From: Homoserinimonas aerilata
Lineage (GTDB): Bacteria; Actinomycetota; Actinomycetes; Actinomycetales; Microbacteriaceae
Direction of reading: 5' to 3'
Assembly: GCF_006716125.1 (NCBI RefSeq)
Contig: NZ_VFOM01000003.1
Span: 1 to 64,000 of the forward strand
Length of the DNA: 64,000 bases
Shown here: positions 1 to 64,000 of the stretch, one piece after another
Numbering within the stretch: the first letter of the stretch is position 1
Layout: every line of letters starts with the position of its first letter
Notes under the pieces: generated by a model
What the model saw: only the letters and a program-made list of their open reading frames with translations
Databases searched by the model: none
Told to the model about the DNA's origin: nothing
Program-made: the position numbers and the translations under genes

Positions 1-551
1 CCGTCGCGGTGGCCGTGCTCGACCAGGAGTTCGATCGCCTTTCTTCCCCCGGCCTCCTCGTCGGGAAGCACCGAGGCACCGTGCCTGGCGTTGGTCGCGT
101 TGAGCATGACAACGGGGGTGGTCGAGGGGATGTCGGGCACGAAGAGTTCTCGGGCCCGCATCGTCGCGAAGATGATTCCGTCGACCTGCCGGTCGAGTAC
201 GGCGGCGATCGCTTCGGCCTCGCGGGCGGGGTCGCCCCCTGTCTCGAGGACGAGGACGACGTGGCCGGCGGCCTCTGCGGCCGCGAGCGCCCCTTTGATC
301 AGTCCGCTCGCGAAGCGGGTGGTGGCGACGACATCCGAGATGAATGCGATGCTGAGGGTCTTGTCGGTTCGAAGGCCTCGTGCGGCGACGTTCGGCCTGT
401 AACCGAGCGCCTCTGCCGCAGCGTTGACGCGATCGTGGGCGTCCTTTGACAGGCGGGTATCGGTGCGGCCGTTGAGGATCATCGAGGCCGCGGTCGAGGA
501 GAGACCGGCCAGGCGTGCCACATCGGCCAGGGTTGCTCGCTTGCTCGACAT
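1..551 (-). CDS. LacI-family transcriptional regulator (partial, C-terminus beyond window)
   Basis: The reverse strand reads from an ATG at 551 off the window edge, giving about 183 residues. The N-terminus carries a LacI-type helix-turn-helix (TLADVARLAG followed by AASMILNGR) and then a hinge (ALGYRPNVAARGL). The start of a periplasmic-binding-protein-like sensor domain follows (SIAFISDVVATTRF). It is divergent from the sugar ABC transporter at 778, which it probably represses in response to a sugar or sugar phosphate. The family call is firm; the ligand is unknown. The effector-binding half is mostly outside the window. Confidence 0.93.
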   Translation of the reverse strand, partial: MSSKRATLADVARLAGLSSTAASMILNGRTDTRLSKDAHDRVNAAAEALGYRPNVAARGLRTDKTLSIAFISDVVATTRFASGLIKGALAAAEAAGHVVLVLETGGDPAREAEAIAAVLDRQVDGIIFATMRARELFVPDIPSTTPVVMLNATNARHGASVLPDEEAGGRKAIELLVEHGHRD

Positions 552-611
552 CGAGCACTCCTCTCGTGGGCGCAGGTGTGGCCCACTGAAACCGTAACCA
601 ACTATTCCCAC

Positions 612-643
612 TTGACAATATGGGGTTCGCACCCCAGCATAAA
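612..643 (+). promoter_or_regulatory. Candidate promoter and LacI-type operator of the sugar ABC operon
   Basis: A TTGACA (-35 like) lies at 612-617 and an AT-containing stretch, AGCATA/CATAAA, at 636-643. Between them is a perfect inverted repeat, TGGGGT-N4-ACCCCA, at 621-636. A palindrome placed between -35 and -10 in the divergent gap between a lacI-type gene and its likely target is a typical repressor site. Its assignment to the LacI protein is inference. Confidence 0.5.
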
Positions 644-777
644 GGCATGCTAAACCCATTTAGCTCCACTGAATGGGAATGGCACCCGGCCCTCGCTCAA
701 TTCGTTCACGCATCCTCATGGTTGCTGAATGAAGTCGGACGGTCCGCACCAATCACAAGACAAAGGAGTCACAAGAG

Positions 778-2109
778 ATGGCATTCTCTCGACACATGGC
801 ACTCGTGGCTGTAGCCGCGACGGCCACGCTTGCCCTGGCCGGTTGCGCCCCAGGCGGCAGCGGCCCGGCCCCCACCGAATCGGTGGAGGTGACCACAGAA
901 CTCACGACCGATGAGGTGGTGCTCACCATTGCCGACGAGACCGGGTTCCCGTTGACCGATGACCTGGCTGCAGAGTTCACCAAGCAGTTCCCCAACGTCA
1001 CTTTCAACGTCACCCGAGACACGTTCCAGAACCTCACCGCGAACGCGCCCAAGCTCCTTGCCGGTGACACCCCGCCCGACCTGATTCGCCTGCCCACGAT
1101 CGGTGACACCGTGAAGGACGGCCTGCTCGCGAATCTCGACCCGTGGTACGACGCCTATGGCTGGGACAAGTGGTCGGCGGCTCAGCTCGCGCCGCTGCGC
1201 GTGGACGCCGATGGGGTTCGCGGATCTGGCTCGCTCTACCAGTTGGGTCTCGGCTACAGCATCACGGGCATCTACATGAACACGACCCTGGCCAAGCAGC
1301 TGGGCATCGACGCACCCCCGAGCACGCTCGCCGAGCTTGAGGAGGACTTCGCGAAGGCGAAGGCCGCCGGCATCCTGCCCCTCATGGCCGGCGATCAGGA
1401 CGGCGTGGTCAACTTCGTGGTCCAGGCGGCGATGAACCAGCACGCCGACCCGAAGGAGATGATGGACTGGATCCTGAACGTGCCCGGGGCGACATATGAC
1501 ACCCCCGGCAATGTGCAGGGCGCCGAGCTCATCCGCAAGTGGGCGGATGCGGGCTACTTCCCCAGCGACATCAACGCGATCGACTACGCATCGTTCGTGA
1601 GCCGCTTCCTTGATGGCGAAGGCCTCTTCACCTTCAACGGAAACTGGGCTGCGGCAGACACGCAGGCCAAAATGGGTGACAACGTGGACTACTTCCTCGT
1701 TCCCCCGGTGGAGAAGGGTGGTGACCACGTGGCGATGGGCGCAGCGAACTCGTTCTCCGTCGCCGCAGGGTCGAAGCATCTCAACGAGATCGTCTTCTTC
1801 CTCAACTGGCTCCACACCAACGACAAGGCTCGCCAGATCGTCACCGATGTGACGGGAGCCTCCCCGGGTGGCGACCCCGCGCAGGTGCTCCCGACAGTGG
1901 CCCCCGGCTCGCTGATCGAGGATGCGCTGGCCATGTCCGCGCAGATCGCTGCAGAGAATGGACAGGTCGACTTCATGGCCAACGCGACCGCCGGCATCTA
2001 CGCTGGCGCGATCATCCCGGAGTCTCAGCTCCTCGTCACCGGAAAGATCACAGGTCAGGACTTCGTCACCGCGGTGCAGAAGTTCTACGCAGAAGAGTTG
2101 GCTGGCTAG
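778..2109 (+). CDS. Sugar ABC transporter substrate-binding lipoprotein (CUT1/MalE type)
   Basis: A 443-residue extracellular solute-binding protein. It has a lipoprotein signal peptide with lipobox LAGC and lipidated Cys near residue 23, followed by a Pro/Gly/Ser-rich linker and a family 1 solute-binding domain (for example the FNGNWAAAD segment common in this family). An AGGAG-like ribosome site precedes the ATG. Two CUT1 permeases follow directly, so it should deliver an oligosaccharide or glycoside to them at the membrane. The neighbouring GH32-like enzyme and PfkB kinase suggest a fructose-containing substrate; that is inference. Confidence 0.93.
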   Translation: MAFSRHMALVAVAATATLALAGCAPGGSGPAPTESVEVTTELTTDEVVLTIADETGFPLTDDLAAEFTKQFPNVTFNVTRDTFQNLTANAPKLLAGDTPPDLIRLPTIGDTVKDGLLANLDPWYDAYGWDKWSAAQLAPLRVDADGVRGSGSLYQLGLGYSITGIYMNTTLAKQLGIDAPPSTLAELEEDFAKAKAAGILPLMAGDQDGVVNFVVQAAMNQHADPKEMMDWILNVPGATYDTPGNVQGAELIRKWADAGYFPSDINAIDYASFVSRFLDGEGLFTFNGNWAAADTQAKMGDNVDYFLVPPVEKGGDHVAMGAANSFSVAAGSKHLNEIVFFLNWLHTNDKARQIVTDVTGASPGGDPAQVLPTVAPGSLIEDALAMSAQIAAENGQVDFMANATAGIYAGAIIPESQLLVTGKITGQDFVTAVQKFYAEELAG

Positions 2110-2185
2110 CAATGAGTGACCGCAATCGAATCGTCCGCACTGTCGACGCAGAACGGCTTCGCCCGGGGTGGCGAGGGCTGTCAGA

Positions 2186-3100
2186 GTGAAGAATTCGATT
2201 GCGCCTCGTCGGGCTGCTGCGGGATCAGCAGCCCGACGGGGAACCCTCGTGGGCTGGCTGTTCGTCCTCCCCGCGCTGATCGCCTACGCCGCCTTCGTCA
2301 TCTACCCCCTGCTCACGGGTGTGCAGTACTCCTTCTACCGATGGAACGGCGTGGGAGCATCCGAATGGGTCGGTTTCGCCAACTACATTCGGGTGTTCAC
2401 CGACTCGACCCTGCTCGGGTCGATCCGCAACGCATTCGTTCTCATCGCGTTCTTCACCGTGATCCCGGTGGCTGCCGGCCTCGTGCTGGCGACGCTGATC
2501 CGCTCCATGCGGCCCGGCTTCTTCTCCAGCGCATCCCAGACCATCCTGTTCCTGCCCCAGATCATCCCCCTCGCGGCCGCCGGCATCGCCTGGTCGTGGA
2601 TGTATGCGCAGACCGGCGCGGTGAACCAGATACTCAATGCGATCGGGCTCGGCTTTCTGGCTCGACCCTGGCTCGGCGACTTCCAGACTGCGCTACCGGC
2701 CGTCGGATTGATCGGGTCGTGGGTTCTCACCGGCCTCTGTGCGGTGCTCTTCCTCACCGGCATCGGCAAGATCGACCAGGCCCTCTACGAGGCGGTGCGT
2801 CTCGACGGGGCCAGCTGGTGGCGTGAGTTCATCACCGTCACGATCCCCGGCCTGCGGCAGGAGATCGCAGTGCTGGTCACGCTCACCGTCATCGCCGCGC
2901 TGAGCTCATTCGACATCATCTACACGACAACGCTCGGAGGGCCGGGGCGAGCCACCCTGGTTCCCGGCATATCGATCTACCGGATCGGTTTCACGCAGAG
3001 TGAAGTCGGGCTGGCATCCGCGTTCGGCATAGTGCTCATGCTGCTCGTGCTGGCCTGTGTGCTCCCCATACAGCGACTGGCGAGAGCGGGTACCAAATGA
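2186..3100 (+). CDS. Sugar ABC transporter permease (MalF/UgpA type)
   Basis: An inner-membrane permease of about 304 residues with six predicted transmembrane segments. The cytoplasmic EAA loop that docks the ATPase reads EAVRLDGASWWREF. The GTG at 2186 is chosen because GAGGG lies 8 nt upstream; an in-frame GTG at 2168 has no comparable site. The gene ends in an ATGA overlap with the next permease. No ATP-binding protein is encoded in the locus, which is common for actinobacterial CUT1 systems served by a shared MsiK-type ATPase elsewhere. Confidence 0.92.
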   Translation: MKNSIAPRRAAAGSAARRGTLVGWLFVLPALIAYAAFVIYPLLTGVQYSFYRWNGVGASEWVGFANYIRVFTDSTLLGSIRNAFVLIAFFTVIPVAAGLVLATLIRSMRPGFFSSASQTILFLPQIIPLAAAGIAWSWMYAQTGAVNQILNAIGLGFLARPWLGDFQTALPAVGLIGSWVLTGLCAVLFLTGIGKIDQALYEAVRLDGASWWREFITVTIPGLRQEIAVLVTLTVIAALSSFDIIYTTTLGGPGRATLVPGISIYRIGFTQSEVGLASAFGIVLMLLVLACVLPIQRLARAGTK

Positions 3101-3921
3101 TCGTCAGAAAATCTGAGGCGATGATCGGGCGGGTCGTTCTGATTCTCGTGCTCATCCTCACGCTGATCCCGCTCGTCAACATGCTGTCTGCGGCGCTTCA
3201 GCCCGCCGACACGAACCCGACCGGTCTCACCATCCCGACGGATCCCCAGTGGATCAACTTCGTCACGGCCTTCGAGACGGGGAATGTGTGGCGGTTGATG
3301 GGGTCGAGCCTGTTCATCGTCGTCTTCGTCGTGCCCATCAGCCTGCTCTTCGCGACGCTCGCCGGCTACGCGCTGGGTAATCTGCGGGTGCGGGGTGGCC
3401 GGTTCATCTTCATCTTCCTGATCCTCGGGCTGACGATTCCCTTCGAGGCATTGATCATCCCGCTGTACTACCAGATTCAGGCGATGGGGGTGCTGAACAC
3501 CCAGTGGGCGATCATCCTGCCCCTGATCGGGCTCTACATGCCGTTCAGTGTTGTGTGGATGCGTGCCCACTTCCTCGGCGTGCCGCCGGAGCTGTCTGAG
3601 GCGGCGCGGGTCGACGGGGCATCCACGGCGCAGGAGTTCTGGCGCATCCAGATGCCGTTGGCCCGGCCGGCCCTGTCAGCGCTGGCGATCCTGCTCTTCC
3701 TCTGGACCTGGAACCAGTTCCTGTTGCCGGTCGTCTTGGTGTCGGACCCGCTCAACCGAACGGTTGCGGGCGCACTGACCTTCTTCCAGGGGCAGTACTC
3801 CTCAAGCATCCCGCTGCTCAACGCCGGCGCCCTGATCATCATCGTGCCGACGATCCTGGTGTTCGTGATCTTCCAGCGACAGTTCATCCAGGCGCTGCTT
3901 CAGGGCGCAGTCAAGGGCTGA
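3097..3921 (+). CDS. Sugar ABC transporter permease (MalG/UgpE type)
   Basis: The 274-residue second permease of the CUT1 importer, starting inside the stop of the first (ATGA, 4-nt overlap), which implies translational coupling. The EAA loop reads EAARVDGASTAQEFW, and hydrophobic segments are spaced as in MalG-type proteins. It presumably forms the heterodimeric channel with the upstream permease. Substrate specificity cannot be read from the sequence. Confidence 0.93.
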   Translation: MIVRKSEAMIGRVVLILVLILTLIPLVNMLSAALQPADTNPTGLTIPTDPQWINFVTAFETGNVWRLMGSSLFIVVFVVPISLLFATLAGYALGNLRVRGGRFIFIFLILGLTIPFEALIIPLYYQIQAMGVLNTQWAIILPLIGLYMPFSVVWMRAHFLGVPPELSEAARVDGASTAQEFWRIQMPLARPALSALAILLFLWTWNQFLLPVVLVSDPLNRTVAGALTFFQGQYSSSIPLLNAGALIIIVPTILVFVIFQRQFIQALLQGAVKG

Positions 3922-3979
3922 CCGGCGCGCGCCTCACCTGCGGCGTCGTCAACGACGCCATCCGATGTGAAAGAAGAAC

Positions 3980-4954
3980 ATGACCTTCTCCCTTGACGCC
4001 CATTGGGTGTGGGACTTCTGGCTCGCCGATGACGGTGACCTGTTCCACCTCTTCTACCTCCATGCGCCGAAGTCGCTCGGCGACCAGAACCTCCGCCACA
4101 GGAACGCGAAGGTCGGGCATGCGACATCGTCTGACCTGATCGAGTGGAGCGACCACGGGGTGGTGCTTCAGCCCGGAGGGCCGGGGGCGTTCGACGAGAC
4201 GGCCACCTGGACGGGGAGCGTGCTGCGCGGCCCTGATGGTGTCTGGCGGATGTTCTACACGGGTTCGCGATTCCTGGCATCCGACTCTGTGGCCAACATC
4301 GAGGCTGTCGGTGTCGCGACCTCCACCGACCTTCACCACTGGACGAAGGCGGAGCAGCCCATCACAGTGGCCGACCCGCGCTGGTACGAGAAGTTGGGCG
4401 ACTCGAGCTGGCCGGAGGAGGCCTGGCGGGACCCGTGGGTGTTCGCCGATCCGGCGGGGGATGGGTGGCACATGATCCTCACCGCACGCTCCTCTCACGG
4501 CGACGAAGAAGACCGGGGGGTCATCGCCCACGCGGTGTCACAAGACCTCATGTCCTGGCAGGTGCAGCCACCGTTGACGGAGCCCGGCACCGGCTTCAAG
4601 CACCTCGAAGTGCCGCAGATCGCACAGATCGGGTCACGCACGGTACTGCTGTTCTCCTGCGACACACCCGCGCTGGCTGGCCATCGCTCGGGAGACCGCG
4701 GCGGAATCTGGGTGGTCGACGTCGAATCTCCCATCGGGCCGTATGCCCCCCAGGGTGCGCGGCTCCTCGCCGAAGAGTCGCTGTACTGCGGGCGACTCAT
4801 CCAGAACCGTGACGGCGAGTGGATGCTCATGGCCTTCGAGAACATGACGGCCGACGGTGGCTTCACCGGCGCGCTGTCGAACCCGATTCCCGTTGAGTTC
4901 TCCGACGCCGATGGCGGGCTCGTAATCTCTGCAACCCGAGGAGCACAGGCATGA
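3980..4954 (+). CDS. GH32-like (clan GH-J type) beta-fructosidase-family glycosidase
   Basis: A 324-residue five-bladed beta-propeller type hydrolase with no signal peptide, so probably cytoplasmic. The three acidic motifs of the GH32/GH68 group can be placed: WVWDFW with Asp12 as candidate nucleophile, WRDPWVF with Arg150-Asp151-Pro152 as transition-state stabiliser, and HLEVPQ with Glu210 as candidate acid/base. It is shorter than typical GH32 enzymes (about 450-500 residues) and lacks an obvious C-terminal beta-sandwich. With the importer and the PfkB kinase it would split an imported fructoside (inference). A GH43-like assignment is the main alternative. Confidence 0.75.
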   Translation: MTFSLDAHWVWDFWLADDGDLFHLFYLHAPKSLGDQNLRHRNAKVGHATSSDLIEWSDHGVVLQPGGPGAFDETATWTGSVLRGPDGVWRMFYTGSRFLASDSVANIEAVGVATSTDLHHWTKAEQPITVADPRWYEKLGDSSWPEEAWRDPWVFADPAGDGWHMILTARSSHGDEEDRGVIAHAVSQDLMSWQVQPPLTEPGTGFKHLEVPQIAQIGSRTVLLFSCDTPALAGHRSGDRGGIWVVDVESPIGPYAPQGARLLAEESLYCGRLIQNRDGEWMLMAFENMTADGGFTGALSNPIPVEFSDADGGLVISATRGAQA

Positions 4955-6129
4955 TCCACGAAGTACACGGGCACGTCGTCGCCGGATTCGAACCGGTGAG
5001 AGACGCATTCGCGGCAGCTTTCGACGAGCAGCCAACCATGGGGGCGGCGCTCGCGATTCGCCACAATGGGGTGGTCGTCGTCGACCTGTGGGGAGGCGTC
5101 GCCGACGAGCGGACCGGCTCGCCGTGGGAGGAGGACACGCTCAGCGTGATCTTCTCCTGCACCAAAGGTCTGGTGTCTGTTCTTGCGGCCCGGCTCGTCC
5201 AGGAGGGGCTGATCGACTACTGGGCGCCCGTCTCCCGTTACTGGCCGGAGTTCGCGGCCGCCGGAAAGTCGTCGGTGCGGGTGAAGGATGTGCTCGCGCA
5301 CCGCTCCGGGGTCTCGGCCCCGAGGCATCCGATGACGGTCGACGACATCACCGACTGGGACACCGTCGTCACGCACCTGGCTGCGCAGGAACCGCTCTGG
5401 GAGCCCGACACCGGATACGCCTATCACGCGCTCACCCACGGATGGCTCATGGGCGAGATCATCCGACGGGTCACCGGCAAGACCGTGGGGGAGTACTTCT
5501 CGGAGGTCGTCGCGATCCCCCTGGGGGCGGATGCGTGGATCGGCCTTCCGGAGAAGCAGCAGTCGCGTGTCGCACACCTTCAGGTCGGCTCGACGCTGGC
5601 CGAACTTGTCGCCCAGCAGGAGGCGGCCAGGCCGTCGGGCGTCACCGACTGGAGTGAGCGGGCGATGACGCTGGGCGGAGCGCTGCCCCCCGAGCTGGTC
5701 GGAACCGACTCCGGATTCAACAACCCGGTAGTTCGCGCAGCCGAGATCCCTGGGGCCGGCGGCATCGCCACGGCGCGCGCCCTCGCCTCGATCTGGTCTG
5801 CGACGATCGGGGAGACCGACGGCGTGCGCCTTCTTGAGGACTCCGCGATCGAAGCGGCGACCGAGCTTCAGAGCGAAGGCCCGCCGGTCTGGGATGTGCC
5901 CGGGCCGTGGCCGCGCTGGGGGATGGGCCTGCAGCTCGACAGTGAGCCGCGCCGCTTCGTCACCGAGCGAGGATTCGGGCACGACGGCGCGGGTGGGCAG
6001 GCGGCGTTCGCCGACCCGGGGGCCGGAATCGGGTTCGCGTTTCTCACGAACCGCATGGAAGCGATCGCGGATGTTCGTGCGACACGGATCGTGGACAGCC
6101 TCCGAACCGTGCTCGGCATCACCCGATGA
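4951..6129 (+). CDS. Serine hydrolase of the beta-lactamase/EstB (family VIII esterase) type
   Basis: A 392-residue protein with the class C beta-lactamase fold signature: SCTK at residues 69-72 (nucleophile Ser69, Lys72), a Tyr motif near 156-158 (GYAYHA), and a late glycine/His segment (GFGHDGAGG). There is no signal peptide, and it overlaps the GH32-like gene by 4 nt (ATGA), so it acts with a cytoplasmic sugar pathway. Deacylation of an esterified sugar is plausible. Family VIII esterases have broad specificity and the substrate is not evident. Confidence 0.85.
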   Translation: MIHEVHGHVVAGFEPVRDAFAAAFDEQPTMGAALAIRHNGVVVVDLWGGVADERTGSPWEEDTLSVIFSCTKGLVSVLAARLVQEGLIDYWAPVSRYWPEFAAAGKSSVRVKDVLAHRSGVSAPRHPMTVDDITDWDTVVTHLAAQEPLWEPDTGYAYHALTHGWLMGEIIRRVTGKTVGEYFSEVVAIPLGADAWIGLPEKQQSRVAHLQVGSTLAELVAQQEAARPSGVTDWSERAMTLGGALPPELVGTDSGFNNPVVRAAEIPGAGGIATARALASIWSATIGETDGVRLLEDSAIEAATELQSEGPPVWDVPGPWPRWGMGLQLDSEPRRFVTERGFGHDGAGGQAAFADPGAGIGFAFLTNRMEAIADVRATRIVDSLRTVLGITR

Positions 6130-7028
6130 GCGCTGGGGCAGCCTCGATTCTCGTCATCGGCGAAAGCATCATGGATGTCGTGCGCGGCCAGGGGGACGAG
6201 CGACGCCACCCCGGCGGCTCGCCCATGAATGTGGCGTACGGGCTGGCGAGGCTGGGTGTGACCACCCGACTGCTGACCCGCCTCGGCCGAGATTCTGACG
6301 GGCGGGACATCCTCGACCATCTTGAGGGCGCCGGCGTGGAGGTGCTCCCCGCATCGCTGCACGAGGGAGCGACGAGCACCGCCGAGGTGAGCGTCGGGGA
6401 GGACGGTTCGGCGAGCTACCGCTTCGACATCGACTGGAGGCTGCCCGCGATCGACGATCTGCCGGTGCCCGCGTTCATCCACGTCGGGTCGATCAGCACC
6501 TTCCTCAGCCCCGGGGCCGACTCCCTGGAGGCATTTCTCCGCGCGGCTGCCGGGCGCTGCGTCATCAGCTACGACCCGAACATCCGGCCCGCCCTCATCC
6601 CCGACCGGCCCGCAGCGCTGGAGCGGTTCACCCGGTACGCGCGGATGTGCGACGTCGTCAAACTGAGTGATGAAGACGCGCAGTGGCTCTACCCGGGCGA
6701 GGGCGAGTTCTCGGTTCTTGACAGCATCCTCTCTCTCGGCCCGAGGCTTGTGGCGATGACCAGAGGCGCGGGCGGGGTCGTTCTCGCGACCGCCGAGGGG
6801 CGGGTCGAAGCGCCCGCACGTGCCGTCGAGTTGGTGGACAGCATCGGGGCCGGCGACAGCTTCATGGCGGCGCTGCTCGCGGAACTCGTCACAAGAGGGG
6901 CGGCGGATGTCGACCTCGCGCAGATGGGGGGCATCGCGCACATTGCGACGACTGCGGCGGCGCTCACCTGCGGGCGGGCGGGCGCGAACCCTCCCGACCG
7001 GGCCGAGCTCGATGAGGCGCTGCGCTGA
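6126..7028 (+). CDS. PfkB-family sugar kinase (fructokinase-like)
   Basis: A 300-residue ribokinase-fold kinase. The N-terminal PfkB glycine motif is present (GGSPMNVAYGLARLG), and the C-terminal anion-hole and catalytic motif is GAGD at residues 241-244, with Asp244 as base. It overlaps the serine hydrolase by 4 nt. In this locus it most likely phosphorylates the sugar released by the GH32-like enzyme; fructose is the best guess. Fructokinase is favoured over 2-keto-3-deoxygluconate kinase by context only. Confidence 0.87.
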   Translation: MSAGAASILVIGESIMDVVRGQGDERRHPGGSPMNVAYGLARLGVTTRLLTRLGRDSDGRDILDHLEGAGVEVLPASLHEGATSTAEVSVGEDGSASYRFDIDWRLPAIDDLPVPAFIHVGSISTFLSPGADSLEAFLRAAAGRCVISYDPNIRPALIPDRPAALERFTRYARMCDVVKLSDEDAQWLYPGEGEFSVLDSILSLGPRLVAMTRGAGGVVLATAEGRVEAPARAVELVDSIGAGDSFMAALLAELVTRGAADVDLAQMGGIAHIATTAAALTCGRAGANPPDRAELDEALR

Positions 7029-7055
7029 GCCCTCGGCGGTAGTGCGCGGCTAGCG

Positions 7056-7130
7056 TGCGAGCCGTTTTCGGCGGTTCGAGCGCGCGCTCGCGGGCTCTCA
7101 TCGCCGCAAACGCCTCGGAACGACGGATGC
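7056..7130. repeat. Dispersed palindromic repeat A, copy 1
   Basis: A 75-bp element between the PfkB kinase and the aldo/keto reductase. It matches the element at 18784-18858 at 69 of 75 positions. The core is an imperfect inverted repeat around CGTTTTCGGCG and CGCCGCAAACG with a nested GC-rich palindrome in the loop. It is REP-like and intergenic, at the 3' end of an operon, and could act as a transcript end or mRNA stabiliser. Confidence 0.85.
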
Positions 7131-7215
7131 GTCGAAGCCCAGAGCTCGAGCCCCGGCGCCATGGCCTAAGCTCGGCTGGGCGCCGGCCGGAGATGGCGCG
7201 AACTCAGGAGGAATG

Positions 7216-8034
7216 ATGTCGGAACGCAGGTATCTCAGTGATGGCAGCAGCATCCCGGCGATCGGCTTCGGAACCAATCAGATGGACACGGATGCGATCG
7301 CGTCAGCGATCGACGTGGGCTTCCGCATGCTCGACACGGCGTGGGTGTACGGCAATGAGAGCGCCGTGGGTGACGCCATCCGTGGTTCCGGCGTGCCGCG
7401 TGACGAGTTCACCGTCATCACGAAGCTGCCGGGCCGGGCGCACGGAGTGGACGAGGCGCGCGCCTCGCTGACCGAGTCGCTCGCGAGCCTGGGCCTCGAC
7501 CACGTCGACCTCTATCTCATCCACTGGCCGATGCCACGTGTCGACCGCTACGTCGACGCGTGGAAGGGGCTCATCGCCCTGCGGGAGGAGGGGCTCGTGC
7601 GTTCCATCGGGGTGTCCAACTTCAACCCCGATCATGTCCTGCGGCTCATCGAGGAGACGGGGGTGGCGCCGGTCGTCGACCAGGTCGAACTGCACCCGCA
7701 CTTCATCCAGGCCGAGCAGCGGGCATTCGCCGCAGGCCGCGGAATCCCGACGATGAGCTGGAGCCCGCTCGGGCGCCGCGCCGACCTGATGGCGGATGCC
7801 ACCATCGCAACGATCGCGGAGCGTCACGGGGTCTCACCGGCCCAGGTGGTCGTGCGGTGGCACATCGAGCTCGGGTCGGTGCCCATCCCGCGCTCGACGA
7901 GTGCTGCGCGTCAGGCGGAGAACTTCGACGTCTTCGGCTTCAGTCTCGACGCCGACGAGGTCGCGGCGATCAGCCGCCTCGACTCGGGTGTGAGGCTCTG
8001 GGGCGGCGACCCCGAGACGAAAGAGGAGTTCTAG
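7216..8034 (+). CDS. Aldo/keto reductase (AKR5-like, 2,5-diketo-D-gluconate reductase type)
   Basis: About 272 residues, NAD(P)H-dependent (beta/alpha)8 barrel. The AKR tetrad is visible: Asp and Tyr in MLDTAWVYGNE, Lys in VITKLPG, His in YLIHWP. Coenzyme-binding motifs (GVSNFN, VVRWHIE, PIPRST) follow. AGGAGG at 7206-7211 favours the second of two adjacent ATGs (7216). Its stop abuts the convergent phosphorylase gene with no gap. It may reduce a sugar ketone or aldehyde; the specificity is not determined. Confidence 0.9.
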   Translation: MSERRYLSDGSSIPAIGFGTNQMDTDAIASAIDVGFRMLDTAWVYGNESAVGDAIRGSGVPRDEFTVITKLPGRAHGVDEARASLTESLASLGLDHVDLYLIHWPMPRVDRYVDAWKGLIALREEGLVRSIGVSNFNPDHVLRLIEETGVAPVVDQVELHPHFIQAEQRAFAAGRGIPTMSWSPLGRRADLMADATIATIAERHGVSPAQVVVRWHIELGSVPIPRSTSAARQAENFDVFGFSLDADEVAAISRLDSGVRLWGGDPETKEEF

Positions 8035-8823
8035 CTAACCCTCGACGCTGAGCATCGCCGCTGCCTCGCAGGCGATCGTGAGCATCCGCTGCTGCACCGG
8101 GGCGTAGTCCTCGAGCCACTCGTCTGTCGCGCGGTTGCCGTGTGTCGCCAGGACCGCCCCGTAGCGGCGCCCGAGGGCTTTCGCGACCGCGAACACCGTC
8201 TCGCACTCCATGTCCATGGCGTCGGCCCCCCGCCGAAGCACATCCGCCATGCGTTCCTCCGCCGCCTTCTCGAGGCCGGGCAGGCTCCGACCTTCGCCCA
8301 CGTAGTACGAGTCGCAGGACATGACCGTGATGGGGGTGAGGGCCTCGCCGTGCGTTGCGGCGGCGGCATCCAGCGCATCGAGGACCTCGTCGTGGGCAGG
8401 GATGGGTTCGTCGCCCTTCGCGTAGAAGCGGGCGGTGCCGCCGTCGCGCAGGGCTGAGGCGACCGAGGTGATCGATCCGGGCACGATCCCTGCGGGGATC
8501 GCACCCATGCCTCCGACCCTGATGAAGGTTGTGACACCGAGTCGGCTGAGCTCGACGATCGCGATCTCGGTGGATGGTCCGCCGATGCCGGTGGAGCAGA
8601 TCGCGATCTCCTGGCCGGCGAAGCGGCCTACGCCGAGGCGGTATTCGCGCTTCTCGCCGATGAGTTCGAAGTCCTCGAGAACGGCGGATGCGAGTGAGAC
8701 GCGGGCGGGATCTCCCGGGAGGAGGCACACGCGGGGCAGCGTTCGGCCATCTGTCGGGATGTGGGGCGGTCTGCCGTCGAGCCAGGGGTCACTGGCGCTG
8801 CGGAGGGGTGTTTCTTCCGTCAT
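8035..8823 (-). CDS. Nucleoside phosphorylase (uridine phosphorylase-like)
   Basis: A 262-residue member of the PNP/UDP family 1 of nucleoside phosphorylases. Motifs include the phosphate-binding LLPGDPARV near the N-terminus, CSTGIGGPSTEI and RVGGMGAI in the middle, and the ribose-binding DAMDMECETVFAVA late in the protein. It would convert a pyrimidine nucleoside and phosphate to a base and ribose-1-phosphate. It is divergent from the PyrD/PyrK/PyrC-type operon, with paired palindromes between them, so it is probably co-regulated with pyrimidine catabolism. Uridine rather than purine specificity is inferred from overall resemblance. Confidence 0.88.
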   Translation of the reverse strand: MTEETPLRSASDPWLDGRPPHIPTDGRTLPRVCLLPGDPARVSLASAVLEDFELIGEKREYRLGVGRFAGQEIAICSTGIGGPSTEIAIVELSRLGVTTFIRVGGMGAIPAGIVPGSITSVASALRDGGTARFYAKGDEPIPAHDEVLDALDAAAATHGEALTPITVMSCDSYYVGEGRSLPGLEKAAEERMADVLRRGADAMDMECETVFAVAKALGRRYGAVLATHGNRATDEWLEDYAPVQQRMLTIACEAAAMLSVEG

Positions 8824-8850
8824 TGGATTCCCGTCTCTTCCGGCTCAGGC

Positions 8851-8865
8851 TTCCGTTAATCGGAA
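8851..8865. promoter_or_regulatory. Palindrome TTCCG-N5-CGGAA, candidate IclR operator (site 1)
   Basis: A perfect 5-bp inverted repeat with spacer TTAAT lies 28 bp upstream of the phosphorylase start. The same half-sites with the same 5-nt spacer recur at 9048-9066 in front of the divergent operon. IclR-family regulators often bind palindromes of this design, and an IclR gene sits inside the operon (13489). Confidence 0.55.
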
Positions 8866-8995
8866 ACGGTGTGTGAGTTGCCACCCTAATACGTATGGCT
8901 GTGATCATCGTGCGATCGCACTGTCGCTCCGTTGCCCTGTCTGGAACTTCCCTGAAACCTCGCTGAAACATGGGACATTCGAGCAGAATCTCGAT

Positions 8996-9025
8996 TTGAC
9001 AAAGCCGATTGCTGTGATCGATGAT
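8996..9025 (+). promoter_or_regulatory. Candidate promoter of the pyrimidine-catabolism operon
   Basis: TTGACA at 8996-9001 is followed after 18 nt by GATGAT at 9020-9025, a weak -10 match. It is the best sigma-70-like pair in the 318-bp divergent gap, and it lies just upstream of operator-like site 2. The gap otherwise holds no coding potential that I can support. Confidence 0.4.
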
Positions 9026-9047
9026 TCCCTAATCAAGTGGAAAGAGC

Positions 9048-9066
9048 GTTTCCGTAAGGCGGAAAC
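9048..9066. promoter_or_regulatory. Palindrome GTTTCCG-N5-CGGAAAC, candidate IclR operator (site 2)
   Basis: A perfect 7-bp inverted repeat with spacer TAAGG, 75 bp upstream of the ABC ATPase start and downstream of the putative promoter. It shares the TTCCG/CGGAA half-sites with site 1 at 8851, which fits a dimeric repressor bound at both ends of the divergent control region. Confidence 0.6.
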
Positions 9067-9141
9067 TACTGTATCGCTTGTTCCGATCTCAGTGCGGTGT
9101 CGGCGGTCCCGGCAGCGACTCGAAGCGCCCGAAGGACGACG

Positions 9142-9891
9142 ATGACCCAATTCCTCTCCGTGTCAGACATCACGAAGGTGTACAAGGCGGCGAATCGGCA
9201 GAGCGTCACCGCCCTCGATGATGTGTCCCTCGACATCGACGACGGGCAGATCATCGCGCTCATCGGTCCGAGCGGATGCGGCAAGTCAACGCTGCTGCGC
9301 ATGATCGCCGGACTCGACGACGACTACCAGGGCGAGATCACCTGGGCGACGCCCCCGAAGCCGGGGCGCGACATCGGCTTCGTCTTCCAGGAGCACGCCC
9401 TCCTGCCGTGGCGCACGGTTCAGCGCAACGTCGCACTCGGCCTTGAGGGCAAGGGTGCGGACAAGGCATCCGTCACGGCCCGGGTGGCCGAGCTCCTTGC
9501 GATGGTCGGTCTGCAGGACTTCGCCAACTCCTATCCGTCGGAGCTCTCCGGTGGCATGAGGCAGAGGGTCGCGATCGTGCGCGCGCTCGCCTACAACCCC
9601 CAGATCCTGCTCATGGACGAGCCGTTCGGCGCACTCGACGCGATCACCCGGGACCGTCTGCAGGATGACCTGCTGCGTATCTGGGAGCAGACGAAGAAGA
9701 CGATCGTGCTCGTCACGCACAGTGTTGAGGAAGCCGCCTACCTGGCCGACCGCGTCGTCGTCATGAGCGCGCGACCGGGTCGCATCCGTGCCATCCACGA
9801 CGTGCCTCTTCCGCGTGAGCGTGACCAGTCCACGCGCGAGCTCCCCGAGTTCGCGCACTTCTCCAACATGCTCCGCGGGCAGCTCGCATGA
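9142..9891 (+). CDS. ABC transporter ATP-binding protein (NitT/TauT/SsuB type)
   Basis: A 249-residue nucleotide-binding subunit. Walker A is GPSGCGKST, the Q-loop is in FVFQEHALLPW, the signature is LSGGMRQRV, Walker B is LLMDEPFGALD, and the switch His is in LVTHSVEEA. The ATG at 9142 follows a GAAGGA site; an upstream in-frame start at 9097 would add an unlikely leader. First gene of the operon, overlapping the permease by 4 nt. It energises uptake together with two permeases and a binding protein encoded next to it. Confidence 0.95.
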   Translation: MTQFLSVSDITKVYKAANRQSVTALDDVSLDIDDGQIIALIGPSGCGKSTLLRMIAGLDDDYQGEITWATPPKPGRDIGFVFQEHALLPWRTVQRNVALGLEGKGADKASVTARVAELLAMVGLQDFANSYPSELSGGMRQRVAIVRALAYNPQILLMDEPFGALDAITRDRLQDDLLRIWEQTKKTIVLVTHSVEEAAYLADRVVVMSARPGRIRAIHDVPLPRERDQSTRELPEFAHFSNMLRGQLA

Positions 9892-10694
9892 CGCAGGCCA
9901 TCATGACCGCGACTCTTGCCCCACGCCGGGGGATGCCTCCCGTGCTGAAGCATCTGCTGGTGACGGTCGCCTATCTCGTCGTGATAGTCGGCATCTGGCA
10001 GGTCTATGTGACGGCCGCGGATGTCCCCATCTACCTTCTTCCGGCACCGGATGCCGTCTGGGAGTCGATGGTCGGCATGGCTCAGGACGGCCTGCTGTGG
10101 GGCAACATGCTCTACACCGTGCGGAACATCGTGATCGGCTTCGTCGGTGGCGTGCTGATCGGTACGGTCCTCGGGTACATCCTGTGGGCGTCCCGCTGGG
10201 CCCGCGAGATCGCCGCCCCGTACATCGTGGTCCTGCAGGCGGCCCCGAAGATCGCGGTGGCCCCGCTCCTGGTGCTGTGGTTCGGTCTTGGATTCGAATC
10301 CCAGATGGCCCTCATCCTCATGCTCTCCTTCTTCCCGATGATGGTGTCGATGAGGCTCGGCCTCGAATCGATCTCCTCGGACGTCGAGACGCTCGGGCGT
10401 CTCCTCAACATGGGCCGCTGGAGGTACTTCCGCACCGTCCAGCTCCCGGGTTCCATGCCCGAGCTGATCTCGGGGGCCAAGATCGCGATCATCGACGCCA
10501 TGACCGGGGCGTTCCTGGCCGAGTACATCTCCGCCCAGGTCGGGCTCGGCTACCTCATGGTTCTCGGCAACAGCTCCTACAACACCCCCATGCTCATCGC
10601 GGCAGTCCTGCTCACCGTCGTCGCCGGCCTTGCCGGGTTCGGGCTCATCGGCCTCGCCGAGAAGCGCCTGCTCCGATGGCGCACCAACCGTTGA
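9888..10694 (+). CDS. ABC transporter permease (NitT/TauT type), first
   Basis: A 268-residue inner-membrane permease with about six hydrophobic segments and the BPD-transporter-1 core (APKIAVAPLLVLWFG, then the docking loop ETLGRLLNMGRWRYF). It is coupled to the ATPase by an ATGA overlap. A second, paralogous permease occurs at 11752, so the channel is likely a heterodimer. The family handles small anions and heteroaromatics such as taurine, nitrate and thiamine pyrimidine precursors. Confidence 0.92.
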   Translation: MTQAIMTATLAPRRGMPPVLKHLLVTVAYLVVIVGIWQVYVTAADVPIYLLPAPDAVWESMVGMAQDGLLWGNMLYTVRNIVIGFVGGVLIGTVLGYILWASRWAREIAAPYIVVLQAAPKIAVAPLLVLWFGLGFESQMALILMLSFFPMMVSMRLGLESISSDVETLGRLLNMGRWRYFRTVQLPGSMPELISGAKIAIIDAMTGAFLAEYISAQVGLGYLMVLGNSSYNTPMLIAAVLLTVVAGLAGFGLIGLAEKRLLRWRTNR

Positions 10695-10730
10695 CCCCCT
10701 GCAGCACACCAGAATAAGAAAGGCACCACA

Positions 10731-11762
10731 ATGAAGTTCCGTACCATTCGCGGGCCGCTTGCGATCATCGCCAGCGTCGCCACAGTCGCCGGTCTCGCAG
10801 CCTGCAGCCCCGCCGACACCGCCAGCCAGGGCGACACCTCGGGTGAGCGCACAAGCGTCACCATCCAGATCGACGGCGCCGCTGTCCCGTACTACGCGCC
10901 CCTCTATGAGGCCGCTGAGCAGGGCTACTTCGAGGAGGCAGGGCTCGACGTCGAGTTCACCTACGCCGAGGCCTCGAGCGTGCTGCAGAACGTCGCAGCC
11001 GGCAACGTGCAGTTCGGGTTCCCGAACGGCGACTCCGTCATCACGGCGAAGGCCAACGGTGTCGACGTCGAGGTCGTGCACACCACCTACCAGCAGGGCA
11101 TCGGCGCGGTTCTCTTCAACAAGGAGACGAACCCCATCACGAAGCCCGAGGACCTGAAGGGCAAGACCGTCGCGGTCACCGACCTCGGCAGCCCGAACTA
11201 CATCCAGCTGCAGGCGATGCTCGCCGACGCCGGCATGTCCGTCTCCGACCTCAATGTCGTCACGGTCGGCTCCGGCTCGATCGTCGCCGCGCTGCAGAAC
11301 GGAGAGGTCGACGCGATCGTCTTCTCGCGCCTCCGCTACTTCGCGCTCGAGAGCGCAGGATTCCCGGTCGGTCAGATGCTGAGCGACAAGTACCTTCCTT
11401 CGTTCGGAAACGTGCTCGTCACGAGCCCCTCGCTTCGCGAGAGCGACCCTGAGGTCGTCTCCGGCTTCGTCTCGGCCCTCGACAAGGGCATCCAGTACGT
11501 GATCGACAACACGGAGGCGGCTGTCACCGAGGTCATCGCCAAGTACTCGGACAGCTTCGCCGGCCAGGAGGAGTCGATCACCCAGGTGATCACCGACGTG
11601 TTCGTCGCCGACCTGTGGCAGTCGGAGTTCACGAAGGAGCACGGCCTCGGCTACGGCGACCTCGAGAAGTGGCAGGCCGCCATCGACGCTCAGGTCTCCT
11701 TCGGTCTGATCAACGAGTCCTATGACGCCTCTTCACTGGTGGTGGAGCCCGGTGACCTCTGA
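10731..11762 (+). CDS. ABC transporter substrate-binding lipoprotein (NMT1/THI5-like)
   Basis: A 343-residue lipoprotein with lipobox LAAC and Cys at residue 25. The mature domain resembles the NMT1/THI5-like SBP family: AAEQGYFEEAGLDVEF, then a QNVAAGNVQFGF segment, then DLKGKTVAVTDLGSPNY. Members bind sulfonates, nitrate or pyrimidine-type ligands such as hydroxymethylpyrimidine. With PyrD/PyrK/PyrC-type enzymes downstream, orotate or another pyrimidine is a reasonable ligand (inference). AAAGG precedes the ATG. Confidence 0.9.
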   Translation: MKFRTIRGPLAIIASVATVAGLAACSPADTASQGDTSGERTSVTIQIDGAAVPYYAPLYEAAEQGYFEEAGLDVEFTYAEASSVLQNVAAGNVQFGFPNGDSVITAKANGVDVEVVHTTYQQGIGAVLFNKETNPITKPEDLKGKTVAVTDLGSPNYIQLQAMLADAGMSVSDLNVVTVGSGSIVAALQNGEVDAIVFSRLRYFALESAGFPVGQMLSDKYLPSFGNVLVTSPSLRESDPEVVSGFVSALDKGIQYVIDNTEAAVTEVIAKYSDSFAGQEESITQVITDVFVADLWQSEFTKEHGLGYGDLEKWQAAIDAQVSFGLINESYDASSLVVEPGDL

Positions 11763-12525
11763 CGTTCTGACCGCTGAGCGGGTGAGGCCTCTCCTCGTGG
11801 GAGGGGCCTCGCTCGCCCTCGGCGTCGCCGCATGGTGGGCGCTCGCCGAGTTCTCGCAGATTCCTGCGTACATCCTGCCGTCCCCCGGCGAGGTGATCGA
11901 TCGTGCCGTGGGCCTCGCCTCGACAGGATCGCTCCAGCTTCACACTGCGCAGACGCTTGCGGAGGTGGGGCAGGGGGCCGTCATCGGCGTCGTCATCGGC
12001 GTTCTGCTGGCCATGGTGTTCTACCACGTGCCCTTCATCAACCGCCTCCTCATGCCGATCATCGTGGTCGCGCAGGTGACTCCGAAGATCTCCATCGCGC
12101 CGCTCATCGTGCTGTGGATCGGCCTCGGCATCGCCTCGAAGATCACGCTGGTGGCACTCGTCGTGTTCTACCCGATCCTCATCAACATGCTCGCGAGACT
12201 GCAGTCGATGCCGTCGACGATGCGGGATCTCGCACGCATCACGGGCATGGGCCCCGTGCGTCGGGCGTTCCGCATCGAGTTCCCGTACACGTTCCCGGCG
12301 ATCGCTGCGGGCCTCAAGATCGGCCTCCTCGCCGGCGTCACGGCCGCCGTGATCGGTGAGTTCATCGGCGCGACCGCCGGCCTCGGCTACATCGAGAAGC
12401 AGGGCCAAGACAACGACGACATCCGCCTCGTGATGGTCGCCCTGTTCCTGCTGTCGATCATCGGCTACCTGCTGTGGGCCCTTGTCGGCGCCATCGAGAA
12501 GCGTGTGGTCAGGCGGTTCAATTGA
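11752..12525 (+). CDS. ABC transporter permease (NitT/TauT type), second
   Basis: About 257 residues from a GTG at 11752 that overlaps the end of the binding-protein gene by 11 nt. An in-frame ATG at 11722 would lie deeper inside that gene. It has six hydrophobic segments and the same core as the first permease (TPKISIAPLIVLWIG and a docking loop around DLARITGMGPVRRAF). A pair of distinct permeases in one importer is the pattern of some pyrimidine-precursor and riboflavin-type transporters. Confidence 0.9.
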   Translation: MTSDVLTAERVRPLLVGGASLALGVAAWWALAEFSQIPAYILPSPGEVIDRAVGLASTGSLQLHTAQTLAEVGQGAVIGVVIGVLLAMVFYHVPFINRLLMPIIVVAQVTPKISIAPLIVLWIGLGIASKITLVALVVFYPILINMLARLQSMPSTMRDLARITGMGPVRRAFRIEFPYTFPAIAAGLKIGLLAGVTAAVIGEFIGATAGLGYIEKQGQDNDDIRLVMVALFLLSIIGYLLWALVGAIEKRVVRRFN

Positions 12526-12530
12526 CGATC

Positions 12531-13499
12531 ATGGCGGTGCCCGCCGCGGAGAGTTCGCGTCGGCAGTTCTTCGACGCCCGTCCCGTGTCGGGCGTCGACC
12601 TCGGCGTCACCATAGGCGGTCTGCGGCTGCGCAATCCGGTCATGCCGGCATCCGGATGCTTCGGCCCCGAGCTCGGGCGGATGATCCCGTCGGACGAACT
12701 CGGCGCCGCCGTGACGAAGACGGTGTTCCACGATGCGCGCGGCGGCAACCCCGTGCATCGCCTCACCGAGGTCGAGGCCGGAATGGTCAACAGTGTCGGA
12801 ATCCCCAGCCGGGGGCCGGCGGGCTACCTGGAGGAGCTGCATCCGCTCTACAGCGCCCTTGACACGCCCACGATCATCAGCGTGGGTGGCCACCGGGTGC
12901 ACGAGTATGCGCCCATCGTCGAAGAGCTGTCGGCCGCCGGTGCCGCGTACGAGCTGAACGTCTCCTGCCCCAACCTCGATCGTGACGGCGCCGATATCGG
13001 TGCCGACCCGCAGGCGGTTCTGGATGTCGTGCGCCAGGTGCGCGAGGTCACAGACAAGCCGCTCATCGTCAAGCTGCCGGCCATGGTCGCCTCGATCGCG
13101 GAATGCGCGATCGCGGCCGAGCAGGGCGGAGCGAGTGCTGTCGCGGTGTCGAACTCGATCCCCTCCCTGCCCATCGACCGCGCTTCGCGCAGGCCAGCGC
13201 TCGGAAACATCGTCGGCGGGCTGTCTGGGCCGGCCATCCGCCCCATCGTGACCCGCCTCGTGTGGCTGTCGGCGCGCGCCGTCGACATCCCCGTCATCGC
13301 CTGCGGAGGCATCGAGACGGCTGATGACGCGCTCGACTATTTCTCGGTCGGCGCCAGCGCAATTCAGGTAGGAACCGCCAACTTCGCCCGACCCTATGCC
13401 ATGGTGATGATTGCTCGGGAGCTTCAGCGTCGTTGTGCCGCCGCAGGGGTGTCGAGTATCGAGGAACTGCTGACGATGGGGGAACGCAATGGTGGTTGA
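12531..13499 (+). CDS. pyrD: Dihydroorotate dehydrogenase, class 1B catalytic subunit type
   Basis: A 322-residue FMN-binding TIM barrel interconverting dihydroorotate and orotate. Class 1 features are NPVMPASGCFG, GMVNSVGIPSRGP, the NVSCPN motif with Cys146 as catalytic base (class 2 enzymes use Ser), GLSGPAIRP and CGGIETADDALDYF. A PyrK-type partner lies at 16619, which fits an NAD-linked PyrDK complex that can run toward dihydroorotate. A TTG at 12522 overlapping the permease stop has a better-spaced AGGCGG and may be the true start. No other pyrimidine biosynthesis gene except pyrC accompanies it. Confidence 0.9.
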   Translation: MAVPAAESSRRQFFDARPVSGVDLGVTIGGLRLRNPVMPASGCFGPELGRMIPSDELGAAVTKTVFHDARGGNPVHRLTEVEAGMVNSVGIPSRGPAGYLEELHPLYSALDTPTIISVGGHRVHEYAPIVEELSAAGAAYELNVSCPNLDRDGADIGADPQAVLDVVRQVREVTDKPLIVKLPAMVASIAECAIAAEQGGASAVAVSNSIPSLPIDRASRRPALGNIVGGLSGPAIRPIVTRLVWLSARAVDIPVIACGGIETADDALDYFSVGASAIQVGTANFARPYAMVMIARELQRRCAAAGVSSIEELLTMGERNGG

Positions 13500-14370
13500 A
13501 CGCGGCGAAGAGAAGCCCATGCATGTCGTCGTTCGTGCGCTCTCGGTTCTCACGGCGTTGAGCAATCGACGCGAAGGAGTCACGCTGCAGCAGCTGCACC
13601 GTGACCTGGACATTCCACTCGGCAGCATCCATCGCCTGCTGCGCAGCCTCGAGACCGAGGACTTCGTCATGCGGTCGAGCACGACGAAGCGATACACGCT
13701 CGGCTCCGCAGCACTCGCGCTCGGCTACCACGAGCAGTACGACGCCTTCCTCGTCACACCTCCTCAGCCCGTCGTCGAACTCGGCAGGGAGAGCGGCGAG
13801 ACCGCCTTCCTCACCCGCATGATCGACAGCCGGGTGATCTGCGTCTCGCTCGTCGAATCGACGCATCCGCTTCGACTCTTCGTGCACGTCGGCCAGGAGA
13901 TGCCGCTGCACGCGGCGGCCTCGGCCCGCATCGTGCTCGCCCACCGGGAGCCCGCCCTCGTCGAGGCGCTGCTCACCGGCCAGCACCGCGAGGCGTACAC
14001 GAGCGGAACCATGCGAGAGGTCAATCAACTGATCGACCACCTGGCGCTCGTGCGGAATCGCGGCTTCGACGTCTGCAGCAGCGAGCTCGACGACGCGGTG
14101 TGGGCTGTGGCCGCGCCCGTCTACGACGCCTTCGGGCGCGTCGAATGCGGAATCGCCCTCGCCGCCGCCGCCGGACGGGTCGACAGTGCCGAACGCCGGG
14201 CGGAGTTCACGAGCATGGTCCTTCGGGCCGCCGCCGACCTGTCACGCAGCCAGGGCTTCACCGGAGAACTCCCCGACAACCACGACATCGCGGAACTCAC
14301 GGCCCTCTACGAGACGGCCGGCGACGAGCATCCGTTTCTCTCCAAGACGACCCTGAGGCGCCCCCAGTGA
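13489..14370 (+). CDS. IclR-family transcriptional regulator
   Basis: A 293-residue regulator with an N-terminal winged HTH (TLQQLHRDLDIPLGSIHRLLRSLE), then an IclR effector domain with typical ends (GRESGETAFLTRM, and WAVAAPVYDAFGRVECGIALA late). It overlaps pyrD by 11 nt, so it is made as part of the operon. It is the obvious candidate to bind the TTCCG-N5-CGGAA palindromes at 8851 and 9048. A pyrimidine effector is inference. Confidence 0.92.
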   Translation: MVVERGEEKPMHVVVRALSVLTALSNRREGVTLQQLHRDLDIPLGSIHRLLRSLETEDFVMRSSTTKRYTLGSAALALGYHEQYDAFLVTPPQPVVELGRESGETAFLTRMIDSRVICVSLVESTHPLRLFVHVGQEMPLHAAASARIVLAHREPALVEALLTGQHREAYTSGTMREVNQLIDHLALVRNRGFDVCSSELDDAVWAVAAPVYDAFGRVECGIALAAAAGRVDSAERRAEFTSMVLRAAADLSRSQGFTGELPDNHDIAELTALYETAGDEHPFLSKTTLRRPQ

Positions 14371-14870
14371 CCATCGCAACCCCTACCCTCCACGAGCTCG
14401 TTCCGCGCTCGGACTCGACGCGCCTCAGTGAACTCGCCGACGACCTGGCCGCGCTGTGGCCCACAAGCCCTCAGGATGTGGACGGCTGGATGTCGCGCCC
14501 CTCGATCCTGAGGAGGGTCGCAGGCGAACTCGCCGCCCGACTCGCCGCCGACACCGATCGTGTGGTCGCGCTGGGGCCGGGTGCCCTCGTACTCGGTGGT
14601 GCGGTCTCCCTCTCGACGGGCCTGCCCTTCTGTGCGGTCGACGACGAGGGAACGGTGTTCGGCGATCACCACGCGGGCGAGACCGCCGGAGTCATCTCCG
14701 TCGATGGCAACGCGGAGGAACCCGGCTGGCTTTCAACCCTTGATGTGAGCCGACGGTTGAGCGTCGTACACGGCGGCGGGAGCAGAATTGGGGGAGAGGT
14801 GCTGATCTCGCGGCTTCCGCTGCGGCGCGACACGGCGGCATCCGAACCGGAAGGCAACGACCATGACTGA
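14367..14870 (+). CDS. Degenerate phosphoribosyltransferase-like protein, first of a pair
   Basis: A 167-residue protein starting at a GTG that overlaps the IclR stop (GTGA). The segment VAGELAARLAADTDRVVALG, then GALVLGGAVSLSTGLPF, resembles the core of orotate phosphoribosyltransferases (a helix, then the strand-loop that contacts the base and pyrophosphate). The region after the hood has no acidic-acidic-TTGG PRPP loop, so transferase activity is unlikely. It is adjacent to a second PRTase-like gene and inside a PyrD/PyrK/PyrC cluster. A binding, sensing or accessory role is possible. The fold assignment is by eye and moderate. Confidence 0.55.
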   Translation: MTIATPTLHELVPRSDSTRLSELADDLAALWPTSPQDVDGWMSRPSILRRVAGELAARLAADTDRVVALGPGALVLGGAVSLSTGLPFCAVDDEGTVFGDHHAGETAGVISVDGNAEEPGWLSTLDVSRRLSVVHGGGSRIGGEVLISRLPLRRDTAASEPEGNDHD

Positions 14871-15300
14871 ACCCACGACGCTGCAGGCCCAGCTCGACTC
14901 GCTCACGATCAGCGAGGACGGAGCCAGCCGATTCGACCTCGTCCTCGACCCGGCCGCGGCAACTGCGGTGGGCGAGACGCTCGCAGAGCGCGCCCGGCAG
15001 TATGAGCCGACCGTGGTCCTGAGCTGGGCCAGCGAAGACGACATCGTCCTCGCGCACATCGTGGCCAGCGCGCTCGGCGTTCCCCGCGCGGTCGTCGAGT
15101 TGGACCTCGGGCTCATCACGATCTCGCGGCCCCTGCCGTCGGGCAGCCGTGCCGTTCTGGTCGCGCCCCAGTTCTCGGCCGAGCGCCCCATCGGGTCGAT
15201 CGCGACGATGCTCGAGACGCGCGACCACAGACTCGTGCTCGCGGCTGCGCTCGCAAGCGGTCACGACTCCGACGCCACCCCCTTCATAACCCTCAGCTAG
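14863..15300 (+). CDS. Degenerate phosphoribosyltransferase-like protein, second of a pair
   Basis: A 145-residue protein overlapping its neighbour by 8 nt. The pattern LAERARQYEPTVVLSWAS, then IVASALGVPRAVVELD, then LPSGSRAVLVAPQFS matches the PRTase layout up to the strand that normally leads into the PRPP loop, where the canonical DD-x-TTG-G residues are replaced by APQFSAERP. The active-site loop is therefore missing. With the preceding gene it may form a heteromeric pseudo-PRTase. No known family name can be given with confidence. Confidence 0.55.
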   Translation: MTEPTTLQAQLDSLTISEDGASRFDLVLDPAAATAVGETLAERARQYEPTVVLSWASEDDIVLAHIVASALGVPRAVVELDLGLITISRPLPSGSRAVLVAPQFSAERPIGSIATMLETRDHRLVLAAALASGHDSDATPFITLS

Positions 15301-15350
15301 TTCGGCGCCGCCCGGGAAGTTCTCCCGTGTACCGCCATTGGAGAATCCCC

Positions 15351-16622
15351 ATGCAGCATCCGCTCGAGAACGCAACGGCGTCGCTCGTGACGACCTCGCG
15401 TCTGTCCCACTGGATCGACACCTTCGCCTCGCTCAGCGAGGCCGGCCGGGGCGTGACCCGCCTCGCATACAGCCCGCTCGAACGCCGCTCCCATGCGGTG
15501 TTCGGCGAGTACATGGCGTCGCTGGGCCTGACCGTCGAGACGGATGCCGCAGGCAACACCATCGCGGAGCTCGCCTCCACAACGGGCGAGCGGGAGGCCG
15601 CCATCGGCACCGGCTCCCACCTCGACAGCGTGCCCGAGGGGGGCCGCTTCGATGGCATCGCCGGCGTGGTCGCCGGCATGGAGGTTGCTCGCATCGCGGT
15701 GGAGCAGCAGCTCCCGCGGCGGCGGCCCTGGCGTTTCGTCGCCTTCGCGAGCGAAGAGGGGGCTCGTTTCGGCCAGGCCTGCAACGGCAGTCGCATGATC
15801 GCCGGACTCACGACATCCGCTGACCTCGACGGGTTCCACGACAAGGACGGCGTGAGCATGGCCGCCGCGATGAAGAGCGTCGGTCTTGCGCCGGACGCCG
15901 TCGAGACGGCGCGGTGGCGAAGTGAGGACTGGTTCGCCTTCGTCGAGGTGCACATCGAACAGGGCGGCGTGCTCGAGTCGAAGAACCTCAGCGTCGGAGT
16001 CGTCGATGTGATCTCCGGCAGCACGAGGCTTGAGGTGACCGTGCTCGGCCAGGCGTCGCACACGGGCGGCACCCCCATGCATCTGCGGCGGGACGCGCTC
16101 GTGACGGCCGCCGAATGCGTGCTCGCGTGCCAGACGATCGCCACGGACCCCGAGCACCATGGAACCCGCGTCACGGTCGGCCGTCTCGATGTGCACCCCG
16201 GATCGATCACCACGATCCCGGGTCGGGTGGTCTTCACCGTCGATGTTCGCGATGTCGACAGCGACCGGCAGCGCCTCACCGCCGAAGACCTTGTGGCCCG
16301 CTTCGAGCAGATCGCCCGATCCCGGAGAACACAGCTCACGGTTGCCCTCATCGGTGACACGTCGCCCGTCGTGCTGCCGTCGTGGGTTGCCGAGCACATC
16401 GCCGCCGGCGCCGCAGAGGAGGGCCTCAGCTATCGGATGCTGCCGAGCGGGGCCAGCCACGACAGCCAGCAGATCAACAGGGTGGTGCCGACCGGCATGG
16501 TCTTCGTGCCCAGCCGCGACGGCCTCAGCCACGTACCGGAGGAGTTCACGGAGGCGAGCGAGCTGGCCGACGGTACTGCCGTCCTCCTGCAGGCTATGAA
16601 GAGATTGGATGCCGCATCATGA
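15351..16622 (+). CDS. M20-family N-carbamoyl-amino-acid hydrolase (ureidosuccinase/beta-ureidopropionase type)
   Basis: A 423-residue dinuclear zinc amidohydrolase. Metal and catalytic motifs are GSHLDSVPEGGRFDG (His90, Asp92, Asp101) and the FASEEGARF segment with Glu135-Glu136; EVHIEQG and GASHDSQ follow with later His ligands. GGAGA six nt upstream fixes the ATG at 15351. The family removes the carbamoyl group from N-carbamoyl amino acids, allantoate or N-carbamoyl-beta-alanine, releasing CO2 and ammonia. Next to dihydroorotase-type PyrC, the likely substrate is N-carbamoyl-L-aspartate, giving aspartate (inference). Confidence 0.88.
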   Translation: MQHPLENATASLVTTSRLSHWIDTFASLSEAGRGVTRLAYSPLERRSHAVFGEYMASLGLTVETDAAGNTIAELASTTGEREAAIGTGSHLDSVPEGGRFDGIAGVVAGMEVARIAVEQQLPRRRPWRFVAFASEEGARFGQACNGSRMIAGLTTSADLDGFHDKDGVSMAAAMKSVGLAPDAVETARWRSEDWFAFVEVHIEQGGVLESKNLSVGVVDVISGSTRLEVTVLGQASHTGGTPMHLRRDALVTAAECVLACQTIATDPEHHGTRVTVGRLDVHPGSITTIPGRVVFTVDVRDVDSDRQRLTAEDLVARFEQIARSRRTQLTVALIGDTSPVVLPSWVAEHIAAGAAEEGLSYRMLPSGASHDSQQINRVVPTGMVFVPSRDGLSHVPEEFTEASELADGTAVLLQAMKRLDAAS

Positions 16623-17500
16623 GCTCGACAGGAACAGCCGGCCTCGAGGGACTCGTCGTCCCGCGACCGCCCGAAACCTCGCCTCGGCCCCAGCCGATCT
16701 GGGATGAGTCGATCGTGGTGGCGCACGACATCGTGGGTACCAGATACCACCGGCTGACGTTGCGCAGCCCGGAGATCGCGGCCACGGCATCCGCGGGGCA
16801 GTTCGTCATGGTCTCGGTTCCCGAGTCTGCCGGCGACCGCATCCTGCTGCCGCGCCCGATGGCGATCCACCGCAGGCGTGTCGACCGCGGGATGATCGAA
16901 CTGATCTTCAACGTAGTCGGTCGCGGCACCTCCGCGCTCAGCACCGTCGCGACGGGTGATCGGCTGCTGATCACCGGTCCGCTCGGTCGCGGCTTCGAGA
17001 TTCCCGAGACAGCCGGGAGCCTCCTGCTCATCGGCCGCGGGATCGGCGTCTGCGCGGTCATGGGAGCGATCGAAGACGCCGTGGCCGAGGGGCGTCCGGC
17101 CACGGCCGTTCTCAGCGCGAACACACGCTCATCGATCATCGGGCTCGAGGACTGCGCAGAACTTGGCGCCCACGCGATCGGCGTCGCCGACGAGGACGGC
17201 ACGAGCGCCGTTGCTCCTCTCGGTGCCCGCCTTCGAGCAGAGTTCGCCGCGGCGCCGCCCAGCGCGATCATGGTCTGCGGATCGAGCCGCCTCACGCGGC
17301 TCGCGGCGGATCTCGCCGCCGAATGGGGCGTCGAAGCACAGGTGTCGCTCGAAGCCCACATGGCCTGCGGTATCGGATACTGCCACGGCTGCGCGGCGCC
17401 GGTCGCCTCGGCGGACGACACGGAGGGGCCGCTCGTGTGCGTCGACGGCCCGGTGTTCGACGTCGTCACGAATCGAGACGCAGGCGCGAGAGCGGCGTGA
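16619..17500 (+). CDS. pyrK: Dihydroorotate dehydrogenase electron-transfer subunit (PyrK type)
   Basis: A 293-residue ferredoxin-reductase-like protein, translationally coupled by ATGA to the hydrolase. It has an N-terminal FAD-binding barrel (LPRPMAIHRR), an NAD-binding domain (LLLIGRGIGVCAVMGAIED), and a C-terminal [2Fe-2S] motif with Cys250, Cys255, Cys258 and Cys274 (spacing CX4CX2CX15C), as in PyrK. It links PyrD to NAD(H). The usual proline/glycine-rich NAD-loop GGIG is altered to GRGIG. Separation from pyrD by five genes is unusual. Confidence 0.9.
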   Translation: MSSTGTAGLEGLVVPRPPETSPRPQPIWDESIVVAHDIVGTRYHRLTLRSPEIAATASAGQFVMVSVPESAGDRILLPRPMAIHRRRVDRGMIELIFNVVGRGTSALSTVATGDRLLITGPLGRGFEIPETAGSLLLIGRGIGVCAVMGAIEDAVAEGRPATAVLSANTRSSIIGLEDCAELGAHAIGVADEDGTSAVAPLGARLRAEFAAAPPSAIMVCGSSRLTRLAADLAAEWGVEAQVSLEAHMACGIGYCHGCAAPVASADDTEGPLVCVDGPVFDVVTNRDAGARAA

Positions 17501-17502
17501 CG

Positions 17503-18777
17503 ATGATCATCCGCGACGTTGCCATAGCGGGTGACGACCGGGGCGTGGACATCGAGATCCGCAACGGCCGAATCGCGGCGATCGTTCCGAGCGAGCTACG
17601 GCCGGATGCGAGCATCCGCCGGGTCGTGCTGCCGGGACTCGTCGACCTGCATGCACACCTGCGCGAGCCGGGCGGGGAACGCTCGGAGACGATCGAGACG
17701 GGAACGCGTGCTGCCGCCGCGGGAGGATTCACCGACGTCTTCGCGATGGCCAATCTGACCCCCGTCACGGATACCGCAGCACGCGTCAGGGATCTCAGGG
17801 CGCGTTCGCTGGGTGCCAGCGTGCGGGTTCACCCTGTTGGTGCCGCCAGCGTCGGCCTGCTCGGAGAGGAGCTGGTCGACCATGCGGCGCTGGCCGCCGA
17901 AGGGGTGACGCTCTTCTCGGATGACGGCAAGTGCCTGAGCGAAGCCGAAATGGTGCGTGAGGTGCTCGCCCGCATGGCCGAACTCGGCACCATTTTCGCC
18001 CAGCATGCGCAGGATCCGCAGATCGTGGGCGCCGGCGTCATCAATGAGCGGGTGGCACACGCTGCGGGGGCGGCGGGCTGGCCCGTGTCGGGTGAGGAGA
18101 CGATCGTGGCGCGCGACATCGCCCTGGCTGAGGCGACCGGCGGGCGCCTCCACGTGTGCCACGTGTCGACGAGGGGCACGGTCGAGCTCGTGCGGCGGGC
18201 GAAGGCGCGGGGCGTTCCTGTGAGCGCGGAGGTGACCCCGCACCACCTGGTGCTCACCGACGACGATGCGGCGCTCGCCGGGCCGGCGCTCAAGGTGAAC
18301 CCGCCGCTGAGGTCCCCTGAGGACGTCGCGGCCCTGCGCGAGGCGCTGCGCGACGGCACGATCGATGCCATCGGAACCGATCACGCACCCCATCCGGCCG
18401 AGACGAAGCGGATGCCATGGCCGGATGCCGCCTTCGGGCTGACGGCCCTGGAGACGGCGCTTCCCATCGTCTCCGAGGTCCTGACGAACGGCGGACGGAC
18501 CGACTGGGATGCCGTGGCCCGCGTCATGTCGTTCACGCCGGCGAGGATAGGGGGAATCGCCGATCTCGCCGGCCGCCCCGTCGCCGTGGGAGAACCCGCG
18601 ACCTTCTGCATGGTGCAGCCCGGTCACCGCTGGACGGTGCATGCCGAGCGAATGTTCAGTCGCTCCCACAACACGCCGTTCGAGGGCCGCAGCCTGACCG
18701 CCCGCGTCCTCGCCACCGTGATCGACGGTCGCGTGGTGCATGCGGGCGACGACGACGTGTTCGCCGCCTCCCGCTGA
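17503..18777 (+). CDS. pyrC: Dihydroorotase (PyrC type)
   Basis: A 424-residue amidohydrolase. The metal and substrate motif DLHAHLREPG has His50, His52 and Arg54; this Arg contacts the carboxylate of dihydroorotate, arguing against a plain dihydropyrimidinase. Further motifs are FSDDGKCLSE, HVCHVSTRGTVEL, EVTPHHLVLTD, ALKVNPPLRSPED and IGTDHAPH, all standard for type I dihydroorotase. A GTG at 17497 overlapping the pyrK stop is an alternative start. As the last gene of the operon it would either close or, in a catabolic context, open the dihydroorotate ring. Confidence 0.9.
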   Translation: MIIRDVAIAGDDRGVDIEIRNGRIAAIVPSELRPDASIRRVVLPGLVDLHAHLREPGGERSETIETGTRAAAAGGFTDVFAMANLTPVTDTAARVRDLRARSLGASVRVHPVGAASVGLLGEELVDHAALAAEGVTLFSDDGKCLSEAEMVREVLARMAELGTIFAQHAQDPQIVGAGVINERVAHAAGAAGWPVSGEETIVARDIALAEATGGRLHVCHVSTRGTVELVRRAKARGVPVSAEVTPHHLVLTDDDAALAGPALKVNPPLRSPEDVAALREALRDGTIDAIGTDHAPHPAETKRMPWPDAAFGLTALETALPIVSEVLTNGGRTDWDAVARVMSFTPARIGGIADLAGRPVAVGEPATFCMVQPGHRWTVHAERMFSRSHNTPFEGRSLTARVLATVIDGRVVHAGDDDVFAASR

Positions 18778-18783
18778 CGGCGA

Positions 18784-18858
18784 TGCGAGCCGTTTTCGGC
18801 GATTCGCGCCCGCGCTCGCGGGCTCGAATCGCCGAAAACGCCTCGGAACGACGGATGC
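18784..18858. repeat. Dispersed palindromic repeat A, copy 2
   Basis: A 75-bp element 6 bp after the pyrC stop, 69/75 identical to copy 1 at 7056. Here the palindrome is perfect: 16-bp arms at 18791-18806 and 18825-18840, with a nested CCCGCG-N2-CGCGGG palindrome in the 18-nt loop. It can fold into a very stable hairpin and may end or protect the operon transcript. Confidence 0.88.
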
Positions 18859-18867
18859 TCCCGGTTT

Positions 18868-18895
18868 TTGACCACTCCGCGCGGGCTGGTATAGT
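18868..18895 (+). promoter_or_regulatory. Promoter of the tRNA-Arg gene
   Basis: TTGACC at 18868-18873 and TATAGT at 18890-18895 with a 16-nt spacer, 29 nt before the mature tRNA start. Confidence 0.7.
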
Positions 18896-18924
18896 CATTC
18901 AGTTGGGTTTTTCGCCCGACAGTT

Positions 18925-19000
18925 GCGCCCGTAGCTCAGCGGATAGAGCAATTGACTACGGATCAATAGGCCGGGGGTTCAAATCCCTCCGGGCGCACCA
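18925..19000 (+). tRNA. tRNA-Arg (anticodon ACG)
   Basis: A 76-nt cloverleaf with CCA encoded at 18998-19000. The 7-bp acceptor stem pairs GCGCCCG with CGGGCGC. The D-arm has GCTC/GAGC. The anticodon stem ATTGA/TCAAT encloses the loop CTACGGA (anticodon ACG, reading CGU and, after A34 deamination, CGC/CGA). The T-arm is GGGGG-TTCAAAT-CCCTC. The tRNA adenosine deaminase TadA at 48209 is the enzyme expected to modify this A34. Confidence 0.97.
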
Positions 19001-19006
19001 CATCCG

Positions 19007-19031
19007 AAAGCCCCGCCTCGTGCGGGGCTTT
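19007..19031 (+). terminator. Intrinsic terminator after tRNA-Arg
   Basis: Perfect 10-bp arms AAAGCCCCGC and GCGGGGCTTT around a 5-nt loop, ending in TTT. Located 7 nt after the tRNA and before the convergent VIT-family gene, so it may serve both strands. Confidence 0.85.
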
Positions 19032-19048
19032 CGCGTTCCCCAGGGATG

Positions 19049-19768
19049 TCAGACTACGCCTGCGGTTCCGAGAAGTGACCCGATGATGAAGGTTGCGGCG
19101 AGTGCGATCGCCCCGCCGATGACCACGCGCAGAGTCGGGCGAAGCCAGGGGCTGCCGCCGATGCGTGCGCTCGTCGCGCCCGTGATCGCGAGGGCGAGCA
19201 GCACGGCCGCGAAAGTCACGGGAACTCTGATCGTCTCCGGCGGCAGCAGGATGGCGACGAGGGGCAGGAGCGCGCCGATGAAGAACGCGAGGGCGGATGC
19301 TCCGGCAGCCTGCCACGGGCTGACGACATCTTCTTCGTTGATGCCCAGCTCTGCTTCGAGGTGGGCTGTGAGTGCGTCGTGCGCGGTCAGCTCCTCGGCG
19401 ACACGTGCTGCGGTCGCGCGGGTGAGTCCCTTGGCTTCGTAGATCTCGGCCAGCTCGGCGAGTTCTTCTTCGGGCATCGTCGCGAGCTCTGTTCGTTCCT
19501 TCGCGATGAGGGCGTGCTGGCTGTCACGCTGGCTGCTCACCGACACGTACTCGCCGAGCGCCATGGAGATCGCACCGCCGACCAGCCCGGCGATGCCGGC
19601 CGTCAGGATGGGTGCGACCGCGGAGGTTGCGCCCGCAACCCCGACGACGATTGCGGCGACGGAGACGATGCCGTCGTTGGCCCCGAGCACGCCCGCCCGC
19701 AGCCAGTTGAGACGCCCAGCGAAGCCGGCGCCGTGGGGTTCGTTGGGGTGGGATGCATCGAGGGTCAT
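19049..19768 (-). CDS. VIT1/CCC1-family metal transporter
   Basis: About 239 residues. The N-terminal signature (LNWLRAGVLGANDGIVSVAAIVVGVAG) and the following GGAISMALGEYVSVSSQRDSQ are the hallmark of vacuolar iron transporter-like proteins. A charged cytoplasmic helical domain (roughly 85-140) and three C-terminal membrane segments complete the usual layout. Such proteins export Fe2+ or Mn2+. The ATG at 19768 is chosen because TAAAGT ends 7 nt upstream, which fits a leaderless transcript. Confidence 0.92.
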   Translation of the reverse strand: MTLDASHPNEPHGAGFAGRLNWLRAGVLGANDGIVSVAAIVVGVAGATSAVAPILTAGIAGLVGGAISMALGEYVSVSSQRDSQHALIAKERTELATMPEEELAELAEIYEAKGLTRATAARVAEELTAHDALTAHLEAELGINEEDVVSPWQAAGASALAFFIGALLPLVAILLPPETIRVPVTFAAVLLALAITGATSARIGGSPWLRPTLRVVIGGAIALAATFIIGSLLGTAGVV

Positions 19769-19896
19769 GACGGTCACTTTACGGGTCACGGGTCTCAACC
19801 GCTCAGAGGGTGGCTCGTGTCAAACGCCGCGAGTAGAGTGCACAGCACGGAGCGTCGTCAAGGGTCACCGCGGATGGCCGGATCGGATGCGAGCAC

Positions 19897-21429
19897 ATGA
19901 CTGCAGCTGTCACCGGAACAGTCGACAAGGCCGGGTGGAAGCCCAACGACAAGTGGCTGTTCGGCATCGTTCTGGCCGTGATCAACTTCTGGTTGTTCGC
20001 CCAGACCCTCCTCAATGTCATCCCGGGTATCCAGGATCAGCTCGGCGTGGAGCGCACACTCGCCAATCTGGCGGTGTCGGTGACGTCGCTGTTCTCGGGG
20101 ATCTTCATCGTGGTCGCGGGCGGCCTGGCCGATCGGATCGGGCGGGTCAAGATCCTGTATCTGGGCATCTACCTGAGCATCCTGGGTTCGCTGCTGATCG
20201 CGTTGACGCCGGAGGATCTCGGCGCCGTGACATCCGCGATGCTTCTCGGCGGCCGCGTCATCCAGGGGCTGTCGGCCGCGTGCATCATGCCGTAGTCGAT
20301 GGCGCTGATCAAGAGCTTCTATGAAGGGAAGGCGCGACAGCGGGCCCTCTCGTTCTGGTCCATCGGGTCGTGGGGCGGGTCAGGCTTCTGCGCACTCTTC
20401 GGCGGCCTGATGGCATCCAGTGTGCTGGGCTGGCGGTCCATCTTCTGGATCTCGATCGTGCTGTCCGTCCTGGCGCTGTTCCTTTTGCGCGGCACTCCCG
20501 AGTCGCGCGCTGAGCGGTCGCCGGATGCCGCGGCCCACCGTTTCGACTGGTCGGGGCTGGTCTGCTTCATCATCATGCTGCTGGCGATCAACGTGTACAT
20601 CTCGCAGGGGCCGAACATCGGCTGGCTGAGCTGGAGTGGGATCGCGCTGCTCGTCATCTTCATCGCGTTCCTGCTGGCGTTCCTGCAGATCGAGACCGGC
20701 AAGGTCACATCCTTCATCGACCTGAAGCTGTTCAGAAACGGCACGTTCACGGGCGCGACCCTGTCGAACTTTCTGCTGAACGGTGCCGCGGGTACCCTCA
20801 TCGTCTCGCTCGGCCTGGTGCAGATCGCGGCAGGGATGAGCTCGCTGCAGTCGGGGCTGCTGACGCTCGGCTATCTGGTGGCGATCCTCGCGACCATCAG
20901 GGTGGGCGAGAAGCTGCTGCAGCGTTTCGGCCCGAAGAAGCCGATGCTCTGGGGCAGCATCATCACCGGCGTGGGCATCCTGATGTGCTCGATGACGTTC
21001 CTGCTGATCGACCAGTACATCGTGTTCAGCGTCATCGGTTTCACCCTGTTCGGCATCGGTCTCGGCTTCTATGCGACCCCGTCGACGGATGCCGCGCTGT
21101 CGAATGTTCCGGATGACCAGGTCGGTGCCGCATCCGGAATCTACAAGATGGCGTCGTCACTGGGCAACGCGATCGGGGTGGCCATCTCGGCCGCCCTCTA
21201 TGTTGCGGGGCAGGCCGTCGACCCGGAGCTCATCCAGTCGTGGGGCCTGTTCCTGGGGCGTCAGGACAATGTCGCGCTGCGCTTCGGCGGGGCGATCGGG
21301 CTGCTGTTCAACGTGCTGATGGTCGTGATCGCCATCGCCTCCATCATCCTCACGGTGCCGTCGAAGCGTTCGAAGGAAGAGGAGGAGGCGGTGCACGACG
21401 AGGTCGCGCCTCCGGCGTTCGGCAACTGA
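19897..21429 (+). pseudogene. MFS multidrug-type transporter (DHA2-like) interrupted by an in-frame TAG
   Basis: One continuous frame of about 510 codons encodes a DHA2-like transporter (first segment WLFGIVLAVINFWLFAQ; motif A GGLADRIGRVKILY). It is cut by TAG at 20293-20295, within the segment CIMP-stop-SMALIKSFYEG. No frameshift is needed: reading resumes in frame at 20296, and an ATG at 20299 could restart a C-terminal piece of 376 residues. Relatives have Ala or Ser at this place, so a single TCG to TAG change would explain it. It is a recent pseudogene, a readthrough case or a sequencing error. The convergent TetR gene is the likely regulator. Confidence 0.8.
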
Positions 21430-21439
21430 GTCGCTGCGC

Positions 21440-22051
21440 TCAGTACTCGGTGAGCAGCTTCACCCACGCTTCGACGAGCACGTCGATCGCCGGGTCGTGT
21501 TCGTGGTCCCACTGGTTGATGATCCAGTTCATGTTCGCCCGGTCGAGCATCTCGAAGGCGAGCACGCCGCGAAAGTGTCGGCTGGCGGGGGCGAAGCGGT
21601 CGGCGAGGTCGAGGCCGTCCTTGATATCGCTCGCGACCTCTTCGGCCCACGCGTCGACGAGCTCGCGGATCTCGGGCTCGACGGCGGCGGCAACGAATGC
21701 CGAGGTGATGTAGGGGCGGATGGCGGGCCAGCGGCTGACCTGCGTGCGCACCCATTCGCCGATTCGCGCGGGGTCGCCCGAGTGCACGACGTCGACGAGG
21801 GCGGCGGCGGTGGATGCTCGGGCCGGCGACGAGGCGCGTTCCAGGATGTGGTCGAGGTCGCCGATGAGCGCCGACATGACTGCGCGACGCGACGGGAAGT
21901 GCGCATAGAACGTCACCCGCGTTGTGCCTGCGGCGGTGGCGATGTCGTCGATCGTGGTGGCCGCGTAGCCCTGCGACTCGAACAGTTCGAGCGCGGTGTC
22001 CAACAGTCGTTGGCGCGTCTGCTCCTTCTGCGCGGTACGGAGATTGGCCAT
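21440..22051 (-). CDS. TetR-family transcriptional regulator
   Basis: A 203-residue protein with an N-terminal TetR HTH (ALELFESQGYAATTIDDIATAAG, then VTFYAHFPSRRAVM) and a divergent ligand-binding domain. TAAGGT ends 6 nt before the ATG, which suggests leaderless expression. It is convergent with the broken MFS transporter, a common regulator/efflux arrangement. It also lies 69 bp from the end of the P450 operon on the same strand. Confidence 0.92.
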   Translation of the reverse strand: MANLRTAQKEQTRQRLLDTALELFESQGYAATTIDDIATAAGTTRVTFYAHFPSRRAVMSALIGDLDHILERASSPARASTAAALVDVVHSGDPARIGEWVRTQVSRWPAIRPYITSAFVAAAVEPEIRELVDAWAEEVASDIKDGLDLADRFAPASRHFRGVLAFEMLDRANMNWIINQWDHEHDPAIDVLVEAWVKLLTEY

Positions 22052-22120
22052 TCGTCAACCTTAGCGAGGGGTGTGATCGGGGCCGTGCTGATGGCCGGTG
22101 AAGGGGGACGTGTCGTCGGT

Positions 22121-23248
22121 TCAGTCGCAGAGCTTGCGCAGACGGGGGATGGGGATGCGGTAGTTGACGGATACGGCAGCCGCGGTGCCGTCGTCGTGCC
22201 GCCATCGCAGCAGCGCGGGCCCGTCGAGGGCACCGTCCACCAGTTCGGGTTCTCCCACGAGGGGTGTCCGGCCGGCGACGCGAATGTTGAGGTCGAAGAG
22301 TTCGGTCCAGAAGTAGGGCTGAGCCTGCAGCTCGGGGGCCGCATCGCCGTGCAGCAGGGCGCCTGCGGCGACTCTCGCCTGCTCGATGGCGCTGTGCCAG
22401 ATGGGGCTGCGCACATTGGCGCCGGCTAGAGGGAACGCGGCGACGTCTCCGGCCGCGACGATCTCGGGGCGGAGCCTGCCGCGGCTGTCGACGGCGAGGG
22501 GGCCGCCGTCGGCCAGCCCGCTCCCTTCGAGCCATTCGGTGTTGGGGATGTCGCCGACGGCGCTGAGGAGAATCTCGCCGTCGATGATGGTTCCGTCAGC
22601 GAGTTCCACCCGTGACCTGCCATCCTGGTCGACCACTCGGGCACCCGGGGTGATGATGAGGGTGAGGCCGCGTGCCGTGGCGGCGGCGGTGATGTGGCTG
22701 CTCAGGTAGGGGCCGAGCTGTCGCTCCAGGGGCGGCTCGTTGGTGACGACGGTCACGCGGCATCCGGCCTCGAGGGCGCCGGAGGCGGCCTCCATGCCGA
22801 GGGGGCCGCCGCCGACGATGACCACGTCTGGTCGTGACGACAGCTTCTCGCGGAGGGCGAGTGCGTCGTCGAGGGTGCGGAGCACCAGTTCGTCAGACCC
22901 GGTTCCGAGTCGTCTGGCCCGCGAACCGCTGGCGATCACCAGCCCGTCGTATTCGAGTTCCGTTCCATCGTCGAGTGTCAGTACGCGGCGGTCTGCGTCG
23001 AGCCCGACCGCGGTGCGGCCGAGCAACTCTGTTGCCCCGTGGTCGGGCGGTGGGAGTTCGTGCGAGGTGAGGTCGGTGTCGCTGCGCAGAAGCGCCTTCG
23101 ACAGTGCAGGGCGGCTGTATGCAGGCCGCGTCTCGGCGCCGACCATGGTCAGCTCGCCGTCGAAGCCGCCTGCGCGCAGGGAGTCCGCCGCGGTGAGCCC
23201 GGCGATGCCGTTGCCCACCACGACGATCCTCTTCAGTGTCGACACCAT
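22121..23248 (-). CDS. Ferredoxin reductase, FAD/NAD(P)-dependent (P450 redox partner)
   Basis: A 375-residue pyridine-nucleotide-disulfide-type oxidoreductase with an N-terminal FAD motif (VVGNGIAGLTAADSL) and a second Rossmann motif for NAD(P)H (IVGGGPLGMEAASGALEAG). A C-terminal reductase domain resembles rhodocoxin/putidaredoxin reductases. Its ATG directly follows the ferredoxin stop (TGAATG). It moves electrons from NAD(P)H to the ferredoxin for the P450 at 23472. Confidence 0.92.
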   Translation of the reverse strand: MVSTLKRIVVVGNGIAGLTAADSLRAGGFDGELTMVGAETRPAYSRPALSKALLRSDTDLTSHELPPPDHGATELLGRTAVGLDADRRVLTLDDGTELEYDGLVIASGSRARRLGTGSDELVLRTLDDALALREKLSSRPDVVIVGGGPLGMEAASGALEAGCRVTVVTNEPPLERQLGPYLSSHITAAATARGLTLIITPGARVVDQDGRSRVELADGTIIDGEILLSAVGDIPNTEWLEGSGLADGGPLAVDSRGRLRPEIVAAGDVAAFPLAGANVRSPIWHSAIEQARVAAGALLHGDAAPELQAQPYFWTELFDLNIRVAGRTPLVGEPELVDGALDGPALLRWRHDDGTAAAVSVNYRIPIPRLRKLCD

Positions 23249-23446
23249 TCAGGCGCGCTCGGCCAGGCGCAGCGCGGCGACCGGGCAGACGCGCACCGCG
23301 GCGCGCGCTCGATCGAGTGCCGCGCCGTCCACCTCGGCGATGTCGATGACGAGTTCGCCGTCATCGTCCAGGTGCATGAGGTCTGGCGCTGCTTCTTCGC
23401 ACAGCCCGTGGCCCTCGCAGCGGGGGCGGTCGAGTTCGATTCTCAT
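23249..23446 (-). CDS. [3Fe-4S] ferredoxin (P450-associated)
   Basis: A 65-residue ferredoxin with only three cluster cysteines, Cys10, Cys16 and Cys54 (the last followed by Pro). His13 occupies the position of the missing fourth ligand (CEGHGLC), typical of actinobacterial 3Fe-4S ferredoxins paired with P450s. GGGAGAG precedes the start. It lies between the P450 and the reductase and carries electrons between them in the cytoplasm. Confidence 0.93.
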   Translation of the reverse strand: MRIELDRPRCEGHGLCEEAAPDLMHLDDDGELVIDIAEVDGAALDRARAAVRVCPVAALRLAERA

Positions 23447-23471
23447 GGTTGTCTCTCCCGGTGTTGCTGGG

Positions 23472-24650
23472 TCATGCCGGAACGACGTCGAGGACGTCGA
23501 GCTTCTCGATGCTTCGGGTGATGTTGCTCGGCACGCGCAGCTCCTCGCCGAGGCGGAACGACTGCACGTGCTTCGCGAGGGCTGCGACGACCGCGTGGCC
23601 CTCCATGCGGGCGAGGCCCTGGCCGGCGCAGCCGTGGGGGCCGTATCCGAAGGTCAGGTGGTCGACGGGGTTGCGGGCCACCAGGAACTCATCCGGGTTC
23701 TCGTAGTGGCGCTCGTCGTGGTTGCCCGCGCCGAAGAGGATGGCGATCTGGGCGCCCGCGGGCACCAGGGCACCATCGATCTCGACCTCGCGTGTGGTCT
23801 TGCGCCCCCACGCGTGCACCGGCGGCCAGAAGCGCAGCACTTCGGCGAATGCGGCGGAGACGAGCGACGGGTCCTGTCGCACGAGCTCGAACTGCTCGGG
23901 GTGGCGGCCGAAGAGCGCGACGACGTTGCCGATCGCGGCGATCGTCGTGTCGACGCCGGCGCCGAGGTACTGGTGGATGATGTGACCGGCGGTTCCCTCG
24001 GGGACCTCGCCGCGTGCTTCCGCGTCGAAGATCCCTCGCCCGATGGAGCCTTCGGCGAGGTCTTCCGCCGTGACGGTGCTGCACCACGCGTAGAGTTCGC
24101 CGGCGATGGGGAAGGCCTCCTGGGTGCGCTGGTTCATCGGGCCGATCACCTGCATTCCGGCTTGGCCCCAGCGCAGCATGTTGGCCTTCACCTCGCCGGT
24201 GAAGCCGATGAGGTTGGCGACGATCTCGAGCGGGAACTCCCGGGCGAGGCTGTCGATCACATCGAAGCTGCCGGTCTGTGCGAGTTCGGCGACCAGCGCA
24301 TCCGCCTTCTCGGTGATCTGCGCGCCGAGGCCGCGCAGTGCGCGAGGGGTGAGGTTCGCGGAGAGGGTGGCGCGCAGCTGCGTGTGCACGGGCGGGTCGG
24401 AGGCCAGTGATGTGCCCTGGAGCGCATCGTTGACGCCCGGGTTGAACCCGATCGCCTTGACGGAGGAGAAGGTCTCGGGGTCTGAGAGCGCGTCGCGGAT
24501 GGTGTCGTAGCGGGTGAGTGCGTAGACGTCGTTCGCGGGAAGGTGCACGACTGCGCCGAGATCGCGCAGCGCCGTGTAGGTGGGGAAGGGATCGATCAGA
24601 ACGTCGTCGGCAAAGAGGTCGATGTCTGAAGTTGCTGGTCCGTGTGCCAT
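23472..24650 (-). CDS. Cytochrome P450 monooxygenase
   Basis: A 392-residue soluble bacterial P450. The I-helix oxygen-activation motif reads GAGVDTT, the K-helix ExxR is EVLR, and the heme-binding loop FGYGPHGCAGQGLAR carries the axial cysteine near residue 341. GAGGAG lies 8 nt before the ATG. First gene of a three-gene P450, ferredoxin, reductase operon, divergent from the phosphotriesterase-like genes. It likely starts oxidation of the aromatic or lactone substrate handled by the island; no specific subfamily can be assigned by eye. Confidence 0.95.
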   Translation of the reverse strand: MAHGPATSDIDLFADDVLIDPFPTYTALRDLGAVVHLPANDVYALTRYDTIRDALSDPETFSSVKAIGFNPGVNDALQGTSLASDPPVHTQLRATLSANLTPRALRGLGAQITEKADALVAELAQTGSFDVIDSLAREFPLEIVANLIGFTGEVKANMLRWGQAGMQVIGPMNQRTQEAFPIAGELYAWCSTVTAEDLAEGSIGRGIFDAEARGEVPEGTAGHIIHQYLGAGVDTTIAAIGNVVALFGRHPEQFELVRQDPSLVSAAFAEVLRFWPPVHAWGRKTTREVEIDGALVPAGAQIAILFGAGNHDERHYENPDEFLVARNPVDHLTFGYGPHGCAGQGLARMEGHAVVAALAKHVQSFRLGEELRVPSNITRSIEKLDVLDVVPA

Positions 24651-24834
24651 GGCTGGTTCTCCTCATTGAGAGTCCGGATGTTCGGCTGAAATTTCAGCTT
24701 ACAGACAGTAAAGCGAGTGCTCTGAGATTAAGCAAGAGTGAAAACAAATTCGCTTGACGACGTGTAAAGTGACTGGCAGAATGACTGCACCGTTCGCAGA
24801 GCGGTCCAGAAGAAACTCAACGGAGAGGATCACC
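24651..24834. promoter_or_regulatory. Divergent control region of the P450 and phosphotriesterase-like operons
   Basis: A 184-bp gap, AT-richer than its surroundings. It contains TTGACG at 24754-24759 and TAAAGT at 24765-24770. These are too close to be one promoter pair, so each is only a candidate element of a different promoter. No clean operator palindrome was found. Confidence 0.4.
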
Positions 24835-25794
24835 GTGAACGACACTGTCAACACCGTCCTCGGCCCCGTGTCTGCCGAGAAGCTCGGTGTCGTCTCGATT
24901 CACGAGTCGCTGCTCTCGGTTATGCCCGGCGCCCAGTTCGCCTTCGACGTGACGATCGACCGTGCCGAGGTTTTCGACATCCTCGCCGACAAGCTCCGCG
25001 AATTCCGCGAACACGGCGGCGGCACGATCGTCGACAGCACGGGCATGTTCCACGGGCGCGACGTCACCCTCTACGAGGCCCTCTCGCGTACCACCGGCGT
25101 GCACATCGTCGCATCCACCGGTCAGGGCCCCGAGGGGATGCTCGGCGGTTACTACCTGACGCCGCAGACGAACCCGCCGACACCGTGGCCGGCGGAGAAG
25201 TTCGCCGAGCTGTTCGGCAAAGAGGTCTCTGAGGGGATGGTCGTCCCCCGTGTCGAGCGGCGGGCCGCTGCTGGCCTGGTCACGACCGCGACCACCCGCG
25301 AAGGTCGCACCGCCACAGACGAGAGCCTGGTGCGGGGTGCCGCGCGGGCTGCACTCGAGACCGGGGTCCCCGTCTCGATCCGTTACGGTGCCGATGCCCT
25401 CAGCGATCTCGACATCGTTCTCGACGAGAAGTTGCCGGCCGATCGCATCCTGATCGGCGGCCTTGACCGCACGGATGCTGTGGGTCTCGCCCTCGAGATC
25501 GCTGGCCGTAGTGCCTATGTCGGCATCGACAGTGTCGGCACCGAGGGTGGCGGGTATCTCAGCGATGCTGAGCGGGTCTCGCTGGTGGTGGAGCTGGTTG
25601 CGGCGGGTCATGCCGGGCGCATCCTGCTCTCGAGCAGCACGACCGGCGTGGCCAAGGGGCATCCGGGTCGCGATGTGGCGTTCGGTCACATCCTGAATAG
25701 TTTCGTGCCGGCGCTGAGCGCGGCGGGCGTCGACGACGCAACCATCCAGCGGATCCTCACGGACAACCCGCGCGAACTTCTCACGGTGAGGTAG
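24835..25794 (+). CDS. Phosphotriesterase-family pseudoenzyme (metal ligands lost)
   Basis: A 319-residue paralogue of the next gene (shared TVNTVLG start, GGGT-VD-TG, TGVHIVAST, AAGVD-ATI near the end). GGAGAGG supports the GTG at 24835. Compared with the intact copy, the HxH motif has become His23-Glu-Ser25 (second His lost), the bridging Lys is Thr, LTH is SIR, FGH is IGG, and the final Asp is replaced by Ser/Thr. All but one metal ligand are gone, so hydrolysis is not expected. It may be a structural or regulatory partner of the intact paralogue 4 nt downstream. Confidence 0.8.
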   Translation: MNDTVNTVLGPVSAEKLGVVSIHESLLSVMPGAQFAFDVTIDRAEVFDILADKLREFREHGGGTIVDSTGMFHGRDVTLYEALSRTTGVHIVASTGQGPEGMLGGYYLTPQTNPPTPWPAEKFAELFGKEVSEGMVVPRVERRAAAGLVTTATTREGRTATDESLVRGAARAALETGVPVSIRYGADALSDLDIVLDEKLPADRILIGGLDRTDAVGLALEIAGRSAYVGIDSVGTEGGGYLSDAERVSLVVELVAAGHAGRILLSSSTTGVAKGHPGRDVAFGHILNSFVPALSAAGVDDATIQRILTDNPRELLTVR

Positions 25795-25798
25795 AGCA

Positions 25799-26752
25799 AT
25801 GGGCACAGTGAACACGGTGCTCGGCGCCGTATCGACCGAGGAGCTCGGTCTGGTCGCCATCCACGAGCACATCGGCTACGGCATGCCCGGCTCCGAGCTG
25901 GACACGAAGTGGTGGAAGACGCCGGAGCAGGCGTACGAGGAGACCGTTCCCAAGCTGCGGGCCTTCCACGAGTTCGGCGGCGGCACCTTTGTGGACGCGA
26001 CGGGCATCTGCAACGGCCGCGACATCGACTACTACCGCTCGCTCTCGGCGAAGACCGGGGTGCACATCGTCGCCAGCACCGGTTTCGTCGGCGGGGACAC
26101 GGCGCTGCCGTTCTTTGAGCAGGCCAGCGTGGAGTATCTCGAGGCACAGTTCGTGCACGAGATCACCGTGGGCATCGGAACCTCCGGGGGCAGGGCGGGC
26201 ATCATCAAGGTCGGTGTGAGCCGCGGTGGTCGGATGACCGAGCTCGACAAGCGCATCTACCGCGCGGCGGCCCGTGCGTCACTCCAGACGGGTGTGGGCA
26301 TCCTGACCCACCTCGCCATCGATGCCGAGAACGCGATCGCGATCTTCGAAGAAGAGGGTCTCGACCTCGACCGCGTGCTGTTCGGGCATGTGGATGACGG
26401 GGTGAACTTCGACAAGACGCGCGACACCTGGATCGCCGACCAAGGCGGACGCATCGGCTTCGACACCTTCGGCTACGAGACGGAGCTGCCCGATCCGCCG
26501 TTCTGGGCGCGCCCCCGCAAGGATCGCCTCGATCACTTCCTGCGCTTCATCGGCGCCGGCTACCTCGACAAGGTCTTGGCATCGGCGGATGCGAACTGCA
26601 GCCCCCTGGGCTGGCCCGGAGTGAAGGGCCACACCGTCAACTACATCTTCGAGCAGCTCATCCCCGACCTGCGCGCTGCGGGTGTGGACGAGGCCACCAT
26701 CACCAAGATCTTCGTCGAGAACCCGGCCAGCTTCCTGGCCATCCAGAACTGA
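25799..26752 (+). CDS. Phosphotriesterase-family metal-dependent hydrolase (lactonase/esterase-like)
   Basis: A 317-residue amidohydrolase-superfamily TIM barrel with a full binuclear metal site: His22 and His24 in AIHEHIG, a bridging Lys in GIIKVGV, His in ILTHLA, His in LFGHVDD, and the last Asp in LASADAN. Homologues include phosphotriesterases and lactonases acting on aryl or acyl lactones. It sits between the dead paralogue and a flavin monooxygenase. In an aromatic-degradation island, a lactone or ester of a phenolic compound is a likelier substrate than an organophosphate (inference). Confidence 0.88.
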   Translation: MGTVNTVLGAVSTEELGLVAIHEHIGYGMPGSELDTKWWKTPEQAYEETVPKLRAFHEFGGGTFVDATGICNGRDIDYYRSLSAKTGVHIVASTGFVGGDTALPFFEQASVEYLEAQFVHEITVGIGTSGGRAGIIKVGVSRGGRMTELDKRIYRAAARASLQTGVGILTHLAIDAENAIAIFEEEGLDLDRVLFGHVDDGVNFDKTRDTWIADQGGRIGFDTFGYETELPDPPFWARPRKDRLDHFLRFIGAGYLDKVLASADANCSPLGWPGVKGHTVNYIFEQLIPDLRAAGVDEATITKIFVENPASFLAIQN

Positions 26753-26764
26753 GAGAGAACAAGC

Positions 26765-27880
26765 ATGGACATCACGAACCTCAAGATCGCCATCGTCGGC
26801 GCAGGGTACGCGGGGGCGGCGGCAGCGAAGGCGCTGAGCCTGCTCGGGGCCGACGTCACCGTGTATGAGCAGGCCTCCCAGAGCGGTGAGGTGGGTGCCG
26901 GCATCGGCCTGCGCCCCGCCACCATGGCCCGCTTCGCCCAGTGGGGGATGCGCGACGCGATCGCCGCCTGCACCTCGGCGAGTGACTACTTCGAGATCCT
27001 CACCGCCACCGGCGAGCCGATCATGAAGGAGAACTGGCCCGAGTCTGGCGTCGAGACGAAGACCCACCTGGTGCACCGCCGCGACTTCATCGACGCCCTC
27101 ATCGGCGTTCTTCCCGAGGGCATGGTGCGCTTCGGCCACAAGCTCGTGAAGATCGAAGACAAGGGTGCGAGCTCGGTCCTCACCTTCGCGAACGGCGAGA
27201 CCGCAGAGGCCGATCTGGTCGTCGGCGCCGACGGCATCAGCTCGATCGTGCGCGATCAGCTGTTCAGCCAGGCGGGGCCCGTCTTCTCGGGCGAGCACGC
27301 CTACCGCGCCGTCATCTCGGCCGACGACGCCCACGGGCTGGTCGTCGACGACAACCTGCGCATGTACATCGGGCGTGGCACGAAGATCTACCTGCTGCCG
27401 CTGCGCCACCGCAACCAGGTGTCGTTCGACATCACGGCGCTCAACCCCGACAGCACGTGGGCCCCCGAGATCACGACGGAGCAGCTCCTCGCGACCGTCG
27501 AGGGCTTCGACGAGCGCCTCGTCGCCATCACGCGCGAGCTCGACCTGAGTATCGTCAACGCCCGTGCCGTGTACGACATCGATCCGATCGACAACTGGCA
27601 CACGGCATCCGTCGTGCTCATCGGCGACTCGGCGCACTCGATGCTGCACCACCAGGGCCAGGGTGCGAACTCGGCGATCGAGGACGCGGGCGCGCTGGCG
27701 GATGCTCTGGCCGAGTCGGCCACGGTCGCTGAAGCGCTCGAGAGCTTCCAGGCGACCCGCAAGCCCGTCACCGACGAGCTGCAGCGCATCTCCCGTCAGG
27801 GCTGGAGCGAGGGCGAGCTCGATGAGGTGTTCCCGGGGCAGAGGCCTGAGTCGCAGTTCGCGGCGCCGGCGCGGGGTTGA
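26765..27880 (+). CDS. FAD-dependent aromatic monooxygenase (salicylate/3-hydroxybenzoate hydroxylase type)
   Basis: A 371-residue class A flavoprotein. The FAD dinucleotide motif is IVGAGYAGAAAAKAL with the acidic end of the second strand (VYEQA), the DG motif is LVVGADGISSIVR, and the GD motif is VVLIGDSAHSMLHHQGQG. It would hydroxylate an aromatic acid or phenol with NAD(P)H and O2. A second enzyme of this type lies at 41411. The exact substrate is open. Confidence 0.9.
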   Translation: MDITNLKIAIVGAGYAGAAAAKALSLLGADVTVYEQASQSGEVGAGIGLRPATMARFAQWGMRDAIAACTSASDYFEILTATGEPIMKENWPESGVETKTHLVHRRDFIDALIGVLPEGMVRFGHKLVKIEDKGASSVLTFANGETAEADLVVGADGISSIVRDQLFSQAGPVFSGEHAYRAVISADDAHGLVVDDNLRMYIGRGTKIYLLPLRHRNQVSFDITALNPDSTWAPEITTEQLLATVEGFDERLVAITRELDLSIVNARAVYDIDPIDNWHTASVVLIGDSAHSMLHHQGQGANSAIEDAGALADALAESATVAEALESFQATRKPVTDELQRISRQGWSEGELDEVFPGQRPESQFAAPARG

Positions 27881-27883
27881 ACC

Positions 27884-28783
27884 ATGCCACTGCATCCTGA
27901 GATCGCGAAGATCGTCGCCACAATCCCTGCCCCACCGCCCGGCCCGATCGACCCGGCCATGCTGCGGGCGGGGGAGGAGTCGATGGTGGCACCTCTCGGC
28001 GAGCGTCTGTCACTCCATTCGGTTGAGGATGCGATGGCGGGCGACGTGCCCGTGCGCATCTACTCGGCGAGCGAGGCATCCGCTGGGGTGCTCGTGTACT
28101 TTCACGGCGGCGCCTTCTTCCTCGGCAGCCTCGAGACACACGACCATGTCGCACGAGCTCTCGCCAAGGAGACCGGGCTGACGGTCGTGGCCGTGGGCTA
28201 CCGGCGCGCACCCGAGGCCGCCTTCCCGGCCGGGCTCGACGACTGCTATTCCGTGGTGCGCTGGGCTGCCGAGAATCTGGTCGCCGTGGGCGGGATCCTT
28301 GCGATCGCGGGCGACAGCTCGGGCGGCACCTTCGTCGCGACAGTCGCGGGCATCGCGCACGACGACGGCTTCGAGCGGATCACCCATCAGGTGCTCTTCT
28401 ACCCGTCGCTCGATCTCGATTTCGACACCGAGCGCTACCCCTCCCTCACCGAGAACGCGGTCGGTTATGGCCTCGAGACGGCGGGCCTGACGCCGTTCAA
28501 CGCGTTCTACATCGAGAGCGGGGCCGACCCCGCCGACCCGCGCGTCTCGCCCATCAAGCGTGCCGATCTCACGGGCCTCCCGCAGGCACTGATCATCACG
28601 GCGGAGTTCGACCCGCTGCGCGATGAGGGCGAGCTCTACGCCGAGCGTCTCCGCGAGGCCGGAGTCGACGTGACGCTCACGCGCTACGCCGGCGCCAACC
28701 ATGGTTTCGTGCAGAACTTCTCGTGGATTCCCGAGTATTACCGGGCGTTCGAGCAGACCGCAGAGTTCCTGGCGAAGCCATGA
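27884..28783 (+). CDS. Alpha/beta hydrolase (hormone-sensitive-lipase family esterase)
   Basis: A 299-residue esterase with the HSL oxyanion-hole motif HGGAF (YFHGGAFFLG), the nucleophile motif GDSSGG, an Asp in AEFDPLRDEG and the catalytic His in YAGANHGF. Cytoplasmic, with no signal peptide. It overlaps the MBL-fold gene by 4 nt (ATGA). It probably releases a phenolic or acyl part from an ester intermediate. Confidence 0.92.
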   Translation: MPLHPEIAKIVATIPAPPPGPIDPAMLRAGEESMVAPLGERLSLHSVEDAMAGDVPVRIYSASEASAGVLVYFHGGAFFLGSLETHDHVARALAKETGLTVVAVGYRRAPEAAFPAGLDDCYSVVRWAAENLVAVGGILAIAGDSSGGTFVATVAGIAHDDGFERITHQVLFYPSLDLDFDTERYPSLTENAVGYGLETAGLTPFNAFYIESGADPADPRVSPIKRADLTGLPQALIITAEFDPLRDEGELYAERLREAGVDVTLTRYAGANHGFVQNFSWIPEYYRAFEQTAEFLAKP

Positions 28784-29709
28784 CCGTCGCCATCCACCCG
28801 CTCGTTTCGCCGTGGGGGCGCTTCGGCCTCTACAGCTTCTTCATCGACGCCGACGAGCCGGCGATCGTCGACACGGGCATCGCGTCATCCCCGGCCGAGG
28901 GTATGGCCCCGGCGCTCGAGGCGCTCGGTCGCCGCATCGAAGACGTGCGCTGGATTCTGCTCACCCACGGCCACATCGACCATGTCGGCGGGGCGCACGC
29001 CCTGTGGGAGTTGACGGGCCGCCGCGCCCAGGTCGTCATCCATGAAGCGGATGCCCCGATGCTGCGTTCGAGGCGCGCACATGTCGACGAGTACCTGGGT
29101 GGGCGAGGGCTCTACCTGCACGACCTCGAGGGGGAGGCGAAGCAGGCGGCGGCCACCAAGGCGGTCATCTCCGGCGAGCTGGAGCCGACGATGCTTGTGC
29201 GCGGCGGCGAAACGCTGTCGCTCGGCGGCGGCACGACCGTGTCGGTGCATGCCATCCCGGGGCACACTCCCGGTGCGGTCGCCTACGTCGTCGACGGGCA
29301 GAACGATGTGTTCGTCGGCGACTCCGTGCAGGTGCACGGGGCGGCGAACGGGTTCCCTGGGTTTGTCGACCCTGCCGGTTACCGGGCCAGCCTGGAGTAT
29401 CTGCGTGACGACATCCGGCCCTCGCATCTGTACCTGGGGCATCCGTATCGCACCGCCGGCGGAGTGCCGTACGGGGTTGAACTCGACGCGGAGCAGGCAC
29501 AGACTGCCATTCAGGAGAGCCTCGATATCGAGGGGCGGGTCGGCCATGCCGCCCGCGGCTGCCTCGCGCACGGCCTTCGCGAAACCTCGTCGCCGTATTC
29601 GCCTTTTGAGCCCGTCGCCGAGGCGGTCGGCTACACCGGCGACCCCACCCTTGAGCCGTCGCCATTCTTCACATCGATGCACGGCTACCGCACGCAGTTC
29701 AAGCAGTAA
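28780..29709 (+). CDS. MBL-fold metallohydrolase
   Basis: A 309-residue metallo-beta-lactamase-fold enzyme. The zinc motif THGHIDHVGG (HxHxDH) is complete. IPGHTPGA provides another His, and VFVGDSVQV provides the Asp. The ATG at 28780 overlaps the esterase stop. Such proteins hydrolyse thioesters, lactones or other esters. The context is a hydrolase-rich catabolic operon, so a lactone or acyl ester fits, but the specific reaction is unknown. Confidence 0.9.
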   Translation: MTVAIHPLVSPWGRFGLYSFFIDADEPAIVDTGIASSPAEGMAPALEALGRRIEDVRWILLTHGHIDHVGGAHALWELTGRRAQVVIHEADAPMLRSRRAHVDEYLGGRGLYLHDLEGEAKQAAATKAVISGELEPTMLVRGGETLSLGGGTTVSVHAIPGHTPGAVAYVVDGQNDVFVGDSVQVHGAANGFPGFVDPAGYRASLEYLRDDIRPSHLYLGHPYRTAGGVPYGVELDAEQAQTAIQESLDIEGRVGHAARGCLAHGLRETSSPYSPFEPVAEAVGYTGDPTLEPSPFFTSMHGYRTQFKQ

Positions 29710-29719
29710 GGAGCCGACC

Positions 29720-31441
29720 ATGGCTGACTTTCACACCGTTCAGGCAGGCGAGCAGACGATCGCCGTGCGCAAGGACCTTCGCGTCCCGATGCGTGACGGG
29801 GTCACCCTCGCGGCGGATGCCTATCAGGGCACGGTCGACAAGCCGCGGCCGGCACTCATCGCTCTCAGCCCCTACGGCAAGGAACTGCAGGCGCTTGCGC
29901 TGACGATGCCGCCGCAGCGCCGCCCCAGCCCCATGTGGGACGGATGCATCGAGGCCGGCGATATCGCCCGTGTCGTGCAGGAGGACTACGTGCACGTCAT
30001 CGGCGACCTGCGTGGCTCGGGAGCATCCGAGGGTGAGCACATCGGCAACTACAACGCCGGCGGGGTCTCGCTCGGGCAGGACGCCTACGACTTCATCGAG
30101 TGGGTTGCGGCGCAGCCGTGGTGCGATGGCAACGTCGGCATGATCGGCATCTCCTATTTCGGCTCGATGCAGCTCATCGCCGCAGCCGAGCGCCCGCCCG
30201 CCCTGAAGGCGATCTTCGTCTCGGGCGGCCACTACGACTTCTACGAGACCACCTATCACGGCGGCATCATGTGGCTCATGCCGCGGGCCGCGCGCGAGGG
30301 CCGCGGGGGCGACTCCGGCTGGGCGTTCACCGACGGCGTGAAGTCGCGGATGCTCGAGGAGTTCTCCGCAGAGGAGATCCGCGAGAAGGTCGCCAAGCGC
30401 CTCGAAGACCCCGACGTCATGGCGTGGCCGAACCTGTTCCACGTGCTGCACTACCCGAGGAACCACGAGGCCTGGTTCGACATCGCCATGAACGAGCTCG
30501 ACGGCGAATGGTACGAGGAGCGCAACCCGGTCAACCTCGCCTCGAACATCGACATCCCGGTCTGGTTGCAGCTCGACCAGGGTCGCGGCTGGACCCTCGA
30601 CGGCACGATCGAGGCCTACAACCGGCTGAAGGGCCCCAAGAAGCTCAGCGTCGGCCCGTACCCGCCCATGCAGTCGCGCCCCTTCATCGAAGAGCACGAC
30701 AAGATGTTCGCCTGGTACGACTACTGGATCAAGGGCATCGACAACGGCATCATGGACGAGCCGGCCGTGTCGGTCTTCGTCGAGGGCACCCGCGAGACGG
30801 TCACGGCGGATGCGTGGCCTCCGAAGAAGATCGATTACCGGTCTCTCTTCCTGCGTCCGCGTCGCAAGCTGTCGTTCGAGCCCGAGCTGATGGGGGCCGA
30901 GCACGCGTCACCGGACGGTTTCTACCAGGCACCCCTCACGGTCACCGACAGGGTCGAGATCATCGACTGGAGCACGACCCCCTTCGAGGAGCCTGTCGAG
31001 TTGATCGGCACGGGTGCCGCCCACCTGTTCGTGGAGATCGACCAGCCCGACACGAATCTCATTATGCGGCTGTGGGATGCGGTACCGAACGGCAAGCGTC
31101 AGCTGCTCACGACCGGCTACCTCAAGGCCTCGCACCGCGAGCTCGACGAGGAGTTGTCGACCGAGGGTAGCCCCATCCACCCGCACACGCGTGCCGTGCC
31201 GGTCGAGCCGGGCACGATCGAGGAGTACGTGTTGCGCCTCTACCCGTTCGCGGCAACAATCCTGCCGGGGCACCGCATCGTGGCGGAACTCTCGAACAAC
31301 GAGCCGCTCGTCGACGAACACAACTCCCTGCTCCCACCCGATGCGTTCCACCTGCCGGTGGGTCGCCCCGTGACGCACAAGATCTACCGCGACGCCGCGC
31401 ATCCGTCGCGCCTGGTCCTGCCCTTCACGCAAGGCAACTAA
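29720..31441 (+). CDS. CocE/NonD-family serine hydrolase (X-Pro dipeptidyl-peptidase S15-like)
   Basis: A 573-residue protein with an S15-type alpha/beta hydrolase domain. The nucleophile is in GMIGISYFGSMQ, and the N-terminal part has VPMRDGVTLAADAY and VIGDLRGSGASEG. A C-terminal jelly-roll domain starts near residue 330. AAGGAG six nt upstream fixes the start. CocE-type enzymes cleave aryl esters such as cocaine to benzoate products. Here it would be one more ester-cleaving step in the aromatic island. It is the last gene before a palindromic repeat and the AraC gene. Confidence 0.9.
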   Translation: MADFHTVQAGEQTIAVRKDLRVPMRDGVTLAADAYQGTVDKPRPALIALSPYGKELQALALTMPPQRRPSPMWDGCIEAGDIARVVQEDYVHVIGDLRGSGASEGEHIGNYNAGGVSLGQDAYDFIEWVAAQPWCDGNVGMIGISYFGSMQLIAAAERPPALKAIFVSGGHYDFYETTYHGGIMWLMPRAAREGRGGDSGWAFTDGVKSRMLEEFSAEEIREKVAKRLEDPDVMAWPNLFHVLHYPRNHEAWFDIAMNELDGEWYEERNPVNLASNIDIPVWLQLDQGRGWTLDGTIEAYNRLKGPKKLSVGPYPPMQSRPFIEEHDKMFAWYDYWIKGIDNGIMDEPAVSVFVEGTRETVTADAWPPKKIDYRSLFLRPRRKLSFEPELMGAEHASPDGFYQAPLTVTDRVEIIDWSTTPFEEPVELIGTGAAHLFVEIDQPDTNLIMRLWDAVPNGKRQLLTTGYLKASHRELDEELSTEGSPIHPHTRAVPVEPGTIEEYVLRLYPFAATILPGHRIVAELSNNEPLVDEHNSLLPPDAFHLPVGRPVTHKIYRDAAHPSRLVLPFTQGN

Positions 31442-31445
31442 CCTC

Positions 31446-31508
31446 ACGGCTGTACTTTGTCGCGACGGCTACAGAACATTCCGCTGCCGTCGCGACAAAA
31501 CGCAGCCG
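31446..31508. repeat. Dispersed palindromic repeat B, copy 1
   Basis: A 63-bp element 5 bp after the CocE-type stop. Its core pairs TTGTCGCGACGGC with GCCGTCGCGACAA around CAGAACATTCC, and the outer ends ACGGCT/CGCAGCCG are partly complementary. It is 54/63 identical to copy 2 at 41328. The stable hairpin at an operon end suggests a transcript-end or REP-like role. Confidence 0.85.
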
Positions 31509-31615
31509 GGGCTGCCTATGTCTAAATGGGACGCCGGGCCGGACCGACCGCAAAGTGATATTCTGACGCGAACTACCACGGCAGGTATCGCAGCGACGCG
31601 AGGAAGGGTCGACAG

Positions 31616-32623
31616 ATGTCAGACATCCTTGATGTACCTCGCCCCATTGTCGCTGCGCCCCACTTTGCTGGAACGCCGGTGAATCTCGAACGCTTCTCGA
31701 CTGCCGAGTTTGCCGGCGATGAACGCGTGGAGCTCTGGGAGCAGCACAACGCCAGGGCGCTCATCGGCCTGGAGTGCCGCACTCTCAACGAGATGCCGTT
31801 GGAGGCCGTTGAGACGAACGTTCACTTGAGTCAGCTCCAGTTTGCTCACGTTGTCGCCAACGCCCACGTCGTCGAACGCTCAAGTCGACACATTGCGACT
31901 CAGGCATCAGACGGTGTCGCCCTCTATTTCACGCTTTTCGGGGAGTCATTCTTCTACCACCGTGACGGAGTGCACATCCTCCGCCCCGGAGACCTGTTGG
32001 TCTGTGACGTCAACGAGCCATTCATGCGGGGCTTTGCGACGGGCCTCAAGGAGTTCGTGATTCGCGTGCCCAAGGCGCTCTTCGATGAGGTTTCTGACGA
32101 ACCCGTCGGTGCGACTCCCACAACCATGCGTTTCGCGGGGCAGCGGGATGCAAACGCTCACGCGAGGTCGCTGGCGCAGTTGCTGAAGTCCGCCTTGACC
32201 GCACCGAAGCCGACGGATGCGGTCGCAACGGAGGCGGAGGCGATCCACCTGCTGCACGCCATGTTCTCGGCGGATCCCACCCAGCGCTATGCCGCGGATC
32301 GCCATGCGGCGGAGAGCTACATCTCGCGTAATCTCCGTGATCCGCAGATGTCTGTTGTTCGGGTCGCCGAGGGCGTCGGCGTCAGCGAGCGGCAGCTCTA
32401 CCGCGCCTTCAACGAGACCGGTGCCAGCGTGGCGAAGGTCATCCTCGACAGGCGGCTCGACCTTGCCCACTGCATCCTCACGACGCCGGGGTCTCCCTCC
32501 ATCGGAGACGTCGCTGCGCACTGTGGTTTTCTCTCGCATGCCCATTTCAGCCGGGTCTTCCGTGAGCGTTTCGACGCCACCCCGGCCGCCGTCCGCGCCG
32601 AGGGCCCGTCACGTCGCAGTTAG
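31616..32623 (+). CDS. AraC-family transcriptional regulator
   Basis: A 335-residue regulator of the AraC-binding-like (FeaR/NahR-AraC) type. It has an N-terminal cupin-like sensor domain (VALYFTLFGES, then HILRPGDLLVCD) and a C-terminal double HTH (VVRVAEGVGVSERQLYRAFNE, and IGDVAAHCGFLSHAHFSRVFRE). AGGAAGGG precedes the ATG, and a TATTCT -10 candidate lies at 31559-31564. It sits directly upstream of the hydroxyquinol genes on the same strand and is the likely activator of that operon, of the upstream genes, or both. Confidence 0.93.
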   Translation: MSDILDVPRPIVAAPHFAGTPVNLERFSTAEFAGDERVELWEQHNARALIGLECRTLNEMPLEAVETNVHLSQLQFAHVVANAHVVERSSRHIATQASDGVALYFTLFGESFFYHRDGVHILRPGDLLVCDVNEPFMRGFATGLKEFVIRVPKALFDEVSDEPVGATPTTMRFAGQRDANAHARSLAQLLKSALTAPKPTDAVATEAEAIHLLHAMFSADPTQRYAADRHAAESYISRNLRDPQMSVVRVAEGVGVSERQLYRAFNETGASVAKVILDRRLDLAHCILTTPGSPSIGDVAAHCGFLSHAHFSRVFRERFDATPAAVRAEGPSRRS

Positions 32624-32748
32624 CCGCTTGACGGTTCCTGCCTACCGTTTGAGGGTTTCCGCCACGCTCTGGTGGATGGCTGACGCGCTGGCCCATGCTG
32701 TAGCCACCGCCACGAGGCCGTGGTGCGCAGCGACGAAAGAAAAGCTCA

Positions 32749-34545
32749 ATGGCGACATTCCAGGACGGTATCTCTGACACCGCGACTCCCACCAGCAGTG
32801 TGGTTGAGACGGATGTTCTTATCGTGGGTTCAGGGCCGGCAGGGGCATCCTCTGCCCTCGCCCTGTCGACTCTCGGCATCAGCAACATGATGATCACGAA
32901 GTACCGGTGGACGGCGAACACCCCGCGCGCGCACATCACCAATCAGCGTGCCATGGAGTTCTTTCGCGACATGGGCATTGAAGAGCAGGTGTTGGCGGAT
33001 GCTACGCCCCACGAGCTCATCGGCGACACCGTGTTCTGCACGTCCATCGCGGGGGAGGAAATCGGGCGCATTCTGACGTGGGGCACGCATCCTGCGCGTC
33101 ACGCCGACTATCAGTTGGCCTCGCCGACGCTGAACTGCGACATTCCGCAGAACTATCTTGAGCCGATCCTCGTCAAGAATGCGACGATGCGGGGCACCCA
33201 GACGCGCTTCTCCAGTGAATATATTTCGCACACCCAGGATGCTGATGGGGTGACCACACAGGTGCTCGACCGTGTCACGGGCGTGGAATACACCGTGCGG
33301 TCGAAGTATCTGATTGGCGCCGATGGCGCACGCTCACTGGTCGCCGACGAGATCGGCCTTCCGTTCGAGGGCCAGATGGACATTGCCGGATCGATGAACA
33401 TCACGTTCAAGGCCGACATCGAGGAGCAGGTCGGTCACCGCCCGTCAGTGCTCTACTGGGTTGTGCAGCCGGGTTCGAACGTCGGGGGCATTGGTGCCGG
33501 GCTTGTGCGCATGGTGCGTCCGTGGAACGAGTGGCTCATCGTGTGGGGATACGACATCAACCAGCCCGCCCCCGTCGTGGACACGGCCGCCGCCACCCAG
33601 ATTGTGCGCAATCTGTTGGGCATGCCCGAGCTCGAGGTCGAGATCACCGGGACCTCTCTGTGGGGCAACAACGAATACTTTGCCACCCACCTCCAGAAGG
33701 GGCGAGTCTTCTGTGCGGGCGACGCGATCCACCGTCATCCTCCGAGCAACGGTCTCGGCTCCAACACGTCAGTGCAGGACTCCTACAATCTCGCCTGGAA
33801 GCTCGCCGCGGTCATCCGCGGGCAGGCGGGTGCGGAGTTGCTAGAAACCTATTCGGTTGAGCGTGCCCCCGTGGCGCGGCAGATCGTCACTCGTGCCAAC
33901 CAGTCAGGTCGTGAATTCGGTCAGCTGTTCGAGGCGCTCGGCATCACGACCGCCAAGGACGAGGCCGAGATGATCGCCCGCATCGAGGAGCGCAAGGACA
34001 ACACCCCGGCCGGTGCCGCCAAGCGCGCCGCAATCGAGGCGGCCATGAAGATCAAGAACTACGAGTTCAACGCTCACGGCGTGGAGATGGGTCAGTTCTA
34101 CGAGTCCTCCGCCGTGGTCTCCGACGGGTCGACCCGCCCGGAGCCGACGCGCGACCCCGAGCTGTATTACCAGCCGTCGACGGTGCCGGGCTCACCACTG
34201 CCGCACGTGTGGGTGGGTAGCTCACAGAAGAAGTACTCGACTCTTGATCTCGCCCCCAGCACCCAGTTCACCATCTTCACGGGACTCACGGGACAGGCGT
34301 GGGCGGATGCCGCGGTCGATGTTGCAGCAAAATTGGGCGTCACGCTGAAGGCCGTCATCATCGGCCCGGGCCTCGATACGAGCGACCTGTACTTCGATTG
34401 GGCTCGCGCTCGCGAGATCGACGAGGACGGCGTTATCCTGGTGCGCCCCGACAAGATCATCGCCTGGCGTTCGCAGTCGATGGTCGATGACCCGGCCGAG
34501 GCGCTGTTGGGTGCGCTCGCCTCCGTGTTGAGTCGGGCCTCCTGA
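32749..34545 (+). CDS. FAD-dependent phenol hydroxylase (TfdB/PheA type, probable resorcinol hydroxylase)
   Basis: A 598-residue class A flavoprotein monooxygenase. FAD motif is VLIVGSGPAGASSALALS, DG motif KYLIGADGARS, GD motif VFCAGDAIHRHPPSNGLGSNT, and a C-terminal thioredoxin-like domain (GLTGQAWADAAVDVAA region) is typical of TfdB-like enzymes. It is followed at once by maleylacetate reductase and a hydroxyquinol-type dioxygenase, the gene set of resorcinol degradation in other actinobacteria. Conversion of resorcinol to hydroxyquinol is therefore likely; chlorophenol hydroxylation is the alternative. Confidence 0.88.
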   Translation: MATFQDGISDTATPTSSVVETDVLIVGSGPAGASSALALSTLGISNMMITKYRWTANTPRAHITNQRAMEFFRDMGIEEQVLADATPHELIGDTVFCTSIAGEEIGRILTWGTHPARHADYQLASPTLNCDIPQNYLEPILVKNATMRGTQTRFSSEYISHTQDADGVTTQVLDRVTGVEYTVRSKYLIGADGARSLVADEIGLPFEGQMDIAGSMNITFKADIEEQVGHRPSVLYWVVQPGSNVGGIGAGLVRMVRPWNEWLIVWGYDINQPAPVVDTAAATQIVRNLLGMPELEVEITGTSLWGNNEYFATHLQKGRVFCAGDAIHRHPPSNGLGSNTSVQDSYNLAWKLAAVIRGQAGAELLETYSVERAPVARQIVTRANQSGREFGQLFEALGITTAKDEAEMIARIEERKDNTPAGAAKRAAIEAAMKIKNYEFNAHGVEMGQFYESSAVVSDGSTRPEPTRDPELYYQPSTVPGSPLPHVWVGSSQKKYSTLDLAPSTQFTIFTGLTGQAWADAAVDVAAKLGVTLKAVIIGPGLDTSDLYFDWARAREIDEDGVILVRPDKIIAWRSQSMVDDPAEALLGALASVLSRAS

Positions 34546-34547
34546 TC

Positions 34548-35615
34548 ATGGCTCTCGTCTTCGAGCACGAGACGCTGGCCCAGCGGGTGCTCTTCGGCAC
34601 GGGCAAGGCGGCCGAGAACGTGGCCGCCGAGGTGGCCCGGCTGGGAGCCGCCCGGGTGATGGTGGTCGCGGCTTCGTATGAGGCCGAGATTGCGGCATCC
34701 GTCACCGCCGGTATTGATGTTGCCCTGGCCTACGACGATGTGGTGCAGCATGTCCCTATCGAGAAGGCCGAGCTGGCCCGGGCGGCGGCCACCGAGAACG
34801 ACATCGACCTCATCGTGAGCGTCGGCGGAGGCTCGACGACGGGGCTCGCCAAAGCCATCGCCATGACGACGGGGATTCCCATCGTGGCGGTGCCGACGAC
34901 CTATGCCGGGTCGGAGGCGACCAATGTGTGGGGTCTCACGGAGGCCGAACGTAAGACCACGGGTGTCGACAACCGTGTTCTCCCCGTCACCGTCGTCTAT
35001 GACGCAGCACTCACTTATTCACTACCTGCGGAGCTGACTGTCGCGTCTGGGCTGAATGCGTTGGCGCACTGCATCGACTCGATGTGGGCACCCCGGGCAG
35101 ACCCCATCAATCAGGCGCTCGGGGGGGAGGGTGTTCGTGCACTCGCGGCCGGTCTCCGAAGCATTGTCGGCTCTGCCAGCGATCAGGAGGGTCGCGAGCA
35201 GACGCTCTACGGTGCCTACCTGTCCGCCGTGGCGTTCGCTTCGGCTGGCTCGGGGCTACACCACAAGATCTGCCATGTGCTGGGTGGCACCTACAATCTG
35301 CCGCACGCGCAGACCCACGCGACAGTTCTTCGCTACGTGCTCGCTTTCAACGCGCCCTACGCTCCCGAAGCGGAGCAGCGCATCGCGCAGGCTTTTGGTG
35401 CCCCGACCGCGCTCGCCGGGCTCGACAGCCTGCGTGCCGACCTCGACGCGCCGCGGGCACTGAAGGACTACGGCTTCACCGAAGAGAACATCCCAGAAGC
35501 GGCGCGCATCATCATGCCGCTCATCCCCGCATCCAACCCCCGCCCGACCACCGAGGCAGAAATCCAGCAGCTTCTGCATCTGGCGTGGGCCGGCGCTGAC
35601 CCCGTTTTCGACTGA
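34548..35615 (+). CDS. Maleylacetate reductase
   Basis: A 355-residue member of the iron-containing alcohol dehydrogenase superfamily, matching the short maleylacetate reductase type. The nucleotide-binding motif is [26 protein letters not shown] follows. Metal-site region residues lie in [14 protein letters not shown] and [11 protein letters not shown]. It reduces maleylacetate to 3-oxoadipate with NADH. It lies 3 nt after the hydroxylase and 17 nt before the dioxygenase, so the three enzymes form one unit. Confidence 0.95.
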
Positions 35616-35631
35616 CAGCAAGGACGACGAC

Positions 35632-36540
35632 ATGAGTTCATTGACGAGCCCACAAATTTCTGCTGAGCAGAGCGCCCGCGAGGCCGACCTTGTCGCCACG
35701 GTCGTTGCCTCCTTTGACGGGGCGGAGGATGCCCGCCTGAAGCAACTGATGCAGGCCCTCACGCGGCACCTGCACGCGTTCGTGCGGGAGGTGCGCCTCA
35801 CCGAGTCCGAGTGGGAGAAGGCCATAGCGTTTCTCACCGACTGCGGCCACATCACCAACGATCGCCGGCAGGAGTTCATCCTGCTCTCTGACATCTTGGG
35901 CATTTCGATGCAGACAGTCGCCGTCAACAACGAGGCCTACGCCAACGCCACGGAGGCCACCGTCTTCGGTCCCTTCTTTGTGGCGGATGCCCCTCGCATC
36001 GACATCGGGGGCGATATCTCTGGTGGCGCCCCCGGGCAGCCGTGTTGGATCGAGGGGAGCGTCAAGGACACCGAGGGCAACCCCATCCCCGGCGCGCGCA
36101 TCGAAGTATGGGAGGCCGACGAAGACGGCTTCTACGACGTGCAGTACACCGATGACCGTGTCGCCGGACGTGCCTACCTCCACTCCGATGCCGACGGCAA
36201 CTATGCGTTCTGGGGCCTCACGCCCACGCCATACCCGATTCCGTACGACGGACCGGTGGGCAAACTGCTCGAAGCCGTCGGCCGGTCTCCCATGCGGGCG
36301 TCCCACCTCCACTTCATGGTCACCGCGCCCGGTGCCCGCACCCTGGTGACCCACATCTTCGTGCGCGGCGATGAGTTGCTCAGCCGCGACTCCGTATTCG
36401 GGGTCAAGGATTCCCTCATCTACGACTTCGAGCAGCATGCCCCTTCTGAGGCCGCACCCGACGGGCGTTCAAACGCAGGAAGCTGGGCCAGCACTCGTTT
36501 CGATATTGTGCTCGCCCCGGCCTCCGAACCGGCCTCCTGA
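35632..36540 (+). CDS. Intradiol ring-cleavage dioxygenase (hydroxyquinol 1,2-dioxygenase type)
   Basis: A 302-residue non-heme Fe(III) dioxygenase. It has an N-terminal helical dimerisation domain (roughly 30-100) and a catalytic beta-sandwich starting at [14 protein letters not shown]. Iron-ligand regions PIPYDGPVG (Tyr) and SHLHFMV (His) are visible. Pairing with maleylacetate reductase indicates hydroxyquinol rather than catechol as substrate, giving maleylacetate. Downstream steps to central metabolism (3-oxoadipate CoA transferase and thiolase) are not in the window. Confidence 0.92.
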
Positions 36541-36601
36541 CAGGTTCGTCCCGCATGGCACCAATATCCACATCCCGAACAACGACGTTGAGGAGAACAG
36601 C

Positions 36602-37924
36602 ATGACCGCACCAAAGACCATTCGCAGAGCGGGGCGCTTGGGCGCACTGGCCCTGCTGACAGCATCAGTTGTTGTACTGGGTGGCTGCTCGGCCACCCTT
36701 GGCGGAGGCGGCGGAGGAGGAGGCGGTGACGACAAGGTCATCAAGATCGGCTACGTCACTCCGCAGACCGGCCCCCTGGCCTCGTTCGGCGAAGCCGATA
36801 GCTTCGTGATTGATCAGGTCACCAGCTACTACAAAGACAACGGAATCACGCTCGCCGACGGCGAGAAGTACGACGTTGAGATCATCACCAAGGACACCCA
36901 GTCCGACCCGAAGCGCGCCGGCGACGTCGCCGCCGATCTGATCCTCAAGGATGGGGTCGATGTCATCCTCGTCTCCTCCACCCCGGAGACCGTCAACCCG
37001 GTCTCCGACCAGTGCGAGGCCAACCAGGTGGTGTGCATCTCCACCGTCGCCCCATGGCAGGCCTGGTACTTCGGCCGGGGGGCCACACCCGATGACGGCT
37101 TCGAGTGGACCTACCACTTCTTCTGGGGCATCGAAGACGTCCAGCCCGTCTACGCCGACATCTGGAAGGTCGCCACCGACCCGCAGAACGTCGCAATGCT
37201 GCTGCCGAACGACTCCGATGGCGGCGCATGGGCGGATCCTGCGACCGGCTTCCCCGGCTTCATCGAGGCGCAGGGGCTCACCCCCAACGAGCCCGGTGTG
37301 TACCCGAACGGGAGCACAGACTTCAGCGCCCAGATCTCTGCATTCAAGCAGGCGAACAGTTCGGTGCTGATGGGTATCCCGATTCCTCCGGACTTCACCA
37401 CCTTCTGGAAGCAGGCAGTGCAGCAGGGCTACCAGCCCGAGGTCACAACCATCGCCAAGGCCATCCTGTTCCCCTCGGCAGTCGAAGCGCTCGGTGAGTT
37501 GGGCAACAACCTCTCCACCGAGGTCTGGTGGGCCCCGAGCTACCCCTACAGCAGCTCACTGACCGGTCAGAGCTCCGCCGAATACGCCTCCGAGTTTGAA
37601 AAGGTGACTGGAAAGCAGTGGACTCAGCCGCTCGGTTTCGCTGAAGCACTGTTCGAGGTCGTGACGGCCGCGCTGAACGAATCGGCCAGCACCGAGCCCG
37701 CCGACATCCGCGATGCCGTCTCCACTCTGAAGGTCGACACGATTGTCGGACCGGTGGACTTCACGAGCGGCCCCAACGCCAACGTCTCGAAGACCCCTCT
37801 GGTTGGTGGCCAGTGGCGTCTGCAGGATGACGGCGGCTATGAGCTGGTCATTGTGTCGAATGCGGAGAACCCGCAGGTCCCCACCGCCGGCACCCCAGAA
37901 AAGATTGATTGGTCAGCTCGCTGA
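36602..37924 (+). CDS. Branched-chain-type ABC transporter substrate-binding lipoprotein
   Basis: A 440-residue type I periplasmic-binding protein of the HAAT group. It has a lipoprotein signal with GGC lipobox and Cys29, then a long glycine run as linker, then the PBP1 start IKIGYVTPQTGPLASFGEA. AGGAG six nt upstream fixes the start. Four transporter genes follow with overlaps. In aromatic clusters such systems import benzoates, phenylpropanoids or related acids, so the ligand is probably an aromatic substrate of this island (inference). Confidence 0.93.
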   Translation: MTAPKTIRRAGRLGALALLTASVVVLGGCSATLGGGGGGGGGDDKVIKIGYVTPQTGPLASFGEADSFVIDQVTSYYKDNGITLADGEKYDVEIITKDTQSDPKRAGDVAADLILKDGVDVILVSSTPETVNPVSDQCEANQVVCISTVAPWQAWYFGRGATPDDGFEWTYHFFWGIEDVQPVYADIWKVATDPQNVAMLLPNDSDGGAWADPATGFPGFIEAQGLTPNEPGVYPNGSTDFSAQISAFKQANSSVLMGIPIPPDFTTFWKQAVQQGYQPEVTTIAKAILFPSAVEALGELGNNLSTEVWWAPSYPYSSSLTGQSSAEYASEFEKVTGKQWTQPLGFAEALFEVVTAALNESASTEPADIRDAVSTLKVDTIVGPVDFTSGPNANVSKTPLVGGQWRLQDDGGYELVIVSNAENPQVPTAGTPEKIDWSAR

Positions 37925-38727
37925 TGAATTCATCCACGCTGCCGCTCATTGAGACCCGTACGCTGGGTCGCAGGTTCGGCCAGCTTCAGGTTCTCTCCGG
38001 CTTCGACCTACGGGTCGAAGCCGGGGAGGTCCTCGGCATCATCGGCCCCAACGGGGCCGGCAAGTCGACCTTGTTGGGCGTGCTCGGAGGATCGATTCCG
38101 CCGAGCACGGGCACCATCCTGCTCGATGGCAGCGATATCACGCGTCGCTCATCTCATTGGAGAGCGCGGAACGGGGTCGCGACCAGCTACCAGATTCCGC
38201 GTCCATTCCTCGGGATGACGGTGATGGAAAATCTGATGGTGGCCGCCACCTTCGCCGCAGGCAAGCGGGGGCGGTCTGCCCAGGAGGCCGCTCTGGGCGC
38301 GCTACGCCTCACGAATCTCACACGGTTGGTCAATACCGAAGCCAATGACTTGCGTCTCCTTGACCGCAAGCGGCTCGAGGTTGCCCGCGCGCTCGCGGCG
38401 TCGCCACGCCTGCTGCTGCTTGACGAGATCGCCGGTGGTCTCACCGAAAGCGAAATCCCCGAACTGGTCGACCTTGTGCGCACGGTGTCACAGGCAGGAG
38501 TCACGGTGATCTGGATCGAGCACGTCGTGCACGCCCTCACCGCCGTCGCCACCCGGCTGCTGTGCCTCACCTATGGGCGCATCCTCGCCGAGGGAGACCC
38601 CGCCACCGTTCTCGCCTCACCTGAAGTGCGCAGCGTCTACCTCGGCATCGACCCTGATCCCGAGGACTTCCCCGACGACGTGCATGGCGCTGAACCGAAC
38701 GAAGCCACGGATGCCCCCCATGCTTGA
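37924..38727 (+). CDS. ABC transporter ATP-binding protein (LivG type)
   Basis: A 267-residue ATPase. Walker A GPNGAGKST, Walker B LLLLDEIAGGL and a late switch His in VIWIEHVVHAL are present. The signature region reads LRLLDRKRLEVARAL, without the canonical LSGGQ glycines. Variants ending in DRKRLE-ARAL occur among LivG proteins, so it is probably functional. Its ATG overlaps the binding-protein stop by one base (TGATG). Confidence 0.92.
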   Translation: MNSSTLPLIETRTLGRRFGQLQVLSGFDLRVEAGEVLGIIGPNGAGKSTLLGVLGGSIPPSTGTILLDGSDITRRSSHWRARNGVATSYQIPRPFLGMTVMENLMVAATFAAGKRGRSAQEAALGALRLTNLTRLVNTEANDLRLLDRKRLEVARALAASPRLLLLDEIAGGLTESEIPELVDLVRTVSQAGVTVIWIEHVVHALTAVATRLLCLTYGRILAEGDPATVLASPEVRSVYLGIDPDPEDFPDDVHGAEPNEATDAPHA

Positions 38728-39412
38728 GATCACAGACCTTTCGGCTGCCTACGGGCAGATGACCGCTATCCGCAACATCTCGCTGCGAGTTGAGAGCGGG
38801 GGGATCCTCGCCGTCATCGGCTCGAACGGGGCGGGCAAATCCACTCTGCTGAAGACCATCGCAGGCCAACTGAAGGCGACGACAGGCAGCATCCGCTTCG
38901 ATGGTGAAGACATCACGACGCTGACCCCGCACGAGCGTGCCCGCCGAGGTGTTTCCCTGGTGCCGGAGGGGAGGCGGCTGTTCGCGTCGCTGACCGTGCA
39001 CGAGAACCTGCAGATTGCACTCTCGGCCCGCAGAACCGGAAGGTGGACGATCGACGCCGTATACGACCTGTTTCCGCTCGTTGCTGAACGCCGAAATCGG
39101 CGAGCTGGCGAGATGTCTGGCGGCGAACAGCAGGCGACCGCTATCGCGCGCGCCCTCGTGGCAAACCCGAGCCTGCTTCTGCTTGACGAGGTCAGCCTCG
39201 GCCTCGCGCCCGCAATCGTCGGACAGCTCTACGATCGCATTCCTCTCATTCAGGAGCAGGGAACCGCGATCCTGCTCGTAGAGCAAGACGTCTCTCAGGC
39301 GCTTCGCGTATGCGACGACGTTCACTGTCTGCTGCAGGGCGCCACGTCGCTCGCCGGTCGAAACCTCGAACTCGCGGACATCTCCCGTGCCTATTTCGGA
39401 TCCGAGGGCTGA
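38720..39412 (+). CDS. ABC transporter ATP-binding protein (LivF type)
   Basis: A 230-residue ATPase. Walker A is GSNGAGKST, the Q-loop region leads into SLVPEGRRLFASLTVHENL (the LivF hallmark), the signature is MSGGEQQATAIARAL, and Walker B is LLLLDEVSLGLAP. It overlaps livG by 8 nt and pairs with it as the two motor subunits. Confidence 0.94.
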   Translation: MLEITDLSAAYGQMTAIRNISLRVESGGILAVIGSNGAGKSTLLKTIAGQLKATTGSIRFDGEDITTLTPHERARRGVSLVPEGRRLFASLTVHENLQIALSARRTGRWTIDAVYDLFPLVAERRNRRAGEMSGGEQQATAIARALVANPSLLLLDEVSLGLAPAIVGQLYDRIPLIQEQGTAILLVEQDVSQALRVCDDVHCLLQGATSLAGRNLELADISRAYFGSEG

Positions 39413-39415
39413 GCC

Positions 39416-40285
39416 ATGAACCTCATCGACGCGATAGTCCAGGGCATCCTCCTGGGCGGCCTCTACGCGATCTTCGCAGCCGGGCTGTCGCTCATGTTCG
39501 GGGTCATGCGCCTCGTGAACCTGGCCCACGGCGCCTTCGCTGTGCTTGCCGCCTATGGCGTACTTGTCATAGTGCGTGTGGCCCTTGTGTCACCGCTCAT
39601 CGCGCTGCTCGTGGTCGCACCCGCAATGGCACTGCTCGGCTATGGCATCCAGCGCCTCATCCTGCAGAAGACACTGGGGGAGTCCCCGCTTCCGTCGCTG
39701 CTCGTGACATTCGGGCTCTCGATAATGATCGAGAACATCCTGCTCATGACCATGTCGGCAGACCAGCAACGGCTGAGCCTCGGCGCCCTCGACACTGCAT
39801 CGATCGAGTTGCTCGGCGGCATCCGCATCGGCGTCTTCCCCCTGATCACCTTCCTGTTTGCGATCGTGGCGCTCGGGACGCTGTCGTGGGTCACGGCGCG
39901 CACCCAATACGGTCGCCTCGTCAGGGCTGTCAGCGACGACCCCGACACTGTGGCGCTGAGCGGGGCCAACCCGAAGCGGATCTACGGTTATGCCACCGCG
40001 ATCGCGTTCGGTCTTGTGGCCTTCGCCGGCGTCGCCGCGGGAATACAGACGTCGTTCAGCCCGACATCGGGTTCCCTGCTCCTCATCTTTGCCTTCGAGG
40101 CCGTCATCATCGGCGGGCTCGGGAGCATCTGGGGCACCTTCGCCGGGGCGATAATCCTCGGCATCGCGCAGACGGTCGGTGCCGCCATCGCACCCGCACA
40201 GCAAGTCCTGATCGGCCACATCGTGTTCCTGATCTTCCTCGCATTCCTGCCTCACGGCCTGACCGGGCGAAAAGTGAAAATATGA
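39416..40285 (+). CDS. Branched-chain-type ABC transporter permease (LivH type)
   Basis: A 289-residue integral membrane protein with about eight hydrophobic segments. LivH signatures are GILLGGLYAIFAAGLSLMFGVMRLVNLAHG and RAVSDDPDTVALSGAN near the cytoplasmic loop. It begins 3 nt after livF and ends in an ATGA overlap with livM. Confidence 0.93.
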   Translation: MNLIDAIVQGILLGGLYAIFAAGLSLMFGVMRLVNLAHGAFAVLAAYGVLVIVRVALVSPLIALLVVAPAMALLGYGIQRLILQKTLGESPLPSLLVTFGLSIMIENILLMTMSADQQRLSLGALDTASIELLGGIRIGVFPLITFLFAIVALGTLSWVTARTQYGRLVRAVSDDPDTVALSGANPKRIYGYATAIAFGLVAFAGVAAGIQTSFSPTSGSLLLIFAFEAVIIGGLGSIWGTFAGAIILGIAQTVGAAIAPAQQVLIGHIVFLIFLAFLPHGLTGRKVKI

Positions 40286-41307
40286 CCCCCACAGCAGTGA
40301 CAGAGAAGTCCGCACCCATTCGCAGCGCGGTGAGCCGCTGGTCGAAGACATCTGTCTTCGGAACGGCAGGCATGCTTGTACTCGTCGTCGTGCTGGCGGC
40401 ACTGCCCTATCTGATCAACCTCGGCACGCTGTACGCCCTGATCGACCTCTTCATCCTCCTCATTCTGGCGTCGACCTGGAATCTCCTCGCCGGTTACGGC
40501 GGGATGGTCTCGATCGGGCAGCAGGCGTACATCGGCATCGGAGCCTACGGGCTCGTGTCGATCGCCGACGTGTTCGGTATCAACGTGTTCCTCGCCATCC
40601 CCATCGCCGCGCTCGTCAGCGCCCTCGTCGCCGTTCCTGTCTCCTACCTGGCATTCCGTCTGGTCGGCGGCTACTTCGCCGTGGGCACCTGGGTGATCGC
40701 CGAAGTGTTCCGCTTGATCGCCATTCAGATTCCCGAGATCGGTGGTGGGGCCGGCATCTCACTCGGCGCGATGGCAGGCATCCCGCGAGACTTGCGCATC
40801 GCCCTCACCTATTGGGTTGCCCTCGCCTGTGCCGTGATCATCATCGCTGCCTGCGTACTGCTCGTGCGGTCGCGATTTGGGCTTGCCCTCACAGCCGTGC
40901 GTGACGACCCTCGGGCCGCCGCAACATCCGGGGTGAACGTTCAGGTATCCAAGCGATTGGTGTTCGTGATGGCGGCAGCCGGTGCGGGAGTGGGCGGGGC
41001 GCTCATGGCGCTCTCAACGCTCAGGGTGCAGCCTGACGGGGTTTTCTCCGTTCAGTGGGCGGCGTTCATGATCTTCATCGTCGTGGTCGGGGGCGTAGGT
41101 ACGCTGGAGGGGCCGCTCTTGGGCGTTGTGGTCTTCTGGGCCCTCAAGCAGTCTCTCGCCGACTTCGGGCCGCTCTATCTGATTCTGCTCGGCATCATCG
41201 GGGTTGTCTTCGTGCTGTACATCAAGCGGGGAGTCTGGGGCCTCCTCACGCCGAGGGGCAAGGCTCATCTGTTCCCGGTCGGTTACCGGGTGCGACTCGA
41301 CGACTGA
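40282..41307 (+). CDS. Branched-chain-type ABC transporter permease (LivM type)
   Basis: A 341-residue permease. Typical LivM segments are TWNLLAGYGGMVSIGQQAYIGIGAY and the cytoplasmic RSRFGLALTAVRDDPRAAATSGV. Last gene of the importer. Its stop lies 20 bp before repeat B copy 2, which separates it from the convergent monooxygenase. Confidence 0.93.
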   Translation: MTPTAVTEKSAPIRSAVSRWSKTSVFGTAGMLVLVVVLAALPYLINLGTLYALIDLFILLILASTWNLLAGYGGMVSIGQQAYIGIGAYGLVSIADVFGINVFLAIPIAALVSALVAVPVSYLAFRLVGGYFAVGTWVIAEVFRLIAIQIPEIGGGAGISLGAMAGIPRDLRIALTYWVALACAVIIIAACVLLVRSRFGLALTAVRDDPRAAATSGVNVQVSKRLVFVMAAAGAGVGGALMALSTLRVQPDGVFSVQWAAFMIFIVVVGGVGTLEGPLLGVVVFWALKQSLADFGPLYLILLGIIGVVFVLYIKRGVWGLLTPRGKAHLFPVGYRVRLDD

Positions 41308-41327
41308 TACGCAGCCTCGCTAACCCG

Positions 41328-41390
41328 ACGGCTACGGTCTGTCGCGACGGCTGCAGAACATTCCGCCGCCGTCGCGACAAGTCGCAGCCG
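41328..41390. repeat. Dispersed palindromic repeat B, copy 2
   Basis: A 63-bp element, 54/63 identical to copy 1 at 31446, with the same TGTCGCGACGGC / GCCGTCGCGACA arms and conserved CAGAACATTCC between them. It lies between convergent operon ends (livM on plus, flavin monooxygenase on minus), so a bidirectional terminator role is plausible. Confidence 0.85.
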
Positions 41391-41410
41391 TCAGGGCTCC
41401 GTGCGGGGCG

Positions 41411-42643
41411 TCAGGCGGAAGCGGGTGCCGACTCGGCGTTGTCCGCGTACACCCAGTCGGTGTAGCGGAAGGTGTTGCCCTCCGCCGCCTGGAACAGCAT
41501 GTTGCGCAGCAGCTGCGGCAGCCCGCCGACATGCCACGATTCGCCCCACACGCGGGCGGTGCGCTGTACGCGGGCCGTGCGGGGCGAGCGCTCGGCGACG
41601 AAACGCTCGGCCACCGCATCCCACTCTGAGGCCTTGACGCCGCCGTCGGTGAAGACGGTGCCGACGCTCAGATCCTGCAGCACCGCAGCATCCTCAAGCG
41701 CCTGGCAGGCCCCCTGCGCGAGGTACTGCAGCATCGGATGCGCGGCATCGCCGATCAGCAGCGTGCGGCCATCGATCCAGTTGTCGATGGGTTCGCGGTC
41801 GAACATGGGCCAACGGATGCCCTGCCACAGATTCTTCAGCGACTCCTGCACCTGGGGCACGCAGTTGGCGTAGGCGGCGTGTAGCTCGTCGACGCCGCCG
41901 AATTCGGGCTCGCCCGCTTCGAAGGTCTCCGACTTGAACACGGCGACGGTGTTGAAGAGTTCGCCGGCGCGCAGCGGGTAGGTGACGAGGTGGCAGTTGG
42001 GGCCGAACCAGACGGTGACGTTGTCGACTTCGGTGCCTTCGATGGCTTCGTCGATCGTGGAGACGCCGCGGTAGGCGACGTAGGCCGAGTTGATGGGCTG
42101 GTCGCTGGCGGGCGTGACCTTCTCGCGCAGTTTCGACTTGAGGCCGTCGGCCCCGAGTACGAGGCCGGCGTCGTAGGTGGTGCCGTCGGAGGTGTGCACG
42201 CGGGCGCCGGAGTCGGTGGTTTCGACCCGCTCGACGTTGACGTTGTTGAGCAGGGTGACGCCACTCTCGCGGCATGCTTCGAGCAGAATCGAGTGCAGGT
42301 CGCTGCGGTGGATGACGATGTAGGGGGCGCCGTAGCGCTTCTCGAACTCACCCTGGAGGTCTTGGCGCAGCAGCGCGGTGCCTGTGATGGCGTCGCGGAA
42401 CACGATCTGCTTCGGCGCGACCCCACGCTCGAGCACCTTGTCGAGCAGGCCCCAGCGGCGCAGCAGGCGCGTCGCGTTGGGGGCCATCTGCAGCCCGGCG
42501 CCGACCTCACCGAATTCGGCCGCCCGCTCGAGCAGTGTCACGGTGGCGCCGTTCTCGCGCATGGCCATGGCTCCGGCGAGGCCGGCCATTCCGCCTCCGA
42601 CGACCACGACATCCGCGGTGTTGTTCTGTGTGATTGTCGTCAT
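41411..42643 (-). CDS. FAD-dependent aromatic monooxygenase (3-hydroxybenzoate 6-hydroxylase/salicylate hydroxylase type)
   Basis: A 410-residue class A flavoprotein. FAD motif VVVGGGMAGLAGAMAM with LLERA at the end of strand 2, DG motif LVLGADGLKSKLR, GD motif LLIGDAAHPMLQYLAQGACQALED. The ATG at 42643 follows a GAGGA site; a start at 42673 is less likely. It is divergent from an IclR regulator 75 bp away, a standard inducible pair. It likely feeds an additional hydroxybenzoate into ring cleavage; gentisate or catechol enzymes are not in the window. Confidence 0.9.
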   Translation of the reverse strand: MTTITQNNTADVVVVGGGMAGLAGAMAMRENGATVTLLERAAEFGEVGAGLQMAPNATRLLRRWGLLDKVLERGVAPKQIVFRDAITGTALLRQDLQGEFEKRYGAPYIVIHRSDLHSILLEACRESGVTLLNNVNVERVETTDSGARVHTSDGTTYDAGLVLGADGLKSKLREKVTPASDQPINSAYVAYRGVSTIDEAIEGTEVDNVTVWFGPNCHLVTYPLRAGELFNTVAVFKSETFEAGEPEFGGVDELHAAYANCVPQVQESLKNLWQGIRWPMFDREPIDNWIDGRTLLIGDAAHPMLQYLAQGACQALEDAAVLQDLSVGTVFTDGGVKASEWDAVAERFVAERSPRTARVQRTARVWGESWHVGGLPQLLRNMLFQAAEGNTFRYTDWVYADNAESAPASA

Positions 42644-42717
42644 GGCTTGTCCTCGCTCCGTTGGGTGGATCATCCGACCCTCTCGCTGCCGAGTCCACTA
42701 TTCAATAAAATTCTGGT

Positions 42718-43515
42718 GTGCAGAATCAGCCCCTTGGTCGTCGCCCGCCCTATGCGGTCGAATCAGTCGACACCACGCTCCGTCTTCTGCAGCTGCTGCG
42801 CGACGGCGGCAGCATGAGACTGACGGATGCCGCGGCGGAGGTGGGCGTGTCGCCATCGACCGCGCACAGGCTGCTGGCGATGCTCGTGTACCGCGGCTTC
42901 GCCGTGCAGGATGAGTCGAAGCTGTACTGGCCGGGCCCGTCGCTGGGCGCGGGGCCGGCGGGCGTGCCCTGGACGCGGGAGCTGCGCGAGGCGGTCGCCC
43001 CGCATCTGGAGCGGCTGGTTCGGCGCAGCGGTGAGACGGCGAACCTCATGCTGCGGGTGGGCGCCCATGTGCGGTTCATCACCACGATTGAGAGCTCTCA
43101 TGTGCTGCGCGTCAGCGACCGGCGCGGTTTCGTGCTGCCGGCACGGCGGGCGTCCGGCGGCAAGGCACTGCTGGCCGAACTCGACCGTGCGGGCCTCGAC
43201 AGGCTGTTCCGGGGGCCTGCCGCGGAGGCGTCGGGGGAGGGCGTCGACGCCGGCGAGTATGCCGGGTTGCTGCATGAACTCGAGCAGGTGCGTCGGGCCG
43301 GTTTCGCCACGAATGTCGAGGAGACGGAGGGTGGCGTGGGCGCGATCGGCGCGGCCCTGCATGACGCCGCGGGGTCTGCGGTGGCGGCGATCTCGCTGGC
43401 CACACCGGTGACGAGGCTGCCGGGCGCGCTGCAGCACGGCCTGGTCGAACTGGTGTTGGAGGCTCGCCGCGAGATCGATGCGGAGCTGGCCCGGTATCCG
43501 CTCTCCGGCAGATAA
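42718..43515 (+). CDS. IclR-family transcriptional regulator
   Basis: A 265-residue protein with an N-terminal winged HTH (RLTDAAAEVGVSPSTAHRLLAML) and the IclR effector domain (GETANLMLRVGAHVRFI, then ARRASGGKALLAEL). TAAAAT at 42706-42711 ends 6 nt before the GTG, indicating leaderless transcription. It is divergent from the monooxygenase at 41411 and likely controls it in response to an aromatic acid. Confidence 0.92.
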   Translation: MQNQPLGRRPPYAVESVDTTLRLLQLLRDGGSMRLTDAAAEVGVSPSTAHRLLAMLVYRGFAVQDESKLYWPGPSLGAGPAGVPWTRELREAVAPHLERLVRRSGETANLMLRVGAHVRFITTIESSHVLRVSDRRGFVLPARRASGGKALLAELDRAGLDRLFRGPAAEASGEGVDAGEYAGLLHELEQVRRAGFATNVEETEGGVGAIGAALHDAAGSAVAAISLATPVTRLPGALQHGLVELVLEARREIDAELARYPLSGR

Positions 43516-43537
43516 CGGCGGCCGGTACGGCTGGTCG

Positions 43538-43975
43538 CTACCGCGCGCCGTCCCTGAGGCGGTCGCACAGCGAGGTCAGCTGGCGCAGCTCATCGTCGTT
43601 CAGGGCTGCGCCGACATGGGAGTCGATGGATGCCGCATGCTTGGTCGCGACCCGACGAAACAGCGAGAAGCCGTCGTCGGTGAGCGAGACGATGACCCCG
43701 CGGGCGTCGGCGGGGTCGGGCCGTTTCTCGATGAGCGCCCGCGCGGCGAGCCGGTCGACGAGCCTGCTGACGCTGGGCTGCGTGATGAGCAGGTCTTGCA
43801 CGAGGTCCCGGATGCGCAGGGCCCGGCTCGGCTGCCGGGACAGGTTGAACAGCACGTCGTATTCGGTGAGCGAGATCTCGTCGGTGGGGAATTCGGTCCC
43901 GAGTTTGCGCATCACGGTCACCTGCGCACGGAACAGCGACTCCCACGCTGCGACCGTCACTGCCTTTGACGCCAT
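43538..43975 (-). CDS. MarR-family transcriptional regulator
   Basis: A 145-residue winged-helix protein. The HTH reads LRIRDLVQDLLITQPSVSRLVDRL, and the wing LIEKRPDPADARGVIVSLT is typical of MarR. The ATG at 43975 is chosen because AGGAGG lies 8 nt upstream; that sequence would be coding if the earlier ATG at 43996 were used. It may respond to phenolic ligands and belongs to the edge of the aromatic island. Confidence 0.9.
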   Translation of the reverse strand: MASKAVTVAAWESLFRAQVTVMRKLGTEFPTDEISLTEYDVLFNLSRQPSRALRIRDLVQDLLITQPSVSRLVDRLAARALIEKRPDPADARGVIVSLTDDGFSLFRRVATKHAASIDSHVGAALNDDELRQLTSLCDRLRDGAR

Positions 43976-44065
43976 GGCCATCTCCTCCTGCTTCACCCAA
44001 CTCTAGGGTTTGCGGGCCGCGACGGCCTCCTTCATGTCGCTGCGTGGCGCATCCGTTAAATGATT

Positions 44066-44099
44066 GAGGGCCCGTCGTAGAGGCTAACGACGGGCCCTC
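44066..44099 (-). terminator. Strong hairpin, possible terminator or attenuator upstream of marR
   Basis: Perfect 13-bp arms GAGGGCCCGTCGT and ACGACGGGCCCTC around an 8-nt loop. On the minus strand it is followed by AATCATTT, a weak U-tract. It lies 91 nt upstream of the marR start and could end a short transcript begun near 44190. The pair TTACAG-N17-TAACTA on the minus strand (44199-44227) is a weak promoter candidate. Confidence 0.5.
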
Positions 44100-44519
44100 T
44101 CCCTTGCACCAAGAGTGTCCTGCAATCACATTCCGTAGAAGCTGCCACAGCAAACAACTTCCACTTCCTGAACCATATAACGGAAAGGTAACGGGCGCTA
44201 GTTATCGAACCGTTATTTTTGCTGTAAGTTTCCTGTGCGTCTAGACAGCCCCGTCTGCCATGTCCTTTGGCGTCTCACTCGTGAATGACCCGCACGGATG
44301 TCCCGGGCCCGAAATCGACGCTCGGTGTTCGAGCTGTGCAGGAGATTTCCATCGAAACGCCGCCGTGCGGCGGGCGAATGCGGCGTGTTGCAACGAATCT
44401 CCTGTTGAGAGCAGCCGCTTGGGCAGTGAGGTTGGCCAATCGGCAACAGCCCCGCCTGCCGCGCAATTCGCCCGGGTCGACAAGCAGTGGCTGTATGAGC
44501 AGATGCGCCGTATGCTGGA

Positions 44520-44541
44520 CTGTATACCAAGCTGAATACAG
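44520..44541. promoter_or_regulatory. Palindrome CTGTAT-N10-ATACAG upstream of pruA
   Basis: A perfect 6-bp inverted repeat 49 bp before the pruA start, in an otherwise GC-rich context. Its position suits an operator for a proline-responsive or GntR-like regulator, none of which is encoded nearby. Confidence 0.4.
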
Positions 44542-44590
44542 CGATCGGATGCGGTGAGGCATCCGAAAGGACGCCACAGAGGAGCCCGCA

Positions 44591-46219
<1,629 letters not shown>

Positions 46220-46334
46220 CGCCGCCGCCCCGCCCCGCCCCGCCCCGGCGTGCGCGTCTGCTTCGAACGTGCGCGCCCGCTCGAGCATCGGCGCACGTCC
46301 CGAACGGGCGCGCACGTGCGTTGTCCGAGGTCTC

Positions 46335-46377
46335 CGCTGGTCGAGGTGTTGCGCTCTGGCGCGACAGTCTCGAGACC
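46335..46377. repeat. Dispersed palindromic repeat C, copy 1
   Basis: A 43-bp element running from CGCTGGTCGAGGT to CAGTCTCGAGACC with a GCGCTCTGGCGC palindrome in the middle. It differs at one base from the copy at 47489-47531. It lies between convergent pruA and the winged-helix gene. Confidence 0.85.
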
Positions 46378-46391
46378 GGCCTACGGATGCC

Positions 46392-47111
46392 CTACAGCAG
46401 GTCGGGCGAGGGCGTGCTGGTGTGCTGCACGGAGACGTCGGCGTGCCGGTCGAAGCGGTAGCCGACGCCGCGCACGGTGCGCACGATCTCGTCGTAGCCG
46501 CCGAGCTTGGCGCGCAGGCGGCGCACGTGCACGTCGATGGTGCGCTCGTTGGGCGCCTCGTCGTCGTCGGCGCCCCACAGCCCGGATATGAGTTCGTGCC
46601 GGTCGATGGTGCGGCCTTCGCGCAGCACGAGGTACTGCAGCAGCTCGAATTCTTTGTAGGTGAGCGGGGCGACGTCGCCGTCGAGTACGACGCGCTTGCG
46701 GGAGAGGTCGATGATGACCCCGCCGCGCGATTCCGGTTCGACGGTTTCGTCGTGGCGGCGGTGCTTGGCGAGCGCGGCCGGGTCCTGCAGTGCGAGGCGC
46801 ACGACGTCGACGTCGCGGCCGCCTGCACCCTGGGGGGCGAGCGCGACGGCGGCGTAGGTCTCTGCGCTGGGCACGAGCTCGGCGGTGAGTTTCTTGAGTG
46901 CTTCGACGATGGAGCCGAGGTCGGTTCCGGCGTTGAGCGCCTTCAGTTCGTCGACGCCCACGTACAGCACGAAGCCGCGGGCTTCGGTGCCTTCGGGAAC
47001 GGCGCGCAGGCGCGGTGCCTCGGATGCGGGGGCGGATGCCGGTGCGGCGGCGACCGGTGCGAGCGGCTGGCGTACGGCGGGACGGGTGACGTCAAGGGTT
47101 GCGAGTGACAT
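46392..47111 (-). CDS. Winged-helix DNA-binding protein (OmpR/PhoB-type output domain, no receiver)
   Basis: A 239-residue protein. A low-complexity Ala/Pro start (to about 45) is followed by a middle region with the segment FVLYVGVDELKALNAGTDL, of unclear fold. A C-terminal Trans_reg_C winged helix (from about 140: VIIDLSRKRVVLDGDVAPLTYKEFELLQYLV, RTIDVHVRRLRAKLG, IVRTVRGVGYRFD) ends the protein. There is no Asp-type receiver, so it is not a classical response regulator. GAAGGAA lies upstream of the ATG. Its target genes are unknown. Confidence 0.88.
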   Translation of the reverse strand: MSLATLDVTRPAVRQPLAPVAAAPASAPASEAPRLRAVPEGTEARGFVLYVGVDELKALNAGTDLGSIVEALKKLTAELVPSAETYAAVALAPQGAGGRDVDVVRLALQDPAALAKHRRHDETVEPESRGGVIIDLSRKRVVLDGDVAPLTYKEFELLQYLVLREGRTIDRHELISGLWGADDDEAPNERTIDVHVRRLRAKLGGYDEIVRTVRGVGYRFDRHADVSVQHTSTPSPDLL

Positions 47112-47543
47112 GGGTCGAATTTCCTTCGGAGGGGTGAAGGGCCTCTAATGATGAGGTTGTGATCCTTCGATTACTTCAGGCTGTGCGCTGAGGGGTGACA
47201 TCTCGTTATGAGGGGATGCATCCCGGAGTCCGCTTATGGGCGAACTCGGCAGGTTGTTGGCCGACTAAGCGCACATTCGACAACACAGTGCGGCGCTGCT
47301 CGGCATCATCATGCCGGCGTTCCTCGAGGCCGCGGGGGCGATCGAAGTGCGCGCGAATGTAGTCATTGACCCAGTATCGGTCACGCCTGCCAGAAATATC
47401 AAGTCCGGATGCCGCTCACCCGCGGGTCGAGGAGCGAGGCTGTCCGTACCCGCGGGTTGAGGGACCGAGGAACGAGGTCGTCCTCACCCGCTGGTCGAGG
47501 TGTCGCGCTCTGGCGCGACAGTCTCGAGACCAACCCCCGCAGT
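47112..47543. other. 432-bp intergenic region with repeat elements
   Basis: No gene is supportable here. The right half (47416-47531) carries related words in tandem: ACCCGCGGGTCGAGG, ACCCGCGGGTTGAGG and then a full copy of repeat C, all upp-proximal. The left part up to 47400 contains the upstream region of the winged-helix gene. Confidence 0.6.
47489..47531. repeat. Dispersed palindromic repeat C, copy 2
   Basis: A 43-bp element, 42/43 identical to the copy at 46335, ending 12 bp before the upp stop (minus strand). It may serve as the transcript end of upp. Confidence 0.87.
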
Positions 47544-48176
47544 TCAGACGGTGCCGTACAGCCTGTCGCCGGCGTCGCCGAGCCCGGGCACGATGTAGCC
47601 GTTCTCGTCGAGGCGTTCGTCGACGGCGCCGAGCACGATGGTGACATCACGCCCTTCGGTCGCAGCCTTGACGGCTTCGAGGCCTTCGGGGGCGGCGAGG
47701 ATGCACACGGCCGTGACATCCTGCGCGCCGCGCTCGAGCAGGTACTCGATGGCGGCGATGAGTGAGCCGCCGGTGGCGAGCATGGGGTCGAGCACGAAGC
47801 ACTGCCGGTTGGAGAGGTCGTCGGGTAGGCGCTCGGCGTAGGTGGTGGGCTGCAGTGTCTCTTCGTCGCGCACCATGCCCAGGAACCCGACCTCTGCGGT
47901 CGGGACCAGCTTGACCATGCCTTCGAGCATCCCGAGCCCTGCCCGCAGGATGGGCACGACGAGCGGTCGCGGCTGGCTGATGGTGACGCCGGTGGTGGGG
48001 CCCACGGGGGTGACGATGTCGATGGGGTCGACGCGCACGTTGCGGGTGGCCTCGTAGGCGAGCAGCGTGACGAGCTCTTCGGTGAGCGCACGGAAGGTCG
48101 GCGATGCCGTCTCCTTGTTGCGCAGCACCGTCAGCTTGTGGGTGATCAGCGGGTGGTCGGCAACATGGACTCGCAT
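47544..48176 (-). CDS. upp: Uracil phosphoribosyltransferase
   Basis: A 210-residue salvage enzyme converting uracil and PRPP to UMP. The family start [19 protein letters not shown] is diagnostic; the PRPP loop is [17 protein letters not shown], and the uracil-binding C-terminus is [22 protein letters not shown] ends 7 nt before the ATG, suggesting a leaderless transcript. It is divergent from tadA by 32 bp. It would use uracil released by the phosphorylase at 8035. Confidence 0.97.
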
Positions 48177-48208
48177 ACTGTTAAACCTAGTCGAGGGAGG
48201 AGGCGCGC

Positions 48209-48673
48209 GTGACAGTCGTTCCAGAACGGTTCGGTCGACGGATGCTTGAGGCCGTCGCCGACGCACGCCTGGCCCTCGAGACGGGCGATGTGCCGGTGGC
48301 TGCCCTCGTGCTCGATGCGAACGGCGCCGTCATCGGCTCGGGTCGGAACGAGCGGGAGCTGCGTCGCGATCCGACCGCGCATGCGGAGGTTCTGGCGTTA
48401 CGTGCCGCCGCCGAGGCGAGGGGCGACTGGCATCTGGATGACACGGTGCTGGTGGTCACGCTGGAGCCGTGCGTGATGTGCGCGGGCGCGATCCTTGCCG
48501 CGCGTGTGCCCGTCGTCGTGTTCGGCGCGTGGGATGAGAAGGCGGGCGCTGCGGGCAGCGTGCACGATCTGCTGCGCGATCGGCGCCTGCCGCACCGAGT
48601 GGAGGTGTTCGCCGGCGTGGAGGAGCAGGCCTGCGCGAAGCTGCTCACGGACTTCTTCGCCGAGCGCCGGTAG
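48209..48673 (+). CDS. tadA: tRNA-specific adenosine deaminase
   Basis: A 154-residue zinc deaminase with motifs HAEV (zinc His and catalytic Glu) and PCVMC (two zinc Cys). The later [17 protein letters not shown] is typical of TadA. It converts A34 to inosine in tRNA-Arg(ACG), the tRNA found at 18925. GGGAGGAGG precedes the GTG start. Confidence 0.95.
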
Positions 48674-48683
48674 TCACAGGCTC

Positions 48684-48726
48684 CGCGGGTCGAGGTGGTG
48701 CGGTCTGCCGTGCCAGTCTCGAGACC
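48684..48726. repeat. Dispersed palindromic repeat C, copy 3 (diverged)
   Basis: A 43-bp element with the same ends (GGTCGAGGTG and CAGTCTCGAGACC) but a changed centre (GCGGTCTGCCGTGC). It lies between tadA and the convergent CDF gene. Confidence 0.75.
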
Positions 48727-48789
48727 CGGTCGGTCGCAGGTGAGGTTTCAGACGGCCGCGGGCGGCCTCCTCAACCCGCAGGGTCGGCC

Positions 48790-49752
48790 TCAGTCGACGC
48801 CGCGGATGACGAAGGTGTCGGTGGCCGGGTTGCCTGCGCTGGGCGCGTGGTACACGTCGGGCTCGAGGTAGATGATGCGTGCGGCGGGCACGGCGGTGCG
48901 GATGGCGGCCTCGACCTCGTTGATGGCGGTCGCGACATCCGCAAGCCGCTGGGTGGGGGCGAAGGCGATCTTGGCGCCGACCATGAGCTCATCCGGCCCG
49001 ACGTAGAGGGTGCGGATGTGGATGAGCGACTCGACCTTGGGGTGCGCGTTGATGGCGTCGCGGATGGCGTTGCCGTCGGCCACGGTCGCGCCTTCTCCGA
49101 CGAGGAGGCTCTTCGTCTCGATGCCGAGGATGATGGCGACGAGCACGAGCAGTACGCCGATGGCGAGGGTTCCGATCGCGTCCCACATGGGGTTGCCGGT
49201 GAGGATGGTGAGGCCGACGCCTGCGAGGGCGAACACGAGGCCGGTGAGCGCGGCGACGTCTTCGAGTAGCACGACGGGCAGTTCGGGCTGGCGGGCGCGG
49301 CGCACGAATTCGATCCAGCCCTGATCGCCGCGCACGTGGTTGGACTCCTTGATGGCGGTGCGCAGTGAGAACGATTCGAGCACGATGGCGATGACGAGCA
49401 CGAGGATGGGCAGCCACGCGTTCTCGAGCGGGTGCGGGTGGGTGAGCTTCTCGTAGCCTTCGTAGAGCGAGAACACGCCGCCGACGCTGAACAGGATGAT
49501 GGAGACGACGAAGGCGTACACGAAGCGTTCGCGCCCGTAGCCGAAGGGGTGCTCCTGGTCGGCTTTGCGCTTCGCCTTGCGCCCGCCGATGAGCAGCAGC
49601 ACCTGGTTGCCGGTGTCGGCGAGCGAGTGCACGCCCTCCGCGAGCATCGAGCTCGACCCGGAGAAGAACCATGCGATGAACTTGGTGATGGCGATTCCCG
49701 CGTTTGCGAGCATCGCCGCGATTATTGCCTTGTTTCCGCCGGTAGCGCTCAT
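48790..49752 (-). CDS. Cation diffusion facilitator (CDF) family metal efflux protein
   Basis: A 320-residue protein. Transmembrane segment 2 carries SMLAEGVHSLADTGNQV and segment 5 carries VLLEDVAALTGLVFALAG, with acidic metal-site residues. The DQEHPFGYGRERF loop is typical of the family. It exports Zn2+ or another divalent metal by proton exchange. TAGGAT ends 7 nt before the ATG; this -10 overlaps that of divergent proC. Confidence 0.9.
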   Translation of the reverse strand: MSATGGNKAIIAAMLANAGIAITKFIAWFFSGSSSMLAEGVHSLADTGNQVLLLIGGRKAKRKADQEHPFGYGRERFVYAFVVSIILFSVGGVFSLYEGYEKLTHPHPLENAWLPILVLVIAIVLESFSLRTAIKESNHVRGDQGWIEFVRRARQPELPVVLLEDVAALTGLVFALAGVGLTILTGNPMWDAIGTLAIGVLLVLVAIILGIETKSLLVGEGATVADGNAIRDAINAHPKVESLIHIRTLYVGPDELMVGAKIAFAPTQRLADVATAINEVEAAIRTAVPAARIIYLEPDVYHAPSAGNPATDTFVIRGVD

Positions 49753-49759
49753 GCGATCA

Positions 49760-49769
49760 ATCCTAGGAT
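49760..49769. promoter_or_regulatory. Symmetric overlapping -10 elements of proC and the CDF gene
   Basis: The 10-bp palindrome ATCCTAGGAT supplies TAGGAT on both strands. On plus (49764-49769) it lies 6 nt before the proC ATG; on minus (49760-49765) it lies 7 nt before the CDF ATG. Both transcripts would be leaderless. Confidence 0.6.
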
Positions 49770-49775
49770 GCTGGA

Positions 49776-50627
49776 ATGACCTCGAATCAGGCAATCACTC
49801 AGACTCACCCGACGATCACGATTCTGGGTGCCGGCGCCATGGGGTCCGCCATCCTGGATGGCCTGCTCGCCGAGGGGCGGTTCGCCCGGGAGTTCCGCGT
49901 CACGAACCGGCGCCGTGATTCGCTGCTGCTTCCATGGCCGGCCGGGGTGACGGCGTTCTCCACGGAGGATGATCGGAACGCTAACAGGGCGGCCGTCGAG
50001 GGTGCCGAGCTGGTGCTGCTGGGGGTGAAGCCGTCGATGGTCGACGATCTGCTGGCGGAGATCGCGGATGCCCTCGAGCCGGGTGCCGTCGTGGTGAGCC
50101 TCGCGGCGGGCGTCACGACGGCCATGATGGAGAGCTTCCTGCCGGAGCATGTCGCCGTGGTGCGGTCGATGTCGAACACTCCCGCTGGCGTCGGCTTCGG
50201 TATGACGGCCATTGCGCGCGGCTCCCGGGTCAGCGACGCCCAGTTCGAGCTGGTGGGGCGGATGTTCAGGGCCGTCGGCGAGGTTCTGGTGCTCCCCGAG
50301 GAGAAGCTGGATGCCGTGACGGCTGTCTCCGGCAGCGGCCCCGCCTACGTCTATTACATGATCGAGTCGTTTGCCCGCACGGCGGCCGACATGGGCTTCA
50401 CGCAGGCTGAGGCGGAGACGCTCGTGACGGAGACGTTCCGCGGCGCGGTTGAGCTGCTGCGGGCATCCGGCAAGTCCCCTGAGCGCCTGCGGCTCGATGT
50501 GACGAGCCCAGGCGGCACGACGGAGCGGGCCATCGGTGTGCTCGAGAACGCGGATCTCTCGGCCACCTTCGCGGCGGCGATCGCTGCCGCTGCTGCACGC
50601 TCGAAGGAGATGTCGGCCGGGCGGTGA
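49776..50627 (+). CDS. proC: Pyrroline-5-carboxylate reductase
   Basis: A 283-residue NADPH-dependent enzyme making proline. The Rossmann motif is ILGAGAMGSAILDGL, then VLLGVKPSMV, and the C-terminal signature is SGSGPAYVYYMIES and SPGGTTERAIGVLE. TAGGAT ends 6 nt before the ATG, so the transcript is probably leaderless. It is convergent with the Trk genes. Confidence 0.96.
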   Translation: MTSNQAITQTHPTITILGAGAMGSAILDGLLAEGRFAREFRVTNRRRDSLLLPWPAGVTAFSTEDDRNANRAAVEGAELVLLGVKPSMVDDLLAEIADALEPGAVVVSLAAGVTTAMMESFLPEHVAVVRSMSNTPAGVGFGMTAIARGSRVSDAQFELVGRMFRAVGEVLVLPEEKLDAVTAVSGSGPAYVYYMIESFARTAADMGFTQAEAETLVTETFRGAVELLRASGKSPERLRLDVTSPGGTTERAIGVLENADLSATFAAAIAAAAARSKEMSAGR

Positions 50628-50642
50628 CCGCAGAACGCGACC

Positions 50643-51311
50643 CTACTGGACCGAGGCGAACCGTTCGATGTCGAGCGCGTTCCCGCTGACGATGATGAGG
50701 TCGTGGTTCGTCAGCACGGTCTCTGCGGTCGCGTAGGTGAACTCCTTGCCGGGCGATTTCACGCCGACGACGGTGATGCCGAACTTCTTGCGCACCTGCG
50801 AGTCGGTGAGCGTCATGCCACGGATGGGCTTGGGCGGGTACATCTTGACGATCGCGAAGTCATCGTCGAACTCGATGAAGTCGAGCATCCGACCCGAGAC
50901 CAGGTGGGCGACGCGCTCGCCGGCCTCCGCCTCCGGGTAGATGACGTGGTTGGCGCCGATGCGGGCGAGGATCTTGCCGTGCGACTGGCTGATGGCCTTG
51001 GCCCAGATCTGCGGGATCTTCAGGTCGACGAGGTTGGCGGTGATGAGCACGCTCGCCTCGATGGACGAGCCGACGGCGACGACGGCGACCGAGAAATCCT
51101 GCGCGCCGATCTGGCGGAGCGCCTCGATGTTGCGCGCATCCGCCTGCACCGTGTGTGTGACCCGCTCCGACCACTTCTGCACGAGCTGCGCGCTCTCGTC
51201 GACGGCGAGAACCTCGCGGTCGAGGCGGTCGAGCTGCCCGGCAGTGGCCGCGCCGAAGCGACCGAGCCCGATGATGAGCACGGGGGCGTCGTGAGGAATC
51301 TTGTCAACCAA
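50643..51311 (-). CDS. trkA: Potassium uptake regulatory subunit (TrkA/KtrA type)
   Basis: A 222-residue protein with an N-terminal RCK/TrkA_N nucleotide-binding domain (LIIGLGRFGAATAGQLDRL, with an acidic AVDES end) and a TrkA_C domain (from about 140). It is peripheral to the membrane and gates the TrkH/KtrB-type channel in response to nucleotides. It overlaps the transporter gene by 8 nt. Confidence 0.93.
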   Translation of the reverse strand: MVDKIPHDAPVLIIGLGRFGAATAGQLDRLDREVLAVDESAQLVQKWSERVTHTVQADARNIEALRQIGAQDFSVAVVAVGSSIEASVLITANLVDLKIPQIWAKAISQSHGKILARIGANHVIYPEAEAGERVAHLVSGRMLDFIEFDDDFAIVKMYPPKPIRGMTLTDSQVRKKFGITVVGVKSPGKEFTYATAETVLTNHDLIIVSGNALDIERFASVQ

Positions 51312-52728
51312 CGATGGGCCTCTCTTCTGGGCGCTTGAACAGTTGGCGTCGCTGGGCTGCGGCGAGGGCGGCGGCCAAGGTCACTGTACCAACGCGGCCC
51401 GCCCACATTGTGGCCGCGAGCACGATTTTTCCGGCATCCGGGAGTTGCTCCGCCAGGCCTGTGCTCAGCCCGGACGTGCCGAACGCCGAGATGACGTCGA
51501 AGAGCACGAAGTCGAGGGGTGCCTTCGTCAACTGCAGCAGGAAGATGGTTGCGCCGGCGACGATTGTGGCACCCCAGAGGGTGACGCTGACAGCGAGACG
51601 CAGCACGTCGATGGGGATGCGTCGCGAGAAGACCTGCATGTCCTCGTCGCCGCGTGCCTCAGCGAACGCGGCGAGAAACAGCACCGCCAGCGTGGTCACC
51701 TTGATGCCGCCGGCGGTCGACGCCGAGCCGCCACCGACGAACATGAGCATGTCCATGACGAGCAGGCTGGAGCCGTTGGCCTGGCTGAGATCGATGGGGG
51801 AGAAGCCGCCAGAGCGGGTCATGACAGACAAGAAGGTTGCGGTGAGTGGTCGGCTGACGGCGTCGTCGGCTCCGATCGTGGCCGTGTTGTTCCACTCGAG
51901 AACGGCGATCGCGATGGCGCCCAAGACGATGAGCGACACCGTTGTGAAGAGCGTGAGTTTTACGTGCACCGACAGGCGGCGCGGGTTGCGCCAGCCGCGG
52001 GAGAGGGCGAAGATCACCGGAAATCCGACGCTGCCGAGGAACACGGCCAGGGCGAGAACCGTGAGCATCCACGGGTCGGTCTTGAACGGCTCGAGCCCGT
52101 CGGCATTGGGGGTGAAGCCCGTGTTCGTGAAGGCGGATGCCGCGTAGTAGAAGGACTGCCACGTCGCGCTCCACCCGTCGAAGCCGGCGACGAGCAGGCG
52201 CGGGAAGATCAGGATGGCCACCGCGATCTCGATGACGAGGGCGCTGAGCGCGACCGTGGCGAGCAGCCCGCCGATCTCGCCGAGCCGGATGGCCTGCGAC
52301 TCGGAGACGGGGCCGTGGTGGATGCGCGACGGGTTCGAGTCGCTCGCCGCCATCAGGCGGGTGCGCAGCCCGAGGCGGCGCGAGACGACGAGGCCCATGA
52401 TGCTGGCGAGGGTGAGCACACCGATGCCGCCGACCTGAAGACCGACCAGGATGGCGACGTTGCCGAAGGTGCTCCAGTGCGTCGCCATGTCGACGACGGA
52501 GAGCCCCGTCACGCAGATCGTGGAGACGGCGGTGAAGAACGCATCCGTCAGCGAGGTCTGTTCGCCGCTCACATGGGAGATCGGCAACGCGAGCAGGGTG
52601 GTGAGCACCACGACGAGGCCGGTGAAGATCGCGATCGCGAAGCGTGCCGGCGAGACGGTCGCGAAATCGTCCACCATGTCGCGGAAGCGGGCGGAGGCCG
52701 TGGTGCGCGACACGAGCTTCGTGCGCAT
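51304..52728 (-). CDS. Potassium uptake transmembrane protein (TrkH/KtrB type)
   Basis: A 474-residue membrane protein with four pore-loop repeats; selectivity-filter segments are STICVTGLSV, ASAFTNTGFTP, VMTRSGGFSP and SAFGTSGLS. The ATG at 52728 follows GAGGGGG; an in-frame start at 52770 is less likely. It forms the K+ channel gated by the TrkA-type protein encoded next in the operon. Confidence 0.94.
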   Translation of the reverse strand: MRTKLVSRTTASARFRDMVDDFATVSPARFAIAIFTGLVVVLTTLLALPISHVSGEQTSLTDAFFTAVSTICVTGLSVVDMATHWSTFGNVAILVGLQVGGIGVLTLASIMGLVVSRRLGLRTRLMAASDSNPSRIHHGPVSESQAIRLGEIGGLLATVALSALVIEIAVAILIFPRLLVAGFDGWSATWQSFYYAASAFTNTGFTPNADGLEPFKTDPWMLTVLALAVFLGSVGFPVIFALSRGWRNPRRLSVHVKLTLFTTVSLIVLGAIAIAVLEWNNTATIGADDAVSRPLTATFLSVMTRSGGFSPIDLSQANGSSLLVMDMLMFVGGGSASTAGGIKVTTLAVLFLAAFAEARGDEDMQVFSRRIPIDVLRLAVSVTLWGATIVAGATIFLLQLTKAPLDFVLFDVISAFGTSGLSTGLAEQLPDAGKIVLAATMWAGRVGTVTLAAALAAAQRRQLFKRPEERPIVG

Positions 52729-52823
52729 GCTGCCCCCTCGGTGACTCGACGCTGAGGGTGCGACGCGCACCCGTGTGACAGCTTGACATGGTACTCCCTG
52801 CTGTGGGCCGTTAGCCTGTTGCC

Positions 52824-53381
52824 ATGGCTGACATCTTTGACGTCGTGGCGGATGCGACGCGGCGCGAACTTCTGCAGGTCCTCCTCGAGCGCTACGTCGC
52901 TCCTGAGCCGGCGGCGGGGGATATCAGCGTCGGTGAGCTGGTCGAGAAGCTCGGCCTGAGTCAGCCCACCGTCTCCAAGCATCTCAAGGTGCTGCGTGAC
53001 AGCGGGCTCGTCTCGGTGCGCGAGGAGGGTCAGCACCGCTACTACAGCCTCGATTCGTCGCCGCTGGAGATTCTCGAGGACTGGCTCATCCCGTTCCTCA
53101 GTGCCGACTTCGACACGGTCGACACGGCGGATGCGTCGCCCGCTTTCGCGGCCTGGTCTGGCAGTCAGCTTCCCGCGCCGCTGGGCAGGGTGGGGGAGGC
53201 CATCGATCACCCGGCCGAGTCCGGGGCCGCCGTCGGGCGCGCCGTCGCCGACGCCACGCACGGTGCACGGCATGCCTTCGAGGAGGCCACGCACAACGCC
53301 CGCCAGGTCATCGAGGAGGCGTCTGAGACGGTCGAACGCCGCGTCATCGACCCCATCAAGAAGAAGCTCAAGAAGGACTGA
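52824..53381 (+). CDS. ArsR-type winged-helix regulator with C-terminal extension
   Basis: A 185-residue protein with an N-terminal ArsR HTH (FDVVADATRRELLQVLLERY, VGELVEKLGLSQPTVSKHLKVLRDSGLV). A C-terminal 100 residues, rich in Ala, Glu and Lys, look helical (EEATHNARQVIEEASETVERR, then a basic end KKKLKK). It lacks metal-binding cysteines. TAGCCT ends 6 nt before the ATG, a leaderless arrangement. The function of the tail is unknown. Confidence 0.88.
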   Translation: MADIFDVVADATRRELLQVLLERYVAPEPAAGDISVGELVEKLGLSQPTVSKHLKVLRDSGLVSVREEGQHRYYSLDSSPLEILEDWLIPFLSADFDTVDTADASPAFAAWSGSQLPAPLGRVGEAIDHPAESGAAVGRAVADATHGARHAFEEATHNARQVIEEASETVERRVIDPIKKKLKKD

Positions 53382-53526
53382 TTCGGCGGCATTCCCTGCC
53401 GATCTCCCGAAATGGGGGCGGATGCTCGGCATCTTGCATCTGGACAATCAGTCACATCTGCCCCTAAAGTTACGAACTAGCACTCCAGTAACACCCGTTT
53501 CGAGTGCCCGCATGAGGGGTAGTTGC

Positions 53527-53721
53527 ATGGCACGCGATCTTTCTGACGTGAAGTTCCTGACGGTGGCCGAGGTCGCCGACATGATGCGTGTCTCCAAGAT
53601 GACCGTCTACCGGCTCGTGCACTCGGGCGAACTGCCGGCGATCCGCTTCGGCCGCTCCTTCCGTGTGCCCGAGTCCGCTGTCGAGGCGGCCATCGAGTCG
53701 CACATCGCCGACGTCGGCTGA
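53527..53721 (+). CDS. Small HTH DNA-binding protein (BldC/excisionase type)
   Basis: A 64-residue MerR-like single HTH protein: FLTVAEVADMMRVSKMTVYRLVHSGELPAIRFGRSFRVPE. GAGGGG lies 7 nt before the ATG. The sequence closely resembles the actinobacterial BldC-like developmental regulators found next to the bS22 gene, rather than a phage excisionase; there are no phage genes here. Confidence 0.9.
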   Translation: MARDLSDVKFLTVAEVADMMRVSKMTVYRLVHSGELPAIRFGRSFRVPESAVEAAIESHIADVG

Positions 53722-53774
53722 GGCCGTTTGTCCCTGTTTCGTCGTCGCGTCGTCGGCGTGCCCAACTTCAGGTA

Positions 53775-53796
53775 GACTCTCGAGAGTCAATTTTTT
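53775..53796 (+). terminator. Candidate terminator after the HTH gene
   Basis: The palindrome GACTCTCGAGAGTC at 53775-53788 is followed by AATTTTTT. The stem is short (5 bp with a 4-nt loop), so it may be weak; it lies 54 nt after the HTH stop and overlaps TAGACT at 53773, a possible bS22 -10. Confidence 0.45.
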
Positions 53797-53847
53797 CCGC
53801 GGTTCTGAACGGACCCGGTCGTCCGTTCAAGAATCAGTGAGGTCTTT

Positions 53848-53946
53848 ATGGGTTCCGTAATCAAGAAGCGTCGCAAGCGTATGGCGAAGAAGAAGCACCG
53901 CAAGCTGCTTCGCAAGACCCGCCACCAGCGCCGCAACAAGAAGTAG
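53848..53946 (+). CDS. 30S ribosomal protein bS22
   Basis: A 32-residue, extremely basic peptide (start [19 protein letters not shown]). It is the actinobacterial mini-protein once annotated as AURKAIN-like and now recognised as ribosomal protein bS22 of the small subunit. GTGAGG precedes the ATG by 5 nt, and a good terminator follows at 53963. Confidence 0.93.
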
Positions 53947-53962
53947 CAGCAGCGCAACAGAC

Positions 53963-53992
53963 AGCGTCAGGCTTCGTGCCTGGCGCTTTTTG
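53963..53992 (+). terminator. Intrinsic terminator of the bS22 gene
   Basis: Ten-base arms AGCGTCAGGC and GCCTGGCGCT (one G-T wobble) around TTCGT, followed by TTTTTG. Confidence 0.88.
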
Positions 53993-54022
53993 TTTGTCCG
54001 GCGCCGCAGCATCCGTCTCATC

Positions 54023-54040
54023 TGCGACAAACCGCAGCCG
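54023..54040. repeat. Partial copy of palindromic repeat B
   Basis: GCGACAAACCGCAGCCG closely matches the right end of repeat B (GCGACAAAACGCAGCCG at 31492-31508). Only this end is present, between convergent bS22 and the HAD gene. Confidence 0.5.
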
Positions 54041-54078
54041 TGGGGAGGGAGAGCGGGAGCGGGGCAGCGGGAGGGCGG

Positions 54079-54825
54079 CTACCGTGACTCTTTGCGGACC
54101 CGGCGTCGAGCCGCGCGGATGCTGGAGCGGTTCAGTCGCATGACCGACCAGTCGTGAGTCGTCGCATGCTCCAGAAGCACGGCATCCGGATTCACCACCA
54201 CCCGGTTGCCGACCAACTCCAGCAGTGGCAGGTCGTTGCGCGAATCGGAGTACGCCCAGCAGTCGGCGGCTTCCGCGCCGCGCTCGATCATGAGCGCGCG
54301 CGCCGCGACAGCCTTCTCCTCACCATGCAGCACGGAGCCGTCGAGCTGGCCCGTGAAGCGGCCGTCGTGCTGCTCGAGCCTCGTGCCGAGGGCGCCTGTG
54401 AGGCCCAGCCGCCGCGCGATCACACCCGCGATCACCTCGGGGGTGGCCGTGATCAGCCACACCTCGTGGCCCTGCGCCATGTGCTCGCGGGCGAGCCCCA
54501 CCGTCTCGGGCCACAGTCGCCGCTCGATCGACTCGTCGAAGATCTTCTCCGCCAGCTCAGCCACCTCGGCGACCGAGTGCCCCTCCGCGAGGCCGAGCGC
54601 ACGCTCCCGGATGCTGCGCAGATGCTTCAGATTCTCGCCGACAGCGAGGAAGCGGGCCTGCTGCCACGCGAATCGGAGCAGATCGCGCAACGGCAGATAG
54701 CCGCGCCGCCGCGCCTCCTTGCCCACATGGAAGATGCTGGCCCCGCGCATGAGCGTGTTGTCGACGTCGAAGAATGCGATCGTCCGTGGCGGGCCCGACG
54801 CCTCGGCGTCGCTGGTGGAGGTCAT
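54079..54825 (-). CDS. HAD-superfamily IB hydrolase (SerB-like phosphatase)
   Basis: About 248 residues with HAD motif I FFDVDNTLMRG, motif II LITATPEV, and motifs III/IV in KAVAARAL and YSDSRNDLPLLE. A helical cap lies between residues 40 and 120. It dephosphorylates a small metabolite or lipid head group. The ATG at 54825 is preferred because TACCAT ends 7 nt upstream; a start at 54834 is possible. Confidence 0.9.
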   Translation of the reverse strand: MTSTSDAEASGPPRTIAFFDVDNTLMRGASIFHVGKEARRRGYLPLRDLLRFAWQQARFLAVGENLKHLRSIRERALGLAEGHSVAEVAELAEKIFDESIERRLWPETVGLAREHMAQGHEVWLITATPEVIAGVIARRLGLTGALGTRLEQHDGRFTGQLDGSVLHGEEKAVAARALMIERGAEAADCWAYSDSRNDLPLLELVGNRVVVNPDAVLLEHATTHDWSVMRLNRSSIRAARRRVRKESR

Positions 54826-54874
54826 CGCGCCCATGGTATCGGGCGGGGCATCACTGCGGTCGTAGGCTGGAGGC

Positions 54875-55129
54875 GTGCCAGCATCCGTCGCCCTCACCCT
54901 CATCGGCAAGCCCGGCTGTCACCTGTGCGATGACGCGCGGGGCGTCGTCACGGGCGTCGTCGCCGAGTTGGTCGACCGCGTCGAGGTGACGATCGAGGAG
55001 AAGTCGATCCTCGACGACGAGGCGCTGTTCGAGCGCTACTCGGAGGAGATCCCCGTGGTGCTCATCGATGGCCTCGTGCACAACATCTGGCGCATCGACC
55101 CCGATCGGCTGCGCGCCGCCCTGCTGTAG
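54875..55129 (+). CDS. Glutaredoxin-like protein (DUF836 type)
   Basis: An 84-residue thioredoxin-fold protein with redox motif GCHLC (CxxC) near residue 15 and the cis-Pro region EIPVVLIDG. TAGGCT ends 6 nt before the GTG start, consistent with leaderless expression. It is probably a cytoplasmic thiol-disulfide reductant. Confidence 0.88.
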   Translation: MPASVALTLIGKPGCHLCDDARGVVTGVVAELVDRVEVTIEEKSILDDEALFERYSEEIPVVLIDGLVHNIWRIDPDRLRAALL

Positions 55130-55141
55130 GCCCCGGCCGCA

Positions 55142-55711
55142 TCACCCCAGAACGGCGGCGACCAGGCGGCCGGGGAACCCTTCGTCGGGAATGGGCGCGC
55201 GGGAGAGGGCGCGCACGATGATCGCTCCCAGGAGCGCCTGGCTGATCTCCTGCACGGGCGCGTCGCTGCGGAGGTCTCCGGCCTCGACCGCCGCGCGCAG
55301 GCGGCTGGCGAGAATCTCGTCCGCGCCGAAGCTCTCCTGCAGGCGCCTGCCGATGTCCTCGTTCTCGGCCGATGCCGCGACGAGTGAGCGCACCAGATCG
55401 CCGCCCCCGTAGCGCGAGATGAAGTCGGAGATCTGGCCCAGCCAGGTGCGGAGATCCGCGCGAAGGTCACCGGTGTCGGGTGGCGTGAAATCCTCGGGCA
55501 GCAGGTGCCCCTCGAGGAGGCACTCCGTGATGAGCGCGCCCTTCGAAGGCCACCACCGGTAGATGGTCTGCTTGCCGACGCCGGCCTCGGCGGCGATGCC
55601 CTCCATCGTCAGACGGTCGTACCCTTTTGCCGCGAAGATCCGCGCAGTGGCAGAGAGGATGGCGGCCCGGGCTGCCTCGCTGCGGACGGGCCCGGCACGA
55701 TGGTCGGTCAT
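55142..55711 (-). CDS. TetR-family transcriptional regulator
   Basis: A 189-residue protein with an N-terminal HTH (IFAAKGYDRLTMEGIAAEAGVGKQTIYRWWPSKGALI) and a TetR_C-type ligand domain. TAGGAT ends 6 nt before the ATG. It is divergent from the MMPL transporter (78 bp) and is probably its repressor. Confidence 0.93.
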   Translation of the reverse strand: MTDHRAGPVRSEAARAAILSATARIFAAKGYDRLTMEGIAAEAGVGKQTIYRWWPSKGALITECLLEGHLLPEDFTPPDTGDLRADLRTWLGQISDFISRYGGGDLVRSLVAASAENEDIGRRLQESFGADEILASRLRAAVEAGDLRSDAPVQEISQALLGAIIVRALSRAPIPDEGFPGRLVAAVLG

Positions 55712-55788
55712 GCCCACATCCTAGGCACAGGTTACGAGACGAGACGGTGCGTATTGTTAAGACGCATTCATCATCGGGAGGACGGCAC

Positions 55789-58182
55789 ATGGCCGAAATG
55801 CTCTATCGCTTGGGAACCTTCGCAGCACGTCGACCCTGGCGCGTGATCACCGCCTGGATCATCGTCCTCGCGATCGCCACGGGCGGGTTCCTGGCAGGCT
55901 TCGGCGGCCTCAGCTCCAGCTTCGACATCCCGGGAACCGCGTCGGGCAAGGTGGCAGACACCCTTGCGGATGAGTTGCCCGACTACAGCGGAGCATCCGG
56001 CACCGTCGTGTTCTCGACGACCGACGGCTCGCAGATGAGTGATTCCCAGCGCGAGCAGGTCAGCGCGCTCATCACCGACGGAGACGGGCTCGCGGATGTC
56101 GCGACAATCGTCGACCCGTTCGACACCGAGATCCAGCGAGCAGGCCGTGCCGAGCAGCTCGTCGACGGACGGCAGCAGATCGAGGCCGGCCGTGCGCAGC
56201 TGGATGCGGCGCAGGCGCAGCTCGACGCGGGGCGCCAACAGCTCACCGCCGCCGGCATGCCGACCGACCAGCTCGATGCGCAGCAGACGCAGTTGACCGC
56301 GTCGGGCGAGGAGCTTGAAGCCCAGAGTCGCACCCTCCAGGCAGGCGCCGAACTGCTCGGCCTGGCCGACGGCATCCGCATGGTCTCAGAAGACGGATCG
56401 ACGGCGCTCGTCACCGTGGCATTCACCGAGCCGCGGCTGGAGCTGTCGGAGGAGGCGAAGCAGGGGGTCATCGACCACTTCGAATCGCAGCCGATCGACG
56501 GCGTCGAGGTCTCGTTCTCGACCGACATCGCGCAGGGAGTGCCGCAGATCTTCGGCGTCGGAGAGGCGATCGGCCTCGTCTTCGCGGCGGTCGTGCTGTT
56601 CGTCATGCTCGGCTCGGTGCTTGCCGCCTCGTTCCCGATCATCACCGCGCTCGTCGGCGTGGCGATCGGCGTCGTCAGCACCCTCGCGTTCTCCGGCCTG
56701 GTGCAGATGGCCTCGGTCACGCCCGTGCTCGGAATCATGCTCGGCCTCGCGGTCGGCATCGACTACTCGCTCTTCATCATCAACCGGCATCGCAAGCAGC
56801 TGCTGAAGGGTGCGCCGATCGGCGAATCGATCGGCCTCGCCAACGGCACGGCCGGCAATGCCGTCGTGTTCGCCGGGGTCACCGTGATCGTGGCGTTGCT
56901 CGCGCTCAACGTGACCGGAGTGCCGTTCCTCGGGCTCATGGGCACGGCGGGTGCCGCATGCGTTGCGGTCGCCGTTCTGATCGCGATAACGCTCACCCCC
57001 GCGATCCTCGGCCTCGCCGGCGAGCGCATCATCGGTCGCCGCGCCCGGGCTGCGGCGGTCCGCGTCGAGGCGAAGGCCAAGCCTGTGAAGCCGATGTCGA
57101 CGTTCCGTGCCATCGCAACCGTCATCGCGGCCGTCGTGGCCCTCCTCATCATTGCCATCCCGTCGCTCTCGATGCGGCTCGGGCTGCCCGACGGTGGATC
57201 CGAGCCTGCCGGCTCGGCCTCAGAGCGTGCCTTCTCGCTGACGGCGGAGAAATTCGGTGAGGGTGCCACAGGGCCCCTCCTGGTCACGGCGACGCTGCCC
57301 GACGGGCTCGACGACGACCAACTGCTCACACAGCAGCTCGAGATCGCCCGCACGATCGCGGCGCAGGATGACGTCACCGCTGTCGCCCCGATCGACGTCT
57401 CGGCAGACAACACGCTCACGGCATTCCAGGTGATCCCCGCCGAGGGGCCGAACAGCGTCTCGACCGCGCAACTGGTTGAGGAGCTGCGCGCCCTGCCACC
57501 GATCGACGGCAGTGTGCTCGGCGTCGCAGGCCAGGCGGCAAGCAACATCGACATCTCAGAGAGTCTCGATGCCGTGCTGCCGTTCTATCTCGCGGTCGTC
57601 GTCGGGCTCTCGTTGCTGATCATGATCCTGGTCTTCCGGTCACTTCTCGTGCCGCTCATCGCGACCGGCGGCTTCATCCTGTCGCTGTTCGCCACGTTCG
57701 GTGCCACGGTCGCCGTGTTCCAGTGGGGCTGGTTCGCCGAGATCATCGGGCTGCACAGCACGGGGCCGATCCTCAGCTTCCTGCCGATCATCCTCACGGG
57801 CATCCTCTTCGGCCTCGCGATGGACTACCAGCTCTTCCTCGCGACAGGGATGCGGGAGGCCTATGTGCACGGTTCCCCGGCGCGGCTCGCCGTCGCGCAG
57901 GGGTTCAGAGCCGGTCGCTCGGTCGTGGTCGCGGCCTGCCTGATCATGGTGTCGGTGTTCGGCGGCTTCGTCTTCTCAGAGGCCACCATCATCCGCTCGA
58001 TCGGATTCGGGCTCGCCATCGGCGTACTGCTCGACGCCTTCGTTGTTCGCATGCTGCTGATGCCCGCCCTCATGCACCTGCTCGGCAGGTCGGCGTGGTG
58101 GATTCCGCGTTGGCTGGATCGCATCCTGCCCGACGTTGATGTCGAAGGCTCGAAGCTCGAGCGTCGCCACGCCATCCACTGA
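55789..58182 (+). CDS. MMPL-family RND transporter
   Basis: A 797-residue transporter with about 12 transmembrane segments in two halves. Each half begins with one membrane helix, then a large extracytoplasmic domain, then five helices. Proton-relay acidic residues are visible in LGLAVGIDYSLFII and ILFGLAMDYQLFL. The first extracytoplasmic domain (about 110-170) contains a QLDAAQAQLDAGRQQL-type repeat likely to form a coiled coil. It exports lipids, drugs or other hydrophobic molecules. GGGAGGAC precedes the start. Confidence 0.95.
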   Translation: MAEMLYRLGTFAARRPWRVITAWIIVLAIATGGFLAGFGGLSSSFDIPGTASGKVADTLADELPDYSGASGTVVFSTTDGSQMSDSQREQVSALITDGDGLADVATIVDPFDTEIQRAGRAEQLVDGRQQIEAGRAQLDAAQAQLDAGRQQLTAAGMPTDQLDAQQTQLTASGEELEAQSRTLQAGAELLGLADGIRMVSEDGSTALVTVAFTEPRLELSEEAKQGVIDHFESQPIDGVEVSFSTDIAQGVPQIFGVGEAIGLVFAAVVLFVMLGSVLAASFPIITALVGVAIGVVSTLAFSGLVQMASVTPVLGIMLGLAVGIDYSLFIINRHRKQLLKGAPIGESIGLANGTAGNAVVFAGVTVIVALLALNVTGVPFLGLMGTAGAACVAVAVLIAITLTPAILGLAGERIIGRRARAAAVRVEAKAKPVKPMSTFRAIATVIAAVVALLIIAIPSLSMRLGLPDGGSEPAGSASERAFSLTAEKFGEGATGPLLVTATLPDGLDDDQLLTQQLEIARTIAAQDDVTAVAPIDVSADNTLTAFQVIPAEGPNSVSTAQLVEELRALPPIDGSVLGVAGQAASNIDISESLDAVLPFYLAVVVGLSLLIMILVFRSLLVPLIATGGFILSLFATFGATVAVFQWGWFAEIIGLHSTGPILSFLPIILTGILFGLAMDYQLFLATGMREAYVHGSPARLAVAQGFRAGRSVVVAACLIMVSVFGGFVFSEATIIRSIGFGLAIGVLLDAFVVRMLLMPALMHLLGRSAWWIPRWLDRILPDVDVEGSKLERRHAIH

Positions 58183-58191
58183 CCCCGCGCT

Positions 58192-58222
58192 CGCAGGCCC
58201 CCGCATCGGCGGGGAGCCTGCG
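58192..58222. terminator. Bidirectional hairpin terminator between MMPL and the convergent gene
   Basis: Arms CGCAGGCCCCCGC and GCGGGGAGCCTGCG (one bulge) around ATCG. It sits 10 bp after the MMPL stop and 12 bp before the end of the minus-strand gene. Confidence 0.7.
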
Positions 58223-58233
58223 GGCGGACGGCA

Positions 58234-58791
58234 TCAGTCGCGCTTGGCTGCGGCCTCAGCCTCGGCGCGTGACTCGTAGACGGGCTCATCGAGAACAAAA
58301 GCGAGCGTCTCATCCGGGGCCACCAACAGCAGGTCGGTGGGCTCCTCGGCCGCATCGAAATCTTCGGCGGTGAGCTGCTCGCCGCCCAGATGCACAGTGA
58401 CGAGGCCGCTGCCGGTCTCGAGCGAGTCGACCTCCAACGCAGGGATCGGCTTGCCGCCGCGCTGCAGCAGCTCGCCGATTGCAGCGCCCAGCCCGTCGGC
58501 CTTCGCCAGGAAGGCCTTCTCGTCGATGACCGTGTAGTCGTAGCGGGTGCGCACCGTGAAGGTGAGCTCCTCGGGCACGTCGTCGGTGGGCTCCTCCGCC
58601 TCGTCATAGAGGTCGTCGAGGGTGTCGCCGTACGTGCCGACCGCCTCCCACAGCTGGCGATCGACCTCCTCGGCCTCCTCGTCACTGCCGTTGCCGGCCG
58701 CGACCAGGTCGATGTGGTTCTTCAGAATGCCGAGCAGAGCCTCCCCGGCGTCGATTGCGGACTGGCGGGCGGGGGGCGTCTCGATGCTCAT
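58234..58791 (-). CDS. Conserved-looking acidic protein of unknown function
   Basis: A 185-residue, strongly acidic protein without signal peptide or membrane segments. An N-terminal helical part (AIDAGEALLGILKNHIDLVAAG, then DLYDEAEEPTDDVPEE) is followed by a beta-rich half (LTFTVRTRYDYTVID; GSGLVTVHLGGEQL). TACCGT ends 6 nt before the ATG, supporting a real leaderless gene. I do not recognise the family. Confidence 0.75.
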   Translation of the reverse strand: MSIETPPARQSAIDAGEALLGILKNHIDLVAAGNGSDEEAEEVDRQLWEAVGTYGDTLDDLYDEAEEPTDDVPEELTFTVRTRYDYTVIDEKAFLAKADGLGAAIGELLQRGGKPIPALEVDSLETGSGLVTVHLGGEQLTAEDFDAAEEPTDLLLVAPDETLAFVLDEPVYESRAEAEAAAKRD

Positions 58792-58873
58792 ACGGTCACG
58801 GTAACAGTTGCGGGGCATGCCGGATGCGCCATGCCCAGCATCCTTCCAGCCGCCGGCCCTACCCTCGACGACT

Positions 58874-59605
58874 GTGCCCTTTCGGGTGCCCCCAACCCCC
58901 ATGAATATCTTGCCCCGTGTGACGAAGCGGCTCAGGCGTGCCCTGGGCCCCCGTCGCCGTGCCCGCCGTGCGGCGCCCTCCGCGGCGGTCGTGCTGCTGA
59001 GGCCGCGCACACTCGTGGCGCTCGGCACTGCGGCGACGGCGATGGTGCTCGTCGGCACGCTCGCGGTCTCCACATTCGCGCAGACGCCGGCCGCCGACCG
59101 CGAGATCGCCGGGCAGACGCTCGTCGTGCCCGACTATGCGGCGGTCATGACGGTGCCGCGCGACAGCTACTCGGCCTCAGAGGGCGTCGACAGTCTGGTC
59201 GCGGGCGGCACCAACCAGGACTGGGCGAAACTCGTGCTGCTGTACGGCGGCTGGCCGCGCACCGATGAGAACGTGACCGTCATCCTGCGCTGGATGCGCC
59301 AGGAGAACTACGTGAAGACGTGGTGGAACCGCAACAACCCGCTCAACAACGGCTGGGGCTCCGGCGGCGGCGGGGGAACGGGAAGCTACCCGAGCCTGCG
59401 TTCTGCTGCCGAGAATGCGGCCGAAGCGCTCAACACGCATCCGGGCTATGCGGGCATCCGGGAGTCATTCGCGGCGTCATCGACGACGGATGCCACAGAG
59501 CAGGCCATCTGGGCGTCACCGTGGGCGACCGGCCACTACGCCAACGGCGGGCACTGGCACTACGAGCCCGTCGAGGTCGTGACGGCCCCCGCCGAAGCCT
59601 GGTAG
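58874..59605 (+). CDS. Membrane-anchored or secreted protein with a lysozyme-like C-terminal region (unknown)
   Basis: About 243 residues. A very basic cytoplasmic start (VTKRLRRALGPRRRARR) precedes one hydrophobic segment (TAATAMVLVGTLAVSTFA), then an extracytoplasmic domain. The domain contains RWMRQENYVKTWWNRNNPLNN, a Gly-rich turn and SYPSLRSAAENAAEALN. These recall phage or secreted muramidase-like proteins, where a Glu is followed by an NNPLN motif. TACCCT ends 8 nt before the GTG at 58874; an ATG at 58901 is an alternative. Cell-wall hydrolysis is only a hypothesis. Confidence 0.65.
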   Translation: MPFRVPPTPMNILPRVTKRLRRALGPRRRARRAAPSAAVVLLRPRTLVALGTAATAMVLVGTLAVSTFAQTPAADREIAGQTLVVPDYAAVMTVPRDSYSASEGVDSLVAGGTNQDWAKLVLLYGGWPRTDENVTVILRWMRQENYVKTWWNRNNPLNNGWGSGGGGGTGSYPSLRSAAENAAEALNTHPGYAGIRESFAASSTTDATEQAIWASPWATGHYANGGHWHYEPVEVVTAPAEAW

Positions 59606-59624
59606 CCGGGCCGCGACTCAGCTG

Positions 59625-59810
59625 TCAGTCGTCGAGTTCGACGACCGGAGCATCCGGTGCATTCTTGCGGATCGATTCGATGCCGTTCTTCGCGGCGGCC
59701 TTGGTCGTGTAGCCCTCCGAGGAGAGGGCGATGACCTCGCCGTTGCCGGCCTTCAGGCGAAAGCGGAACTCGCCGCCCTTGTCCGTGTACAGCTCGAACT
59801 TTCCAGCCAT
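59625..59810 (-). CDS. YegP-family (DUF1508) small protein
   Basis: A 61-residue protein with the DUF1508 pattern: FELYTDKGGEFRFRLKAGNGEVI, then SEGYTTKAAAKNGIESIRKNAP. The fold is a small alpha/beta domain of unknown role, often stress-linked. The ATG at 59810 has a purine-rich stretch upstream, and TATATT on the minus strand (59862-59867) is a likely -10. Confidence 0.9.
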   Translation of the reverse strand: MAGKFELYTDKGGEFRFRLKAGNGEVIALSSEGYTTKAAAKNGIESIRKNAPDAPVVELDD

Positions 59811-59943
59811 GACCAGCTCGCTTCCTTCGACACCGACAGCAGCCAGACGACCACTGGTCTCAATATACGAAGCGCGGGCCGCATTGTCACCAGTTCGGGG
59901 CACGCGGATGCTCGGGGTCGCCTCCGAGATGAATCGTCGCCGA

Positions 59944-60008
59944 TTGCAAAACAGTGATTAGAAACGTTGCAAATCAGTGGATAGAAACGTTGCAGAACAG
60001 TGATTAGG
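59944..60008. repeat. 23-bp tandem repeat, about 2.8 units
   Basis: Units at 59944-59966, 59967-59989 and 59990-60008 share TTGCA-A-CAGTG-ATAG-AACG with few changes. The block is far more AT-rich than its surroundings. It lies just after the aspS stop (minus) and upstream of the yegP promoter. There are no spacers, so it is not a CRISPR array. Confidence 0.88.
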
Positions 60009-60019
60009 CGCGCGGAACC

Positions 60020-61348
60020 CTACGGCAGCAGGCGGTTCGGCCCGCGGAACAGGTAGGTGGTCTCGCGCAGGTTCGTGAGCCCCAGCATGAGCATCAGCAC
60101 GCGGGAGAGGCCCATGCCGAAACCACCGTGCGGGGGCACGCCGTAGCGGAAGAAGTCGAGGTAGAAGTCGAGCTCCTCCGGGTCGAGGCCCTTCTCCTTC
60201 GCCTGCTCGATGAGCACGTCGACGCGGTGCTCGCGCTGCGCTCCCGTCGAGATCTCGACCCCGTTGTAGACGAGGTCATAGCTGTTCGTGAGGCCAGCAT
60301 CCGCCTCATTTCGCATGTGATAGAACGGCCGGATGCTCGACGCGTAGTCGGTGAGGAACACGAAGTCGTGCCCGTACGTCTCCTTCACGTAGGCGGCGAT
60401 CTGGCGCTCACCCTCCGGGTCCATGTCGTCATCGTGACGGGGAACCTCGTAGCCGCGCTCGGCGACGATGCGCTTCGCCTCGGCCAGCGGGATGCGCGGG
60501 AACGGTGTCGTCGGCACCTGCAGCTCGAAACCGAACAGCGCCTCGATGGCCTCGCCGTGCTTCTCCTTGACTGCGGCGATGCCGGCGACCATGAGCTCCT
60601 CGTGCATGCGCATGACGTCCTCATGCGAAGAGATCCAGCTGATCTCCGCATCCACCGAAGTGAACTCGGTCGCGTGGCGCGACGTGAACGACGGGTCCGC
60701 GCGGAACGCCGGGCCGACCTCGAACACCTTGCCGAAGCCGGCCGGCTGTGCCATCTGCTTGAAGAACTGCGGGCTCTGCGCCAGGTACGCCTTCGTCTCG
60801 AAGTACTCGACCTCGAACAGCTCGGCGCGCGACTCGCTCGCGCTGGCCATCAGCTTGGGGGTGTGAATCTCGATGAAGTCGTTGTCGACCCAGTACGTGC
60901 GCCAGGCGTGCTCGAGCGTGGTCTGGATCTTGAAGATGAGCGCATGCTTCGGCACCCGCAGGTCGAGGAAGCGCCAGTCCATGCGCTTGTCGACGCCGCT
61001 GTCATCGGCGATCGGCGTCTCCGGGATGGCGTGCGATGCGACATCGAGCGCGTCGAGCTTGATCTCGACACCGCCCAGCTTGACCCGCTCGTCATGCTTC
61101 AACTCGCCACTGGCCGTAACGAAGCTGCCCTGGCTGAGCGCCGAAATGGTGTCGGCGAGGGCGTCATCGGCGGGCGTGCCATCCTCGTTGAACGCGCGCG
61201 GGTGCACCAGCTGCACGGCACCAGACTCGTCGCGCAGCACAACGAACTGCACCTTCTTCTGGTCGCGCACCGTCTCGACCCAGCCAGAGACAGAGGTGGG
61301 GCCGTCGGATGCCGCGGCCAGGTTCTTGATAAGGGTGCGCTCGTTCAC
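60020..61348 (-). CDS. aspS: Aspartate--tRNA ligase, short archaeal/nondiscriminating type
   Basis: A 442-residue class II synthetase. The N-terminal OB-fold anticodon domain (VSGWVETVRDQKKVQFVVLRD) is followed by the catalytic core: motif 2 FEVGPAFRADPSFTSRHATEFTS and motif 3 GGFGMGLSRVLMLMLGL. It lacks the GAD insertion of long bacterial AspRS (about 590 residues). This type often charges both tRNA-Asp and tRNA-Asn, with GatCAB finishing Asn-tRNA. TAGACT ends 6 nt before the GTG start, indicating leaderless expression. Confidence 0.95.
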   Translation of the reverse strand: MNERTLIKNLAAASDGPTSVSGWVETVRDQKKVQFVVLRDESGAVQLVHPRAFNEDGTPADDALADTISALSQGSFVTASGELKHDERVKLGGVEIKLDALDVASHAIPETPIADDSGVDKRMDWRFLDLRVPKHALIFKIQTTLEHAWRTYWVDNDFIEIHTPKLMASASESRAELFEVEYFETKAYLAQSPQFFKQMAQPAGFGKVFEVGPAFRADPSFTSRHATEFTSVDAEISWISSHEDVMRMHEELMVAGIAAVKEKHGEAIEALFGFELQVPTTPFPRIPLAEAKRIVAERGYEVPRHDDDMDPEGERQIAAYVKETYGHDFVFLTDYASSIRPFYHMRNEADAGLTNSYDLVYNGVEISTGAQREHRVDVLIEQAKEKGLDPEELDFYLDFFRYGVPPHGGFGMGLSRVLMLMLGLTNLRETTYLFRGPNRLLP

Positions 61349-61368
61349 GGGTCAAGTCTACGGGGGCT

Positions 61369-61413
61369 GGTCTCGAGACTGGCGCGGTAGACCGCAGCGC
61401 CACCTCGACCAGC
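61369..61413. repeat. Dispersed palindromic repeat C, copy 4 (inverted, diverged)
   Basis: It runs from GGTCTCGAGACTGGCGC to GCCACCTCGACCAGCG, the reverse orientation of the copies near 46-48 kb. A further CACCTCGACCAGCGGG fragment is at 61428-61443. It lies between the divergent aspS and histidine phosphatase genes, over the expected aspS -35 region. Confidence 0.75.
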
Positions 61414-61470
61414 GGGATCACCCGCACCACCTCGACCAGCGGGTGCAACAGGCTTGCCTAGACTGGGTTG

Positions 61471-62112
61471 GTGCCCGCATCCCGTATCCACCTGGTCCGT
61501 CATGGCGAAGTCCACAATCCCGACGCCATCCTGTACGGGCGGCTGGAGGGCTTCGGCCTCTCGGAGCTGGGCCACCGCATGGCCGCCGCCGCCGCGAAGT
61601 CGCTTGACGGGCATCCGGTTACCGCCCTCTACGCGTCGCCTCTGCAGCGCGCGCAGGAGTCGGCGAAGCCGTGGGCGGATGCTTTCGGTCTCACGATCAC
61701 GACCGATGAGCGTCTGATCGAGCCGACGAACCGTTTCGAGGGCCGCACCTTCGAGTTCGGCCCCGGCGTGATCCTGCGGCCGCAGGCGTGGCCGTGGGTT
61801 GTGAACCCGTTCAAGCCGAGCTGGGGTGAGCCCTTCGTCGACGTCGCCGCCCGCATGATGTCGGTCATCGAGGATGCGTGGAACTCGGTCGACGACGGCG
61901 AGGTCGTCATGGTGAGCCACCAGATGCCGATCGTGATGGTGCAGCGGCTGGTGACCGGCCGCAAGCTGTACCACGACCCGCGCAAGCGCCGCTGCAGCCT
62001 GTCGAGCGTGACGACCCTCGAGCGTGGCCCGCTGGGCGCCTTTGCTGAGGTCGACTATCAGGAACCTGCGGCAGAATTGTCGGCGCAGGCCGCCGACTTC
62101 GGCGCGGTCTAG
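61471..62112 (+). CDS. Histidine phosphatase family protein (phosphoglycerate mutase-like)
   Basis: A 213-residue protein with the phosphohistidine motif LVRHGE near the N-terminus and the second His in VMVSHQMPIVMVQ. It acts as a small-molecule phosphatase or mutase in the cytoplasm. TAGACT at 61459-61464 ends 6 nt before the GTG, pointing to leaderless transcription (a TTG at 61468 is the alternative start). It is followed by cytochrome c maturation genes. Confidence 0.92.
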   Translation: MPASRIHLVRHGEVHNPDAILYGRLEGFGLSELGHRMAAAAAKSLDGHPVTALYASPLQRAQESAKPWADAFGLTITTDERLIEPTNRFEGRTFEFGPGVILRPQAWPWVVNPFKPSWGEPFVDVAARMMSVIEDAWNSVDDGEVVMVSHQMPIVMVQRLVTGRKLYHDPRKRRCSLSSVTTLERGPLGAFAEVDYQEPAAELSAQAADFGAV

Positions 62113-62155
62113 GGGTCAAGCAGCAGCCATGCGGCAGTTCGAGGGTTCATCAGGC

Positions 62156-62749
62156 GTGAAGAGGATGTTCAGGGCCGGCGCGGTCGCGCTGGCGGCGGTT
62201 GTGCTGTTGGCAGGGTGCACGGGTGACCCGCTGGCGGAGCGCTACGGCAACGGCGGGTCCGACAATCGCACCTCCAATGATGGCGCCATCACAGAGATAG
62301 CGCCCGAGAATCGCGGCGATGCGCCCACCTTCGAGGGCACCACGGATGCCGGTGGCACAGTCTCGAGCGACGATTACGCCGGCGAGATCCTGGTGGTGAA
62401 CTTCTGGTACGCCGCCTGCGGGCCGTGCCGCGCGGAGGCCCCCGACCTGGAGGCGCTGTTCCAGGAGCACAAGGATTCCGGCGTCTCCTTCCTCGGCGTG
62501 AACACGCTCGACCAGTCGGCGACGGCGCTCGCCTTCGCCCGCAACTACGGCATCAGCTACCCCTCGGTGATGGATGGCGACACGGGCGAGGTGCGGTTGG
62601 CGTTCGCCGGCCAGGCCTCGCCGAGCGCGGTGCCGACCACTCTCGTGCTCGACAAGAAGGGCCGCGTGGCGGTGCGCTTCCTCGGGCAGATCACGGCGCC
62701 GTCGAACCTCGACACGGTCATCCGCGAGCTTCTCGCTGAGGAGCTGTAG
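62156..62749 (+). CDS. TlpA/ResA-like thioredoxin-fold lipoprotein
   Basis: About 197 residues. A basic N-terminus and a lipoprotein signal ending LLAGC precede a thioredoxin domain with redox motif AACGPCRAEAP (CGPC) and cis-Pro in SAVPTTLVLD. It faces the outside and reduces disulfides, for example in apocytochrome c, using electrons from the CcdA protein encoded next. The start is uncertain: GTG 62156 or ATG 62129. Confidence 0.92.
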   Translation: MKRMFRAGAVALAAVVLLAGCTGDPLAERYGNGGSDNRTSNDGAITEIAPENRGDAPTFEGTTDAGGTVSSDDYAGEILVVNFWYAACGPCRAEAPDLEALFQEHKDSGVSFLGVNTLDQSATALAFARNYGISYPSVMDGDTGEVRLAFAGQASPSAVPTTLVLDKKGRVAVRFLGQITAPSNLDTVIRELLAEEL

Positions 62750-63504
62750 TGGACTCGATCGGCGAGATCGTTCTCGGCGGTAACCTGCTTCTCGCCGTGC
62801 CGCTCGCCCTTCTGGCCGGGCTCGTCTCCTTCGCTTCGCCGTGCGTGCTGCCGCTCGTGCCCGGCTACCTCGGCTATATCGGGGGTGTCACCGAGCTTGC
62901 TGAGACGGATGCGGGGCGCCGCCGTAACCGCAACCGCCTGCTGCTGGGTGTTCTTCTTTTCGTTCTCGGGTTCAGCGTGGTCTTCGTCACCTTCGGTGTG
63001 CTGTTCGGGGTGGCGGGGCTGCTCCTCACTCGCTGGATGGACCTCATCACCCGCATCGCCGGTGTCATCATCATCGTCATGGGGCTCGTGTTCATCGGCC
63101 GCTTCGGGGCCATGCAGCGCACGGTCAAACCACGCTGGAAGGTCGCTACCGGCCTTGCGGGGGCCCCGTTCCTCGGCATCGTCTTCGGCCTTGGCTGGGC
63201 GCCGTGCATCGGCCCGACGCTTGTCGCAGTGCTCGCGCTCGGCCTCAACGGCGAGTCTGCGACTCGCGGTGGCGTGCTCGCGTTCTTCTACTGCCTGGGC
63301 CTCGGCATCCCGTTCCTGCTGGTCGCGCTCGGTTTCGGCTGGGTGGCGGGCTCTGTGTCGTGGCTGAAGCGGAACATCCGACTCGTGAATCTGATCGGTG
63401 GAGGGCTGCTCGTGCTCATCGGACTGGCCATGGTCACGGGCCTCTGGTCAGCATTCATCACAAGTTTCGGGGCGGTGATCGGCAGCTTTGTCCCGGCCAT
63501 CTGA
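62749..63504 (+). CDS. ccdA: Cytochrome c biogenesis protein CcdA
   Basis: A 251-residue membrane protein with six hydrophobic segments. The two reactive-cysteine motifs are SFASPCVLPLVPGYLGYI in segment 1 and GLGWAPCIGPTLVAVL in segment 4. It passes reducing equivalents from cytoplasmic thioredoxin to the external TlpA-like protein. Its GTG overlaps the preceding stop by one base. Confidence 0.95.
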   Translation: MDSIGEIVLGGNLLLAVPLALLAGLVSFASPCVLPLVPGYLGYIGGVTELAETDAGRRRNRNRLLLGVLLFVLGFSVVFVTFGVLFGVAGLLLTRWMDLITRIAGVIIIVMGLVFIGRFGAMQRTVKPRWKVATGLAGAPFLGIVFGLGWAPCIGPTLVAVLALGLNGESATRGGVLAFFYCLGLGIPFLLVALGFGWVAGSVSWLKRNIRLVNLIGGGLLVLIGLAMVTGLWSAFITSFGAVIGSFVPAI

Positions 63505-63535
63505 TCACATCGACTCGCCCGCGCCACAGAAGGGT

Positions 63536-64000
63536 GTGAACCAGCCCACCCTCGGCGTTGTCGGCTACCTGCGCTTCTTCTGGCGCCAGCTGACGAGCAT
63601 GCGCACGGCCCTCATGCTGCTTCTGCTGCTCGCCGTCGCCGCCATCCCCGGCTCTCTCGTGCCGCAGCGTGGCGCCGACCCGAACGGCGTCGTGCAGTAC
63701 TTCACCGATCACCCCGATCTGGCGCCCGTGCTCGACGGCCTGCAGCTGTTCGACGTGTACACCTCGGTGTGGTTCTCGGCCATCTACCTTCTGTTGTTCC
63801 TGTCGCTCATCGGTTGCGTCATCCCGCGCAGCTCGCACCATCTGAAGGCGCTGCGCACGCCTCCGCCGAAGACGCCCGCCAGATTGGAACGCCTGGAAGG
63901 TTTCACGACCGTCGACGCGCCTGGCGTGGATGCGGCATCCGCCATCGAATCGGCGCGCGCGATGCTGCGCCGTTCCGGCTACAGGGTGCGGATGTTCGAC
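63536..64000 (+). CDS. resB: Cytochrome c biogenesis protein ResB (partial, runs off the window)
   Basis: An open frame from about 63536 (GTG; a TTG at 63488 is also in frame) to the window end, 155 residues visible. The start is typical of ResB/Ccs1: FFWRQLTSMRTALMLLLLLAVAAIPGSLVPQR, then a second membrane segment SAIYLLLFLSLIGCVIPR. It forms the heme-delivery complex with ResC/CcsA, expected downstream. Confidence 0.9.
   Translation, partial: MNQPTLGVVGYLRFFWRQLTSMRTALMLLLLLAVAAIPGSLVPQRGADPNGVVQYFTDHPDLAPVLDGLQLFDVYTSVWFSAIYLLLFLSLIGCVIPRSSHHLKALRTPPPKTPARLERLEGFTTVDAPGVDAASAIESARAMLRRSGYRVRMFD

Follow-up and report, generated by a model that had tools for sequence, protein, structure and literature searches.

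The gene cluster between positions 8035 and 18777 of the window (the whole 64,000-nucleotide stretch of Homoserinimonas aerilata contig NZ_VFOM01000003.1 analysed here) appears, with considerable confidence, to be a dedicated catabolic operon for orotate, and probably also for orotidine. As judged from its genes, it is most likely self-contained, combining the import of orotate with its breakdown to aspartate. Open reading frames and profile searches (Pfam and NCBIfam) recover all the named genes, tightly packed: the importer, class 1B dihydroorotate dehydrogenase (DHODH; PyrD), PyrK, dihydroorotase, M20 hydrolase and IclR genes listed by the first-pass annotation are present in the order given there. 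That list was incomplete, passing over a divergent nucleoside phosphorylase gene (UPP, 8035-8823, minus strand) and two genes between iclR and the M20 gene, X1 (14367-14870) and X2 (14863-15300). Its interpretation is partly supported: the core idea of a catabolic orotate operon withstood the refuting condition set for it, given the biosynthetic genes found elsewhere in the genome, and has strong comparative evidence, although the phosphorylase, the relation of X1 and X2 to orotate phosphoribosyltransferase (OPRT) and a pair of palindromes had been missed. The claimed absence of biosynthetic genes likewise holds in part: pyrB, carAB and pyrF were not seen in the operon, but pyrE is absent only formally, as X1 has its origin in the PyrE/OPRT fold and so, with less certainty, does X2.

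The proposed catabolic enzymes

PyrD (12531-13499; like all genes discussed below except UPP, on the plus strand) passes the NCBIfam cut-offs for class 1B DHODH (PRK07259, 296.9 against 269; TIGR01037, 272 against 270), matches the PDB structures 5ue9 and 1ep1, and has the features of a class 1B catalytic subunit. Six residues (K, N, N, C, N and N), which we take to be the active-site cysteine and the orotate-binding lysine and asparagines, are present in the window protein and invariant in 32/32 relatives. Its FAD/[2Fe-2S] electron-transfer partner PyrK (16619-17500) contains the Pfam Fe-S domain DHODB_Fe-S_bind (44.5, cut-off 23.9), an FAD domain and the four cysteines of the [2Fe-2S] site, which are kept in 35/35 relatives; it scores below every NCBIfam PyrK-type model cut-off (best 117.5 against 220). 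PyrC (17503-18777; PDB match 3mpg) carries the HxHxR motif, the substrate-carboxylate asparagine and the metal ligands of a class I dihydroorotase, ten residues being kept in 30/30 relatives of at least 45% identity. It passes TIGR00857 (371.3 against 279), whereas its score for the dihydroorotase equivalog PRK09357.1-1 stays below the cut-off (478.5 against 538). That PyrK and PyrC miss the stricter NCBIfam cut-offs weighs against the orotate reading.

The M20 amidohydrolase (15351-16622; PDB match 3n5f), which we propose on sequence grounds to be an N-carbamoyl-L-aspartate amidohydrolase (ureidosuccinase), passes TIGR01879 (374.2 against 204) and has the make-up of the hydantoinase/carbamoylase family, with the two-metal-site residues and the substrate arginine present in 55/55 relatives. 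It also passes the NCBIfam subfamily cut-off of a model named allantoate amidohydrolase (423 against 399). In second place among its NCBIfam matches comes ErtE, an N-carbamyl-L-glutamate hydrolase (379 bits against a cut-off of 520, which is not reached); this counts in favor of orotate, as ErtE acts on another dicarboxylic carbamoyl amino acid. Residue Thr287 is threonine in 54/55 rows, the aligned column being asparagine in the L-carbamoylase 3n5f. In one relative the M20 enzyme is fused to dihydroorotase in a single frame, which fits consecutive steps. In the residue counts for relatives, the locus L096 was excluded for M20, and short rows were excluded for the other proteins.

Biosynthetic pyrimidine genes elsewhere in the genome

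Since PyrD, PyrK and PyrC belong to biosynthetic families, the cluster could in principle be a second or conditional set for pyrimidine biosynthesis or salvage. The OPRT-related genes within it point the same way, as does the fact that in two draft relatives the only pyrE above the cut-off is the operon OPRT. The first-pass annotation had proposed a genome check for a second, biosynthetic pyrD (class 2) and pyrC; both were found outside the operon (TIGR01036, 376 against a cut-off of 200 bits, and 687 against 538, respectively), together with pyrB (TIGR00670, 297 against 237) and pyrE (126 against 107), so that the operon is not the biosynthetic set. Two PyrD-family genes are likewise present in 8/8 relatives checked. 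In addition, the operon lacks pyrB, carAB and pyrF, the biosynthetic intermediate would be lost to its carbamoyl hydrolase, and X1 of the window is without its catalytic motifs. A biosynthetic or salvage role is thus already largely refuted for this genome, where we rejected the biosynthetic reading, and we regard it as very improbable overall.

Importer, phosphorylase and regulation

The importer genes encode a NitT/TauT-type ATPase (9142-9891; Pfam ABC_tran, 122.9 bits), two permeases (9888-10694 and 11722-12525; BPD_transp_1, 101.3 and 89 bits) and a binding protein of the NMT1/THI5 class (10731-11762; NMT1, 145.4 bits), a lipoprotein as judged by eye. We propose that this ABC system imports orotate. 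The distant PDB matches of the binding protein include the formylaminopyrimidine-binding 3ix1 and the taurine-binding 6ssy, and it also matches taurine and sulfonate binders, so the ligand class is broad.

The intergenic region between UPP and the operon holds two TTCCG-N5-CGGAA palindromes, TTCCGTTAATCGGAA (8851-8865) on the UPP side and TTCCGTAAGGCGGAA (9050-9064) on the operon side, in an arrangement conserved in relatives. They are candidate operators for the IclR-family regulator (13489-14370; HTH_IclR and IclR_C above the Pfam cut-offs). Two exact matches occur in the window against 0.08 expected; genome-wide there are four sites against three for the control, that is, the palindrome is no commoner than the control. 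A sigma-70-like promoter (TTGACA-18-GATGAT, 8996-9025, plus strand), matching at 10/12 positions, is weak evidence, with two sites of that quality between 8000 and 19000 against 0.8 expected.

UPP is a uridine-phosphorylase-like protein (Pfam PNP_UDP_1, 79.5 against 25.1 bits) whose best PDB matches are uridine phosphorylases, although it is a homologue only, with 137.6 bits against the cut-off of 280 of the uridine phosphorylase equivalog TIGR01718. It is conserved beside ABC-type operons in relatives, and it may be an orotidine phosphorylase, releasing orotate from orotidine. An alternative version of the orotate pathway, to which we give a minor but real chance, is that the ABC-type variant imports orotidine, a ribonucleoside, so that free orotate would arise only inside the cell through the phosphorylase. 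UPP accompanies 9/12 ABC-type but 0/19 MFS-type loci with PyrD and PyrK, lies across the palindrome-bearing gap from the operon, and has a YY[VL]G[EQ]GR stretch (11/11 rows) that aligns with FYPGQER of known enzymes; moreover, uridine would be a dead end, since no enzyme for uracil is recognised in the operon. Against this, UPP reaches only half the uridine phosphorylase cut-off, shows no residue evidence for recognition of the 6-carboxylate, and is missing from two Micromonospora ABC loci (L052 and L054). Its link to the ABC type depends on few independent events (two supported pairs; sign test, median p 0.5), and we rejected it as independent evidence, it not being significant on the tree.

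Two genes resembling orotate phosphoribosyltransferase

X1, which has a GTG start (AF2 pLDDT 87.3), lacks both the RKxxKxYG motif and the acidic PRPP loop, and TIGR00336 is unmatched; for these reasons it is to be seen as a decayed OPRT homologue and not as an OPRT. The relationship is apparent by alignment, and degenerate X1 proteins match motif-bearing ones by hhalign with an E-value of 1.2e-24. X2 (AF2 pLDDT 94.2), which has no PRPP motif and belongs to no Pfam or NCBIfam family, is less surely a PRTase-fold protein, its match being weaker than that of X1: the hhalign probability is 90 against motif-bearing X1 and 72 against PyrE, with controls at 1.4 or below (L102, a fragment of 30 residues, and the weakly matching L103 were retained in the PyrE set). 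No Pfam DNA-binding domain is matched by either protein. In the initial profile rounds X1 and X2 picked up members of one another, and a gene was called X1 or X2 by whichever profile scored it higher; the X1 alignment contains 36 X1 rows, without those of L059, L064, L067, L072 and L094 and without two additional weak matches in L092/L093, and the X1/X2 state of L043, L076, L078 and L082 was taken over from the same loci fetched as L020, L021, L022 and L012. That the two genes are spurious open reading frames was rejected, both being conserved in relatives and constrained (in one pair of genomes, pN/pS is 0.49 for X1 and 0.50 for X2, compared with 0.25 and 0.36 for M20 and IclR, respectively, UPP being left out on account of its reading frame). 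Across the phylum, the X2 profile has matches in 20/396 genomes (our own included), with a PyrD-like gene nearby at 13/19 of the other loci; these matches may be ordinary divergent PyrE genes.

In three relatives (L081, L092 and L093) the X1 slot is occupied by an intact OPRT, with the motifs present and TIGR00336 scores of 131.3, 124.3 and 126.1 bits, respectively (cut-off 106.8). The operon OPRT of L081 is the second pyrE of its genome, which points to orotate as the substrate, in a locus that is without PyrD (the nearest PyrD-family gene lies about 27 kb away). No other pyrE above the cut-off was found in the draft assemblies of L092 and L093, so the operon OPRT may also serve biosynthesis there.

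Most likely, X1 and X2 are either sensors that bind orotate or a related ligand, or partners of the M20 enzyme. A broader scenario, which we put forward tentatively and consider somewhat short of an even bet, is that Actinomycetota orotate operons recruited an OPRT which in many lineages became a catalytically dead X1/X2 pair, which either senses orotate or is an indispensable partner to the carbamoyl-aspartate hydrolase, and that the divergent phosphorylase adds orotidine to the diet. If true, an enzyme that builds nucleotides from orotate has become part of the machinery deciding to burn it. Within a single operon slot, the relatives provide a natural series that runs from intact OPRT to decayed forms.

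Distribution among relatives

A genome scan with M20 alone as the query gave 56 loci, 33 of which contain PyrD and PyrK. All 33 also carry IclR and X1 or X2, and a recognised transporter (NMT1/ABC or MFS) is present at 31. PyrC is present at 21 of them and a hydantoinase-like enzyme instead at 10, with neither at two. The whole arrangement is kept in L019 and L020/L043. The sampled actinobacterial loci with the operon family thus number 33; their transporters are exchangeable, and several of the loci lie in named type strains, which makes the family testable in ordinary cultures. Microbacterium gubbeenense and a Streptomyces are examples of culturable relatives with the ABC-type operon. Plasmid spread was rejected: a search of 72,556 plasmid records gave no match to X2 at E 1e-5 and none to M20 at E 1e-80. 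With regard to a tRNA-linked island, a tRNA-Arg gene adjoins the operon in the window, and in L019 the two are about 3 kb apart; in two congeners, the surroundings of the tRNA contained, apart from one 31% ABC match, no operon genes and none of the flanking genes of the window.

PyrD and PyrK are missing at the other 23 loci, at a few because of a contig end, and at two they are replaced by UbiD, UbiX-type and OCD genes, which suggests that the M20-PyrC module is fed by other entry routes as well. The same M20-X1/X2 core thereby occurs without PyrD-PyrK, and also with an allantoinase/hydantoinase-like enzyme replacing PyrC; together with the allantoate amidohydrolase score of M20, this leaves a small chance that another cyclic ureide is degraded (for example a dihydropyrimidine or a 5-substituted hydantoin, with some other N-carbamoyl amino acid as the product), the specificity of PyrD and PyrC having shifted. 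The conservation of the tested PyrD and PyrC residues speaks against such a shift, as do the three relatives with an intact OPRT and the scores below the NCBIfam cut-offs for the ErtD, allantoinase and PreA models (157 against 650, 223 against 358 and 109 against 335).

Proposed pathway

In the orotate pathway that we favor, the ABC importer would take up the compound and the divergent phosphorylase would free orotate from orotidine. PyrD-PyrK would then reduce orotate with NADH to L-dihydroorotate, whose ring would be opened by PyrC, working in the hydrolytic direction, to N-carbamoyl-L-aspartate. Finally, decarbamoylation by M20 would yield L-aspartate, CO2 and NH3 and so pull the reversible upstream steps forward. 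IclR would control both transcription units via the two palindromes, with X1 and X2 as putative OPRT-related sensors of orotate or a related ligand, or as partners of M20.

Comparison with known systems

Orotate degradation was described biochemically decades ago, and in Clostridium oroticum it proceeds reductively through a class 1B DHODH, a dihydroorotase and ureidosuccinase. The operon has the same proposed chemistry and the same DHODH class, but is actinobacterial and includes OPRT-related proteins, an importer of its own, an IclR gene and a carbamoyl hydrolase of the M20 family. The C. oroticum DHODH is cited as class 1B in PMC10395836, and Barba et al. 2013 (PMC4016543) places other DHODH-like families, not that of the window, near M20 and hydantoinase genes. 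The claim of the first-pass annotation that this is not a described system agrees with the openly licensed PMC papers searched, in which (partly among the best 12-20 of 144-716 matches) a gene-level description of orotate degradation was not found.

Hydantoinase/carbamoylase systems and the reductive pyrimidine pathways (dihydropyrimidinase, beta-ureidopropionase) use a cyclic amidohydrolase followed by a carbamoyl hydrolase, of M20 type in the former. The operon has the same succession, but family and residues alike mark its PyrC as a dihydroorotase, and its reductase is a class 1B DHODH with PyrK, the PreA score being below the cut-off. ErtD and ErtE, of the ergothioneine utilisation pathway, similarly pair, by their NCBIfam names, an amidohydrolase with an M20 hydrolase whose substrate is a dicarboxylic carbamoyl amino acid, but both operon proteins fall below the cut-offs of these models. 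PyrR and PurR are PRTase-fold regulators tied to nucleotide metabolism; X1 and X2 would resemble them in fold and in such a regulatory role, but X1 comes from OPRT, neither has a recognised DNA-binding domain, and the operon is catabolic. We know of no gene assigned to ureidosuccinase (EC 3.5.1.7), and the operon family supplies candidate genes for every step of orotate degradation, including the hydrolysis of N-carbamoyl-L-aspartate.

Gene content and control region

The region from 8035 to 18777 holds twelve genes, one of them divergent (a uridine-phosphorylase-like gene, 8035-8823, minus strand) and eleven on the plus strand, in the order ABC ATPase, permease, NMT1-class binding protein, permease, pyrD (class 1B), iclR, X1 (14367-14870), X2 (14863-15300), M20 amidohydrolase, pyrK and pyrC; neighbours among the eleven overlap or lie no more than about 50 bp apart. 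Curated NCBIfam cut-offs are passed by PyrD, M20 and, at the subfamily level, PyrC, while PyrK scores above the Pfam cut-off for its Fe-S domain and below every NCBIfam PyrK-type cut-off. Against the dihydroorotase equivalog, with its cut-off of 538, the operon PyrC scores 478.5 and the other PyrC of the genome 687. Between pyrC and a downstream tRNA-Arg(acg) gene (18925-19000), an inverted repeat with 16-base arms, possibly a terminator, was read by eye (18791-18840); it is absent from the terminator scan output. A few kb downstream, on the minus strand (22121-24650), are a cytochrome P450 gene and a member of the pyridine-nucleotide-disulphide oxidoreductase family, both assigned with Pfam.

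The phosphorylase and ABC genes are separated by 318 bp, in which the palindrome TTCCG-N5-CGGAA occurs twice in exact form, with a spacing of 199 bp, the right-hand one just downstream of a promoter-like sequence (8996-9025). The window has no further exact match (0.08 expected; two were never seen in 100 shuffles); genome-wide, there are four sites, and three of the reversed control pattern. Among the relatives' loci, L019 and L020/L043 also have a pair of exact copies in this gap, spaced 196-197 bp, and L074 pairs one exact copy with a near one at a spacing of 196 bp; in the other loci the palindromes are weaker or absent. We infer that these are candidate operators, to which the IclR protein would bind.

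The operon is distinct from the biosynthetic genes

The first-pass annotation, which had proposed reductive degradation of orotate, allowed that these genes would instead be the biosynthetic set if the genome had no other pyrD and pyrC. Both are present elsewhere in this genome (2.84 Mb, 6 contigs, 99.96% complete), and this objection therefore does not apply: away from the window are encoded a class 2 dihydroorotate dehydrogenase, pyrB with a second pyrC directly after it, and a biosynthetic pyrE that exceeds the TIGR00336 cut-off and has the motifs RKQPKDHG and EDTSTTGG. A biosynthetic role for the operon was consequently rejected for this genome. The argument from two PyrDs is made stronger by the relatives, since two PyrD-family genes were found in each of the eight genomes checked (L049, L063, L073, L074, L081, L084, L092 and L093).

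Conservation and variant clusters

All twelve genes recur in the same arrangement in a congener (L019) and in FW021_bin.57, a Microbacteriaceae MAG (L020, identical to L043). Few close relatives have the system: 5 of 199 genomes of the family encode PyrD at E 1e-45, and 4 of 396 genomes of the order encode X2 (single-sequence search), both counts including the window's own genome. Searching 84,980 species genomes with the M20 alignment only (two peptide patterns) gave 56 loci, of which 55 carry actinobacterial titles. PyrD and PyrK are both present in 33, all of which have an IclR gene and X1 or X2 (X1 in 22, X2 in 32); PyrC occurs in 21 of these, a hydantoinase-like gene instead in 10, and neither in two (L044, L061). 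The transporter is of the NMT1/ABC type in twelve of the 33 and of the MFS type in 19; the last two, L092 and L093, have a more distantly related ABC set. A PyrD tree built from the window and 32 loci (33 rows), in which 15 of 30 inner branches are unresolved, implies at least four switches of transporter type.

Among rows long enough to score, residues with catalytic, metal- or cofactor-related roles are invariant: the M20 metal-site residues and substrate Arg (55/55), ten PyrC active-site residues (30/30), four PyrK cysteines (35/35) and six PyrD residues (32/32), with Ser or Thr at a seventh PyrD position. At the position of an Asn in 3n5f, a characterised L-carbamoylase, 54 of 55 M20 rows have Thr (the exception is the distant L098). 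Every PyrD+PyrK locus with PyrC (21) or with the hydantoinase-like gene (10) has this Thr, which suggests one carbamoyl substrate common to both groups.

The ten hydantoinase-bearing loci (L057, L075, L079, L084-L090; Pseudonocardia, Saccharopolyspora, Prauserella and Sciscionella) have this gene in place of PyrC in a PyrD-MFS-X2-M20-PyrK cluster; most of them also have an MmgE/PrpD gene, and none gave an X1 match. In L061 (Cryobacterium tepidiphilum), where the locus gave no PyrC match, the operon is split, with PyrD-X2-PyrK separate from an MFS-X1-M20 block.

In the 23 loci without PyrD+PyrK, some of them cut by contig ends, X1 or X2 occurs in 19, PyrC in 11 and a hydantoinase-like gene in seven. 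Two of them (L045, L047) have M20-PyrC-X1/X2 alongside UbiD, UbiX-type flavoprotein and OCD/mu-crystallin-family genes, hinting at a different starting compound. Because such loci keep the M20-X1/X2 core, this core is a module fed by several routes. In L011 (6106-8673, minus strand), the M20 carbamoylase and a dihydroorotase are fused in a single 855-residue frame, as expected for consecutive pathway steps; the cluster also has IclR, X2, a UbiX-type flavoprotein and ABC genes, and the 18 kb covered gave no PyrD match. X2-profile matches in uncultured-looking phylum members (L024-L042), with a PyrD-like gene nearby in 13 of 19, are possibly divergent PyrE genes.

X1, X2 and the divergent phosphorylase

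X1 occupies the same slot in many operons, and in three it is a full orotate phosphoribosyltransferase (OPRT) above the TIGR00336 cut-off of 106.8 bits (L081, 131.3; L092, 124.3; L093, 126.1) and has both the motif RKxSKxYG and the PRPP loop EDVIST. By these features, a predicted orotate-specific enzyme is part of the operon in some lineages, which argues for orotate as the substrate. The L081 copy is an extra one, since a second pyrE elsewhere in that genome passes the cut-off (123.6 bits); in the L092 and L093 draft genomes the operon OPRT is the only pyrE above it and may also serve biosynthesis, making this argument a little weaker. By eye, 11 of 36 X1 rows keep the acidic PRPP-type loop and three the RKxxK motif (under a stricter pattern, 9 loci have the loop), and X1 of the window, L019 and L020 has neither. 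Degenerate X1 is linked pairwise to motif-bearing X1 (E 1.2e-24), and the latter to PyrE (E 7.7e-41). Along most of its length, X2 matches motif-bearing X1 with probability 90 and PyrE with probability 72, against at most 1.4 in six controls with M20 or the phosphorylase. The AlphaFold models are confident (pLDDT 94.2 for X2, 87.3 for X1), and against a near congener both genes are constrained (pN/pS near 0.5), less so than M20 or IclR.

The phosphorylase matches uridine phosphorylases at about half the equivalog cut-off, and the genome encodes another member of the same superfamily. The divergent gene is present in 9 of 12 ABC-type PyrD+PyrK loci (L044, one of those lacking it, lies at a contig end) vs none of 19 MFS-type loci; on the tree, this association amounts to two independent supported pairs and is not significant. 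As no uracil enzyme was recognised among the operon genes, orotidine would be the substrate that fits.

Comparison with known systems

The first-pass annotation's view that this is not a described system agrees with the literature search, where no bacterial orotate-degradation operon is described among the matches listed from openly licensed PMC papers. The proposed chemistry itself is that of the classical reductive orotate route, and the unusual part of the operon is the pair X1/X2, of which X1 is related to OPRT and X2 probably so.
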